A stretch of DNA of 64,000 nt from NCBI GenBank assembly GCA_015039315.1, contig WIDE01000032.1, positions 137,907-201,906 on the forward strand, written 5' to 3'. This DNA comes from Clavulina sp. PMI_390. Lineage: Eukaryota > Basidiomycota > Agaricomycetes > Cantharellales > Hydnaceae. The first letter of the stretch is position 1; the number at the start of each line of letters is the position of its first letter. A program made the translations under genes and the position numbers. Shown one piece after another: positions 1-64,000 of this stretch. The notes beneath the pieces are model-generated. The model had not been told where the DNA came from. It did not search any database and worked only from the letters and a program-made list of their open reading frames with translations.

Positions 1-1791
1 TTGAGGTGCTCAATTTTGCAGTCTTTGGCAATGTAAGAGTTGCTGGTGCTTCATCCAGTTCTCAGAATCGGTAAGTGTCCCTCCCAATAGCATCCGTTCT
101 CTTCCCTATGATCTGACCAATATCACTGCAGCCAGTTTTCCCCTCATCGCACTATCTCATTTGCATACTCGCCCAGCTCCATAAGGAAACATCCCTCATT
201 CTCAGAGCGCCGCGAAATCTCGTGTCCAAGCTATGAGTCTCCACTTGCTTCCACTCCTTCATACCACAATGTGCCCCTTTGGATTTCATTGCCTCCCCGG
301 CATGGAGTGATTGGTGCTCCTCATACCATTTGCCAGCTGACCAGGTACATCGTACAAATACCCCTTAATCCCTACATATTATCCTTATGGGTGTCGCATC
401 TCGCTCTATCTCGTAATTTCTCTGCATTTCGAGCTTCAATGGCATTGGAACCACTTTCCTGTTTGATTTCCGTTTTGTTTCGGCGTTTCCTCCGTCCGAT
501 CTTTAATGGACGCTGTTCTGCATGTTACCATCGGCCAAATGTTTGATTCGTTCCCCTTACTCTTCACTAGCGAACGATCTCTATATCACTAGTGCGTCCG
601 ATTTTTTTTCCTTGCTTGTCTACTCTATCCTTGCCTATTCTTTTGTGCCTCTCCCCAAATTGCTTCATTCGTTCACCGCGTTTGTCGTTACCTTCGTCTA
701 AATGATTTTCCGTGTCCCTAGCCGTTACTCCATCAAATGCCGCATGACCCATTGGTTTATTTCCCTTTTCAATTCTATGTCGTAATTCTTCGGTCGCTAT
801 GGCTCGTCCTGAGTGAACGATTCAATACTGGGCCTTGGTCGCCAATCCACGAATCTGTATACTCGTGTCAATTCAAGTGGCATGTGCCATACCTCGCGGT
901 CGGAAAATCTGCTATGTGATTTCATGATACTATTGCGCGAGCATTGTGAAACCTTTGGGGACGATGCGAGCTGGAAGGGTGTGATACGTGCACGTGACGT
1001 CAATACTGCGAACTGTGCTCTCGTCATCGGGCCTCCACTGCGCTGAACATCATCAATAGACACCAGAGATCGGAGCTGGTTCTATCAGCCTGCCATGTCT
1101 GAGCTTCTATCACTTTGACTATAAATGAGACTGCGACGACCATTAGCTTGAACACTCGTCTGTAACATATGGAGCTGTCAAGAACCATGCGAGTTCTCTA
1201 CTCGCATCGCTTACAACTCCTACCATCCTATACGCCGCCAATAATGTGGCGAATTATCGCATGGCCGAATCCTGGCTGATCGATTAACTTCCCTTTCCCT
1301 CTCCATGCTAAGACCTAGCATGGACGGCGTACCTCTGAGATATAACGTGATGATCCTCATGTGTCAGATATCAAAGTCGAACCAAGCCCTTGTCGCAGGC
1401 AATTTAACTCAAGCCTGTAGTGCTCTATGCTGATACGCATGGGATGTTTCTGACTTCGAAAAGTAGGCTCCAAGCAGTTCCATGCGGTACTAGTCGATCC
1501 TCCACATTTTTTTTAATTAGACGCTCCGCCGCCAATGTCCTCGTCCTCGGTCAGAACTGATGCACCGCATGATTGATCAGCGGCGACCTTGCGTTAAGGT
1601 TTATTTTCGGCACTAGAGCTTGTGCCTCCTCCTGAGCCTTGGCGTTTTGGTTGCCTGCATGCCCCCTGCATAGCTACGCTGTCAATCAGGCCGACGTATG
1701 TGTGGAGCCACCTTGCGTATAAAAGCTGACCCCACTGCGCTCAGTGCTAGCTTCCTCAGCCTTCTAGGTCAAACCCACTCAGCCAGTCAAG
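1..1791. other. Left-edge intergenic region
   Basis: No convincing gene was found. Bases 3-71 read as an open frame rich in Ser that meets TAA at 72-74. The same place also forms a good splice donor (GTAAGT from 71), so this could be the last coding bases of a gene entering from the left, or chance. The rest has short, unsupported frames with many stops. A composite CACGTGACGTCA element (E-box overlapping a CRE-like core) lies at 991-1002. The 3' end is the promoter of the glutamic peptidase. Confidence 0.4.
1718..1724 (+). promoter_or_regulatory. TATA box of the glutamic peptidase gene
   Basis: A canonical TATAAAA lies 68 bases upstream of the ATG at 1792 and is followed by a pyrimidine-rich leader. 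A strong TATA is typical of inducible secreted-enzyme genes in fungi; regulation itself is not visible from sequence. Confidence 0.6.
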
Positions 1792-2925
1792 ATGCTCGCC
1801 TCTACCTTGGTCGCTCTCCTTGTCTCCACCACTGCGCTTGCCGCTCCCAAGGGCGGCCTCGCTGAACGTGTTGCTCGCCGTGCGGGTGGAATCCACAAGT
1901 CGCGCCCCCTCAAGCTCATCGAGAGCCCCGCAGCTGCTTCCAGCAACACTTCGCACGTCCAGTACAGCTCTAACTGGTCCGGCGCCGTGCTCGTCGCCAA
2001 CACGGTCAGTCAATTTCCAATAGTCGTCACGATTATCATGCTGATTCGTGCCTCGATCCGTCGCCCTTGCGCATGACATTTCGTGACATCATATTCAATA
2101 TCACTTAATGCTGGCAACTAATAGGCCACTTACAAGTCTGTCACTGCCACCTTTACGGTGCCTACCCCTGCCAAGCCCTCGGGTGGCTCGTCAAGCACGA
2201 CCTACTCCGCGTCTGCCTGGGTCGGTATTGACGGCGATACTTGCGGAAACGCCATCCTCCAGACTGGACTTGACTTTTCTGTCCAGGGAACGAGCGTTTC
2301 TTACGATGGTAAGCTTGCTTCGGGGCCTGTAAACGATTTTTCTGATTTTTCCGACTTTTTCTGAAAAAATTCGGTCCGGGTTGCTTTCACATGAATAGCT
2401 TGGTACGAGTGGTACCCCGATTACGTACGTTCTCTCAAGATTTTTCCCTCCTTCTTAATTGCTTATCTGCTTGATTTTCTGCTCAACTACCCAGGCGTAC
2501 GACTTCTCCGGCATCAGCTTCTCTGCTGGGGATAGCGTCACTATTACAGTTACCGCGACTTCCACCAAGGCCGGCTCAGCCGTGATCAAGAACAACACTA
2601 CCGGCAAGAGCGTTTCCAAGAGCCTGACCTCGACGTACGCCTTATGCGAGACCAATGCCGAGTGGTGCGTCCAGTATTGTCCGCATCATTGAATTACCTG
2701 TCACATGTCACACCACACAGGATCGTCGAGGACTTTGAGGAAGGCTCCTCCTTGGTCCCTCTGGCCAACTTTGGCAAGGTCGTCTTCTCGGGCGCTTCGG
2801 CTGGCACTTCTTCCGGCTCTGTTGGCCCTACTGGTGCCACTCTCATCGACCTCCAGCAGAACGGCAAGACCTACACGAGCGTCAGCACCACTAGCTCCAG
2901 CGTCACCGTTACCTACACCGGGTAA
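1792..2925 (+). CDS. Secreted glutamic endopeptidase (peptidase family G1, eqolisin)
   Basis: Five exons: 1792-2004, 2125-2308, 2399-2424, 2495-2664, 2721-2925, giving 265 aa. Phases agree at every junction. The N-terminus is a signal peptide (MLASTLVALLVSTTALAAP) followed by a basic propeptide of about 35 residues. The mature part starts with the family motif YSSNWSGAV, followed by WVGIDGDTCGNAILQTGLDF, AWYEWYPDY and NAEWIVEDFE. In characterised G1 peptidases (scytalidoglutamic peptidase, aspergilloglutamic peptidase) the catalytic dyad is a Gln and a Glu; here they should be the Gln in ILQTG and the first Glu in AEWIVEDF. The enzyme is expected to act outside the cell at acidic pH on protein substrates. 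The third exon is only 26 nt but is required to restore the YEWYPDY motif. The family is common in saprotrophic and plant-associated fungi. The product is confident; exact propeptide processing is inferred. Confidence 0.93.
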
Positions 2926-3734
2926 ATTACTTCGTCGGCATCTACAGGCTGATCTGGTGAGTGCCTTACTTATATTTTATTCGTCTTGGGAGTGCTGGAC
3001 TGATTTGTGGATTACGCTCCTTGCACATGCAGTAGGGATGTGACGTAGATCTAGGCTCATTGTGCCTTCGAGCTTCTCTCTTTATTGTTCCCATTAGTCC
3101 CAATATCGCTGTACTCCGTTCTTCGCGATGAATTGATATTTTCCGTCTTTGGGTTCCCCAATCATCTGTGACGTTCGTATTCACCGTTCCGAGGGCCGAT
3201 CGAGTCCTAATGAGATTCGGGGAAACGACCGCCGCTTTCCCTCCCGATCCCCGAGCTCGTCTTAATATTACGTCGTAATGTCTAATGCTGTTTCTCAATA
3301 GGACATGAAGGCGAAAGGGTTAGTCATCTGAATGGTCGAGACGAGGCCATTCTCCGAAGATACATCAAGTCGCAGAATAGATATAGATTGCTGTATACGA
3401 TATATATATCGGCGTCCTTGAAAAACGAACACACAAACAAAAAAGGAAAAGAAAGAAAAGAAAAAGAAAAACTTCATGAACAAAGCAAGCGCTAGCGTGT
3501 ACTGGACATGGCGTGAACAAGCAACCAGGGCTCAATTTTCACGCGTGGGGTCTGGCCGGGCCTTGGGAGGGCAGGGCAGAAAAGAAGTGGGTTGGCAGAC
3601 AGCGTTTCGAACTGGTGGTGTGGCGCGTTTGTGTGAGGCAAGATCAGGATAGTGGGATAACCTCAAGTTTCATTATCGGAAGACGAAGGCAGTCGAGGAA
3701 AGGGGGGGCATGACGAGAACAGGCATCACCGAGA
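2926..3734. other. Convergent intergenic region between glutamic peptidase and SHO1
   Basis: This holds the 3' untranslated regions of two converging genes. An A/G-rich stretch lies at about 3430-3475. No frame, RNA gene or repeat could be supported. Confidence 0.6.
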
Positions 3735-5513
3735 TCATATGATCTGTAGGTAGTTGGATGGCGCAACTAAGAAAGCAGATATAGTCAGTAATGAGAACCA
3801 GCAGGGAGTAGAGTGTGAACAAGGTCAAAGAGGGTATACTCACTGCCTCGGGTCCCGTCTGATTTCCTTGCTTGCCACCACTTCCCTGCATTGTCCAAGA
3901 TCTCCAGGATCTCGCCCTTTGCAAAAGATATTTCGTTGGGATCGTCCGCAGAAGCAGTGTCTAACAGAAACAAAAGATCGTCAGCGAGGAGAGAAACATT
4001 GTAGAACGGTGTTCGACCAGAAGATAACAACACTCACAGGCATATAGTGCCTTTGCCTTGTACGCATATCCATCATCCCCACCATCGTCCACCCCTGACG
4101 GCCCACCGGCGCTCCCCACACTCGTATCACCCGTCATGAGCGGTGCACTAGCGCCCATCCCTGCGCTGCCCAGCGCGCCGCTGCTCGCATTCGTCGGGCC
4201 ATCACCCTTATTGCTCATCACCCCACTCAAGCTCCTCACGGTATTATTGTTATTATTCATCGTCGAGATGTTGTTGCCGCCGCCTCCAGAGTACGAGTTG
4301 GTGACACCGCCGCCGTACCCGCCTCCGACCCCGGAGCCGCCACCGCCCATACCTCCCGAGGGGATACCGCCGCCGCCATAGCTGTTGTTAGGGATCCCAG
4401 AAGCAGATTGGCGAGACATGGTGGCTCGTCGGCTGTGTCGGCCAGGCGGGGTAAGGCCGCCCGTGCCCATCGAGTTGAACAGGTGCAGGACCAGGGAGCC
4501 TTCTTCTGATGTGAAGTAGAGCGTCCATAGGATCTATTTTCCGGTACGGGTTCCGGTGCCGGAAGCAAAAGATGGAGATAGATTGGCGCATCAGAAGGGC
4601 GTGGCGGGGTTTATTGAAACGAGGGTGGGCAACGATGTGTCAAAATGTTTCGAGAGCATGAGGTCCAGGCGCGCGGGCAGAGCAGAAAAGCGTCATTTGG
4701 CATTAGTGAGTCTGAGTTAGCTGCACAGCTTGTGAGATAAGGGCACAGGAGAGACGACGTACGTCAACCATGGCGAGCAATAACCAACCAGCTCCGACGG
4801 CCTCGACAGATGTTCGCTTGTCAAAGATGGTGCCATTGACCTCGACGACCGCAAACACCAAGGATACCGAAGTGAATATGGAAATCTAGAATGGGCAAGT
4901 CGGTCGTGGGGGAGGGCGCGAATTTAGAGATCCCGTCGCGAGGCAGCGGCCATAGTAGCAGCATCGGCGGAAACAAACATAGATAGCGATGAGATGATAT
5001 CATTAGCACATTACGAGCAAGAGAAATGTGCAAAGGAGGGGACTGGCGCGGACCTGGAGGCGATGCATTTCAATCGCGTCTGATGCTAGTGTGACTAACA
5101 CGCCATATATCACGATGGCTTGTAGGCTGCGCAACAAGCTCGCAGTCAGCGTCTAAATCTGGCAGTGTTGAGTAGTAACGGACGTACAATATTGCGAACC
5201 AGCCTGTCCCTACGGTTTCGTGTCCGTCTATTCGTAGGCAAGATGAGCAGGAGCTGAGGGAAGCCGCCGTCTAGCGGAGTGCAGCAGCATGAGCAAATGC
5301 AACGTACAGGATGCTGTTGCAGCGCATTGGCCGATGAAGGCAGTCATCCAGCCGGCCTAGAGACACAGGGGGACAGTGAATGAGAAGAGTGTACCATGGG
5401 ACTTTGCAAGAAAGAGCTCGGCGTACGACGGCCAGAATAAACGTGAACAGTAGAATATAGTGCGACACAATGGGGGTGAAGTCATAGCCCTGGTTCCCTC
5501 TGTTGGGAGGCAT
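3735..5513 (-). CDS. SHO1: High-osmolarity sensor protein Sho1
   Basis: Eight exons on the minus strand: 5427-5513, 5308-5356, 5188-5227, 5054-5126, 4763-4885, 4038-4533, 3844-3960, 3735-3766. They make 338 aa with consistent phases. The N-terminal half holds four hydrophobic segments typical of Sho1: [13 protein letters not shown], the [14 protein letters not shown] region, [16 protein letters not shown] and [16 protein letters not shown], then [25 protein letters not shown] Gly/Ser/Asn-rich linker of about 120 residues follows. The C-terminus is a full SH3 domain ([44 protein letters not shown]). Sho1 is the plasma-membrane adaptor of the HOG and morphogenesis MAPK pathways; its SH3 domain binds Pro-rich motifs of the MAPKK Pbs2. 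The last exon codes only ten residues plus stop but completes the SH3 fold. The gene converges with the glutamic peptidase. Confidence 0.95.
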
Positions 5514-5852
5514 TTTGGACCGAGTTTAGTATGGAGCTTTGTTTTCAAATAGGTTTTTAGACTGTTCGTGGAATGTCGTCAGGTTGTCGTTCAGGAGAGA
5601 GAGAACTCTGAAGCGCAACACGCTCGAAGGTTTGAACACAGCCGAGCCAAACAAGCCACGCGTTGTTGGCTGGCAAAAAACTGGTAAAGAGAGTTTCTCG
5701 CGGGTCTTTTGCTTGGCGACGTCATCGCGTGGGCAAATCTCTCTTCAGGATCAATCTTATTTTATTCGGGACAGAGTGTGTTACAGCTGATTTGATGTGT
5801 ACAATGATAAATTGTTTTGGGATGTGGAGTGGAAAGGATGCATGGGCGCTCA
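5514..5852. other. SHO1 upstream region
   Basis: Promoter of SHO1 and 3' region of the NTF2-type gene; both genes run on the minus strand. Nothing further is recognised. Confidence 0.5.
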
Positions 5853-6518
5853 TCACCCAACGAAACGCATTGCATCCATGCTAACATAGTACTTTGGTTC
5901 TGCTGCAGGAGCAGGCTGTCCAGCAGGGACTGGTGGGGGAGTTTCAGGGATGAGGACAAAGGTTTGGGAGAATGTCCGAGGGAGGTTGGCGAGCTGTCGC
6001 GCGTTCACGTCCATGTCTTTGCCATGCGTCACGGTCCCAGTGACCAGGATATGGAGCGATGGGGGCGTCCCCGCTGCCGCGTTGCCGAAGCCTTCCAGGA
6101 ACGCGTTGAGAATGGATACCACTGGTGAAACGAGGAGACAGACACACCTTGCAGCGAGTGGCAGTCCCAAGACTGCATTTCGTGTTTGGATATAGGAAGT
6201 TTCGCCATGAACTCTTTTATTTTCTCCACACCAACTATTGCAGTGCCATTCCAGCTGAATGTCGAGGTGTCTCGATAGAATTTGGATATTGTCTATTTCG
6301 TTATGACTCAGTAGCAGTTGGGCGGGTGTACATCTGAAGAAGACGGCTCACTTCAGCTCTGGTTGTGGAATCATAGGCGTTGTAATAGAGTCTCAGGAAA
6401 CTCTCTGCCCCTCGATTTGCAATCTGAACGCTTTGATCATATAGTCTGTTAGTATGCACTCAGGATTCAGACGTGACAAGATTGCTCACTCGGTGCGAAC
6501 AACTGGAGCTGAAGCCAT
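5853..6518 (-). CDS. NTF2-domain protein, p15/NXT1-type mRNA export cofactor
   Basis: Four exons: 6490-6518, 6352-6430, 6148-6292, 5853-6091, coding for 163 aa. The start is an ATG inside the short first exon (MASAPVVRT). The chain shows the NTF2 fold order: helices VQIANRGAESFLRLYYNAYD and AETISKFYRD, then the strand motif TSTFSWNGTAIVGVEKIKEFMAKLP, WDCHSLQ, and the sheet strands ILVTGTVTHG and RTFSQTFVLIPE, ending YYVSMDAMRFVG. The FxWNGxxxxG and IxEFMxxLP pattern is that of p15/NXT proteins, which heterodimerise with the TAP/Mex67 receptor at nuclear pores to export mRNA; NTF2 proper (RanGDP import) is the alternative. The acceptor of intron 3 is chosen at 6092 because the nearer AG would leave a 26-nt intron. 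A Pro/Ala insert (ETPPPVPAGQPAPAAEP) makes it longer than animal p15. Confidence 0.85.
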
Positions 6519-6728
6519 AGTGTGGATTGGTAACTAGTCTAGTAGGATTGGGTAGTGTATGGAGCGAAGAATCTTCTTTCGAAGATACTAGGACTAGCAA
6601 GGGGGTAGATGAGGGTGTGGTCGAAAGAAAAGAGGTTGTGGACGACTACTTCAGGTTCGGAGCCGAACTGCTGTGCCACCCACCAATCGCTGCAAATCAT
6701 CAACAGCCTGATATACCCCACTGATGAC

Positions 6729-7291
6729 TCAATTACCACTTGCAGTTCGTGTCAGGAAGAGATACATGCATAACAGCAGCAGCACTGGGGCTCCAAGCAT
6801 TGCACTTGAAGACTGATATGTTCGCTTCAGTTCTTTTCTGGGGCTTGCTCCTTCTTGCACGTATCGCACAAACACCACCTCATCGCATCCCTCGATCGGA
6901 TCCGCTTTGAAAGGCCCATGAAACATCCCAGGGGGCCTACAGCAGTATGATCCAGCTATGTCAAGCGCATCATCAACGGCCGTCAATTTCAATCGTCAGC
7001 GGAGACCGTCTTACCTTCGTACCACTGGGCAGTGTTCCCATCCCATATCCTGCCCTTGACGATGTAGACCTCTTCCCAGTACACGTGGGTTCCTCCACTC
7101 CAGCTATCTAGGCTGCCTTCGGTCTTCCACCCCCATTCGTCCCCAGCGGGATGATGCAGAAGCAATGTCTCATCGCGGCTTGTTGGGTCATGGGACAGCG
7201 TGCGCTTCGTTGATTTGACACTTGGATCGTCTGACACCATTGGGACCGGTGCAATCGTCGACGCCGCGAAGAGCTCGAGCTCTGGCTTCAT
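6729..7291 (-). CDS. Small cupin-fold protein with hydrophobic C-terminus
   Basis: Two exons, 7015-7291 and 6729-6955, giving 167 aa. The body has cupin-like signatures: DETLLLHHPAGDEWGW, then HVYWEEVYIVKGRIWD, which resembles the first cupin box with its Glu, and GSYCCRPPGMFHGPF, which resembles the second box with its Pro-Gly and His. Similar small cupins in fungi are often annotated as ChrR-like; neither substrate nor metal is known. After a basic stretch (SPRKELKRTYQ) the chain ends in a hydrophobic segment, APVLLLLCMYLFL, and a short hydrophilic tail. This would suit a tail-anchored membrane protein if the second exon is read correctly. It lies head-to-tail with the flanking minus-strand genes. 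The cupin assignment is by motif only. Confidence 0.7.
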
Positions 7292-7455
7292 CGTAGCTAG
7301 GACTAGTTTGTGACTCCAAGTTGGATCAGGGCTGAGTCAGATCACGTCATTCCTCTCACACACAATGTCCTTTTTGGTCAGGGGGTTGTTTTCGATACTC
7401 AAGTCCGAGAGAATTACAGGGGTGTGCTTTTACAGGGTAATAGATGACTAAAAAA

Positions 7456-8695
7456 CTAGTTGGGCCTGATGAACAACTCGAAACGGGTACCTTTCTTCTC
7501 GCCCGCCAAGTCCATCGCCTTGCCAAAAGCGTCCAAACCTCCCTCCAACACCTCCGTGCTATAATGATCCACGCTCAACAGGCCACTCTCAGCCAGACGG
7601 AAGACCTTCTTCGGCACGGACATATCATACATGTACGCCCCGTGGACCGACAAGTCCTTCATCACGATCTGGCCATACGGGATCGTCACGTCCCTCTGAA
7701 CATTCCCCATGAAAATGACGCGTCCCTTCGTCTTGACGGCCCCGATCCCGGCAGAGAGGTGCGCAGACGCCTCGGCCATCCCTGCAGTGGGCGTAAGATC
7801 GAAATAGACGTCCACTCCCTTCTTGGAGGGTGTGGCTGCGATGATGGCGGCGGTGTCGGTGGGGATGTCGCCTGTGAGTGCGACGGTGGAGACGCGCGAG
7901 GCGTATTGGGCGGGCAAGGAGGCGTGCCATGTGTCGAGCTTTGACTGGGTACGGCCGAGACCGACGACGTGCGCGGCACCTAGCGCGAGAGCCAGCTCGA
8001 TGGCTGCGTTGCCGAGACTAGAAACGAAGCGGGTTTAAAGGGGAGAGGGATCGTCAGCGTGGGTCAGGATTGAGCGGATGAGGGGAGGATCGGGACTAGC
8101 TTTGAAATACTCACCCTCCAGTAGCGAATGCAACGAGGACAGTATCCCCTGGCTGGAGCTGCGCACGCTCATACCCAACATATGGGACGATGAAGCGATT
8201 GACCATCCAGATCCTCTCGAGCTCGTACCCCTTCGTCTTGAGCCAGAATTCCTCGTTGACGGGGACGACGCTCTCGACTGGGACGATGGTCTTCTGGGAG
8301 ATGGTGCCTTGCGTCCACGCCTTGGTAGAAAGCTGGATCTGGCGCGGGTTGAAACCCTGAATCGAGCCGTGTACAATCTTCTCCTCAGGTGCATCGCGGC
8401 CTACGATGGCTGGGTCGACGTAGACCAGCTGCCCTGGGCTGAGAGTAAGGGAGTCTTCGCCAACCGCCTCGACGCGACCGATAGCGCCGCCGCCGGGACG
8501 GACGGGGAATGTATGGAGGAAGGGAACGTGGCCACTAATGAAGTGCTTGTAGCCAGGGTTAATGTAGATGGAGAGGATCTTGACGAGGACTTGGCCCGAG
8601 GTAGGAGCGGGGGTGGGCACATCCTCGAAGGAATATTGGTTAAAGGCAGTCACGACCGCGGTTTTGTATGTGGAAGTGGTAGTAGAGCTAGCCAT
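7456..8695 (-). CDS. Medium-chain dehydrogenase/reductase (zinc-independent, quinone reductase-like)
   Basis: Two exons, 8115-8695 and 7456-8017, coding for 380 aa. The ATG at 8695 (MASSTTTSTYKTAVV) is preferred: it follows a TATAAAG at 8775-8781 by about 80 bases, and the frame upstream of it has no ATG. The N-terminal GroES-like domain contains GQVLVKILSIYINPGYKHF and PVRPGGGAIGRVEAVGED. The nucleotide-binding Rossmann motif spans the intron (VLVAFATGGLGNAAIELALA), followed by GRVIFMGNVQRDVTIPYGQI. The Cys/His ligands of the catalytic and structural zinc of classical alcohol dehydrogenases are not seen. It should therefore be an NAD(P)H-dependent reductase such as a quinone or enoyl reductase. 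The substrate is unknown. It is divergent from a second MDR gene at 9256. Confidence 0.85.
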
Positions 8696-9255
8696 GACTT
8701 TGGAGAGTGAAGCCTTGGTGCGTTCGAACTGGGGGAGGACGGTGCTGGTTGACGTCGTAGGGCAATCCTTCACCTTTATACCAAGCCGTCTAATTGGCCT
8801 CCACGTCGAATCTCATCACTCGGCGGGTTGTGGAGGCTGAGGACGTCAGCGGCTCTGGCACATCGGGAGGTCGACGAGCACTTCTCGAGCCACAGGGTGG
8901 TCAATACACCGCCGAGGAACATAGTGAACCCATACAGTAATTTGAATGCGAGGAGGTGGAGGTCGGTGGCCTCCACCCCTCCACCAATACAAAATAAACA
9001 AGACCAACCATCGGAACGGAGTGCTGATGGCTTCCGCGCATCGTAAGCAGTCGTTCGACAATTGGCCGACACTGTCACGGGCATTGGCTAATTTCTGGCT
9101 CTGTGGCTCGGAAATCGTGCCACACCTCCCTCGTGCCCGATGGCCTAGTGGCAACCTCTCTATGTTATAAAAGTGACACGAAAATTGTGTCGTTCTTGCT
9201 ACTCCAGCAAACAAACTGCTTCGCCAAATTACTAGCCTTAGCAAACCTATCTCCA
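8696..9255. promoter_or_regulatory. Shared divergent promoter of two MDR genes
   Basis: This 560-base interval separates two outward-facing dehydrogenase genes. Each side has its own TATA box at a similar distance from its ATG: TATAAAG on the minus strand at 8775-8781 and TATAAAA on the plus strand at 9166-9172. Co-regulation is an inference from the arrangement; no specific operator was recognised. Confidence 0.55.
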
Positions 9256-10571
9256 ATGTCAACCGCTTTGCCGTCGTCTCAGAAAGCCCTGGTTTGCCGG
9301 ACGTTCCCTGGCACTCCTGAGGTCGTTGATCGGCCTACCCCTACGGAGAAGGACCTGGTTGAAGGAGAAGTTCTTCTCAAAGTCCATGCTGGTACGATTT
9401 GTTCCTGAGTAGGAGCCAGGTGTCAATGACGACTCATTTAATCCCAGTTGGCGTGAACGGCCTCGAAGGATACATGGCGCGCCTTCCTTGGACGGTCCTC
9501 AAGTCCATGCCTCTCGGTCTCCCTGAGGAACCCATCTCGCTCGTTCTTGGATGCGACATGGCCGGTGAAGTCCTTTCCGTTGGCCCTAGCGTCAAGAAAT
9601 TCGCCGTCGGTGATCGAATGTGTGTTTTGCTACTCATTATCTTCATTGACTCCAAGGCTAAGATTTCCTGGCTTCTAGTGTGACTCCAGGCAAGCTTGGA
9701 GATGAGAATCATGGTGCGTTTCAACAATACGCAATCGTGAGCGAGTACGCTGCCGCAAAGGTTAGTCATATCCAATTTAGAGCGGTAGTTAGGACAACTC
9801 ACAACGTCGTGTCGTCAGCTTCCAGATGCTATTTCCTTCGATGCCGCTGCCACGATGCCTCTTACGTGGAACACAGCCGTATCCGGAATGTTCTTCGACA
9901 CGGGCATCACCGCTCCTTGGGAGGGCGGGCGCCGCAAAGAGGCAGGCAACGCAATCATCATCCCGGGAGGAAGCACCTCTGTGGGCCAATTTGGTGAGGA
10001 GTTGTTCATCTGCAGGACGCATTCAGTTGTTCACATACCTCGATTTCCAGGCATCCAGCTAGCCAAGCTCGCAGGTTTCTCTACCATTATTGCCACATCC
10101 TCTCCTCAGCACGCCGAGTTCCTCCAGTCCATTGGCGCCACTCATGTCGTTGCCCACACCGCGACCGCCGCCGAGTACACCTCCCTCGCGGCCGCTCACC
10201 CGATCACTGCGGCTTTCCTTGCCATCGTGACTGAAGAGTACATCACGACCGCATTGGAAGTTCTCCCAGCCAACACCGGTAGACTCATGATCAGCGGTCC
10301 CCAACTGGCGGCGGTCGCCTTCAAGCTTAGCGCGGCACATGGTATCAAGCCTACGATTATGTTTGCTAGCGTTCAGGAGCCGAGTGGACAGGTATTCATG
10401 GCCCAGGCGGCGAGCGCACTTCAAGGCTGGCTAGCAGATGGCTCAGTCGTCCCGAATCGTGTCCAGCTGGTTGAGGGTGGATTGGCCGGTATCCCTCAAG
10501 CTATGGACATGCTCCTAGGAAAAATGGTGAGCGGCTACAAGCTCGTGGCCAGGCCCTTCGAGACTGCGTGA
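9256..10571 (+). CDS. Medium-chain dehydrogenase/reductase, GroES-like (enoyl reductase type)
   Basis: Five exons: 9256-9391, 9448-9619, 9679-9760, 9819-9993, 10051-10571, giving 361 aa. The ATG (MSTALPSSQKALVCR) follows a TATA box at 9166-9172. The GroES-like N-terminal domain has EGEVLLKVHAVGVNGLEGY and LVLGCDMAGEVLSVGPSVKKF; the cofactor domain has NAIIIPGGSTSVGQFGIQLA and ATSSPQHAEFLQSIGATHVV; the chain ends MLLGKMVSGYKLVARPFE. The order is that of the fungal zinc-independent MDR group that includes trans-acting enoyl reductases and toxin-biosynthesis-like dehydrogenases. No polyketide synthase, P450 or transporter lies nearby, so a secondary-metabolite role is not supported. It is only distantly similar to its divergent neighbour, so the pair is not a recent duplication. 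Confidence 0.87.
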
Positions 10572-10804
10572 ACGTCGATAGTGCCTCAAAGGGTAGCTTG
10601 AACACTGTAGCACAAACAACAAATGAAGAATGGTCTCTCCAATGGCTTGAACATTTCATAATCCATTCCTGGTATGGTGGGAGTTTGGAGCTGAAGAGTT
10701 TAGGATATAACTTTGCGCAATGAGACGGTGAGATTGGGTCAAGGATGGTAGTACAACCGGCTAGTCTGGCAAAGGGTGAGAGGATAAAGCGAATAATATT
10801 ATGT

Positions 10805-11309
10805 TCAGCCAACAGTGACAAACTGGGGGAAGTATGAAGCTATCAGGGCAACTGCTGCGATTCTATCGGGAGGTTAAATTGATTATGAAAAAGCGCCATG
10901 GGCGGAGCGTGAAGTGGTGGGGGTGCTTACAATGTCCCCTGCCCAGGATTGGAAGCGCTCTCCTTTGTTCGGAGAGGTTGTGAGTTCAACCAAAACCATA
11001 GGCCGAATAGTAGGGTGAACCAGCCGACAAAACTACCAAGTAAAGAATAGGTTTTAGGGGACGAGGAAGTAATATGGACACGCTTGTTTGCTTACGGATT
11101 GCGAGTGACCATGGTGAGACCCCCGAGCATCATGCTGCTGCTGGCAAAGACATCTGCAATAAATGCGCGAATGTGGCCTCAGTTTTGAGTCGAATAGTGA
11201 GACCGAGCTATTACTGACCGGCAATAGAGGCCTCTTGCCTCCAGTGAGGAGGAAGGGTTGATGGTTCGCTCAGAGAAGCATCCCTTGGGTCGTCCTTGAC
11301 TTTCGACAT
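10805..11309 (-). CDS. PAT complex subunit Asterix (WDR83OS/UPF0139 family)
   Basis: Four short exons (11219-11309, 11096-11153, 10931-11032, 10805-10862) encode 102 aa; no single exon is longer than 34 codons. Human Asterix is of similar size. The pattern is a hydrophilic N-terminus (MSKVKDDPRDASLSEPSTLP), then MMLGGLTMVTRNPFVGWFTL, LFGLWFWLNSQPLRTKES, and a final hydrophobic stretch, LIAAVALIASYFPQFVTVG. These are the three membrane segments of UPF0139. Asterix pairs with CCDC47 in the ER PAT complex, which shields polar residues of nascent multi-pass membrane proteins. The acceptor of the last intron is set at 10863 (GATAG): the next AG downstream shifts the frame and destroys the third segment. 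The family call rests on size, topology and the NPFVGW/SQPLRTKES region. Confidence 0.8.
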
Positions 11310-11445
11310 TTGCTGGCTCAGGTGATGTAAGCTTGGCACCAAATAAAGCCAAACTCGACGCGGTTATTCCTCAACCTCCACTCTCTTTCGCATCAGCACA
11401 CGACAACACATCGTTCACGCTCATTTATCAGTACAGCCATATAAA

Positions 11446-14400
11446 ATGCCCTCGTTCTCCTCAGCGGAGGCGTTCCATCGCCCGGCCTCTTCCAATACAA
11501 ACGACATCGGTTCAAGGAGTTCACGACCGATCCGCCAGCGCATCTCGCTTGGTTTTTCTCGCTCATTTTCGTCGGCCAACTCTCTGTCCTCTATCAGCAA
11601 TAGTACTCGAACCACCAGCACAAAGTCTATCAGTACAAAGTCTCTCAAGTTCAAGAATAGCTCATCTTTATGGTCATCCGTCTCTCAAGTCTTTACTCGG
11701 AGTGTCGGCTCGCGCCTAGTCAAAGCCCAGGAGCTTTCAATGAAGATATCCCCTACTCTTGCGTTAGTATGGTAGTAGTCGAAGCTTTACGAGTTGCCTT
11801 TTGACGCGNNNNNNNNNNNNNNNNNNNNNNNNNNNNNNNNNNNNNNNNNNNNNNNNNNNNNNNNNNNNNNNNNNNNNNNNNNNNNNNNNNNNNNNNNNNN
11901 NNNNNNNNNNNNNNNNNNNNNNNNNNNNNNNNNNNNNNNNNNNNNNNNNNNNNNNNNNNNNNNNNNNNNNNNNNNNNNNNNNNNNNNNNNNNNNNNNNNN
12001 NNNNNNNNNNNNNNNNNNNNNNNNNNNNNNNNNNNNNNNNNNNNNNNNNNNNNNNNNNNNNNNNNNNNNNNNNNNNNNNNNNNNNNNNNNNNNNNNNNNN
12101 NNNNNNNNNNNNNNNNNNNNNNNNNNNNNNNNNNNNNNNNNNNNNNNNNNNNNNNNNNNNNNNNNNNNNNNNNNNNNNNNNNNNNNNNNNNNNNNNNNNN
12201 NNNNNNNNNNNNNNNNNNNNNNNNNNNNNNNNNNNNNNNNNNNNNNNNNNNNNNNNNNNNNNNNNNNNNNNNNNNNNNNNNNNNNNNNNNNNNNNNNNNN
12301 NNNNNNNNNNNNNNNNNNNNNNNNNNNNNNNNNNNNNNNNNNNNNNNNNNNNNNNNNNNNNNNNNNNNNNNNNNNNNNNNNNNNNNNNNNNNNNNNNNNN
12401 NNNNNNNNNNNNNNNNNNNNNNNNNNNNNNNNNNNNNNNNNNNNNNNNNNNNNNNNNNNNNNNNNNNNNNNNNNNNNNNNNNNNNNNNNNNNNNNNNNNN
12501 NNNNNNNNNNNNNNNNNNNNNNNNNNNNNNNNNNNNNNNNNNNNNNNNNNNNNNNNNNNNNNNNNNNNNNNNNNNNNNNNNNNNNNNNNNNNNNNNNNNN
12601 NNNNNNNNNNNNNNNNNNNNNNNNNNNNNNNNNNNNNNNNNNNNNNNNNNNNNNNNNNNNNNNNNNNNTACGTGTTTCCATGAAACCTCCTTCCTTCATT
12701 CCTCTCAATGCTCTACCAGATAGTTCTAAGCCTTTCAAGCGCGCGTTAGGCGCAGCGGGCAGCACACCACTACATATTGGAGCTAATGACCAGTCCTCCC
12801 GCTCTCCGGCTACTGCTGTGAAGCTTCCTTCGTTTATCCCCCCGGGCACGGCGGAAGTTGGAGAAGAAATGAGCATTGACCTTCCTTCGTTCACGCCTTC
12901 ACGCCCCACTGCTCTAGAACTAGCTTATACGGCACTGGAACACGACCTCATATCTGCGACGACTTTCCCTACCCCACCTCCTGCCCCCTCGAAGAAGGAG
13001 AAGCATACTTTAGGTCTAGCGAAAGCAGTGGAGAAGGAGAACCAGCTGCCTCCAGCGAACACGAAGCGGCGATTGGAAGCAAGGTCCTCGCTGAGGCGCC
13101 CAGCAACTTCTGCGGCTAAAATGAGGACCCCTTTGGTGGTGAAGGAACGGAAACCTGGGTTGAAAGCTACGGGAAAGGAGGCCGGTAACCCTTCATCTGC
13201 ACGACCGTCGGAACTTTCCGGTCGCTCTGGAAAGACGCAGCTGCGCAAGTCTGGACACCTTGCATCAAAGGTAAAACGTGAATCTCTCAAAGAAAAACGG
13301 AGTGATGGAAAGGGCGGTGGCAACAGCTCAAATGTTACGAGCGTGGCTACAGGATCAAAGGTTATGAGGTAGATTTTGTTTTTGATCCTCGTTCCCCGTG
13401 GCAGCAACCTTCTCATCGATCCCCTATAGAACTTCTGTTAAGAAAATAGCATCTGTTGGTGCTAATGTGGACGTTCGGTCGAAAGGAACTTCTCCGACGA
13501 TTGAGGGGGCGAGCAATCTTGCGGTACTCGAAGCCTCAGCTAGAGTTTGCCCTGATCATGGGGAGGCTCCCAGTGTCATTCCGTCAGAGACTTTGGATCT
13601 TGCAGCTGTCCTCAAGAACACCACCCCCCTTTCGTATGAAAGGCCTCCCTCCGGGATTGTGCGTCTTAATGCGTGTGCTCTTGTGAGCTCTTCCTAACGA
13701 TTCTGTTCTCAATAGTTTACGCACGTCACGAACCTGTCAATGCGGCCTCTGCTTGTCCAAGTTCCGGTGCGTCGATAGCTTTCCCCTGTAGCACATATCC
13801 TCTCCCAGCTTTTGCGCTAAATATCACATCTTTTCCAGCCAAAGGAACGAAAGTCTGGCCACCATGACGTGTCTGCGTACCGGGCCAGAGATCGTAGCGC
13901 CTCCCAGTCAAGCTCCGGCTCTAGTACATCATATTCCACGTCAGCAATGATCTCTCCTCGAATATCCGTGTCCTCAAGCGATGTTTTCTTCAACAAAGTC
14001 TCTACCGTCACTCCGCTGTCAGCTACCTTGGCCTCTTCCCTCAGCTCTACGGATACACCCCCTGCACTCAACGACACAAATACAGCCAGCGAAACTTCGA
14101 AGCATTCGACTCTGATCCCTGATCCTGTCTCTCCCATCTCTTTCGCCTCCTATTTGTCAGACTCCAGCTCCGTGGGCAGCGGAGGGACTGATTCGGACCC
14201 TGACACGCCCACCACGCCGCTATCCTCAAAGCTTCTCACTCCCTGCTTGGACATACACTCGAGTGTGGAAACACCAACTGCATTGCGTCTTCACAGCCTG
14301 CGTCTACAATGCACAGGGCGCATGCCGACAAAGACGCTATCTGCTGCCATTGACTGGATCGAAAGTGAAAATTATTTGGGCCTATCGCCACGCCTGCCCC

Positions 14401-15050
14401 TCCCTCTGGAATCTCGAGCTGACGTGAGACGTAGTGTTGGTCTTGAGGCACAAGCGCCTGAAAAGGAAACCCCGGCGGAGGATACCCTGCAACGACCACT
14501 AGCTACGGCTCGGGCCCCACATCCTGCTAACAGCCGACAAGGCGATGCCAACCTAGGGCGTATTCCTGTTCGCAGTAATGGCATTGGCGATGCTACCGGC
14601 ACTTTTCCTCTCCGTTCCCATAACGCGACCACTCGTACTCCAGGGGCTACCAACGATACCGGCACTTCCGGTCGTGTTGTCGGGTTGCAAGGCCGACGAC
14701 AGTTGCTGCTGACGACAGGGTTCTGGGCGCGTGGACGACGCACAAGCCCGGGCGCGCTTGGAGGTGAGGCGATGCTACGCCATGAGCACGGGAAGCGGTT
14801 TTCGACCTCGAAAGGCAAAGGGGGTGTTAGTACCGCTTTTTCCGAATTAGGATCCGGAAGGCTGAACCATGTGGTGACAAACGTGGAGCAGAAAGGCGTA
14901 CCTGCTGATGGAAAAGTGGGAGACGAGCTAGTGGGAGAAGCAGATGCAGATGCCGAAGAACCGAGCGTGGAGGATAGGGATCAGAACGAGCACGAGGAGG
15001 AGAAGGACAAAGCAATCACTTCCCAGTTCGTCCAATTGCCGCAAGAATAA
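11446..15050 (+). CDS. Uncharacterised Ser/Thr-rich protein, interrupted by an assembly gap
   Basis: Exon 1 is 11446-11762 (MPSFSSAEAFHRPASSN, ending at donor GTTAGT). The gene then runs into the gap and resumes in frame at 12669-13368, followed by 13430-13658, 13716-13766 and 13839-15050. Phases agree across all three introns after the gap. I recognise no domain. The visible parts are highly basic and rich in Ser, Thr, Pro and Lys. Two short repeats of the form PSFIP/PSFTP (KPPSFIPLN, KLPSFIPPG, DLPSFTPSR) lie just after the gap. The C-terminus turns acidic (a run of Glu/Asp before SQFVQLPQE). Low complexity and charge suggest an intrinsically disordered scaffold or regulatory protein. Splitting into two genes at the gap cannot be excluded, since the join is unseen. 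Confidence 0.6.
11809..12668. other. Assembly gap (860 N)
   Basis: A run of unresolved bases inside the gene at 11446-15050. It hides the end of its first intron and an unknown number of codons or exons. Any reading frame drawn across the Ns is not real. Confidence 0.99.
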
Positions 15051-17345
15051 TGATCGGAAATCTACCCAGACGTCGACTTCGGCTTCTCCTGGTTTCCCAT
15101 AGCCTATAGTCCCTTTCTCTCTTCGCTGCTGCGCGTGACGTGAACGTGGGGGTGGACAATTCGATCAAGATCGAGCTTATCTCTCGTTCCATACCGGTAC
15201 TATCAATTGCAATGGCGTTTCGAAGCTTTCAACCTGTGTTGCCTTGACATTTTCTGTTTCCGTTTCGGTTCCCTGGTTTAAATGGCTCAATTCCCTTTTT
15301 CGCTTATTCTACTTTCCTTCTTGGTCATTTTCCTATTGACTCATGCATTGCGACGCTCAGTTATCGGTGATATTCTTTTTTAAGGTTGGCTGGTTGCGCC
15401 GTGTCCATCATGAAGCGTGCTTCCACTTCCTGGGGTTCTATATGAGGTACGGGGACCTTTGGGAAGATCCCGATATGAGAGCTATTCTTGTGTGGGAGGT
15501 GGTGCCTTGTGCTGCGTGGATGGATTAGCCCTGTAGCAATGACCTTGCAAGACGTGACCCCTCTAGCGAGCGCTCCGAACGGGTTTTCTTGACTTCATTG
15601 AGATGATCAGCCAGTGGAGCCGTCGAGTGGGATGCCGCGGCTGATTCGATAGAATGTGTGGAGCGGAAACGCCTTGGCAAAACAGAAAAAATACTGCTGC
15701 ACGTCATGCATGGTCCGGCGCGTGCATCACCGCAAGGAGTTTCCAATCCGAGGTTAGAAAAAGGACGATGACAATGATGATGATGCGCTCCGAGAAGGAG
15801 AGCTGCGCAATGCATGGCGGACACAGTTCACAATGTAGATACAGGAGTCGCAAAAAGGGACGCTTTCACGAAACTGTGATGTGAGATGTGAGATCCGGGT
15901 TCTTTCGTCTCTCAGGATCTGGTGAGCCTCGCTACTACTTGTTATTATTACTGTAGAGCTGGGATAATTATCGACACGACGACGACGGGATCACGCTACA
16001 GCTCCCCCAGATCCTCGCCAACGACATTTTTTCGCACCGCCATTGTCGTCCGTCTCCCCGTTGGCAGGACAGGAATGAATATCGCGCGAATTTAATTTTA
16101 CATTTCGTTGGGTCCCGCCGGTACTCGCGGTCCTAATAGAGAGCGCGCGATCGCGTAATAAGATCGTTCGGGAACGCAAAACGGGGCTCGTCGATCCCGG
16201 CACATCATTCAGGCGACCGCGGGGGCAACGGTCGTTGAATTACGGGAATTCGGTGGGAGGCTGGCGACCGCCGGGACTGTTCTGCCAAGCCAATGGACAG
16301 TCAGGATGCACCTGTCAGTTTAGAGGCACGAATCTGGATGATTCCCTGTCAGATCTCTAACAAGGAGTGCATGGCTGATCGCAAAAAAGAAGAAGCAGAA
16401 AAAAGGTGGATAAGCATTCCTTCCGCTCTGATAAGAGCCTACGAGCTTGATTCCTGGTGACATTTTTTTTCCGACTGCGTGTGACCCTCCATGTGGGTGG
16501 TGGGAGGGTGGCATTACGCTGCCCGGGCCCAGGTCCCGGCGGTATCAGGATATCCAAGACTACCTGCCGACTGTATTAGACAACGTCAGGATGCCAAGAA
16601 TGGAGACTAGTGGCAGTGCGGTGCCTAACATAATCAGTTGTAGGCCTTGCTCGACCGTAGGAGTGACGGCAAGAGCAGGTCAGCAGAGAAGGCGAAGTCC
16701 AGCATCTTCGCTCGCTTAAGGGTCCCTTCGAGACCTGCAAGCTATAAGAGGAAGAAGATGCCTAATACAATGTGGACTGAAGGGTCGAAACTCAGCTTGG
16801 CGCCGAATAGCAACTGGCCAGCCACAGTTGCCATAGACGGGCACCTGCGGAGATTTCATGATGGGAAGTCAATGGGCGGTTATCGAGGTGATGTCCCGCT
16901 TGAATGTGGACTATTGACAGTGTGAGCCTCTGGCGTCCTCGGGACGGTCACGTCAATGTGCCCAATGTGTATCGACTGTGATTTACGGTAACCAGGGGGG
17001 GATGTGTTTCCCAGCGTCGGAAAAGGACACTCGCAGCAACACGTGTGATAGTGCTGGCATATGAATTGACAGCCGTCGAGAGCAGAATAGTAATTCAGGG
17101 GAGCTCCGGGATCACGAGAATCACGAATCAAGATGGGAGTGTTTATTTTGGATTATTATTGGGCTGATTATGATGTGGCGGACTGGTGTGTGCAAATCAA
17201 GTTCATCGCTGTTGAATAATACAGTAGTGATGGCGATGTTGTGTAGTAGGCGATCACAGATCCCAAGGGAGGGCGGCCGTGACTTTGCAGCCTCGTCTCT
17301 CTGCCTCCTCCATCCAACGCCCTCCTCGCTGTCCCCAGAGAGTGA
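15051..17345. other. 2.3-kb intergenic region
   Basis: This is the 3' region of the preceding gene, then the promoter of the large gene at 17346. It contains scattered short frames without introns or motifs that would support coding, CG-rich patches near 16010-16280 and 16500-16550, and no recognisable RNA gene or transposon end. Confidence 0.5.
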
Positions 17346-20300
17346 ATGCCCCCCTTTCATCTCCCGACGTCGCTCAAGGCGTTTGCAAGGGGCGGAAGCA
17401 GAGCCGACGATGTCCCTGCTTCCCCAGACTCCTTTCGTAGCCCGGGAGGCTTCGATGAACGACAACTTGAGCCTGCAAGACTAAAGCAACGACTAGAACC
17501 ATTATACCCAGGTGCTGGGCGCAACGTGGTGCCCAATCAGCAGAGACCCGTAGTGGGCACCTCTAGCCAGCCGAATCCTAGTACAAACTTTGTGCTTCCC
17601 CCTCTCGACTTTCAACCTTCTGCGTCACAAAATGCTGTTCAAGTCCCTCTGGATCGGCTAGACAGCAGAGAGAGAACTTTTCAAGGTCGAGATATTGCTC
17701 GTCCGTCAACGGCTGATGGCTTCAAACCCCCTCCACCCGTCCGCACTCATGTCAAAGGCAATGCTTCCTTGTCGGTCCTCAACAACCTGAACAACCCGTC
17801 AACGAGCAGTCTGGCTTCATCCGTAAGTTCCTTTTTTCGCTTGTTTTCAACTTGGTTTTCTCTCGTCGCCAAGCTCATGTGGCCATGACTCAATCGGCTC
17901 TGACAGAACTCCGGTGGCCCATACGTCCCGGCACGACGGGCGCCGCCTCCACCTATCAACATCCAGCCCTTCACAAAGTCCTCCACTCCTTCATACTCAA
18001 ACACCAAACCTAGCAATCCTGCTCCAGTCCCACCTCCGAAAACCGAGTTCCCGACGACGTCAAATAATGTGGCGACTACCTCTAATGAGCCGAAGCCGCG
18101 ACCTACTCCAGTCGAGCTTCGAGCAGCATCCTCGTTCAACGTACGCACCGCCGCCCCACTTGCGCCCTTGGCGGTCCCACGAGGGCGATCGCAATCAACC
18201 TCCGTAGTCACATCAACTCGTGCGCCCGCCCCAGCGCCATTGAAGCGCACATGGAATGAAAGGCTTCCTGCTGACAGTGCTCCTCGAGTTGAGAGGAGAG
18301 GGACAGAACCCTCGCTCCCCACGGAGGATGTTCCGGCACGGGCTGAATCGAAATCCTCGACCAAGGTACGCACTGGAGCAAAAGAAAAATAAATCAATTG
18401 GTCCTTTTCTGACTGGAAATGCTTGTCTTGACAGGATGGCGGTGCTAACCCAACCCGAGTGCACCGTTCAGCCTCTTCACCGACTGTTCCTTCCCACAAC
18501 CTCAACAGGAAACCGTCGCTAAATCGAGTTGATTCGCTCAAAGCTGAACATGCCAGTACTTTGCACCCTCCAGCCAAGCAGGGAGCAAGCAACACGGACA
18601 GGAGGCTCGTTCTGGGGACGATTCGACGCAACAACCCCAGCGCCAACGTCCCACTCTCTCCCGTAATTTCTGAAGATGGAAGATCTGTCGCAGCTCTCAG
18701 CCCCTCAATCCCCCGCTATTCTAAGAAATCACTTGAAATGCCTTCCTATGTCCCTCGCTCGGGAGACTTTATTATTTCCCCAGCCTTTATCCTCGCTGGG
18801 CGAGAGAGTTTGGACCATTCAAATGAGCTGGCTGCCACGCTGTTCCCAGACGGGTACTCGTTGATGCCAGGCAGGAGTTCGACTGACGATCACGAGCTGG
18901 AAATGCCCCTCCGCTCAATGGCGTCGGAAAATCTGATACGACAAGACTCTTCCACGCTCCCCAAGGAATTTTTCCATGAGCAGTCGACCCACTCTGCCTT
19001 TTCTTCCACTGCTACTCAGTATGGCACGAATCCACCGGCTAACGTACCGGATAGACCAAGCGGCGGAGACTCGGATTTCCAGAAACCCCCATTGCCTTTC
19101 TTTTTACAAGATCCTCGCGGCTCACAGGGCAACCCGACTCAAATCTCCGCCTCCCAAGGCGACGCGCCGCCGAGTAACATCGTCTCCAAGGCTCCCTCTC
19201 CTCCTGTTCCTTCCCAACATGACATCAGCTCTGGTACTGCTGCGGTAATTACAGAAGAACCAGAGTCAGACCTGAATCTTCATTCTACCGCCTCTGGCTC
19301 TGCCTCCACCCCGCCTCAAGCTTCTGATTCATCTGCTGTTGTCAAGGATTCGCTTCTTTTTGCCCCCATTGCTGGTGGTTCTTCTTCTTCTTCTGCGCAG
19401 CTCCCCTCACCTCATACTCCACAGTCCCCATCGCCATCTCCATCACCGCTCGTGCACAAGCTCGCAAGCCAGACTTCGCTTCGACGGACAGGGTCGATCG
19501 CCTCGTTGGGAGGGCGAAGTTCCAGTGACAGCAAGAGCCAGAAGAGCACGACCAGCTCGACAAATGAACGATCGTCCAGCCTGACGCGCAAGGGGTCTGC
19601 GTCGTCCATACTGCGCCATGTCCGCTCTGGCGAACAGCTTGGGTCGGTGAAGAGGCTGTTCACTGGCTCGACAAATGTCGAGAATCAGCTCCCAGCTGAC
19701 CCAAGACTGTCGATGGTGGCGGAAAAGGAGAAGGCCGAGGAAGCTGCTTCAAGCCCCCTCCAGTCCCCCGTGGATCCTTCCTCTGGGTACGTCGTCTGTC
19801 CATGGTAATCTAACTCGTTTTGGAGCGCGTCAACTAACTGGTTTTGTAGGTCGCAAGCCCTTGCAGTGCCCAAGATATTGTTGGGCGATGGGCTCGACGC
19901 TACTACCCCGACCACAGCGTCCAGCCGAGCTTATCCGCCTTCCCCTGACCCCGCTACGCCCTCCGGCCCGCCGTCATCCACCGCTAGTGCCTCTGACTAC
20001 AGCGCGAGCCCATCTTATATGGCACCCCACTCCCCCTTCACCCCCCAACGCAAAGTGTCCCTCAAACGTTTTGGTGGGGCGGCCCACCATCCCGTCCTAC
20101 CCGCCGGAGTGGACGTATCCCGACGAGGGTCCCTCACGTCGTTCACGAACCTCCCCTTCACATCTCACAATCGCCAGTCGGCTGCCATGCGCAGATCCAT
20201 CATTAGTGTGCGTTCTCGCAGTGCTAGTGTGGGTTCGCAGACCCCTGCGACGGCTGCTGTGGTAGACGACTACGCTATGAGTTCTCCGGGCTCTTCTGCT

Positions 20301-22647
20301 GCGGGAATTCCGTCCCCGGCCCCTCCTCCTCAACATCTTCCGGGCAAGAGCTTTTTGTCGAATTCTACAGGGCCCGCCGATGTGAAAATGAGCACGGTAT
20401 TCGCTTCGCCACCTGTATTGACAACAACGGCGAGCTCGAACTTATCCGGCAAGACGAGGACGAAAACTGCCGCTTCTCCAGTCCCCATTCCGGCTTCGCT
20501 ACATCCATTTGCCGCCAACCCCGCTACTATCCATACTTCCCGCTCAGATGGCAGCCTCAAAGCTGCGTCCAGCTTCCCCCCGCCGCCACCCCAGTTCGAG
20601 TCGACGTCCCCTCAAACAGACCTGACGACTCCTTCGACGGGAGGTTTCACTTCCTCCTCGTCGACAGCCTCTGTCCCTCGCGGTGCTGGGAAATTACGGC
20701 GGAAGCGATCGCACAAGACTGCGCGAGCTATCGCCAAGGCTGCGGCGGCAGCGGTAGCTTCTGGGATTACCATTCCATCTCCTACTCTCGCTCCACCACC
20801 ACCGTCCAAAGATTCGAACACCGAAAGAATTCCCTCGTTCATCAATGGCCCCTTGCCACCCTTGCCTCCCATTCCATTCGATGATTCTCCTACGTATTCG
20901 GGACCATCAAGCATCCCAACACCCGTCATCCCAAAGAGGGAACTGCTCATTCCACCAAGCAACGAACGAGGTGCTCTTCCCGCTGGTCCTCGCTTAAAAC
21001 CAACGAACAGCCTTCGTGTCAATGGTGTGAGACTGCCAAGCCCTCAGGCTCAAGCGCATGCTGCCCAGCGCTCACGGTCTGCCGTAGCCTCGGCGTCCGG
21101 ATCCGGATCCGCTTCTAGATCAGACAGCACCAAACGGCCTGCTCGGCCGCGCGTGGACATGACCACGAACCGAACCTCGGAGCGCATCGTCTCACGAGCA
21201 GACACGGCTGATTCCCCAGCCTCGCCTGTTTTCCAGACTATCCCCGTTCGGTGGAAGGGCATGACGCTCGATCACGCTAAATGGTCCTTTACGTCACAGG
21301 AGCTGCAGAACATGGTCGGGCGCGCGATTAAGCAGTCATCTGTCGAAGTGACGGCTATTCGCCTGCTCAGTGCACAGGCCCTGGACATCGAGATGCCGGA
21401 GGAGATCGAGAAGCTGGAAACTGAGCGCGATGAGATCAAATCGCGGTATAGCCACCAGGTCCGCTTGAGGAAGCTCCTGATGCGCTCCTTGGATCTCTAT
21501 GTGGATGGCTCAGACCCTGAGACGGCACATCGCTTGCTGCGAGACTTGCAGGACGTTTCACTTTTGTGCGAAACCCTGAGCCAACAGATGCATGTCGTAA
21601 TGGATCAGCTATCCCAGATCAAGACGTTGCGCGAGCAGCACTTATCCAGCGCATTGATCATGGCGCTGCATAAGCTCAATGCGGGCTTCCTGAGGTCATC
21701 TGCAGAGGCGGAGGAGCTCAAGGCGGAGCTTATCAAGGCCCAATCGGAGCGCGAAGACGGTTGGAATAAAGCCCTCGAGCTTGAGCGCGACCTCGACAAC
21801 TTGCGTGGTCAGCTTGAGACGGCATCCGCTGATGGCCAAAGTGTCATTGTCGATGACGCGCTCTCCATATTGTCCGCTAAGGGCAACCAGGGAAGTAGAG
21901 TCACACAAGCCCGCAAGTCAAGCATGCGCGCGTCGAAAGCGAGCCTGCGCCACTTTAGCAAAGTCAGTGCACGCTCGTCGACCCACAGCCAACGCTTCGG
22001 AGGGCACCATAATCGCCATAGCGGGAATCCGCGACCCTCTTCAACGTTCTCCTATTCGTCGTATTACTTCCAGTCATCGTCGCCGCCGCCTCCACTCCCA
22101 CTCATCCCGCCTGATTTCCCATCCCCGGCAGTTTCTCATCCCATGTCCGCCATGAACAGTCGCTCAGTGCGCGAGTCCACCGGCTCTCGTCTGCTCTATC
22201 CTCCACCAACTGGGACGCCCTCATCCTCATCGGCATCTCGTGCCCTGGCCCAGGCGCAGAACGAGGTGCTGGAAATGCTCGGCCTCTCCACCGTAGACTT
22301 TGAGACGAAGCGTCGGCGCAGATCGTCTCATCCGACACCGAGCCCACTCATTCGGCTGTCAGGGTCTGACGAGGGTAGCGATGTCCTTATTGGAACAAGA
22401 CCTTCCTCGTTGGTGATGCCACTGAGCCCAACGCGCCCTCGGAGGCTGTCGGATTCTGCTGTTAGCGTGAATAAGCAGGCCCTCAACCTCCCGTCTGCTC
22501 TCCAACTGAAGCTTGATGATGTGAGTTACTCATCTACTCTTCCTCGCGAAAGAACGTTTGTACTGATAATACGATTCCTCCTATGCTTGTTTATAGCCTT
22601 CTCAATCCGACCTTCTCTTCCGTTCCATGGTCTCGCAAGTCGATTGA
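17346..22647 (+). CDS. Large uncharacterised Ser/Pro-rich protein with a conserved coiled-coil core
   Basis: Five exons: 17346-17822, 17907-18365, 18435-19786, 19850-22520, 22597-22647, giving about 1669 aa with all phases consistent. The last exon adds PSQSDLLFRSMVSQVD and a stop, rather than reading on through the intron. Residues 1 to about 1220 are low complexity: Pro/Ser-rich blocks, poly-Pro tracts and many SLTRKGSASS-like basic Ser patches that look like phosphorylation targets. At about residue 1230 an ordered region begins with PVRWKGMTLDHAKWSFTSQE, followed by helices with heptad character to about residue 1425 (EEIEKLETERDEIKSRYSHQ, LLRDLQDVSLLCETLSQQM, ALELERDLDNLRGQL). Pro/Ser-rich sequence follows to the end. 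I do not recognise a named domain. A coiled-coil scaffold at the cell cortex or cytoskeleton is a guess from composition. The start could lie further upstream. Confidence 0.75.
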
Positions 22648-23349
22648 CCTCCTTCTTTTATCTAATTATCTCATTTGCTACTTGCTCATCTAATTTCGAA
22701 TATTTCCCTTACGACTCTGCGGCATTTTCGTTGCTGCTTGAGGCATACATCGATATCTATGCTCTAATCATTCCTCCTTTCTCCCCTGGACTGCAACTCA
22801 CCATCATCACCATCATCACTACTACATCACACACGCACTATTCTTGCCCCCTGTCGCTTTACCGTACCACACTCACTCGCCCACTCATTCACAATCACGA
22901 TTCGTTCCTGTCGTTACTATTGATATCCTAGCTGTTGTAGACTGAAGTTGTTAGTCTCATCCTCATTGTGCAACCGTGTTGGCTTCAATTTGGACTTTAT
23001 GAAGATCAAAACTAGTTCCGATCAGGTTGTCAGTGCCCTTGAAGGATTGCCTGATGGATGATCACCCATGGAGCAATATCGCAAATCGCATGGCATGGCA
23101 TGGCATTTCATTTACCTTGCTGAGAAGATGGACACCCTCGTATGCGACTTCGCAAACCTTGTGATAAGCCATTGTGGGTATGAGTCATGATCCTTCCGAC
23201 ACCCGGGCCATCGATTACAGCCGCGACCACGCTCGAAGGCTTGGGGGCGCATCATGGGGAAGCCAATATACGCTGTGAAATGCGAAAAATACTATTGGAT
23301 AATCGTAGTCGAGATATAGATTTTTGAGCACATGCGGCGGTACGAGCAC
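22648..23349. other. Convergent intergenic region
   Basis: 3' untranslated DNA of two converging genes. It is T/C-rich to about 22920. A short tandem run of GCATG units lies at 23088-23105. No gene is supported. Confidence 0.55.
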
Positions 23350-25670
23350 TCATTCCAGCACGCGACCGTCAATCCCATCCTCGTCATCATCATTATCTGC
23401 TCCTGCTGCCGCAGAGGCTTCATCATATTCCGATATTCGGCTTTCAGAACTGCCGACCACCGGCTGATTTTGTCCTCCTGACGCTGATTCGGGTCCAGCC
23501 ACTTCCGATGAGCGATCATCATCCTCATCATCGCCAGGGTTGCTGCCTGTCACATCCGCCTCCGGGTCCGCATCATCTTCTTCCTCATCACTACTCGCAA
23601 ATGGGTCCACATGGAACCTCATCTCCATTCCCAGCTCCATATCATCATCGTCATCACCACCCTCTTTGTCCACCAAAAATGGAACGTTCTTGAGCGTCGC
23701 CCACCGACCTCCTCCACCATGCCTGCTGTCCCTCGACAGGGCCATCAGGGTTTGCTCGACATGGAAATGTCCCCCTTGAACACGAAGTCGTTCGCGGATC
23801 CACGTCTCATCGTCCTTGGAGCATACAAGGTGCCCTGAGCGTGCCTCAACGAACAGGGAATGGAGCTCAGCCTGGAAGGGGAATGCTACCGGAGCTTTCG
23901 ACGACCCCAGCATACTGGGAAGAAGACGGCGCTTGGATGGGGTAGGTGGGATTGATGAGGAAGATGAGCGCGCTGGAGTTCGAGGGGCCCGAGTTCGTGC
24001 CTCTACGAGCTTGCGAACGGCTCGGTGGGTGTCTCCCTCGCACTGTGTCAGCTTCAAAGTTTGTAGAGACGGACACAGGACATCAAAGGGGTCACAGAGT
24101 GCCTGGAAAAGTGGATATTAGACTTGAAGGGAAGATGACCCCAGCTATAGTAATATACTACTCACGTCAAGGATGGTAGAACTGAAGTGAGAGTAGTTTT
24201 GCACCTCAAGTGTATGCAGCTCTCCCCCTATAACCTTCAAGAAGTTTCGGATGCCAACATCTGTTCTCTCTTCCCGATAACCGGCGTTCACTTCGAGGAC
24301 TGAACCATACGAGAGCGAGAACGAGTCGAGCCCTGGGCCAAAGTTGCCTTCGCGGTACATCTTGCTCATGATGAGGAGAAGATCCTCAGTCGAGGGTGTG
24401 TAAGCTGCCTCAGGTATTTCCTCAACATCGAGAAACCCAATCCATTCCTCATAGCTTTCTTCTGTTCGCATAATATGCATGGCGATGAGATTGGGAAGGG
24501 CAACCTGAGACAGCAAGCATGCAATCGTGGAGCGGGGGAGATCGAAACGAATTCGCTTAAGGAGGGGGATCTTGATACTAACGGGGACAGGGGGTTTGGG
24601 CTGGGGAGGGGCTAGAGTGGTTGAGAGCAATGGAGCAATGGTATCATCATCACGGGGAGGTGGGGTCCATAAAGTATCCATAAAATCGACCGTAATCAGT
24701 GAAAGCTCCTCCAATGTTGAACTGCAGTCTTGAAGCGCATTGATAAAGTTGCTTAGCGTGGCCCAACCATTCACGAGATGGATGGCAGTAAGGCTTTTGA
24801 GGAAGGCATGATCAATGGACTCTGCAAACGTCCGAAGAGATAAACGTTGCAAAAAGGGCGTCTTCCCGTTGAAAAGGGGAGGCATCCTCGCCCTCTCCTG
24901 ACGCAAAAGGGTAGGTGTAGTGCTCTGTGGAGTGGAGGCTCCGCTCGAACGTACTCGGCGAGGAGGTGGATTCACGGCAGAGACTGTTTCACCTAATGCT
25001 GAGGCCGATATGGAGAGGCTCTGTAATCGCTCGGCTGGTTGGCGAAACTGCAACAATGCCGCATATACCTCAGCCCGAGTTCTGGCTCCGAATGCCAGGG
25101 TTCGCCACCGAGGGATAGAATGCTGTAGCACCGTCAGAACCCTCGTAAGAGTTTGCATTACATGGGCATGAGAGGCTGCGGATAAGGTGGACGAGAACGC
25201 TGGGAAGCGAGACACCACATCGACAGAACGCTCAGAAGAGGAACAAGATAATGTCACATCCAATGAGAGGTGGCCGGAGCGCTTCAGGAGAACTGATAGT
25301 GTTCGATATGATCTCGACGGTGTCGAGTCATACACAATGTCCAACCGAGTCCATAGTCTTGGTGTGGTGTCACGAATATGCTTCCAACTCTGAAGTGATC
25401 CACAGTCAGGTGTCGGACCGGGAGTGACGGTTCAAAGGACAATTATCTCACCTTATTGACCAGCCCTATGGTAATTCGAATCTGCGGATCATAGCCAAGT
25501 GACCCATCCGTGCAAGACGTTGTCGGTGAGGAGTCACTTTCCGCGACATCACCGTCCCATTTCTCCAGGTCTTTTGGATAAAGAAAAGTTTCAGGAAGAT
25601 ACGGATCAGACCAAACTGCGAACTCAAATACAAGAGATGCAAGTTCAGGAGGAAGGTGCCCAATAGTCAT
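23350..25670 (-). CDS. F-box-like/LRR protein with acidic C-terminal tail
   Basis: Three exons: 25452-25670, 24166-25389, 23350-24102, coding for 731 aa. The N-terminus MTIGHLPPELASLVFEFAVW fits a degenerate F-box helix, and WKHIRDTTPRLWTRLDIVYD just after the first intron is the usual continuation of agaricomycete F-box proteins. The middle is a run of irregular leucine-rich segments (for example FLKSLTAIHLVNGWATLSNF and IKIPLLKRIRFDLPRSTI). The last 120 residues are very acidic, with DDDDDMELGME and SSDEEEDDADPEADV. F-box proteins are substrate receptors of SCF ubiquitin ligases, with the F-box binding Skp1 and the repeats binding the target. The target is unknown. The acidic tail sets it apart from the F-box families further right. 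Confidence 0.75.
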
Positions 25671-25895
25671 GGACTGTTTCGCAAATCCAGTCAGCAGTCG
25701 GAGCCGTCGGAAGGTGTGGGAGTTGTGACTGGGGATCTGTCACGCCCGAGAGTGTCACTTTCGGGCTTCTTGTTCACCCAGGACACCTCGCCACTGATAG
25801 GGGCCATGCTGGATACCAAAACGCTCTGCAATGAAGGAGTGAGGCCACTTTGTACTGATGTCACTGAAAGAGTCGCACCGTGCACGAGCTTACAT

Positions 25896-26622
25896 CTAAT
25901 ATGTCCACGCATCCTCCAGGTTCCGCGCCCTTTGCTCGCCCAACATAGCAGACTCTTCGCTATACCGATACTGCTGTTCCATGTCATATTTCATGACTAT
26001 CCATCCTAATATAATGATTTCGATATTGAGGTTTGACGCCTCATGTGCCAGTTTGAGTGTTGGACTTGTTGATTTCTTGAACAAATAGTCGTTGGTCTCA
26101 TATCTGCCCACCATCCGGCCATTTGGGTCAAAAAGCTAAATTTTGGCAAGAGACCAGATGTGAGAACATAGAGATCACACTAGGCCAAAATGAATAGTAC
26201 CTTGAACTTCTTGGTCAACGTATATTCCCCCATCGGTGTGGGTATAGTTCTTGTCCTATGCACATGCCGTATTGGCACTAAAGTTAAATGGTATATTGTA
26301 AATGTGTGGCCACTCACCATGTATCGCTCAGTGTGATTTTTGGGAACATAGTCCATATACTCTTCCTTGTCCCATTATAGGTGATATGGGCGACTCTCGA
26401 TTCCCAAGCCTGGAGCTCAATGGTGGCAATAAAAGTCCTGGATGCATAGCTGTTTTCAGTAGCAGATGATTTTGAAAGGTAACTTGGTCCTGTTGGTGAT
26501 GTAGATGGTTTCTCAATCCAGTAGATCTCGTTTGTCTGTTGGTTCGTGATTATTGTATTATGAAAGTTGTCGGATGAGAAGAAGTATGTGATGGGCTCAG
26601 GTTTTGACTTGAAGAATGGCAT
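25896..26622 (-). CDS. DUF6593-like protein, array copy 1
   Basis: Three exons, 26318-26622, 26201-26255 and 25896-26135, giving 199 aa. The pattern is MPFFKSKPEPITYFFSSDNF, TNQQTNEIYWIEKP, FIATIELQAWESRVAHITYNG, then TRTIPTPMGEYTLTKKFK (the 55-nt exon 2) and LFDPNGRMVGRYETNDYLF with the C-terminal strand LNIEIIILGWIVMKY. This is the two-part layout of a small agaricomycete family, which I place in DUF6593 from memory; function is unknown. The fold looks all-beta (lipocalin- or tubby-like), which is an inference. There is no signal peptide. The gene is the left-most member of a same-strand array with copies at 28927, 30782 and 32525 and a decayed copy at 31934. Confidence 0.8.
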
Positions 26623-27290
26623 GATAGGTCCGATAAGGATGAGTGATAGCGAGTAGTCAGCTTTGTGAGCCTTGTGAGCCTTGTGTGCACTGCCCCCTAC
26701 GGGGTGGTGTTGTCAGATACCGACAGCATTTAGTGAAGGGCTTCAATACATGGATTCCGTTGTTCGTGAGAAATAACAGACCAATGAGGCACAGCTTGTG
26801 TTCGAGGTCAGCACCTCGTCAAGCGGAACAGAAAAGATTCATGAGAACATCGTGCGAAATCACTGGTCGGTACTGGTCACAAACTCTGGTCTCTTACGAT
26901 TGCGCAGATCTAAGGTATCGACCACTATCGCTGCGGTCCTTGTCCACTATCTATCTCGATCGTTTCCAAACCATGCATGTTGATACAATCAATGTCTCGA
27001 TATTAGACCGCAAAGTTGTAGGAGCTAATTGGATGTAGGCTCTAGTACACTGACAACTATATCCACAAGGACCTAGTATAATTCTCCAAGGTCTATATAA
27101 TGCAGTCCGTCCAGAGGGCTGTGCGCATGTGACGAGGAGTGACGATTATGCATCATTTTGGACATTAGTAAAGCTGGGGGCAAAGCAGTGGAGAAACCAT
27201 TCGTCCATGAATGTAGTGCGAAAGGTACCAAAACTCAATTAAGCAGATCCAAGAAGAAGAGAAAGAACGATGTCAGAGAACACTAGGAAA
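26623..27290. other. Intergenic region within the DUF6593-like array
   Basis: Upstream region of array copy 1 and 3' region of the BTB-SH3 gene. Short frames here have no supporting features. Confidence 0.5.
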
Positions 27291-28298
27291 TCAGAAAAGC
27301 TCCACAAAGTTACTAGGGAAGACTGTGCGACCTGCTATTCTTCTGGTGTCATCAAAAAGCACTCCGTACCACCAACCATCCTCCGGAGTTGAGGTCACCG
27401 CAATGAGATCACCAGCTTGGAAATCAAATTCCTCTGCAATAGTGGCGGTGTAATCATACTTTGCGCGAACTGGGGATCCAAAAATCAGACAATCGTATCA
27501 ATCTTGAGTGTATCTGAAGAGCATCTGCAACGCACCATAAAATAAGATCGGGGTGCCATCTTCAAGATTTTTTGCCTCCGGTACTGATTGGGAGGAATTC
27601 GATGGGGGAGGGGGTGTGTAGGGCGGTGGTACAGGCGCCTGCAACGTTGGAGGCTGAACAGACCCAGGTTGGCTGGGCTCTGGGGGGCCCTGTATTTGTG
27701 AATTCGAGGGGCCTGGATCAACTGCTCCCGCAGGCTGTGCTTTCGCTTTCAATCCCTCCCGCTGAATGGCTTGCAACTTCAGGATCTCAATGCCAGTGAC
27801 TTCGCCGAGTTCGGGAAAGTCCTCAGCAGTCCCAGATATGTCTATCGCGTCATTGATGATTCGTTCGCATGCCTTGCTACGAGCTTCTTGAAGACCATAG
27901 CGAACGGCCAGAGCCCAGCTCCGAAGAGGCTCCAAGCTCTCCAAATACTCCAGGAGGAATCGGTCCAGTGCTCTGGAAGTGAATTTGAATTTCTCGGCAG
28001 CAAGCAGGAGCTCCTTTCGACTTTCTGGATCCGAGGGATATTTGGCTTCTGGAAGGGATGAAGAATCATACAGGAGGAGGAGGAACGTGTTCATCACATA
28101 ACTTCCCTCCGTCAATTGGATCGGTTCTGGTGCTGTGGCAGATGAAGCCTTTGGATATAAAGCGCTCATGTTGCTAAAATACTGGGACTTGTGTCGCAGC
28201 ATGAACGAGTGGATACGAAATTCAATGCCGTCGCTTGAACGAAGGATCGCATCGCCATCAGGGAATGTAACATATGAAGAATCGCTCATGGTAGACAT
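27291..28298 (-). CDS. BTB/POZ-SH3 fusion protein
   Basis: Two exons, 27536-28298 and 27291-27469, giving 313 aa. Residues about 5-130 are a BTB/POZ domain of the fungal type: SYVTFPDGDAILRSSDGIEF, RIHSFMLRHKSQYFSNM, GSYVMNTFLLLLYD, then LAAEKFKFTSRALDRFLLEY. A helical stretch and a Pro-rich linker (PPEPSQPGSVQPPTLQAP, PVPPPYTPPPPSN) follow. Exon 2 supplies a complete SH3 domain: VRAKYDYTATIAEEFDFQAG, STPEDGWWYGVL, TVFPSNFVELF and stop. The ALYDY-like start, the WW pair and the PSNFV end are all present. BTB domains dimerise or bind Cul3; SH3 domains bind PxxP ligands, possibly including its own linker. The combination is unusual. ATG 28298 (MSTMSDSS) is used; 28289 is a second in-frame ATG. 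The gene sits inside the DUF6593-like array. Confidence 0.87.
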
Positions 28299-28926
28299 TT
28301 TCAAGTTTGGTCGCGACAAACGTTCTCCGAAAAATGTTCAATTGACTTGGATGTCTATTTCCCATCAGGATGCGGCCAATACATCAGTGAGGAAGAAAGA
28401 AAACCAAGAAGAGCTTGTGCCTACCGTAGGCAGTGGCGTCCTCGGTATGTAAAACTTGGATGCAGGAGAGGGATCTACCAACTGATCTGTGACGTAGCAA
28501 AATGTAAATCATAGAATAATTTGCGAACTTGATGAGACGTACACTTCGTCTGGTGATGTGATGGGTGGTGGTTGGGATTGTGCAGGGACATAATCATGGC
28601 AGTGCATCGATTTGTCATAATGTTAACTGGAAAATCAATTGAACTGCTCAATTAATGTAAGGAGGTGATACTATGCACACTCGCCCTTGACGGGCTGGTG
28701 TGAATGACGGCGATAGAGTAAACCCATGATGCAAAAACCAAAGGGATATGATGTGGAGTAACAACAATCGGAGATGTTGGGTCAATCACATGGTCGCGTT
28801 ATTGTTGGGCCAACGGAATCGGACACAGCCCTGCCGCTGGCGGCGACGCTCTAGGAAGCTGAGCGATATTACGAGACATCCAGTATCCCTACAATGACCG
28901 GACCGATAAACCCCCGCCTAACTTGT
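28299..28926. other. Intergenic region upstream of BTB-SH3
   Basis: Promoter of the BTB-SH3 gene and 3' region of array copy 2. No gene, RNA or repeat was identified. Confidence 0.5.
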
Positions 28927-29657
28927 CTACCACCACGAGGGCGGCCAGTCATCATCCTCGTCACTTTGTTCTCTGCTAACTTCTTCGTAGATTCGCTGAC
29001 GTTCTCCTTGATCGTGTTTCATGACCATCCATCCTAGTATGATCATCTCCACATTGATATTGGATGCAGTAGGTGCCAATTTGAGCGTCGGTCCCGGCGA
29101 TTTCCTAAATAAATAGTCGTTGATTTCGTATCGTCCTACTGGCTGGCCGCTAGGATCCAAGAGCTGTCGAGTAGTGAATATATAGACATTAGAAATGAAG
29201 GGAGGAAGAAATCGATTTAGCTAAGTTACACCGCACCTTAAACTTCCTCGTCCATTTGTGGTCCCCAAGGGGAGTGCGTACTACTCTTGACCTATAAAGA
29301 TTTCCGGTTGACCTTGAGAGAATAGACTAAAGATCACGAAGGCAACACTTACCACCCGTCTCCTGATGAAGTCCACGGGAATAAATTCGCAACGTGGTTC
29401 TTTACTCCATGATAGGTGATGTGCGCTACCCCAGAACCCCACGTCTGGAGCTCGCTTGTGGCAATGAGTTTCCTTGATGCAGGACCGCCCCCAACTGTAG
29501 AAGGCTTCCACAGATAGCTCGGAGCAGTTTGTGATGTGTCATTTTTTTCAATCCAGTAGGTTTCATTTGTTTGTGGATTTCTGATAGTCGTCTCGCGGAA
29601 ATTATCTGACGAGAAGAAATAGGTGACGCAATCAGGTTTTGGTTTGAATAATGGCAT
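28927..29657 (-). CDS. DUF6593-like protein, array copy 2
   Basis: Three exons, 29353-29657, 29237-29291 and 28927-29163, giving 198 aa. Exon 1 (305 nt) and exon 2 (55 nt) have exactly the same lengths and phases as in copy 1. Conserved blocks are MPLFKPKPDCVTYFFSSDNF, TIRNPQTNETYWIEK, GSGVAHITYHGVKNHV, SRVVRTPLGDHKWTRKFK, LLDPSGQPVGRYEINDYLF and NVEMIILGWMVMKHD. It is a close paralogue of copy 1, with an acidic Asp-rich C-terminus. Function is unknown. Confidence 0.82.
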
Positions 29658-30781
29658 GAGGGCCGGAAAAGGGGGGCAAACATGGCAAGATTCAACTTCT
29701 CGAGTCTTATAGTGAAGCGGGGCCCCGCGTGCACTGCCTGACGTGCGAGAATGCAGGCAGCCACGGGTACAGGACTCCGGTTATTGTAGATCGGGCGCGA
29801 TGACGATTAACCATGAATTGAAAATGGAGGATCGATGGCAAGGGTAGGGACTCGGATGCTACTATTGGACCCCTCCAGTTGTACGCGCAGCGGAGGTCGA
29901 AGCTATTAAGAGCTGGGAGAAATACTTAATCAAATAGGCATCAACTGCTTGCGTCTCGATGCGACTTACACGTCAACAGGTGCCCTGGGACCTCCGTAGA
30001 ATTTCAGGAACGAGCGCATGACCGGTTCACTCTAGGCGGCTGGAAGCACGTCAGGAAGAAATAGTCTGCGGTCGTATTATAGCTTCGGTGTCTAGGCACC
30101 GCTTTGTATGATGTAAACAAGGGTTAAGACCAGGAGCCGATGACAGGAGCACAGCAGCATCGCTTGGGCGCGCCAGGTCTCTGCGCATCATAAAGCTTAG
30201 AAGAAAAAAATAAGGCCTTGGTAACAACAAGCCTTTTGAATTTCAGAGGTCAGTAAGCTGTCCCAGATTCTCAGGGAGACAACTCATCATTGTGGGGATA
30301 TTCTTGTCGAAGCCGATGGACGCACTCCACACTAAAATAAACCAAGTGGAACGACATGAGTACACTTAAGAATGCCCATGCCCTTTGGCAGGGTAGCCTC
30401 GACTCATCTCGCGAAACTGCTGACAGGAAACCTTTCTGGCCTCCGCAAAAATTGGCCTTACTCCGCAGACAAGATCGAATTCCAGAATTATCTCTGATAA
30501 TCTGTTAATCCGCGGGCAAGTTTGATGCAAATTCGGAGAGAAATGACAAAAAAAAAACCACAAAACACAAAACGTTGCGCTGGTCACTACGGCCACGACA
30601 AAAACAAGCGACATAGCGAATGGGGCAACGGGGCGTGCCTGTGGCACGTTGGCTCGGAGTCTAGGAATGAATTTCCCTGGAAGTTATTTGGGCTGCATAT
30701 GAGAGTTATGTACTAGCAAAACAAGCGAGTATTGTTGGTGCTTTTATCAACACAGTAGTTTGATGTGGATGCATGGCTTTG
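29658..30781. other. 1.1-kb intergenic region in the array
   Basis: Nothing coding could be supported. I looked for decayed copies of the neighbouring family and found none here. An A run lies at 30548-30556. Confidence 0.5.
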
Positions 30782-31477
30782 TCACTCTTCTTCGTCACTG
30801 ATCGATTCCCCGATTTGATCATGATCATGTTTATGCTGCTGCATAACTATGCATCCTAATATGATTAAATCAATGTTAAGATTTGAGGCTTCGGGTTTGA
30901 GTGTGAGCGTTGGTCCTGGTGATTTCCTGAACAAATATTTATTGGTCTTGTATCGCCCGACCACCTGGCCAATAGGGTCCAGAAGCTATTGGATGATAGC
31001 AATTAGATAGCAGAAGGAAATGGTGAGGGTTATCGAAGCGTGCGTACCTCTAATTTCATGGACCATGCGTAGTTCCCGGCAGGTGTGTCTATGAGGCTTG
31101 TCCTGTGCGTTTACGGGATCGGCACCAAGAAGATCGAAGGTTTTGAATCGTGGTACTCACGCTAGGACCCCACGGGGAGGCTGCGATAGCGCCCATGGAA
31201 ATAGCGCCCGAATGTTCATCTTTACTCCGTTGTAAGTAATGTCCTTGTCGTTATAACCGTAGTACTCGATTTTGGCCACGAGGGTCCTTGACATGGGGTC
31301 ATCTCGAGTAGAAGCGGGCTTCCAAAGATAAATCGGCAATAACCACCCCCCACTGGGTCTCTCAACCCAGTAAATAACATTGGTCTGCGGATTAGTGATG
31401 GTTACAGTGCGTGCATCGTTGGATGAGAAGGAGTATGTGATCGGCTCAGGTTTTGGTCCAAAGAGTGGCATGGGCAT
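30782..31477 (-). CDS. DUF6593-like protein, array copy 3
   Basis: Three exons, 31161-31477, 31048-31102 and 30782-30985, giving 191 aa. Two ATGs are possible: 31477 gives MPMPLF, while 31471 gives MPLF, the start seen in the paralogues, so the latter is likelier. Conserved blocks are PKPEPITYSFSSNDARTVTI, NPQTNVIYWVERP, DKDITYNGVKMNIRALFPW, TSLIDTPAGNYAWSMKLE, LLDPIGQVVGRYKTNKYLF and LNIDLIILGCIVMQQ. Exon 2 is again 55 nt. It is more diverged than copies 1 and 2 in the middle of exon 1 and has a shorter, acidic end (ISDEEE). Confidence 0.8.
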
Positions 31478-31933
31478 TAGAAAGGAGAAGGTGGCTAGTG
31501 GAGTTTGAGTTCTCGATCCTTGAAAGCGAGGTCATGCCTCAGGCGCACCGCCTCCGGAAGGCCCAAATGCAGCTTGCTGTGTGAGAAGGTACGGGCGCGA
31601 GGGTCCGCGCTGTTGATGGTGTAATTTTGGAACGATGACAGCTTGGTGGTGAATTGGAAATGATGAGTCCCTGTGCGCAGCTTTGGTCAATGCTAGTGCC
31701 TTTGGGCTTTGGGTACTGACGGCGCCAATGCTATTCTATGCGGCAAACTCATCGGTGAGTCTACGAGCGACGCTGCATTCAGGAAACATAGGAGCAGCCT
31801 GCACGATTGGTTAGATAATGATACCACATAAATGCCAGTTTCAAGTGTTGGTGACATACAGGGAGCTACCAATCCTCCTGTGCCCGGTTTTTTTTATTCT
31901 TTCTGAGCTCTTCTTAGATCCAATGCCATTAGA
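31478..31933. other. Intergenic region between copy 3 and the decayed copy
   Basis: Upstream region of array copy 3. No feature was recognised. Confidence 0.45.
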
Positions 31934-32334
31934 TCATTTTTGCACAGCCATCCATGCCAGGATGATCAACTCGATGTTAAGATTTGAGATGGTGGGTGAC
32001 AATTTGAGTCTGGGGGTTTCTCGGACAAGCCATTATTGGTCTCGTATGGCCCAACAAGCTGACCATCAGGTTTGAACAGCTAAACATAGTAAAGAGACTG
32101 ATATCAAAACCTGAATGCGCACAAATCAGACTGAGTTTGCCGCGAACTTCTCAGTCCATGCTCTCCGGACGCTGTGGGAATGATACTTTTCCTGTGCATG
32201 TCATATAACGATGTCAAAAATTGGTCTAGCGTTGGGTGCTGATGATGAGCGAGCATAACACAGTTAGAGCCACTGCTGCCATTTATAACCTTCTCTGTCA
32301 GCGACGCTGCCAGATACCAGGAAGCTACTAGCAT
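31934..32334 (-). pseudogene. Decayed DUF6593-like copy
   Basis: The minus strand here keeps pieces of all three exons of the array family but cannot code. Near 32334-32270 a trace of the exon 1 end remains (LVASWYLA..., aligning with LVAKIEYY... of copy 3). At 32191 a proper acceptor precedes KSIIPTASGEH, which matches the RTIPTPMGEY region, then a frameshift precedes WTEKF. At 32079 an acceptor precedes LFKPDGQLVGPYETNNG, matching LFDPNGRMVGRYETNDY, after which a second frameshift leads into LKLSPTISNLNIELIILAWM. The 5' two thirds of exon 1, including the start, are missing. It lies between copies 3 and 4 in the same orientation. Confidence 0.75.
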
Positions 32335-32524
32335 CGCTCGAAGCGGGGGGGCATATGCTTAGGAAACTTGTGGCCTTCAACGATATAAGAGTATTCATGA
32401 AATCATACTCAAAAAAGCAGCCCCCGTAGCCATGTTGAGTGGGTTATTGGATATCAGGGATACCGCAAATACGATCTGACCCAGACCTGAGCACCCGCAA
32501 TGTTCACCGTTCTTGCTACCGCCA

Positions 32525-33200
32525 CTACATGGGGTGAGTTTTCATTCGTTTGAGGATGTGTTCCCATTCTTCTTCGTCATATTTCATGGCCATCCATGCC
32601 AATATTACCATATCAACGTTGACATTTGATGCCCTAGTTGCTAGTTTGAGGGTCCCAGTTGGCGAACCCTTGAACAAATGGTGGTGAGTCTTGTATTGTC
32701 CAACCTGTTGGCCGTTGGGATCCAACAACTAATAGATGATAATTTTCTAGTTATCGGGGGCGACGGAGCAAAAGTTCGCCGAGCGGTGACTTGCCTTGAA
32801 TTCCTTGTTCCATTCATAATTCCCAAGCGGGGTAGGTATGATTCTCGTCCTACGATTATTAGGGTCAGGAATGAGGGATGAGGGCAAGACAATAAAGTAA
32901 CGCCCACCGCCGATCTTCCCAATATTTTGAGGGAAACATGCTCAGCATGCCCTTCCGCTCGCCATTATAAGTGACATGCTGAAGTCCAGGCCATGCAGTG
33001 TGCAGCCCAATAGTGGCGACGAGGATCATTGGCAAAGAGCCATTTTTGGCGGACGGGGATTTCCAGAGAAGAAGGGATTCAGGATATTTCTCAATCCAAT
33101 AGGTCTCATTTGTTTGAGCATTGGTGATGGTCGTCTGACGAAAATTATCAGACGAGAATAAGTACGTAATTGGCCTGGGTTCTTGTCTGAAGAGGGGCAT
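32525..33200 (-). CDS. DUF6593-like protein, array copy 4
   Basis: Three exons, 32908-33200, 32795-32849 and 32525-32728, giving 183 aa. The ATG at 33200 yields MPLFRQEPRPITYLFSSDNF; the frame upstream lacks an ATG. Other blocks are TNAQTNETYWIEKYP, HVTYNGERKGMLSMFP, TRIIPTPLGNYEWNKEFK (55-nt exon 2), LLDPNGQQVGQYKTHHHLF and VNVDMVILAWMAMKYDEEEW. The second intron begins with GCAAGT rather than GT, a GC-AG intron: no GT donor nearby keeps the frame. Product of unknown function, as for the other array members. Confidence 0.8.
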
Positions 33201-35695
33201 GATGTACAAAGAAGGGAGGCGAGCCAGCAGGAGTTCGATTCGTTAGTTCTTATGGCCAGGCTGACTTCAAATTGCTTCTTGGAGCTGGAGACCTTGGAGG
33301 AGGAGGAGGAGTGTTGGAGGTGGCACAGCCTTGGTGGTACTCGCTCGGAGAACAGCGCTGGCAGTTGATAGTGAGCGCGGCAAGCGCGGTGGCAGTCCGC
33401 TAGTTCACAATAGTCCCCAAATCGTGAGGTTATGTACACCCAAGGAATGGGCACCACCCTTTGTAAATGGCAGTAGAGTCAATGGATCTAGACGGTACTT
33501 GTAGGATTAGACGAAATATGGTGGATGACGTAAACTCTGGAGATCATTGCCAGGAACTTACAAGAAGGATTGATTGAAAAAAAGAAGTACTTGGCGAAGA
33601 GCATGCACAATTCTGCAGCAGCTGTCAAGAATTGTCACAAGCGCCCTTGGGTACTCGTATCATAAATCAGAGTAAACATTGGGCTCCAGCGTCTGCAAGG
33701 TGCCCGGCATACGCTGAGCAAAAGAGACAAGGCCGGAAAAAGAAACGAGGGCTATCAAGCGAACCACCTTCGTCTACTGAAGGGCAACTTTTCTCAGTTG
33801 ATGACCCCCACTGTCGAGATCACAGCGATGCGGGTTTTCAGTTTAGATAGGGAACCATTCAGCTCATGTATAGGTCATTGGAAGACTCCATAAGACTTGC
33901 ATGGCATAATGGCAGCGTGTGAAAGGGTCTTGTATCAACGACGTCTGCAAACATCACCCGTGAAGTTCACAACCTGCACTCTAGTAGACCTCAGCGATGC
34001 TCCTATCTCAATGAGCCTACAATGCTTCACGGGAATCCTGATTTTGCTTCGAATCTGTTTCCCTCGCCCGTAGATCCAGTTCTGCCTGTTGAGCTGCCGT
34101 TAGTCGGTCAGACGGTGTTTGCCCTCGGCATACTCGTATTGGCAGTCCAACCCCCATACCCACATAAGAGGGCTTCTTCAACTCAATCTCGTCATTTGCG
34201 CCTACAAGTAGGCTTCTGCGCGCCTTGCTTCTTTGTTCAGCCAGTGGCTCTGGGTCCATGGGACCGGTAAGCATATGGCTTCACCATCCCCGATGAACAA
34301 AGGAACACCGATTCATTCAATGTTCTTTCCTTTCTATCCATCATCACTTCGCTCTTTTCTTAAGCCCTGTTCTATTCCCCGTTCCCTTGACAGCAATCCT
34401 TCGCAACCATACCCCATCCTACGGAAATATAATACCATGCCAGCCAATCCATCCAGTCAGGCCGAATCCATGTGGGCGGCGATTTTGATAATCGACGGCT
34501 ACCTCGGTGGCTGGCATTTCCGGCGGAAACTTATGAAAGAACCAGGGAGGCCGGATTTTCCATCTCAGATCTCCACACATTGGTCCTAGCTCCACCTGCC
34601 CGCAACAAGTCTACCCCGCGCAACCCCGATCATTACGCGCGTAGGCGGTCGGGAACCCCTGTCCGAGACCGTGTCAGTGTGAGCGCTACCATACCCTGAC
34701 ACAAGTTACAAACAAAACTCCTGTCCAAGGTGGTGATAGTTTGGTTGGTCTTAGTGCTCATGAGCGAGGAAATCTCTAGGTTTTCCAATGCACACTTCAA
34801 ATCGTTTGTTGTGCTCCCACCAGCGCACACGGTGCGTCCTCGGACACACTGCGCGCACCGTTCCAAACAGGAGGGAAGAAAAAAAGACACAAATTTCACG
34901 GGTTCACGAGATGAGATGACTACAGAGGGCAAATTGAGAACTCTGGACAGAAAGGACACTCCAATCAATCCACGAAACAAACCCAACTACAATTGATCAC
35001 GAAATTAGATCGATCATTATGAAGGGTGCGGAAACAGGGATCACGAGAGAGAAAAGAGAAAAGAGAAATCAGGCTAGATAATGAGCGGGGTGGGTGGAGC
35101 GGAGTCTGGACCGTGTGGATCGACACGCGTGCGGCTTGTGTGCGCACAATAGTCATCGGGAAACGGATGAGGCGAGATACGAATCCGGAGGAAAAGGGGG
35201 AAAAAAACTAATGAGAGTGGACTTGGAACATAGCATATGTGCTACCGTCCTCAGTGGATTGGGAGGCTCGAAGAAAGAAAAAAGTGGATAGAAATCCAAT
35301 CAAATAGCGTCCGAGATAAAGCGAAACACGAGACCAGGTTGCTGTTAAGCACGAAAAAATAGACGGACGCATAGCCAATGATGAATAAGATTGGGTGGGG
35401 TGGGGGGAGTATGGAACCAGAACAGTGCCAGACTGGGCCTTGAGGGATCATGGACGGGAGGTGCCGCAGAGTGCGGTCCTGCATGGAGTGGCGAAGCGTT
35501 GAGAGGGGATGATGGGAGAGGTAAAGCTGCTGGTTGGTTGGGGGAGGGCACGCGGGGCGGGACGAGGGTGGAATACTCAATTATGGAGGCGAAGAAACCG
35601 AGGAAGGTAAGGAGCGCAAGGTGAGGACGAATAAAAGGCGGTCCTTTCTTTAGAGGACCCAAGGAATCAGCGTGAGGTGGATGATGTGAATCCGC
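33201..35695. other. 2.5-kb gene-poor region
   Basis: Promoter of array copy 4 on the left and 3' region of the peptide precursor on the right. Short frames (for example near 34020-34590) lack introns, motifs or sensible composition. A purine-rich GGAGGAGGAG tract lies at about 33297-33312. No tRNA, transposon end or long repeat was seen. Confidence 0.45.
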
Positions 35696-36842
35696 TCAGT
35701 CCAGGTCCTCTATTGAGCGCTTCTTCCAGTCGATTTCATAATCGGAATCCGCCTCGCGTTTCTTCCAATCAACCCCAAAGTCTTCCACTGGTGTTACGCG
35801 CTTCCAAGTAGGGCCACCGAGGGCACCGGTTTGAGCTTCAACAACAGGCTCGCGCTTCCAACCAGGCCCACCGAGATATTCGGTATCAGGGCCAACAGGC
35901 TCACGCTTCTTCCAGTCGGTGCCACCCCCACCAACATCCACGACAGGTCCAGTGCGCTTCCAGTCCTCGCCGCCTAGCTCAGCGGCTTCCACTTCGCGCT
36001 TCCAGTCCCGACCACCACCGAGTGAATCGGTTGCTGGGCCTACACGCTTCTCTTCAGATACGGCCTACAAGAGCGAGACAAGGATGAAGATAAAGGCACA
36101 GAAAGAGAGCCACAGAGAGAGAAACGCCGTGAAGGGCCGAAATAATGCCATGCAAGAGAGTTGATGATTAGAATGGACGCGGGCGAGGAAATGAATGGGC
36201 GAATTTGTGTGAGAGTTGAGAGGGTGCCGAATTAGGACATAGGCCGTTTGAAAATGGGAGATGACGAGGCATGGGAGGGATGGTCGAGCGCAGTGGGATA
36301 GCCAAGACGGCGGTACGTAGATACGGACACGGCCGCAGGAACGAACAAGACGGGGAACATGATGATCAACGTCATAATCAGCTTAGTCATCAAACGGCGC
36401 TGGCGAAACAGGCGAAAACGAAGGGGGACGTACATCGCGGGGAGCGGGTAGCTAGAGGGGACAAGGTCGAGTAAAGGGGGCAGAGAAGAGCATGAAGCAA
36501 GCATAGAGGATCATAATCGTCAGCGACTCGAGTTATCGGAACTTGGCGCTTAAGACTCGGAAAGAGCCAACAACAACCCGGGTGGTTGGACAGGAGACAG
36601 AGAGAAACATACAGAAGGGAAGTTTGCAGACGAGCCCTATAGAAGGAGAGAGAGATGAGAAAAGAGCCAGGAACAGAGGAAGGCGTGAGCAAAAAGAGTG
36701 GAGCGAAAGGAAAAGTTGGAGTAGAAGGGAGTAACAAGGGAAACAGGAACTGATGGCTCACCTTGGGAAGTACGATGGGGGCTGCGGCGACAAGGGAAAG
36801 CAGAGAAGAGGAGGCTGCGAAGAACAGCGTAGTTGAGCGCAT
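35696..36842 (-). CDS. Candidate Kex2-processed secreted repeat-peptide precursor
   Basis: Exon 1, 36762-36842, codes MRSTTLFFAASSSLLSLVAA followed by APIVLPK: a clear signal peptide ending at AAA-P. The last exon, 35696-36064, codes 123 codons in the same phase: a lead AVSEEKR, then seven units of 13-18 residues, each ending in Trp-Lys-Arg or Trp-Lys-Lys-Arg, then SIEDLD and stop. Lys-Arg is the Kex2 site of the late Golgi; cutting there and trimming basic residues would release seven acidic peptides with C-terminal Trp. Several units begin EA, EP or EV, dipeptides that a Ste13-type aminopeptidase might remove, as in alpha-factor. The two exons are 697 bases apart, long for this genome. Two small in-frame exons (36613-36636, 36434-36451) are possible inside but unproven. 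There is no homology I can name; fungal Kex2-processed repeat proteins are the best class. Confidence 0.75.
35717..36043 (-). repeat. Seven degenerate Trp-Lys-(Lys)-Arg peptide repeats
   Basis: Units in order of translation: VGPATDSLGGGRDWKR (35996-36043), EVEAAELGGEDWKR (35954-35995), TGPVVDVGGGGTDWKKR (35903-35953), EPVGPDTEYLGGPGWKR (35852-35902), EPVVEAQTGALGGPTWKR (35798-35851), VTPVEDFGVDWKKR (35756-35797), EADSDYEIDWKKR (35717-35755). The first five share a Gly-Gly two to four residues before the Trp; the last two replace it with an acidic stretch. Spacing varies, so this is a protein-level repeat and not a simple DNA satellite. Confidence 0.88.
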
Positions 36843-41217
<4,375 letters not shown>

Positions 41218-41572
41218 GCGTGTCGTATCGACTTGCCCATCCCACTCTTCTTTTCCTCCTACCGTGACACCCCTTCCATGCCACTACCTCTTTTGCGTCA
41301 CCTTACCCTACTGGTTAGATAGTGCATCTGACCGTTATCCTATGTGTTTTTCTCTCTTGTCATGCTACCTAGGCCTTGCAATCTCAATTTGGGATCCTCA
41401 ACTATCCGCGTGCGTTAGACTGATTCGTCCTAAGGGCCCCATTTGGTTGTGTACGTTGCATTGAAGCGTTGAGCCTCCGGCCGCATTGATCAAGGGTTTA
41501 TGTGATGGCTTTGCGATGCCATTTTGGGACCTCGATGGTAACATCAATGAATTTTGCTACATATACCAATGC
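41218..41572. other. Convergent 3' region of H4 and the YIPF gene
   Basis: Non-coding; no histone 3' stem-loop was seen. Nothing else recognised. Confidence 0.5.
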
Positions 41573-42824
41573 CTAGTGGTTGAAGAATATGATAATGAAT
41601 GACAGTGATACACCAAGATGCAGTGCGGCGATGAGAACCACAAAAAGGCGAACAGCCTTGGCCTCAGCAGATGCAAGTATCGGGTAGGTGTTCCGAAGGA
41701 GGAAGAAGAGCGAGAGACCTGCTCCAATTCCTCCCGAAATCCAGCGAACAAGAGGGAATGGGGCGATACAGATGAGGGAAACAGGACTATAAGGAGGGGA
41801 TTCAAACGGATGCGGGAGATTTAGAATGGCCAAGAGGGGATGGGGGGTGAGTATGACAGGATAGGAGCTGATATCGAGGCACACTTACATCCAGACAGTC
41901 ATGCCGTAGCCCCAGATGGAGACAGCATCCAAGACGCTCCATTCTTGTACACCGATATACCTCAGCCATGCCCACAGGCCAACAGGTATGCCAATGCCAT
42001 ATGTATAGACTAGCCCGACTGCCACAGTGAGCTGCTTGAAGTCGTAATCCCATTCCTAAGAAGACGCATCGATGACAATATTAGAACAACTCGCAACGAG
42101 AGGTGGTCGAACGAAGGCAGCATACCTTTGCATTAAGCCAAGCCGTTATTGATGCTGATAGTGATGAAAAGACGAAGAGCGAGAATATAACTGTGGTAAG
42201 AGTCCAGAAGGGCCCGTACATGTCCGGACGAGATTCAAGGACGACGGAGACGAAGTCCTCTCGCGGTATCATCGTGCTGTAGCATCGATAAAGAACCTAT
42301 ATACGGAAGAACTCAGTGTCCATCGCGGGGAGAAGTAGAGTGTAGCGCACCGTTTTTGGTGTCCACGTCGAAGTACTTTTGGTAGTACTGCAATGGAAGC
42401 AACGTCAGGAGCCATCAGGTAAGATTCAGTAGTGGCCGCGTAGTGATTCTCACGTCTAATGACCAGAAAGGTGCATTCGTATTATCAGAGCGCACATAGC
42501 CTGCGGTAGTGAACGGCCAAGCGGTCAGAGTAGTGCGATGGCCAGTACAAGATTCAGACTCACCACGAGATGGGTCAGAGGGTCCACCAGATGGAGAAAT
42601 TGCCCGAGCTGGTGCTGCGCCTGTGTCTGTCCCGAGAAAGCCTACAATACTTGGCATAAGTATTCCACATCACAGCCAGTAGACCTCAACGTACTTTTGA
42701 ATTCTAGCGGCTCTGCACCTGTTTCATGCTACAGAAACACAAACCCATGTCATTTGAGGCGATAACTGATATCATAAAACAAGCTCACATCATCTACTTC
42801 CAGAGTCTGATACTGGGCAGCCAT
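41573..42824 (-). CDS. Yip1-domain Golgi membrane protein (YIPF1/2 type)
   Basis: Eight exons: 42789-42824, 42695-42728, 42564-42641, 42454-42500, 42351-42387, 42126-42296, 41889-42055, 41573-41786, about 260 aa. The cytosolic N-terminus reads MAAQYQTLEVDD and APFWSLDYYQKYFDVDT. Then come RPDMYGPFWTLTTVIF and four more hydrophobic segments, including VGLVYTYGIGIPVGLWAWL, ISGGIGAGLSLFFLLRN and FVVLIAALHLGVSLSFIIIF. DLYGPFW and YxYG are Yip1-domain signatures; YIPF proteins act with Rab GTPases in ER-Golgi traffic. Oddity: joining exon 5 to exon 6 with canonical GT-AG borders leaves one base too many. The excess falls beside an A5 run (T5 on the plus strand, 42353-42357). One A fewer would read FDVDTKTVLYRC and restore the frame. 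This may be a sequencing error or a true lesion. Confidence 0.85.
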
Positions 42825-43033
42825 TTGTTGATGTCGACGAGCACCCGTTGACGCGCTTGTTTGGTCCTGTTTGACCTTCGATTGCCCCTGGACTGCTTCT
42901 CTCGTTGGGTTCGATCCCTGCACTGAATCTAAGTTCATTGCACGCAAGTCTCACTTGAGGAGACTCGTTAATCACCCGAAGGCTTTCCGAGGCTCTGTAA
43001 CTCTTCTAGAGCGATATCAGACTGAAGAGCATA

Positions 43034-46000
43034 ATGGCTCAATCCCCAACTGTCAGCGCTATCACACCTCGCAGCCTGTCACCGCTACTTCTAACCTGGC
43101 GCTTATTGCATAGATTGCTATCCCCCGTAAGAAAACGGACGAGGTGGACTGGACATCCCCTATCCGCAGCATCATCTCGCATTCATACGGCGAGAGCCCC
43201 GATTCCTATGCTGCTGAATGTGCTGCACTGCAACGATGTCGCCAAGACGCTGTGAAAGGTGCTGGGAGCGACATGACAGCGCGCGATCTACTGTACAAGT
43301 ACTTTGGTCAGCTAGAGTTGCTCGAGCTGCGGTTCTCGGAGATCAAGGTCACTTTCCCCTGGTACGTGCGTCATTCATGTTCGATCGGGTGTATTTCGTT
43401 TCGGAAGCTGACTGTGTGTATCAGGTACGACGCATTTACGAGCAAGTTGACGACGCAAACATCACTTGCCTATGAGAAGGCATCCATCATCTTCCAGATG
43501 GCCGCGACTCATTCGGCAGTCGCGTCCACGCAGAACCGCTCTGACCCTGAAGGACTCAAGCGATCTTTCCACTACTTCAAGACTTCTGCGGGGATGTTAA
43601 CGTACATCAACGACAACTTTCTTCACGCCCCGAGCACTGATCTAAGCAGAGATGTGGTGAAGCTTCTTGTGGGAATTATGCTCGCCCAAGCTACAGAGGT
43701 CTTCTTTGAAAAGCTGATCGACGAGAAAAAGAGTCAGCCAGCATTCAATGCCAAGGTCGCTGCACAGGCTTCATTCCTATACAATGGTCTCGTTGAGGAG
43801 GTGAAAGAATTTTACGGGAAGAATATTTTTGACCGAAACTGGGTGACTCTTTTGCAGGTAAGAATGCTCTCTATCAACGTCAACTGCGCACGGCCCCTGG
43901 GCTGAAATCTGATGCTCTTGTGTTCTTAGATCAAGGCCAAGTATTTCTCTGCCTTGATGCAATATCAGCAATACCTTGCTGACACTGCCAAGGCCAAATA
44001 TGGCGATGCACTTGCGCGTATCTCGCTTGCCGAGTCCCTCTCAAAAGATGCCAACAAGCTCGCAATATCCTTCAACTCTTACTTCATCCCTTCCGTCACC
44101 CCTGAGATCCCTGCTGATGGTGGCACCGCCATCATGACCCTGACTAAAACGCTGATGACACTCACAGCTGAGAAAAAGGCCGAGGCGCAGCGCGAGAACG
44201 ACTTGATTTACAACGCTGTGCCTGTTCCCGAAGCTACTCTGCCAGCTGTCGACAAGCTCGTGGTTGCGAATCCTATCACCATTCAGGAAGTGTACGCAAG
44301 CGCAGAGGTGCAAAAGGTCATCGGCCCCGACATGTTTGGGAAGCTGATCCCGCTCAGCGTGCACAAGAGTGCAAGCATCTATTCCGAGGAGAAAGCCAAG
44401 CTCGTTCGCGCCGAGGTGGAGAAGGCTGAAGATGCGGACGTTGCTCTTGCTTCGGGCTTGGAAAGCCTTGGTCTCCCTGCGGGTCTGCAAAAATGGAAGG
44501 ACCTGGTGGCAGGAGAAGATCGAGCGGGGAGTGGAGCGTTGCCTAGGGAGTTGGAAGTCTGGGCAGACGAAATTGAGGCGAAGGGTGGATTGGGTGGCGT
44601 CGACGGCATGCTCAATCAGCTTGGCGCCCCGAGAGCTGCAGTGACGGAAGAGTTAGCTGCAGTGGGGCGAGATCTGGACAACGAATCACGAGAATGTGAG
44701 AGGATGCGGGTAAGTACCTTTCGGATCGGTAATCCAATCTCCAATTACTCCGCCATCTAACAGTAGTCTCTGCTGTATCTAGATCAAGTATGAGCATGAG
44801 TGGACCCAAGACCCCTCCGCACCAAAAACCCGCGCTATTCGACAGGAACTCAAGTCCCTTTCTGATTCTCTCGCTGCTGCTACTTCCACGGACGAGCAGG
44901 TCGTCAAGCTATGGAATGGGGTTCGCCCTGATATTGCGTTGTTGCTTTCTGGCCCTGACAACCTTGAGAGGTTTTTCAAGGATCAGGAGCAAGCCCAAGG
45001 GGGCGCCGCCCCAGCTGCTAGCTTGCTAGATCTAGGTGACGATCTAAAAACCGGTGACGATGCAGTGCTGGCGGAGCTCGGCGCGTCGGTCGCTGCGATC
45101 GATGAGGCTCTCGGTAAATTGAACAAGATCAAGCGGGAGCGAGGTGAAGTACTAAAAGACCTGAAAGAAAAGGTGCGCTCGATGACTGTATTCATATCGA
45201 CGATAATACTAAGACAATGCGTCTCTACAGATCCAAAACGATGACGTTTCTCACCTGCTCCTCGTCAACCACCGCGGCGCCAATGCGGAGCAGGCTGTGT
45301 TCACCACTGAGCTAGAGAAATTCCGGCCGTATCAGGCACGAGTTACTGCGACTGTTACAAGCCAAGATGCCACACTGGATGAAGTATCGAGGGTCTGGAA
45401 GTCACTGAAGGGTGGAAAGGGGAAGTCGTGGGTTAGAAAAGCGGAGGCTTTGGAGAAGCGGAGAGGGAACTTGATTGGCCGCTTTGTGCAGGCGAAAGAG
45501 ATATGGGGTCAAGTTCGAGAAGGAGTCGGGTACGTTTGTCGTCTTCTTGAATTCTACAGCTCTCCCTCCGCGACTGATCTTTTTACTGTTTGGGATCTTA
45601 GCAAAGGGCTTGAATTTTATCGCCAACTAGGAAAACTCGTCAAGGAGCTACGGACCCATGTCGATGAATATGTCAAGCCGAGGAACGCAGAGCGTGAGCG
45701 GCTCGCATCTGAGCTGGAGAGCAGGAAGAGGATTACCTCTCCTTCGGCTCCATCGCCTGCACGGCCTCCCGCACCACCGTCGTCGGCGACCCCATACGAT
45801 CTTTCTGGATCGCTATCCTCAATGTCCATCTCTTCTCCACCTGCTCCACCGCAACCGTCCGTAAACAGCTGGGAATCTGCAAGTGCGCCTCCACGGCCAC
45901 CAGCTCCACCATCGACGTCGGTCTATTCTGCTCTTCCTCCTCCGCCTCCCATCCCTCATCAGTCTAGCTACACACAAGCTCCTCCTAGTACCAATCCTAT

Positions 46001-46505
46001 TCCATCCCCTTACGGCCTTCCGCCTCCGCCTCCACCCCCGTCTCAATATTCATCTCCCCCGCCTCTATCTAGCCCTCCACCACAAGACCCGTATGCGAGT
46101 CTTTTCAGTACTCCTGGGCTATCATCGCAGTTCTCCCTCGGTGCGAGCCCATCTGCCCCTCCCGCTCCTGCCGCACCTACCCGACAAGGCTCCCTCCCAC
46201 CCCCTCCTCCGCCACCTCCATCTCTCTCCCAGTCATACTATCCCTCGCCTCCTCAGCAGCAGCCGCAATACGGAGCGTATCCTCCACCACCCCCGCAGGT
46301 ACCGCAACAGCAACAGCAGCAGCCAGCGTATTATCAATCTCAGCCGTACCCTCAGCAATATGGTGGGTACCAGCAGCCTCCACAGGCCGGTTATCCTGCG
46401 CCGCCTCCGCCCCAGCAGCAAGGAGGACAGCAGCCTCCATATGGATACGTGCACCCTACGCAGCAGCTGCAACAGGGGAGGCCATCTCAGGGTTGGGGGT
46501 CTTAG
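43034..46505 (+). CDS. BRO1: BRO1-domain protein, vacuolar sorting protein Bro1 (ALIX family)
   Basis: Seven exons: 43034-43051, 43114-43361, 43425-43857, 43930-44709, 44783-45172, 45231-45529, 45602-46505, giving 1023 aa. The BRO1 domain (about residues 5-390) shows IAIPRKKTDEVDWTSPIRSI, LLYKYFGQLELLELRFSEI, TFPWYDAF and AYEKASIIFQMAATHSAVAS. A helical V-shaped domain follows to about residue 780. The C-terminal 220 residues are rich in Pro, Gln, Ser and Tyr, with repeated PPPPP blocks. Bro1 is recruited by Snf7 in ESCRT-III at endosomes and brings the deubiquitinase Doa4; in fungi it is also linked to Rim101 pH signalling through its paralogue Rim20. The Pro-rich tail and overall size favour Bro1 over Rim20. 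The 72-nt intron 45530-45601 has no stop and a length divisible by three, so retention would insert 24 residues. Confidence 0.92.
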
Positions 46506-46680
46506 CAAACATAATGACAGCACGAATAAGGTCCAACATCTGCATTTGCGTATGTACACAATATATACAAATATGTGTAATACTTCTAAGAAATCAGATT
46601 CGGTCGGATACATGGTTCTTGTACGCTAGCGTCATATCCAATACTACACAGACATCTTTTGATTTGCTGATCAACGGGTG

Positions 46681-48241
46681 CTAATCAGATACCTCCCAAT
46701 ATTTGGCGGTCTCTGTATAATCGACCTTGAGACCATCGAACATCAGGAGTGCATTGCTCACAGTCATTCCCAGGTCAGGCTGAACCGACACGTTTTCAAC
46801 ACGAGTCGAGAACCATGCGTACTCCTCGACGCTGCACTGCGATAAGACGAGCGCACGGAGGGGCTGGACGAAGTGTGGCCGGCTTTTGATGCATATTGAA
46901 GCGTGCCGTCGCAGATTAATTGATTCCTGCAGGAATGCGAGTGGCATTGGGGGATCGTTTGGCTCGTGGATGTTCATGGCCAGGGAAAGGGTATGAAGTC
47001 TGGGGACGGGGAAATCCCCCGATTCGTGAACACTTTGTGTGAGCACTGCGAGCATCTTGAGGAACTGGTGGATGAACGGGAAGTTTCCATGAAGGAAGAT
47101 CTCCTCCAATAGCGGCGTTTCCGTAACCTGAGCAAGATAATTCGGTAGACGATTTGGTCAAAATGAACGAAAAGGAGGAGTAAGAGGAAAAGTAACGAAC
47201 AAATACGAGCAGCTCGGATATTAGCTCTTCATCCGTATAACACCATCGTTCGCGTGCACTGGTTAGGATAAACTTTCTCAGTTCTGGGGTCGTTACGTCC
47301 TGGAACCACAATGAAAGGAACGATTTGTGGGTAGCGATCCCCAAATCAAGCACGCGGAGGCAGGGCAGTTCGATCGGGTCAGTAACCTCGCCATCCACTT
47401 CGCCCTGAGCGGTAATGCGAAGGGACACTAATGCACGAGCCTGCATAAGGATCTCCCGCCATTCCTCCCATTCATGGATGAAGGGGACGTGGACGCATAA
47501 ATCAACCACGGTGGCGAGGATGCCTGCCACGGAAAATTCAAATGGGGCGCAATAGAGAGTGAGCTGAGTGAGAAAGGGGAACAGTGGGTTCGTAGGCGAG
47601 GTGATCTCTAGGTTTGACATCGGCCTTTGTTGGCCGATTTCACCCGTTAATTGCGTGCGGAAATTGCGATGGTGCATGGAGAATGGGAAAGTCCCTGGCT
47701 TGTCCACTTCGATAGGAGACACCCGGATGTTCAGTTCCTCTAGGTGAGTGGCCACGAGGAGCGAGTTTGTCCAGATCATGAACTTGCTCAGCGAGACATA
47801 GTCGCACTTGATGAGATGGACTGATCGCCACCTATGTGCAGTGCCGAGAAGTCTGTGGTACTGGTCTGTAGCACCTTTAGGTATGGGATAGAAGAAACAT
47901 CGACCAAGACGATACGCCACGATGTCGAGGGGTAGCTTAGCTGCTACACGGTCCAGCCAAAGTGCCAATAGTTCACTGGACCATCCGTACGGAAGACACG
48001 TCCAAAGTGAGGGGGTATTGATGCAAGCCTCTCTGAACAGGCGACAGGTATGGGTGATCGCCAGGAGCTGGGTAGGGACGTGGTATTCATCAAGTCTACC
48101 TGGATCTACCTCACATAAAATAGCGAAAATAGTGAGCAGAATCTCTGTAGGCAGAGGAGAGGAGGGTGCAGGGACTCTGGGGGTCGCAGGGGCTCTAGAG
48201 CCCATATCAGACGTTAGTCCGGGTAGAATCGCGGGCGCCAT
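46681..48241 (-). CDS. F-box-like protein, intron-containing paralogue A
   Basis: Two exons, 47201-48241 and 46681-47127, giving 495 aa from ATG 48241 (MAPAILPG); the next in-frame ATG is 48205. The F-box-like start is SSPLPTEILLTIFAILCEVD, followed by THTCRLFREACINTPSLWTC and ALWLDRVAAKLPLDIVAYR, the usual agaricomycete F-box continuation. Leucine-rich segments fill the middle (LFPFLTQLTLYCAPFEF, ELPCLRVLDLGIATHKSF). Exon 2 is 447 nt, exactly as in paralogue B at 51098, and both start after the same splice point before VTETPLLEE/VTPLLED. SCF substrate receptor by family; target unknown. Confidence 0.82.
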
Positions 48242-48862
48242 CGAACTTGAGAGGGTACGGCGTATCGCGGGCTGGGTTATGGGGGAAAAGATGGCAGTGC
48301 AAAATTTTGGATGCCAATCTGATACCCACCAAAGCCCACCAGCTGTGCGACTGTGCAACTGAATCCCACTGCCTTGACAACATGTGGACGGTATACTGAG
48401 AGGTCATCTTGTATATCATATTCGTAAGACGCGACCCTGGGTTGTTACGCGTATGGTGTGGTATATTATCGGCTGTGCCTTGCCGCCTTGGCCCAGAAGG
48501 GCCAAATAACGCGTCCTTGACATCAACAGAGCCAAGTTCGGGTTCAAAAACGTCTTCTGACCCCTCCTTCGGTGCAGCAATCCCAATTCTCATGGAACAC
48601 GTCCCAATTCGCGTCTTTTTTTGGTGCGCTATACCTTCGCGCCCTGGCTGGACGATAGTCTCTGTTGGGGTTTCATTTCCTGTCAGGTAGCCTGACTCAG
48701 ATCTCCGCCCATCCCCGTTTCCATATTACCAATAAGAATATCATGGAGCCGGCTGTCCGCTCAGAGCCAGCATGGTCCTTGAATGACCCGGTTCGTTTGT
48801 ACCCTTTCACGTCGCATAGGGTACCCATACTATACTCAAATGCCAGTTGACGATTAACATGA
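48242..48862. other. Duplicated divergent promoter region of paralogue A
   Basis: The region 48440-48670 resembles 52860-53084, the spacer between F-box paralogue B and CHS4/SKT5; both carry the run CAACAGAGCCAAGTT. It is the promoter part of a segmental duplication; the CHS4 fragment is listed separately. Confidence 0.6.
48671..48800 (+). pseudogene. Decayed 5' fragment of a CHS4/SKT5 copy
   Basis: About 130 bases align by eye with the first codons of the intact CHS4/SKT5 gene at 53085-53215. Shared stretches include CCCCGTTTCC / GCCGTTTCC, ACCAATAAGAATATCATGG / ACCAACAAGACTACGATGG, GAGCCGGCT / GCGCCGGCT, and CCAGCATGG in both. The start ATG is changed to TTTCAT and a one-base length change breaks the frame. 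It stands in the same orientation, and at a similar distance from F-box paralogue A, as the real gene does from paralogue B. Confidence 0.65.
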
Positions 48863-50634
48863 TCATTTTACTCCGTTGATAATCACCGAATCCTCCCTGT
48901 CCATACAGTCTTGCCTAGCCTGTAGATCATAGTCATCTACATATGCACCCATATCATTACCATGGAAAATGCCGGCGTCTGGTACGGTCACGGACTCGTG
49001 GAAGAGGAGGAGGAAGCTCTTGCAGCCCACTGCCACAAAGAGGCGGAGAATACGGAACTTCCTCCATCTAATATATACCCCAGCCCAATTACAAATTTAT
49101 AGCATATCAGAGTCCGTAAAGCAAGCCTTCAACAGGACTGACTCACCGTGAAATGTGGCACTAGCTCGCGAAGGGCTTCCCAGTTGTCAATCTGGTGGGC
49201 TCCGAACTCTTCACGCGGTGGGAGCGTGAGGTGTGTTATGATGCCGCAGCGAGCAGAAACAAAAAGGCGCATGGAATCAAGGAGATGGCCTACATCCCTC
49301 CCTAGCAGACGCAGCTCTGTGAGCTTAGGAAGAAGGTTCGCTCTTTGCCAGCCAGGCTCCTGAAGCTTCTCTAAGCGAATATCAAGGGGCCAGTAACCAA
49401 TGCGATCGCGTTTCAACGTAAGTGAATAAATCCGCGGCATCGCGTTTGCCTAAATCAGCATCAAACAACGCTCCGTGAGCATTCATGTGGCAGCACTATG
49501 GCAGATTCTTACCACAACCGGCCACATATCCCTCTCCATGGGTTCTGACAGGGACATCCCATTCATGATAAGATGCTCCACATTCGGCATTCTAACGCTC
49601 CGAAGTAGCTCCAACAGTGGATACGTCCCGCGAGTCCTTGGCGACCGAACTTCTAAGTATTGTAGTGCATCAAGTTGTACATCGACCAGTCCCCGAAACT
49701 GTCCAGGCGTAAGTTGGAGCAACGTCAACGATATCAGGCGAGGAAGAAGAGTGATTGTGCCGAAGTTCGGCAGCTTTGCGTTAACCCTGGAAACAGGAAG
49801 ATGGACTTCTGGGTTAGAAGTTACTGTGATATCCACACCTCTCGAATAAATGCGCTCAATTGAGAGTAGTTGATCGACATCTAAAATGATCGTGGAAGAG
49901 CCAAATGCAATGATCGAGAGATCACGCAGGTCCAGGCATTTGGAAGTGATGGCTCCAAGACAGTTACTGAGGACACTGCCATCGAAGAAGCCACACGAGA
50001 ATGTCAGCGAGAGCGATGAACACATCGATAACGAGATAAAGAGCTCCCTCTTGAAGGCTTGGCGCTCAGGCTCACTGAAAGCGAGCTGTGCTGGGGGACG
50101 TGGAGGGGCAATAGGGAAGAGATTTCCGAACATAGCAGGCATCAGCGTAATCGAGAGCAGGCGATGTTTCGCCCTCTCATTCCATGCTTGAATAAGGTTA
50201 ACGTGCCAGTGATCCCAATCAGCATGAGTGAATAGCTGTGGCGTGTCAAGAATCCAGTCCCGCCATGCCCTCGATACTTGGGACACTCGAAGAATGCTCT
50301 TTGTGTCCCTTGGATCTCCTACGACAAGAAGGATGATATTGTGAAACACGTCGAAGGGAACGACGCTAATGGGGTCAAGCGCTGATTCATCATTATGAAG
50401 ATAAGGGGACACTGGTGGATCAAGATGTTGGAGACCTTGGGCCCCACCCTCGGGGGTCAATTGGGTTTGACGGAGCCCACGGACAGTGTCCTGAGTTGTT
50501 TGAGAGTGAATATCTCCGCCGCGAGATTGAATAAGGTAACTAGGTCGGAACGGTATTAGCCTTCGGAGAACTGATGGGATGAGCCCTCCCTGAGCGGCAG
50601 GAGATGAACCCTTTGAAGAGCTGAAAAAAGACAT
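48863..50634 (-). CDS. F-box-like protein C
   Basis: Three exons, 49513-50634, 49147-49449 and 48863-49057, giving 539 aa from ATG 50634 (MSFFSSSKGSSPAAQGG). An N-terminal low-complexity stretch is followed by the F-box-like segment ISVVPFDVFHNIILLVVGDP, DTKSILRVSQVSRAWRDWIL and DTPQLFTHADWDHW. Leucine-rich elements follow (LFISLSMCSSLSLTFSCGFF, LLPRLISLTLLQLTPGQF). The last exon's acceptor is placed at GGAAG (49058) because it keeps an open frame of 65 codons (FRILRLFVAVGCKSFLLLFH, ending SVIINGVK); the nearer TATTAG acceptor would end after 36 residues. This C-terminus is less certain. The gene is not a close relative of A and B, though it lies between them. Confidence 0.75.
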
Positions 50635-51097
50635 CGGACCACTTCTTTGTGGAACGAGCGTCACCGAGATAAAGTATGGACGCAGTGGCTATTTGGCATA
50701 GAGCTGTTAGATTCCGTGCTATTCGATCCAGGGGGTAGCGCACGGGGCGGTTGGCTCAACGAAACAAACAGGACTGAGCACAACGTCACATCTGGTAACC
50801 ACCTGCTCAATTATTCCCACAACCGAACCATCAACATGGGTCACTAGAAATCTCTCGCGAACGACGAAACCAGGAAAGAATTGGTCATTAACCATTGCTG
50901 TCCGTAACTATACATAGCACATGCTTCGAAATAGTCCCAACCATGCGTCATCAAGGCTGCAGCCAACGACTAGATTGCCAACTACTGGATTCACTGCTTC
51001 CCGTACTCTTATACTGCAGCAGGAAAAATGCATGTTATATATCAACTTCGTATCTAATGCGGTACTGACAGCATTTACTCCACCGATCGACGGCTGG
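50635..51097. other. Intergenic region
   Basis: Upstream region of F-box C and 3' region of F-box B. Nothing recognised. Confidence 0.45.
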
Positions 51098-52608
51098 TTA
51101 GTCCGACAGGTCCCAATATTCCGCGCCCTCTGTGTAATCCACCTTGAGGCGATCAAACATGAGAAGCGAGTTGACCACACTCATCCCCAGGTCAGGTTGA
51201 ACCACCACATGATTGACATGACCCGAGAACCACTCGTATTCCTCGATACTGCAATGTGACAGAATGAGCGAGCGGAGGGGCTGGACGCGTTGCAGCACGT
51301 TGTTGATAGCAGCATCCTGTCGCAAATTGATGATGTCCTGTAAGAAGGCGAGGGGGAGGGGGAGGTCGTCTGGCCTTCCCTGACTAAGATTCATAGCCAG
51401 GGAAAGAGTGTGAAGCTCGGGCATGGGATAATCTCCCAAATCCTCAAAGTTTTCTGTTTGTAGTGACAACGTCGTGAGGAAGCTCTGGATAAATGGGAAG
51501 TTTCCATGAAGGAAGACATCCTCTAATAGAGGCGTTACCGGGATCTGAACAACAAGAGATAGAAGATGATTATATTTGTGAACCAGGATGAAAGTAGGTG
51601 GAAACTAACGAAGAATTCAAAGAGCTCCGAGATCAGCTCGCCATCGGTATCCCATAATCGCTCACGGGAACTAGTCAGAGATAACTTTCTAAGTTCAGGG
51701 GCCGTCACATGACGGAACCAGGAGGAAAGAAACGATTTGTGGGTGTCGATGCCTAAGTCAAGCACGCGAAGGCATGGTAGCTTGACTGGGGCAGTTATCC
51801 GGCTGTCGACTTCACACTGGGCGGTAATGCGAAGATATTCGAGTGAGATGCCCTGCAAGAGGACCGACTGCCATACCTCCCATTCACTGATGAAAGGTAT
51901 ATGGATGCATAGCTCGACAACGGTGGAGAGCATGCTTGCCGCGGAGAATTCAAAGGGCGGGCAGTAAAGAGTGAGCCGAGAGAGATGCGGGAACAGGGAT
52001 GTAGTAGGTAGAGGGATCTCTAAGTCAAACAGTGACCTTCGCTGACCAATCTCGCTCGTCAATTGGGTGCGGAAACTACGATGGTGCATGGAGAACGGGA
52101 AAGCTCCTGGTTCGTCTACCTCGACGGGAGCTACACGAATATTCAATTCCTCGAGGTGAGTAGCCGCAAGCAGTGAGTCTGTCCATGTCATGAATCTCTT
52201 CAGCGAGGCGTAGTCGCATCTGATGAGATGGACCGATCGCCACCTGTGTGCAGTAGCGAGCAATCTGGGGTATTGATCTGGGGCGGTCATCGTTCGGAAA
52301 TCGACAGAAGGCTGGTCCAGGCGACACGCCATCAGATCAAGTGGTAATATGGTCGGCATCCGGTCCATCCAAAGAGCCAACAATGCGCTGGACCATCCAT
52401 ACGGTACACAAGTCCAGAGCGCAGGAGTCCCGATGCAAGCCTCGCGGAATAGTCGGCAGGTGTGGGTGAGAGCAAGAAGCTGTGTGGGGACATGATACTC
52501 ATCAATCGTATCTGGATCTAACTCACAGACGATGGCAAAGATAATAAGCAGAATCTCTGTAGGTAGAGGAGAATAGGGTGCAGGGGTTTTGGAGACAACG
52601 TTGGGCAT
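51098..52608 (-). CDS. F-box-like protein, intron-containing paralogue B
   Basis: Two exons, 51610-52608 and 51098-51544, giving 481 aa. ATG 52608 (MPNVVSKTPAPYSPLPTEIL) follows a minus-strand TATAAG at 52669-52674. It is a close paralogue of gene A throughout: YSPLPTEILLIIFAIVCELD, DEYHVPTQLLALTHTCRLF, WRSVHLIRCDYASLKRFMTW, HLEELNIRVAPVEVDEPGAF and, at the end, LKVDYTEGAEYWDLSD against LKVDYTETAKYWEVSD in A. Exon 2 is 447 nt in both. Its promoter is shared with CHS4/SKT5. The function should be that of an SCF adaptor. Confidence 0.85.
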
Positions 52609-53084
52609 TGCTTCTAATGGAATCGCAGGTCTCAAACTTAGACAAAGGCAGGAAGTGGGCACCAATGACTTATAAAGTTACAGTATGGCAGTGCTGAAAT
52701 GCAGATGGTCACTTGATACTACCAGCACCCCACCAGCACCTACCAGCTGTGCAACCCTTGACAGGGACCACGAGGCTGACAGAAAGCACGTATTTTCCGA
52801 GGGAAATATTTGGTGTGATATTTACACACAGAACACATCCTTCGCCATCACACGTGGTAGTGGGATATTATTGGCTTTGGCTGTGCCTTACCGCCACCTT
52901 GGCCCTAGCGGCCAAACAACGCACCCTGGACGTCAACAGAGCCAAGTTTAGGCTCGAAAACATATTGCTCACCCCCCTGTCGGTCCAGCACTCCCAGTTC
53001 TCGTGGTGCACGCCCGTGTTCACGTATTTTTTTAGTGCCGTATATCTGGACACCATCTTGGCTCCACGATAGCCGTTCGTTGGC
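52609..53084. promoter_or_regulatory. Divergent promoter of F-box B and CHS4/SKT5
   Basis: 476 bases between two outward-facing genes. TATAAG on the minus strand at 52669-52674 serves the F-box gene; no clear TATA precedes CHS4/SKT5. The right half is duplicated at 48440-48670. Confidence 0.5.
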
Positions 53085-54982
53085 ATGTCATATCCTGTTG
53101 ACCAGTCTGGCTCAGATGCCCACCCGTCGCCGTTTCCGCACCACCAACAAGACTACGATGGCGCCGGCTACCAATCCAGGACCAGCATGGGCCCGGAGCA
53201 ATCTGGCTCGCGCGCCGTGTCTTCCCAGTATCTCCCTGTAAATCATGGCGAAATGGAATATGACGATGACGATGAGGAGGACTTCTATGCTCGCCCACAA
53301 ACCCCACCTCGGACCATTGACCAAAGACAACACCCCCAGCAACTCTTCACCCCCGCACCGTTCAACGGAACGCCAGCTGGTAGCGGTCAGATTAATCGTT
53401 CAAACACTCCTTCCCCGCCTCCTTTACTCGACCACTCTCATCTCCGCCCTGGCGCCCAGGCGTCACTTTTGTCCTATGAGCGCACTCTCGCACTCTACCG
53501 AGAGAACGCGAAAAAGACAAACCTCCCCGAAGTCCAATACGAATTCGCGGTATTCATGATCGACGCGGTCAAGAGCCTGCCCATCCCCACTCTCGCCACA
53601 GCGAACCAGCTAGAGATCGAAAAGGTCTCCGAGAAGCGCGAGGACATGATTCGAGAGGCGACAGGCCTCCTCAAGAAGCTAGCCGACCGGGGTCATCCAG
53701 ACTCGCAGTACTTCCTCGCCGACTGCTACGCAAATGGCATTGGCACTGTCCGCGGGAGACAGGATTTTGACCGCGCGTATCCGCTATTTGTCCTCGCCGC
53801 AAAGCACGGGCACACTGACGCAGCTTATCGCTCCGGTACGTGTTGCGAGAACGGATGGGGCTGCCGTCGTGAGTCCAGCAAGGCCGTCCAGTTCTATCGC
53901 AAGGCCGGAGCGGCCTCGCATCCTGGCGCGATGTACCGTCTTGGGCTAGCAGAGCTCAACGGTGAACTTGGCCTCGCGAAGAGCCCTCGAGAGGGTGTCA
54001 AGTGGCTCAAGCGCTCAGCAGAACATGCTACTGCCGAGTTTCCACACGCGTTGCATGAGCTCGCGCTTTTGCACGAGCGTGGTGTTGACAATGTTCTCTT
54101 TGTCGATTACGAATACGCTGCCGAGCTACTTGCTCAGGCTGCTGAGCTGGGTTACGCACCAAGTGCCTACAAACTCGGCGAGTGCTACGAGTATGGGAAG
54201 ATGGGCTGCCCTCAAGACCCAGCATTGTCAATACATTATTATGTGAGTTGACAACCAAATCACTCGAATCGTGATGATTACTTGTGCTAATAATACTTCT
54301 GATTTTCCTTGGCAGAATATTGCTGCTCAACAGAACCATCGAGATGCATGCTTTGCGCTCACTGCATGGTACCTTGTTGGTTCACCCGGCGTTCTCCCTC
54401 AATCAGACACAGAGGCGTATCTCTGGGCTAAGAAAGCTGCGGAACAAGGGCTACCTAAAGCGCAGTACGCGGTGGGATACTTCACTGAGGTTTGTACCTA
54501 ATATCTCTCCTCGGCAAATCGTCGACCGAGTGGCTTCGGCCACATATTGGCTGTTGACGTATTTGTTTTTTTTTTGTGCCTCATCTTCGCTTTACATTTG
54601 GTTGCTGACCCCCCAATCTTTCTTTGCCTTTCTATCCACAGGTTGGTGTTGGTGCACCGCAATCATTACCAGAGTGAGTACTACCGCAGCCATCTATATA
54701 GACCGGCGAACTAATTTCCCCCTCCGGTATCTTACTGCCAGGGCGATCCAATGGTACAAGAAAGCCGCAGAAACGGGTGACAAACGTGCCATTCAGCGTC
54801 TCCGGACCCTTGCTCCGAATGCCCTTCCGCAAAACATTCGGTACCCAAAGACACCAGAGGCCGCTGTGGCTGGAGCTGATGATGACGGAGAGCCTTTGGA
54901 TGACGGTCCCTCGCTCGGTGTCACCAAGGGTGTATCGGAATTGAGGAAGAAGGAAAAGGACAAGGACTGTGTCATTATGTGA
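53085..54982 (+). CDS. CHS4: Chitin synthase III activator Chs4/Skt5 (Sel1 repeats, CaaX box)
   Basis: Four exons, 53085-54242, 54316-54489, 54642-54673 and 54742-54982, giving 534 aa. A disordered N-terminus (MSYPVDQSGSDAHPSPFPHH) precedes Sel1-like repeats of about 36 residues, for example LLKKLADRGHPDSQYFLADC, LFVLAAKHGHTDAAYRSGTC, FYRKAGAASHPGAMYRLGLA, LLAQAAELGYAPSAYKLGEC and WYKKAAETGDKRAIQRL. The C-terminus is basic and ends CVIM, a CaaX farnesylation motif like that of yeast Skt5/Chs4. In yeast this protein recruits and activates chitin synthase III at the plasma membrane and bud neck, linking it to Bni4; farnesylation promotes membrane association. Agaricomycetes often carry several Sel1 genes of this type, so it may be one of several paralogues. 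A 32-nt third exon is needed to keep the repeat frame. Confidence 0.88.
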
Positions 54983-55520
54983 AGAATGACGTTGCACACG
55001 GAATCGCTCGATTCAGTCTGCAATGGTGAGACAACGTCCCTCCTATCAATATCCTGGTTTCATTTTACTCATTTGCGTTGTCATTGTTGTGAAACCTAGT
55101 TGCCTTATGCCTGCGTAACTCACTGGTGTCCAGGCAACGCCTAATACCGTTCATATCCCCTAAACCTCGATATCGTCATCTTGACTAAAAGGACTTTGCA
55201 TCACACACGCGCTTTCTCTTCTCTCTCGCGCTTCTGGCTTTCACGTTCACTAACTCATTCCCTCATATCACATATCACATCTCACGACCTGGTTGGCTGG
55301 ACATTCTTTTTTTTATCACTCGCTCGACTGTATCTCTATAGATATCTGTTAAAGCTTTCCTTATAACGACTTGGACCCGTTTTTCTCCGCACCTTTCTTT
55401 AGTATCTCGCAAACTATCAGAGTAAGACATTCCAACTTTGGGAGGTTTGTACGATATCGAAAATTGATAAGATGCTAAACCGTTACTACACATTCACACC
55501 TAAAAGAGCACCTTCATCTC
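54983..55520. other. Convergent intergenic region
   Basis: 3' regions of CHS4/SKT5 and F-box D. T/C-rich; nothing else recognised. Confidence 0.5.
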
Positions 55521-56852
55521 CTATCCAATTGCAAGTGGCTCCGATGACAGACGCAGAAATTCTTGTGGACTACGCGAAGCATGCGAGATGCTTATCCCCC
55601 ATTCACCATCTTTGGCCTTGTGAGCAATGAGATCCAACACAAACTGCGGATAGCGATCCGAATCGGATAGTGAGATGTGGATTTCTTTCAACAACTCTGA
55701 ACATTGGGCATTGACGATAACCTCATGCATGGCTATCTTGAACTGTTCAATATGCTTCGGCTTAGCTGCGGCCTGGAGCTCGTCGCTGGCAGGGTTCATG
55801 AAGAGATCAACGAGTTCATCTGGGAGCTTTTGGTCAAGAATAATGTGGAGATAAGTGAGAGATGGGAAATCGAGCAGAGCATTGGGGGGGACGAGGTAAG
55901 CAAATACCTGTAGGGCAGGTACGAATTGCTCGTCGGAGTTGTAAAGGTAGACCTCTACCTCCTGGAGGGAGGGGTGTCTGAGGGAAGCTAACAGCGGCGA
56001 GTTTCCCATAGGGGTCCACGGTTCGCCCGTTGACAACTCAAGGTGGAGTTTTCTCAACGAACGATAAGTGCGTAACACACTTCCGGACCCCTCCAGATTT
56101 CCGTAATTCACCGCTTTTGCATTTATTTCATCCCAGTGCTCCAAATGATCACGATCGTTCAGCACCGAGAGTAGGTCAAAGGAGCTACGTGCTTGACGGA
56201 GCTTGAGGTGAGATAGTGTAGGTTGATCGGTCTCAGGAAATGATTCCAAAGGAGGAATTAGGATACAGGAGATGTTTCTAAATGCGCTGAGGAGTTGAGT
56301 CGCACACGCGCTCGGCCCCTTGAAGTAGAATCGGATTATGGACGTGGAAAACGGTGCCTCCGCAAGGGCTGCATAGAATTCTTTGCTGAAAAGAGGTAAC
56401 AGCATTTCGCGTTTGACTTGGTAAGGATACTCCTCCATGGAAAAGAGCTTAACGGATTGGACATTTTTGAATAGTGCGAGTGTTGCTCGGAAGCGAGTCC
56501 AACCTTGCACATTCGCAGGTGTGGCTTGCAAGTCCTCCCACAATGGAGCACCAAGGTACATGTGGTAGGTATGAAAGGAAATGGCTCTTGCCAAGGCTGC
56601 ATATTTTGGACGAGCAAGGAAAAATTCAATGAAATCGATGAGACGCTCCCCATTGGAAGGCCTCGAAATAACTGCCACTGCGCGCCACAAATAGCGCATC
56701 GATAGCTCGTGGGAGAGGGCGGAGCAGAGCGAATGCGATTTGAGATCTTCCCAATCGAAGTGAGACACGATCTCGCTAGCCAGCTCAGGGGGAACAATTT
56801 CATGGAACGATCTGGTATTGGAAGGGATCAACTGAGAGGAGGCTACGGCCAT
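55521..56852 (-). CDS. F-box-like protein, intronless tandem copy D
   Basis: Single exon, 443 aa, from ATG 56852 (MAVASSQLIPSNTRSF). The F-box-like N-terminus is IVPPELASEIVSHFDWEDLK, SHSLCSALSHELSMRYLWR, then ERLIDFIEFFLARPKYAALA. A repeated internal pattern (FSKEFYAALAEAPFSTSIIR, YRSLRKLHLELS, LVPPNALLDFPSLTYLHIIL) is shared with copies E, F and G. It is the most diverged of the four at the C-terminus and lacks the final LSLRW-type ending. Same strand and order as E-G. SCF adaptor by family. Confidence 0.85.
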   Translation of the reverse strand: MAVASSQLIPSNTRSFHEIVPPELASEIVSHFDWEDLKSHSLCSALSHELSMRYLWRAVAVISRPSNGERLIDFIEFFLARPKYAALARAISFHTYHMYLGAPLWEDLQATPANVQGWTRFRATLALFKNVQSVKLFSMEEYPYQVKREMLLPLFSKEFYAALAEAPFSTSIIRFYFKGPSACATQLLSAFRNISCILIPPLESFPETDQPTLSHLKLRQARSSFDLLSVLNDRDHLEHWDEINAKAVNYGNLEGSGSVLRTYRSLRKLHLELSTGEPWTPMGNSPLLASLRHPSLQEVEVYLYNSDEQFVPALQVFAYLVPPNALLDFPSLTYLHIILDQKLPDELVDLFMNPASDELQAAAKPKHIEQFKIAMHEVIVNAQCSELLKEIHISLSDSDRYPQFVLDLIAHKAKDGEWGISISHASRSPQEFLRLSSEPLAIG

Positions 56853-57083
56853 GGTCGAGTTCAGCGCCACCCATGGAAGACGCGATGCGCTTCCGTTTCA
56901 GGAAATGGAGAATATGGCTGGCTTAACCTGCAGAGAGTGTTTGTACATGTAGAGACTGATCGGGCAGCACTTGTTTACTTGGTGCAGTGCCACCATTTAG
57001 CCTAGTATTGAATACAAAAACAGTGACCAGCGAGCTGTGAGGACACAGATACACCCCCCGGGGCAGCACCCATATGACCGTAG

Positions 57084-58412
57084 CTACCAGCGGAGAGATA
57101 AAAATTCATGTTCTCGCTTCCGCCAACCGTGCCAAGTGGTGACTTCCCATCCACTCTTTCCATTCCTACGAGCTGTAAACTGCAGCAAACCCACTTTACG
57201 ATGCTCGTCAGCATCACCGATTGAGACACGCACTTCTCGTAACATTTCTGGGCACTGGTCGGGCGTGAGAGCCGCAAGTAAAGTGAGCTTGAGGCGGTCT
57301 ATGATGTCAGGGGGTTGCGATATGTCAAATTTGGCATCATGTTCCGCTATTTTTCCAGTGAAAGATATAAATGGATCCTCAAAGCCTTGAAAGAGCGCAA
57401 TGTGGATGGAGGTGAGAGCTGGGAAAGCGAGAAGGAATTTTGGAGGGATGAGGGAAGGAAAAACTTCCAGGTTAGGTATCGCCCCTGAAAAAGATGGGGA
57501 GTAGAAGAAAAGCTCCAGCTCTTGGAGAGAGGCATGCGCAAGTGAATTCAACGGTGATGGTTCCCACAGTAAGGGATAATTCTCGTTTATAAAGATTTTA
57601 GCGTGGACCTTCAGCAACGAGCGATACCTCCGTAGTGTATCGCCAAACATCTTCATCACAGGAAACAACAAAAGCTGGCTTGAGTGCGCGTCCCAATGCT
57701 CCAGACAAGGAAGATCTTCGAGCTCAAAGAGTTGGCTCATTGAGGCTCGCGTTCGGTGGAGGAGAGTGTGTGTATGATCAGGGAGTTCGGAAAATGATGA
57801 AAAGCCTGGGATTTCCACGAAAGATAAGTTTCGATACGCATTGAGGCACTCGATCGCGCGATCATTTGGCCCGAGGAAAGAAAAATCTGTCAACCAGGCG
57901 GCGAACGGGGCCCGAGCAATAACGGAATAAAATTCTTCGCTAAAAGGAGGCAACGATGCCCAGTCTCCGATTTGGTCAGGACCACCTTTATCTTCAAGCC
58001 GAAGACATTTCAGATTACTGAGAAAAGCCAGCATTTTTCGAAAACCTGCCCAGCCTTGGGCATAGGCAGCTCCAACCTGGGGACCCTCTCCTACCCAGTT
58101 TTGTGAGTGGAATGGAAGACGCATAATGTAGAGCGCCTTGATTTTCTTTGCATAAGCTGGTCGATGAAGGAAGAAATCGACAAAATCTGTCAGGCGCTGT
58201 CCGTTCATTGGTACCAGCGAGACCACGACTCGGCACCACAAGTAGGATATACACAACTCGTGGCAGAAGCTAGAGCAGAGCGAATACGATTTCACATCCC
58301 CCAGAGAAAGGTGAGAGATGACCTCACTAGCCAATTCCGGGGGGAAGCCACCATGAAACGATTGGGTATCTGAAGGGGTTGGGTGGCTCGAGTCAGAGGA
58401 TTGTTGGGGCAT
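57084..58412 (-). CDS. F-box-like protein, intronless tandem copy E
   Basis: Single exon, 442 aa from ATG 58412 (MPQQSSDSSHPTPSDTQSFH), which aligns with the start of copy F; ATG 58430 is an in-frame alternative six codons upstream. Conserved blocks are FPPELASEVISHLSLGDVKS, YLWCRVVVSLVPMNGQRLTD, FSEEFYSVIARAPFAAWLTD, LIPPKFLLAFPALTSIHIAL and LLQFTARRNGKSGWEVTTWH, ending HEFLSLRW. Part of the tandem array D-E-F-G. Confidence 0.85.
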   Translation of the reverse strand: MPQQSSDSSHPTPSDTQSFHGGFPPELASEVISHLSLGDVKSYSLCSSFCHELCISYLWCRVVVSLVPMNGQRLTDFVDFFLHRPAYAKKIKALYIMRLPFHSQNWVGEGPQVGAAYAQGWAGFRKMLAFLSNLKCLRLEDKGGPDQIGDWASLPPFSEEFYSVIARAPFAAWLTDFSFLGPNDRAIECLNAYRNLSFVEIPGFSSFSELPDHTHTLLHRTRASMSQLFELEDLPCLEHWDAHSSQLLLFPVMKMFGDTLRRYRSLLKVHAKIFINENYPLLWEPSPLNSLAHASLQELELFFYSPSFSGAIPNLEVFPSLIPPKFLLAFPALTSIHIALFQGFEDPFISFTGKIAEHDAKFDISQPPDIIDRLKLTLLAALTPDQCPEMLREVRVSIGDADEHRKVGLLQFTARRNGKSGWEVTTWHGWRKREHEFLSLRW

Positions 58413-58958
58413 TACAACGTTCTGCGACATCCTGCGTGTGGATATAGCATCAAATGCCGTGACAGCAATAGGGGTCGGCGGCCAGTAAGTATTTGCGCTA
58501 GGTGATCGCACAACGCTTGATTTGCCGCAATGGTCCCCACCAGAACGAAGTGGGAGGGTGTTATTGTGAATCCATTCAATTCTGTAAGCTTTTTTCACAT
58601 TGCGAGTCACAACTTAGGAGCATGTTGTCTACGGCGCTTAAATTCTGTCTCCTTATGCCTCCATATTTTCGTGTTCAACTCCATGTAGCAAAAACATGAA
58701 TATGTGGCCGCTGGTCTCTTCTATTACCACCCACGAATTAACCTAAATAATAGCACTGTTTACGTACACTGTCACGCCTTCATGCTCTGAGTTCTTCCTT
58801 CTGCGTGATCAACGCTCAATGTGATGCTGAAAAGGCTCAACCCCAGGAATCATGTAAATTCCTTCAAGTGACTTGCTACAATGACTTAATCTATTCAGGA
58901 TTATGATGATGACGAGAGAGCAGCGACGGGATTAACCCCAATGCCGGAATAGCTATAG
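58413..58958. other. Intergenic region between copies E and F
   Basis: Promoter of copy E and 3' region of copy F; no other feature seen. Confidence 0.45.
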
Positions 58959-60290
58959 CTACCAGCAGATAAGCAGGGTTTCATGATCGCGAGTCCGCTC
59001 ACCATACGAAATAGTTACTTCCCATTTGCTCTCTCCAAACTTGCGAGCAGTGAACTGTAACGCGAGCAGTTTCCCGTCTTCATGCGTCTCACAAAGCGAG
59101 ATACGGACTTCGCTCAACACCTGTGAGTGTTGCCCAGACACGAGAGCTGTGTGTAGGGCGGCCTTGATATGCTCAATGAGATTCGGAGCGAGCGCAATTT
59201 GGTACCTGCTGCCTTGAATCCTTTCGCTCCCTACATATGAGAAAACTCTGTGATTAAAGTTATGATCGAGGGTGATGTGGATGAAGGTGAGGGATGGGAA
59301 AGTGGACAGGGCATTCGGTGGGATGAGGTAGGAAATGACACTGGAGGTGAGTTCAGTCTTTGTCATCATCGGGGAAATGAAGAAGCGGATCTCAAGCTCC
59401 TGAAGCAATGGGTGTGAGAGGAAGGTCAATGGGTTGAAGCCATCCCCTAAGGGGTGGTTTCCAACCATGAATATCCTCACATATAGCTTTCGTAACGAAC
59501 GATAACTTTGCAGTAAATCACCAAACTCCAGTACTGACACGGAAGTCAACGATGACAGTCTGCCCCCTTCTTCCAAATGCTCCAGATAGCCACGATCCTC
59601 GAGTGTGGATAATAGCTTTGGGGAGGCGCAGGCTCGGCGGAGGCGGGAAAGCGTGCGATGAGGGAGCTCGTAAAATGAGGATAGGTAAGGTATGTCGATA
59701 GAGGACACATTATCGAATACATGCAGCAGATCTACAGCGGTATCGGTGGGCCCATAGAAGGATAAATGTGTGACCCGAGCAGCGAACGGGGCCTGAGCGA
59801 GAGCAGAGTAGAACTCTTTGCTAAAGGGTGGTGGCGACAGCCAGTCATGGTCCAGAGATGGATTGTATAGACTTGGAGCAAGGTGCAGACGCGTCAGGTT
59901 TTTGAGAAGCGCGAGCATTTCTTGGAAACGATCCCAGTCTTCACCATCAGGTCCAGCATGCTGACCGTCTGGCAATAGGATGGGTCGACCAGACGAAGAT
60001 ATTTCGATGCAAAAGGCGTTGATCGTTGCTGCATAGGACGAATGAGCAAGTATAAACTCCACGAAATCGGCTAGGCGATTTCGATCCCTCGGCGTTAATG
60101 TAATCTTGACTCGCCGCCAAAGATAGCGCACAGATAGCGCCCGCGAGACGCGAGAGCAGAGGGAATACGATCTCAAGTCCTCCTGAGCAAAGTGAAAGAC
60201 GACTTCACTGGCCAGCTCGGTGGGGAGAACATCTTGGAACGATTGAGTGTGTGAAGCAAGAGCGCTCAAGTCAGAGTATTGTTGGGCCAT
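58959..60290 (-). CDS. F-box-like protein, intronless tandem copy F
   Basis: Single exon, 443 aa from ATG 60290 (MAQQYSDLSALASHTQSFQD). Blocks: LPTELASEVVFHFAQEDLRS, RYLWRRVKITLTPRDRNRLA, FSKEFYSALAQAPFAARVTH, YLEHLEEGGRLSS, YRSLRKLYVRIFM, LIPPNALSTFPSLTFIHITL and LALQFTARKFGESKWEVTIS. It is closest to copy G (both have the ALAQAPFAA and EHLEEG motifs). Confidence 0.87.
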   Translation of the reverse strand: MAQQYSDLSALASHTQSFQDVLPTELASEVVFHFAQEDLRSYSLCSRVSRALSVRYLWRRVKITLTPRDRNRLADFVEFILAHSSYAATINAFCIEISSSGRPILLPDGQHAGPDGEDWDRFQEMLALLKNLTRLHLAPSLYNPSLDHDWLSPPPFSKEFYSALAQAPFAARVTHLSFYGPTDTAVDLLHVFDNVSSIDIPYLSSFYELPHRTLSRLRRACASPKLLSTLEDRGYLEHLEEGGRLSSLTSVSVLEFGDLLQSYRSLRKLYVRIFMVGNHPLGDGFNPLTFLSHPLLQELEIRFFISPMMTKTELTSSVISYLIPPNALSTFPSLTFIHITLDHNFNHRVFSYVGSERIQGSRYQIALAPNLIEHIKAALHTALVSGQHSQVLSEVRISLCETHEDGKLLALQFTARKFGESKWEVTISYGERTRDHETLLICW

Positions 60291-61193
60291 AGCAAAGCTT
60301 CGTGGTGGCTAATGCAAGCACTCTCGACCTTGATGTGCGTGTGTTGCAGGAGTGTCCTGACTCAAATGGCAGCGAGGTTGATGGGGTCGAATGGTTCTTG
60401 TCTCTGCAAATCCTTCCCAAATCGAGGGCCTGGTAAATTTTTTCACACGCTGAACAATGTGCGACATCGTGGCACATAAATTCCCTTGATACCTCCCTCT
60501 TCGTTGCACGACCGTGTGCAGAGAGACCGCACAAACGGGGCCTCCTGGGTATCCATGGGCGTTTCTCCACTTATTACTCATACATCCAGCTGATGTGCGT
60601 GAGGTATGTATCCGTCGGATACATACCTCACGCACTCTTGTTCTCCGCATTGGTTTCGTATGGCCCGTTGATTCGATAGCCACAAAACTTGACAAACTAC
60701 AGCAAACCCACTAGCTTCCCTCCGAACCATGACGATACCTCCATTTCCTCAATTGTGGACAGTAGGTCATCAAGACGGTCTCCCCGCTTCGCTCGAAACT
60801 ACCTTGCTTCATTCGTATCATATACTGTGCCCGCTCTTCACTAAGATCGATCCCACATACGCATTTTGCTGCTCAGCTCAATTTCGTAAGTGACACCAGA
60901 CCCCCGCCCTACGTTGGCACCCTGTTGGCGGATCCAGACGCTCTGGTCAGGTATCCCGATACAAGATTGCTACATTTGGCCGTTTTCGGGAAAGATGCTA
61001 TCCTCGCCATTGGTATCTTCTGTCAACCTGCTGGCTCCCGAGTATTGCACCCTGTAAGGCGATACCGTATGCTATAACCTGACCGATTGACCTGTGGGCG
61101 GGACCATAATCTTCTGTATTGGTGATAATACTCATGACAAGGGAGGAGTGCTGGGGTAGGTGCATCCCTGGAGCAATGCCGATACGGTTGCGG
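60291..61193. other. Intergenic region between copies F and G
   Basis: Holds the 41-base palindrome at 60595-60635, listed separately. Otherwise no supported gene; short frames across the palindrome are artefacts of its symmetry. Confidence 0.5.
60595..60635. repeat. Perfect 41-base palindrome (20-base arms, 1-base centre)
   Basis: The left arm GTGCGTGAGGTATGTATCCG (60595-60614) is followed by a single T and then its exact reverse complement (60616-60635). Twenty consecutive matched bases are not expected by chance in 64 kb. It could extrude as a cruciform, fold as an RNA hairpin, or be the remains of an inverted insertion. Confidence 0.9.
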
Positions 61194-62516
61194 CTACCAA
61201 CGAAGAGATAAGGTGTTAAACTCTCGAGTACACTCACCGCACCAAACCGTAATGCCCCACTGGCCAGCTCCGTCCTTGCGAGCGGTAAACTGCGACGCAA
61301 CGACTTTACCGCACTCATCTACTTCACCCAACGAGATGCGAACCTCCTTCAACATCTTTGGGCAAGGTCCAGACACGAGAGTCTCGCGCAAGGCAAGCTT
61401 GATGTCTTCAACGAGGGCCGGCGCGAGTGCGACCTCATAAGTATCGTCTCGCCCCTGTTTGTTGCCCACAAAAGAAAGAAATTTTTGGGAGAAGCTTTGA
61501 TGGAGTGTAATGTGAACGGAAGTGAGAGATGGGAGGGAGAGCAGGTCATTCAGAGGAATTAGGGAGGGAACGATCTCTGGCCTGAAATCGGTCCTGAACC
61601 AGGGAGGGATGAAGAGTTTAGTCTCCAACTTTTGGAGGGATGGGTGGGAGAGGAGTCTTAGGGGATTGATGTTGCCAGTCAAGGGATAACCTTCCTTCAT
61701 CATGATGTTTAGGTGCAGTTTCTGCAGCGAGTGATGACCCCGCAGCATATCACCAAACCGTTTTAGTTCAATGGATTTCAATCCTACAATAGAGCCTTCT
61801 TCTAAATGCTCTAGGCAACCACGGCCCTCGAGGGTAGAGAGCAGCTTCATGGAAGCGCACACTCGCCGGAGATGAGAGAGTGTGTGGTCAGGGAGGTGAG
61901 AAAATGACAATAAATCGGGGATTTCGATCGAAGAAACATTTCTAAATGCGCGCAGGAGCTCGATTGCAGGACCACTGGGACCGATGAAGGAGAATTCAGT
62001 CAACCAGGCTGCGAATGGAGCTTGAGCGAGAGCAGCATAGAATTCTTTGCTAAATGGGGGTAGCGACAACCAGGCTTTGTCTTTAGTAGTATCAATCATG
62101 CTTGGTACAAGGTGAAGGCATTGGAGATTTTTGAGAAGGGCGAGGCTTTCTCGGAAACGAGCCCATCCTTGCTGTGGATCAGCCTGCCGACCGCCATGCC
62201 ACCAGCCTTCTGGGGGAGATATACCCCATGTGATGCATATTTCCCTGATTGCCGCAGCACATGCTGGACTGGCAAGGAAAAATCTGATGAAGTCAGTCAG
62301 ACGACGCCCATCCTTTTGCATCAGCTGAATCCTGACTCGACGCCATAAATAGGGAACTGATAGCTCATGAGAGGCCTTAGAGCAGAGCGCAAAAGACTTC
62401 AAGTCCTTTCGCGACAGGCGACAGATAATCTCGCTGACCAGCTCATATGGGAGAATATCCGGAAATGAGTGGATATGCGACGCGAGATCGCTTGACTTGG
62501 AGGGTCGTTGCCCCAT
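61194..62516 (-). CDS. F-box-like protein, intronless tandem copy G
   Basis: Single exon, 440 aa from ATG 62516 (MGQRPSKSSDLASHIHSFPD). Blocks: LPYELVSEIICRLSRKDLKS, YLWRRVRIQLMQKDGRRLTD, FSKEFYAALAQAPFAAWLTE, CLEHLEEGSIVG, HHSLQKLHLNIMM, LIPLNDLLSLPSLTSVHITL and VASQFTARKDGAGQWGITVW, ending FNTLSLRW. It is the right-most member of the array. Confidence 0.87.
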   Translation of the reverse strand: MGQRPSKSSDLASHIHSFPDILPYELVSEIICRLSRKDLKSFALCSKASHELSVPYLWRRVRIQLMQKDGRRLTDFIRFFLASPACAAAIREICITWGISPPEGWWHGGRQADPQQGWARFRESLALLKNLQCLHLVPSMIDTTKDKAWLSLPPFSKEFYAALAQAPFAAWLTEFSFIGPSGPAIELLRAFRNVSSIEIPDLLSFSHLPDHTLSHLRRVCASMKLLSTLEGRGCLEHLEEGSIVGLKSIELKRFGDMLRGHHSLQKLHLNIMMKEGYPLTGNINPLRLLSHPSLQKLETKLFIPPWFRTDFRPEIVPSLIPLNDLLSLPSLTSVHITLHQSFSQKFLSFVGNKQGRDDTYEVALAPALVEDIKLALRETLVSGPCPKMLKEVRISLGEVDECGKVVASQFTARKDGAGQWGITVWCGECTREFNTLSLRW

Positions 62517-63181
62517 AGTCAAGGTCTTGTAAATGAGAGATCAGTTACACCGTGCCCCCTCCCCTGGGACCAGATGCAATACTGGGGTGTTTTGCCTTAG
62601 GCTGGCTCAAAGGCAGCAGCCTGAGAGCGCAGGCTCCTTCGTGCAACTCTTGTTTGGCTGCATTGGTCTCACTAAAAATAGAGCGTATATATTTATTCTT
62701 CCTCCTCAAACCTACAGTAATTTCCGTTTGCTCCCTACAGCCGGGGGTGGTACGTGTCTCTTGTATAGACGCGGAGTGGGCAGGACTAAATAGCTGCTCT
62801 ACTAGTCAACTTCTTTGGATTTTTCTCCTTAACCTACGTAGTACCGGTACCTACGAGCACTACGACACAAGTATGAAGCAACCGATACAGATACATAAAG
62901 TGAGGATGGAAAGGGGTTCAGGAGATGGAAACAATAGGAGGGTACAGCACGGTTGAAAGTGTGTAAGGTAATGACAACTCCCTGAACATGAGGAATAGGG
63001 AAGGGAATGATTTGTAATAATAAAAGAAAATGAAAGAAATGTTTTCAGGCTGAAAACAGCACAATGACAGATAGGAGGTGAAAAGAAAACAAATGTCCAA
63101 GGAACACAATGATCGAGCCAAGGTATGAAACCCAGAAATCGCGGGGTATCTGACAAGAAATTTCACAAGATTGATGACAAG
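62517..63181. other. Intergenic region
   Basis: Upstream region of copy G and 3' region of the right-edge gene. No other feature recognised. Confidence 0.5.
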
Positions 63182-64000
63182 TTAGGTGGTTGAAGAGCTT
63201 GGCGCGGCAGTAGTGGACGAAGTGGTTGCTGGTCCGGCTACTGGGGAAGACGTGGTAGTAGTCGAAGGCGCAGCGTCTGAGGTTGAGGACTTGGTAGTAG
63301 AGCTGGACTGGGAAGTAGTCTAAAGGCGGTGTCAGTTACCAATAGATGACACGCTGCAGCCCAGGGTAGCACTTACCGTATCTGCCGAGAGGACGGAACC
63401 CACTGAGAGTATACTCACGCTCGCGACAGAAGCTGTAGAGCTCTGCGACTGGGTCGATGCCCCAGATAACGAGGTTGCCTCATGGATGATTGAGCTGATC
63501 ACGCTGGGTATGGTGCTCGAAAGCCCCAAGAGATCGAGGGTGTACGACGTCGGTACACTGAGAGATAAACGACGATGAGCAGAGCGCTTCGAATTCCAGT
63601 ATTTGATGACTTACGAGGACTCGGTGTACTGCAGCCAAGGAACGGTGTAACCTCCTCCAACGCTTGACGTGATCGCATTCGCAATATCAAGCTCCCCAGC
63701 AGCAATGATAGGTAAGGTTGCAATAGCACCTTGGGTCAGGATCGCTTGGAAGTTTCCACTGTTGGCAGTTCCCTTTGGAGGCACAACAAAGCTTGAGAAA
63801 GCTTGGTCAAAGTGGGCATAGATCTGCCCGTTCAGCCCAGAGTCATTCTGGATGAACTCAATGTTAAGCTCAGCATCTGTGATTGATCCCAGATAGTCAG
63901 ATCATCGTTAGAATCAAATTATAGCGTTGGCTTACCAAGTGGATTATAAGCGTCGAAATTGAGGGTCACGGTGTTATCCGTCAGGGTATCGAGAGTGATG
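63182..64000 (-). CDS. C-terminal part of a Ser/Thr-rich, probably surface or secreted protein
   Basis: The gene enters from the right edge. Visible exons: 63936-64000 (partial), 63615-63876, 63377-63557, 63182-63319, all phase-consistent. The upstream part is an ordered beta-rich region: ITLDTLTDNTVTLNFDAYNP, LDAELNIEFIQNDSGLNGQI, YAHFDQAFSSFVVPPKGTAN, LTQGAIATLPIIAAGELDIA and GGYTVPWLQYTESSVPTSYT. It resembles LEA-2/DUF3712-like repeats found in large fungal membrane or vacuolar proteins, but I could not verify this. The last 90 residues are almost wholly Ser, Thr, Ala and Pro (AAPSTTTTSSPVAGPATTSS), as in O-mannosylated stalks, and end without a hydrophobic GPI signal. Start, N-terminus and localisation are outside the window. 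Confidence 0.7.

Follow-up and report, generated by a model that had tools for sequence, protein, structure and literature searches.

A probable KEX2-processed repeat protein with seven different tryptophan-terminated units in Clavulina sp. PMI_390

Both PMC6339444 and PMC9769878 ask why fungi that do not mate by alpha-factor should carry alpha-factor-like precursors, and the question is raised again by a locus of the basidiomycete Clavulina sp. PMI_390, within a 64,000-nucleotide stretch of contig WIDE01000032.1 (C219; the whole stretch analysed is called the window below). A sequence-only reading had described here a secreted precursor with seven peptide units, each closing in Trp before a dibasic site, and had proposed it as a candidate new fungal peptide system. 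What kind of gene is this, and what would it make? The sequence and coordinates check out, placing the gene on the minus strand from 36842 to 35696. We conclude that it is very probably a gene for a KEX2-processed repeat protein (KEP), one of those basidiomycete KEPs whose units end in Trp, and that it appears to exist in a single copy.

Gene model, repeat units and neighbourhood

Both exons of the sequence-only reading (36762-36842 and 35696-36064) were recovered as described, together with the lead ending in KR and the seven Trp-closed units before dibasic sites. The terminal exon, of 122 residues, has a TAG acceptor in front and a TGA at its end. The 697-nt gap between the exons was searched for stretches flanked by a pyrimidine-rich YAG acceptor on one side and a GTRNGT donor on the other; exactly two were found, both in frame without a stop. 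The features of the gene are listed below, the two microexons being called from splice signals only.

36762..36842, minus strand: exon 1, translated as MRSTTLFFAASSSLLSLVAAAPIVLPK, with the start codon and a hydrophobic signal-peptide-like segment, running to ...AAPIVLPK; donor GTGAGC
36613..36636, minus strand: putative in-frame microexon GSSANFPS, 24 nt, between TATAG and GTATGT
36434..36451, minus strand: putative in-frame microexon LPAPRD, 18 nt, between TCTAG and GTACGT
35696..36064, minus strand: terminal exon, with the lead AVSEEKR, seven Trp-terminated units, the tail SIEDLD and the stop
36002..36043, minus strand: unit 1, VGPATDSLGGGRDW
35960..35995, minus strand: unit 2, EVEAAELGGEDW
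35912..35953, minus strand: unit 3, TGPVVDVGGGGTDW
35858..35902, minus strand: unit 4, EPVGPDTEYLGGPGW, with a Ste13-type EP start; the trimmed form would begin VGP, as unit 1
35804..35851, minus strand: unit 5, EPVVEAQTGALGGPTW, with a Ste13-type EP start
35765..35797, minus strand: unit 6, VTPVEDFGVDW
35726..35755, minus strand: unit 7, EADSDYEIDW, with a Ste13-type EA start
35699..35716, minus strand: C-terminal tail SIEDLD, its EDLD ending common to the metagenomic relative P0003

By hydropathy alone, the N-terminal segment of exon 1 is hydrophobic, with its top 12-residue windows beginning at residues 13-15, and it ends AAAP. The putative microexons together would lengthen the leader by 14 residues, giving a modelled precursor of 163 residues, and skipping either one leaves the frame intact. 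When the gap was shuffled with dinucleotides preserved (n = 2,000), at least one in-frame candidate appeared in 65 shuffles and two or more in 4. Microexons of 2-10 residues have been reported for a white-rot basidiomycete, in its P450 genes (PMC1184071), so the putative ones are not odd in themselves. Two observations count against the microexons: modelled introns 2 and 3 show no CTNAY branch point within their last 60 nt, and the three modelled introns, of 125, 161 and 369 nt, are long compared with the gaps of 53 nt that separate the matches in the DPPIV gene described below. The four-exon model may hold and is put forward as a proposal; the two-exon model of the sequence-only reading is possible, being also in frame, but in our judgement it is incomplete, since the gap accommodates two microexons whose splice signals are good.

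The seven units comprise 14, 12, 14, 15, 16, 11 and 10 residues, none of them identical; the range is 10-16 and not 11-16, as had been given. Every unit closes in W directly before KR (four units) or KKR (three units) and the lead itself closes in KR, making eight KR/KKR sites in all, and the Trp residues of the terminal exon stand without exception (7/7) at dibasic sites. Acidic residues outnumber basic ones in all seven units. The closing pair is DW in five units and GW and TW in the remaining two, with SDW in none. The EA or EP starts earlier ascribed to several units do exist, in three of the seven only (units 4, 5 and 7).

The following other features were recorded in the window.

29349-33242, minus strand: three or more short frames in tandem, paralogous to one another, each reading by eye MPLF...TY-x-FSS...QTN-x-x-YW, with no Pfam family at E 0.05
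40601-41178, plus strand: split histone H4 gene (by eye; Pfam gives histone-fold families), on the high-coordinate side of the gene
42081-42296, minus strand: weak Yip1-like exon (E 0.0023, below the Pfam cut-off)
43114-46505, plus strand: BRO1-domain gene with an ALIX-type V domain
46919-48403, minus strand: F-box-type frame
49483-50688, minus strand: F-box-type frame, below the curated cut-off
51535-52677, minus strand: F-box-type frame
61194-62540, minus strand: F-box-type frame

The array and its class

Mechanical ORFs of 86-109 aa are likewise present in antisense frames over the terminal exon, as might be expected if the array were a chance open frame and not a gene; the shuffle tests make that explanation barely credible. 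In composition shuffles of the 122 residues (n = 200,000) the number of W-(K)KR sites never exceeded two, where seven are observed; with the tokens fixed, the chance that each of the seven Trp precedes a dibasic site of its own, out of the eight available, is roughly 4e-10. A DNA pattern of three successive W-K-(K/R) sites matched five times in the window, always within this gene, and zero times in 100 dinucleotide shuffles. The units are alike beyond their Trp, the observed sum of pairwise scores being reached by none of 2,000 shuffles in which the final Trp was fixed. The remaining five frames of the terminal exon hold 0-2 dibasic sites. A relative with the same W-KR pattern and EDLD tail, described below, also speaks against chance.

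Likeness among the units is of a distant kind. Local blastp-short aligned only 7 of the 21 unit pairs at all, two of those over 2 residues. Mean DNA identity between units over the nine codons before Trp is 39%, and Tandem Repeats Finder listed no array at the unit region; the repeat array has therefore diverged while its Trp and dibasic sites were kept. Judged from its sequence, the predicted protein is a hydrophobic leader followed by seven homologous, diverged units with dibasic sites directly after Trp. No Pfam family was found above cut-off for the modelled protein or for its three relatives.

Across the 39.4-Mb genome the three-site pattern gave seven matches, five of them here and one each on contigs C90 and C260; the reversed control pattern gave one. 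The two outside matches look like chance: that on C90 reads W-K-K-V and then W-K-H, and that on C260 reads W-K-S, in neither case W-K-R, and no array was found in frames of at least 100 aa around them. By this one DNA pattern, which covers units of this spacing and site kind only, so that other KEPs may exist in the genome, no other W-K(K)R array is found, and the gene is apparently single-copy. Two further candidates were set aside. The second own-genome match (L002, E 0.09) reads as a long unrelated protein without W-KR, and at least 120 stretches with the W-KR pattern in viral contigs were taken, without a control, as chance in a huge collection.

KEPs have been surveyed in PMC6339444 and PMC7329392. 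Le Marquer et al. count as KEPs proteins with at least four fragments/three repeats separated by KR, RR or KK, the repeats making up at least 15% of the protein; here seven units are delimited by the eight KR/KKR sites and account for 92 of the 163 residues of the modelled protein. Vogt et al. look for short fragments at least 40% identical, each similar to at least two others. By global alignment, and not the authors' BLAST+ script, each unit here has two to five partners at 40% identity or more of the shorter unit. The trait of the Trp-terminated basidiomycete KEPs, a core ending in Trp before a dibasic site, is seen in all seven units.

Such KEPs are already on record. As reported in PMC9769878, KEP 2599 of Lentinula edodes consists of a sevenfold SGTGEASAADW, confirmed in fruiting bodies, and precursors of P. 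ostreatus and P. eryngii yield, among other peptides, MSGVAADW and SGVAADW and carry XA/XP motifs. Every peptide detected there by mass spectrometry from Lentinula and Pleurotus (shiitake and oyster mushrooms) ends in -AADW, and BLAST found many further basidiomycete KEPs with Trp-ended cores. An XSDW motif is described as conserved among Basidiomycota KEPs (PMC6339444). Since basidiomycete KEPs with Ste13 motifs and Trp-terminated cores have been published (PMC9769878, PMC6339444), some of their peptides having been seen by mass spectrometry, the gene does not represent a new system and that proposal is unsupported. The accompanying description of a Kex2-processed, alpha-factor-like precursor fits the architecture. 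Among the matches listed for the KEP and microexon literature there was no paper on this gene or on a microexon KEP.

Lentinula KEP 2599 and Pleurotus KEPs 1091723 and 1439342 (Vogt et al. 2022, PMC9769878) resemble this gene in their dibasic-cut repeats with cores ending -DW, and the Pleurotus pair also in its XA/XP Ste13 motifs. KEP 2599 differs in repeating one peptide seven-fold, whereas all seven units differ here, and the XA/XP starts of this gene are single and not repeated pairs, on three of its seven units. The XSDW-motif KEPs (Le Marquer et al. 2019, PMC6339444), compared by description only, share repeated cores ending DW, but here five of seven units end DW and none SDW. For ascomycete alpha-factor precursors, with their signal peptide, Kex2 sites and XA/XP spacers (PMC9769878), the processing logic would be the same; their cores are not similar by eye.

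Relatives and processing enzymes

With the modelled protein and the terminal exon as queries, no match was found at E ≤ 10 among 5.8 billion proteins. A composite query made from published -ADW units returned three proteins at E ≤ 1 (7,996 scored candidates): P0001 from Lentinula edodes, a record similar to KEP 2599, and two metagenomic proteins, P0003 among them. W-(K/R)R units number three, three and five in these proteins; as W-KR repeats are what the query was designed to pick up, these units are not independent evidence. Each of the three proteins begins with a signal-like stretch that ends AAP(I/T), like the AAAPI of this gene, a by-eye reading from which the multiple alignment departs in pairing the relatives' AAP with LPAPRD of the second putative microexon.

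P0003 (122 aa) has, besides this start to AAP, five non-identical W-KR units and a C-terminal EDLD, ending RVEDLD against SIEDLD here; unlike this gene, its units are shorter and G/A/S-rich, and it has no KKR sites. When the last 30 residues of both proteins were shuffled, the last four were identical in 23 of 500,000 trials. In single BLASTP comparisons the terminal exon matched P0003 at E 2e-5, running through the C-terminus, and P0001 at E 3e-4. When the genome was searched with P0003, the window gene was not recovered; the sole match lies elsewhere (E 0.86) and contains stops. The similarity to P0003 is weak; the EDLD tail shared by the two predicted proteins is independent evidence of kinship from this one relative. 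It is conceivable, if rather doubtful, that this gene and P0003 form a distinct Trp-terminated KEP subfamily marked by an (I/V)EDLD tail, with seven different peptides derived from one ancestral unit and a leader whose length could be changed by microexon skipping.

The genome was also searched for the enzymes that such a precursor would need. No kexin gene was found by four probes: the PF01483 profile and the motif HGTRCAGE (present in yeast Kex2) had no match; PF00082 had eight, around seven of which the serine motif is GTSMASP, GTSMATP or GTSASAP against GTSAAAP of yeast Kex2, with no serine motif around the eighth (L146); and the sole weak match to the yeast Kex2 domain (L151) lacks the kexin motif. 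The search went exon by exon with a loose first pass, and a gene split by many introns could be missed. Three kex2 genes are reported for C. cinerea and other agaricomycetes (PMC9769878). The kexin gene has either been missed because of introns or is missing from the assembly, and its lack counts, unexplained, against the KEP reading. It would suit a secreted protein that works whole or after incomplete cutting and has retained its W-KR sites for some other reason, but the exact placement of all seven Trp of the terminal exon at dibasic sites and the processing of similar precursors in Lentinula and Pleurotus (PMC9769878) leave little room for that, and we regard it as very improbable.

Candidates for the other steps are present. 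A DPPIV_N gene on contig C262 is found in three pieces, and a hydrophobic stretch lies upstream of the first piece, in the open frame where that piece begins. This stretch might anchor a Ste13-type enzyme in the membrane, and the gene is maybe Ste13-like. Kex1 belongs to the S10 carboxypeptidase family, for which the genome has 52 exon matches, Kex1 and others together. No PF02116 match to a Ste2 receptor was found in the genome, nor did the control genomes give one.

Proposed products and their role

On the model of alpha-factor and KEP biology, the leader would take the KEP precursor into the ER, kexin would cut after each KR, and a Kex1-type carboxypeptidase would strip off the basic residues and expose Trp as the C-terminal residue. 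A Ste13-type dipeptidyl aminopeptidase would then trim EP or EA from units 4, 5 and 7. Such trimming is argued for because unit 4 without its EP begins VGP, as does unit 1, which has no spacer; it would be partial at best because only three of seven units have an XA/XP start. The secreted products would be linear, acidic peptides, as many as seven different ones. Predicted monoisotopic masses of linear units 1 to 7, with any EP or EA still in place, are 1386.65, 1303.56, 1315.60, 1572.71, 1610.79, 1262.58 and 1241.47 Da.

Two other fates had been suggested for the peptides. As a dikaritin RiPP precursor, the gene would supply Kex2-released peptides that UstYa-type oxidases cyclise into a toxin-like product; dikaritin precursors, too, have a signal peptide and Kex2 repeats (PMC9769878), and UstYa homologues are present in this genome (at least 18 matches). 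This alternative is weakened because none of the matches found to UstYa (DUF3328) lies on the window's contig, all being on C2, C60, C198 and C237, and the mushroom peptides detected are called linear and minimally modified by their authors (PMC9769878); we consider it unlikely. Eleven of the at least 18 UstYa matches are clustered on C2 at about 52-90 kb, several with internal stops (perhaps introns), forming a candidate dikaritin-type cluster.

A repellent-like structural precursor, yielding peptides that cover hyphae or aerial surfaces, would find its parallel in Rep1 of Ustilago maydis, which is also Kex2-processed and whose peptides control hyphal wall properties (PMC6339444). Those peptides have 37 residues, against units of 10-16 acidic residues here, and the suggestion seems to us just as unlikely as cyclisation.

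For a KEP of the Trp-terminated type, we tentatively infer that the most likely role would be extracellular signalling or interaction with other organisms, and not sexual attraction via a Ste2 receptor. In work reported in PMC9769878, six kep knockouts of Coprinopsis cinerea were without detectable difference, and synthetic KEP peptides had no antibacterial activity. If the subfamily is real, its precursor would supply a diversified cocktail of several ligands for signalling or interaction, and not many copies of one peptide, and the EDLD tail common to P0003 may serve as a handle for further members missed by repeat-only searches. With seven different predicted Trp-ended products, and with no second array of this sort found in the genome, the gene would offer a compact test case for the role of these peptides.
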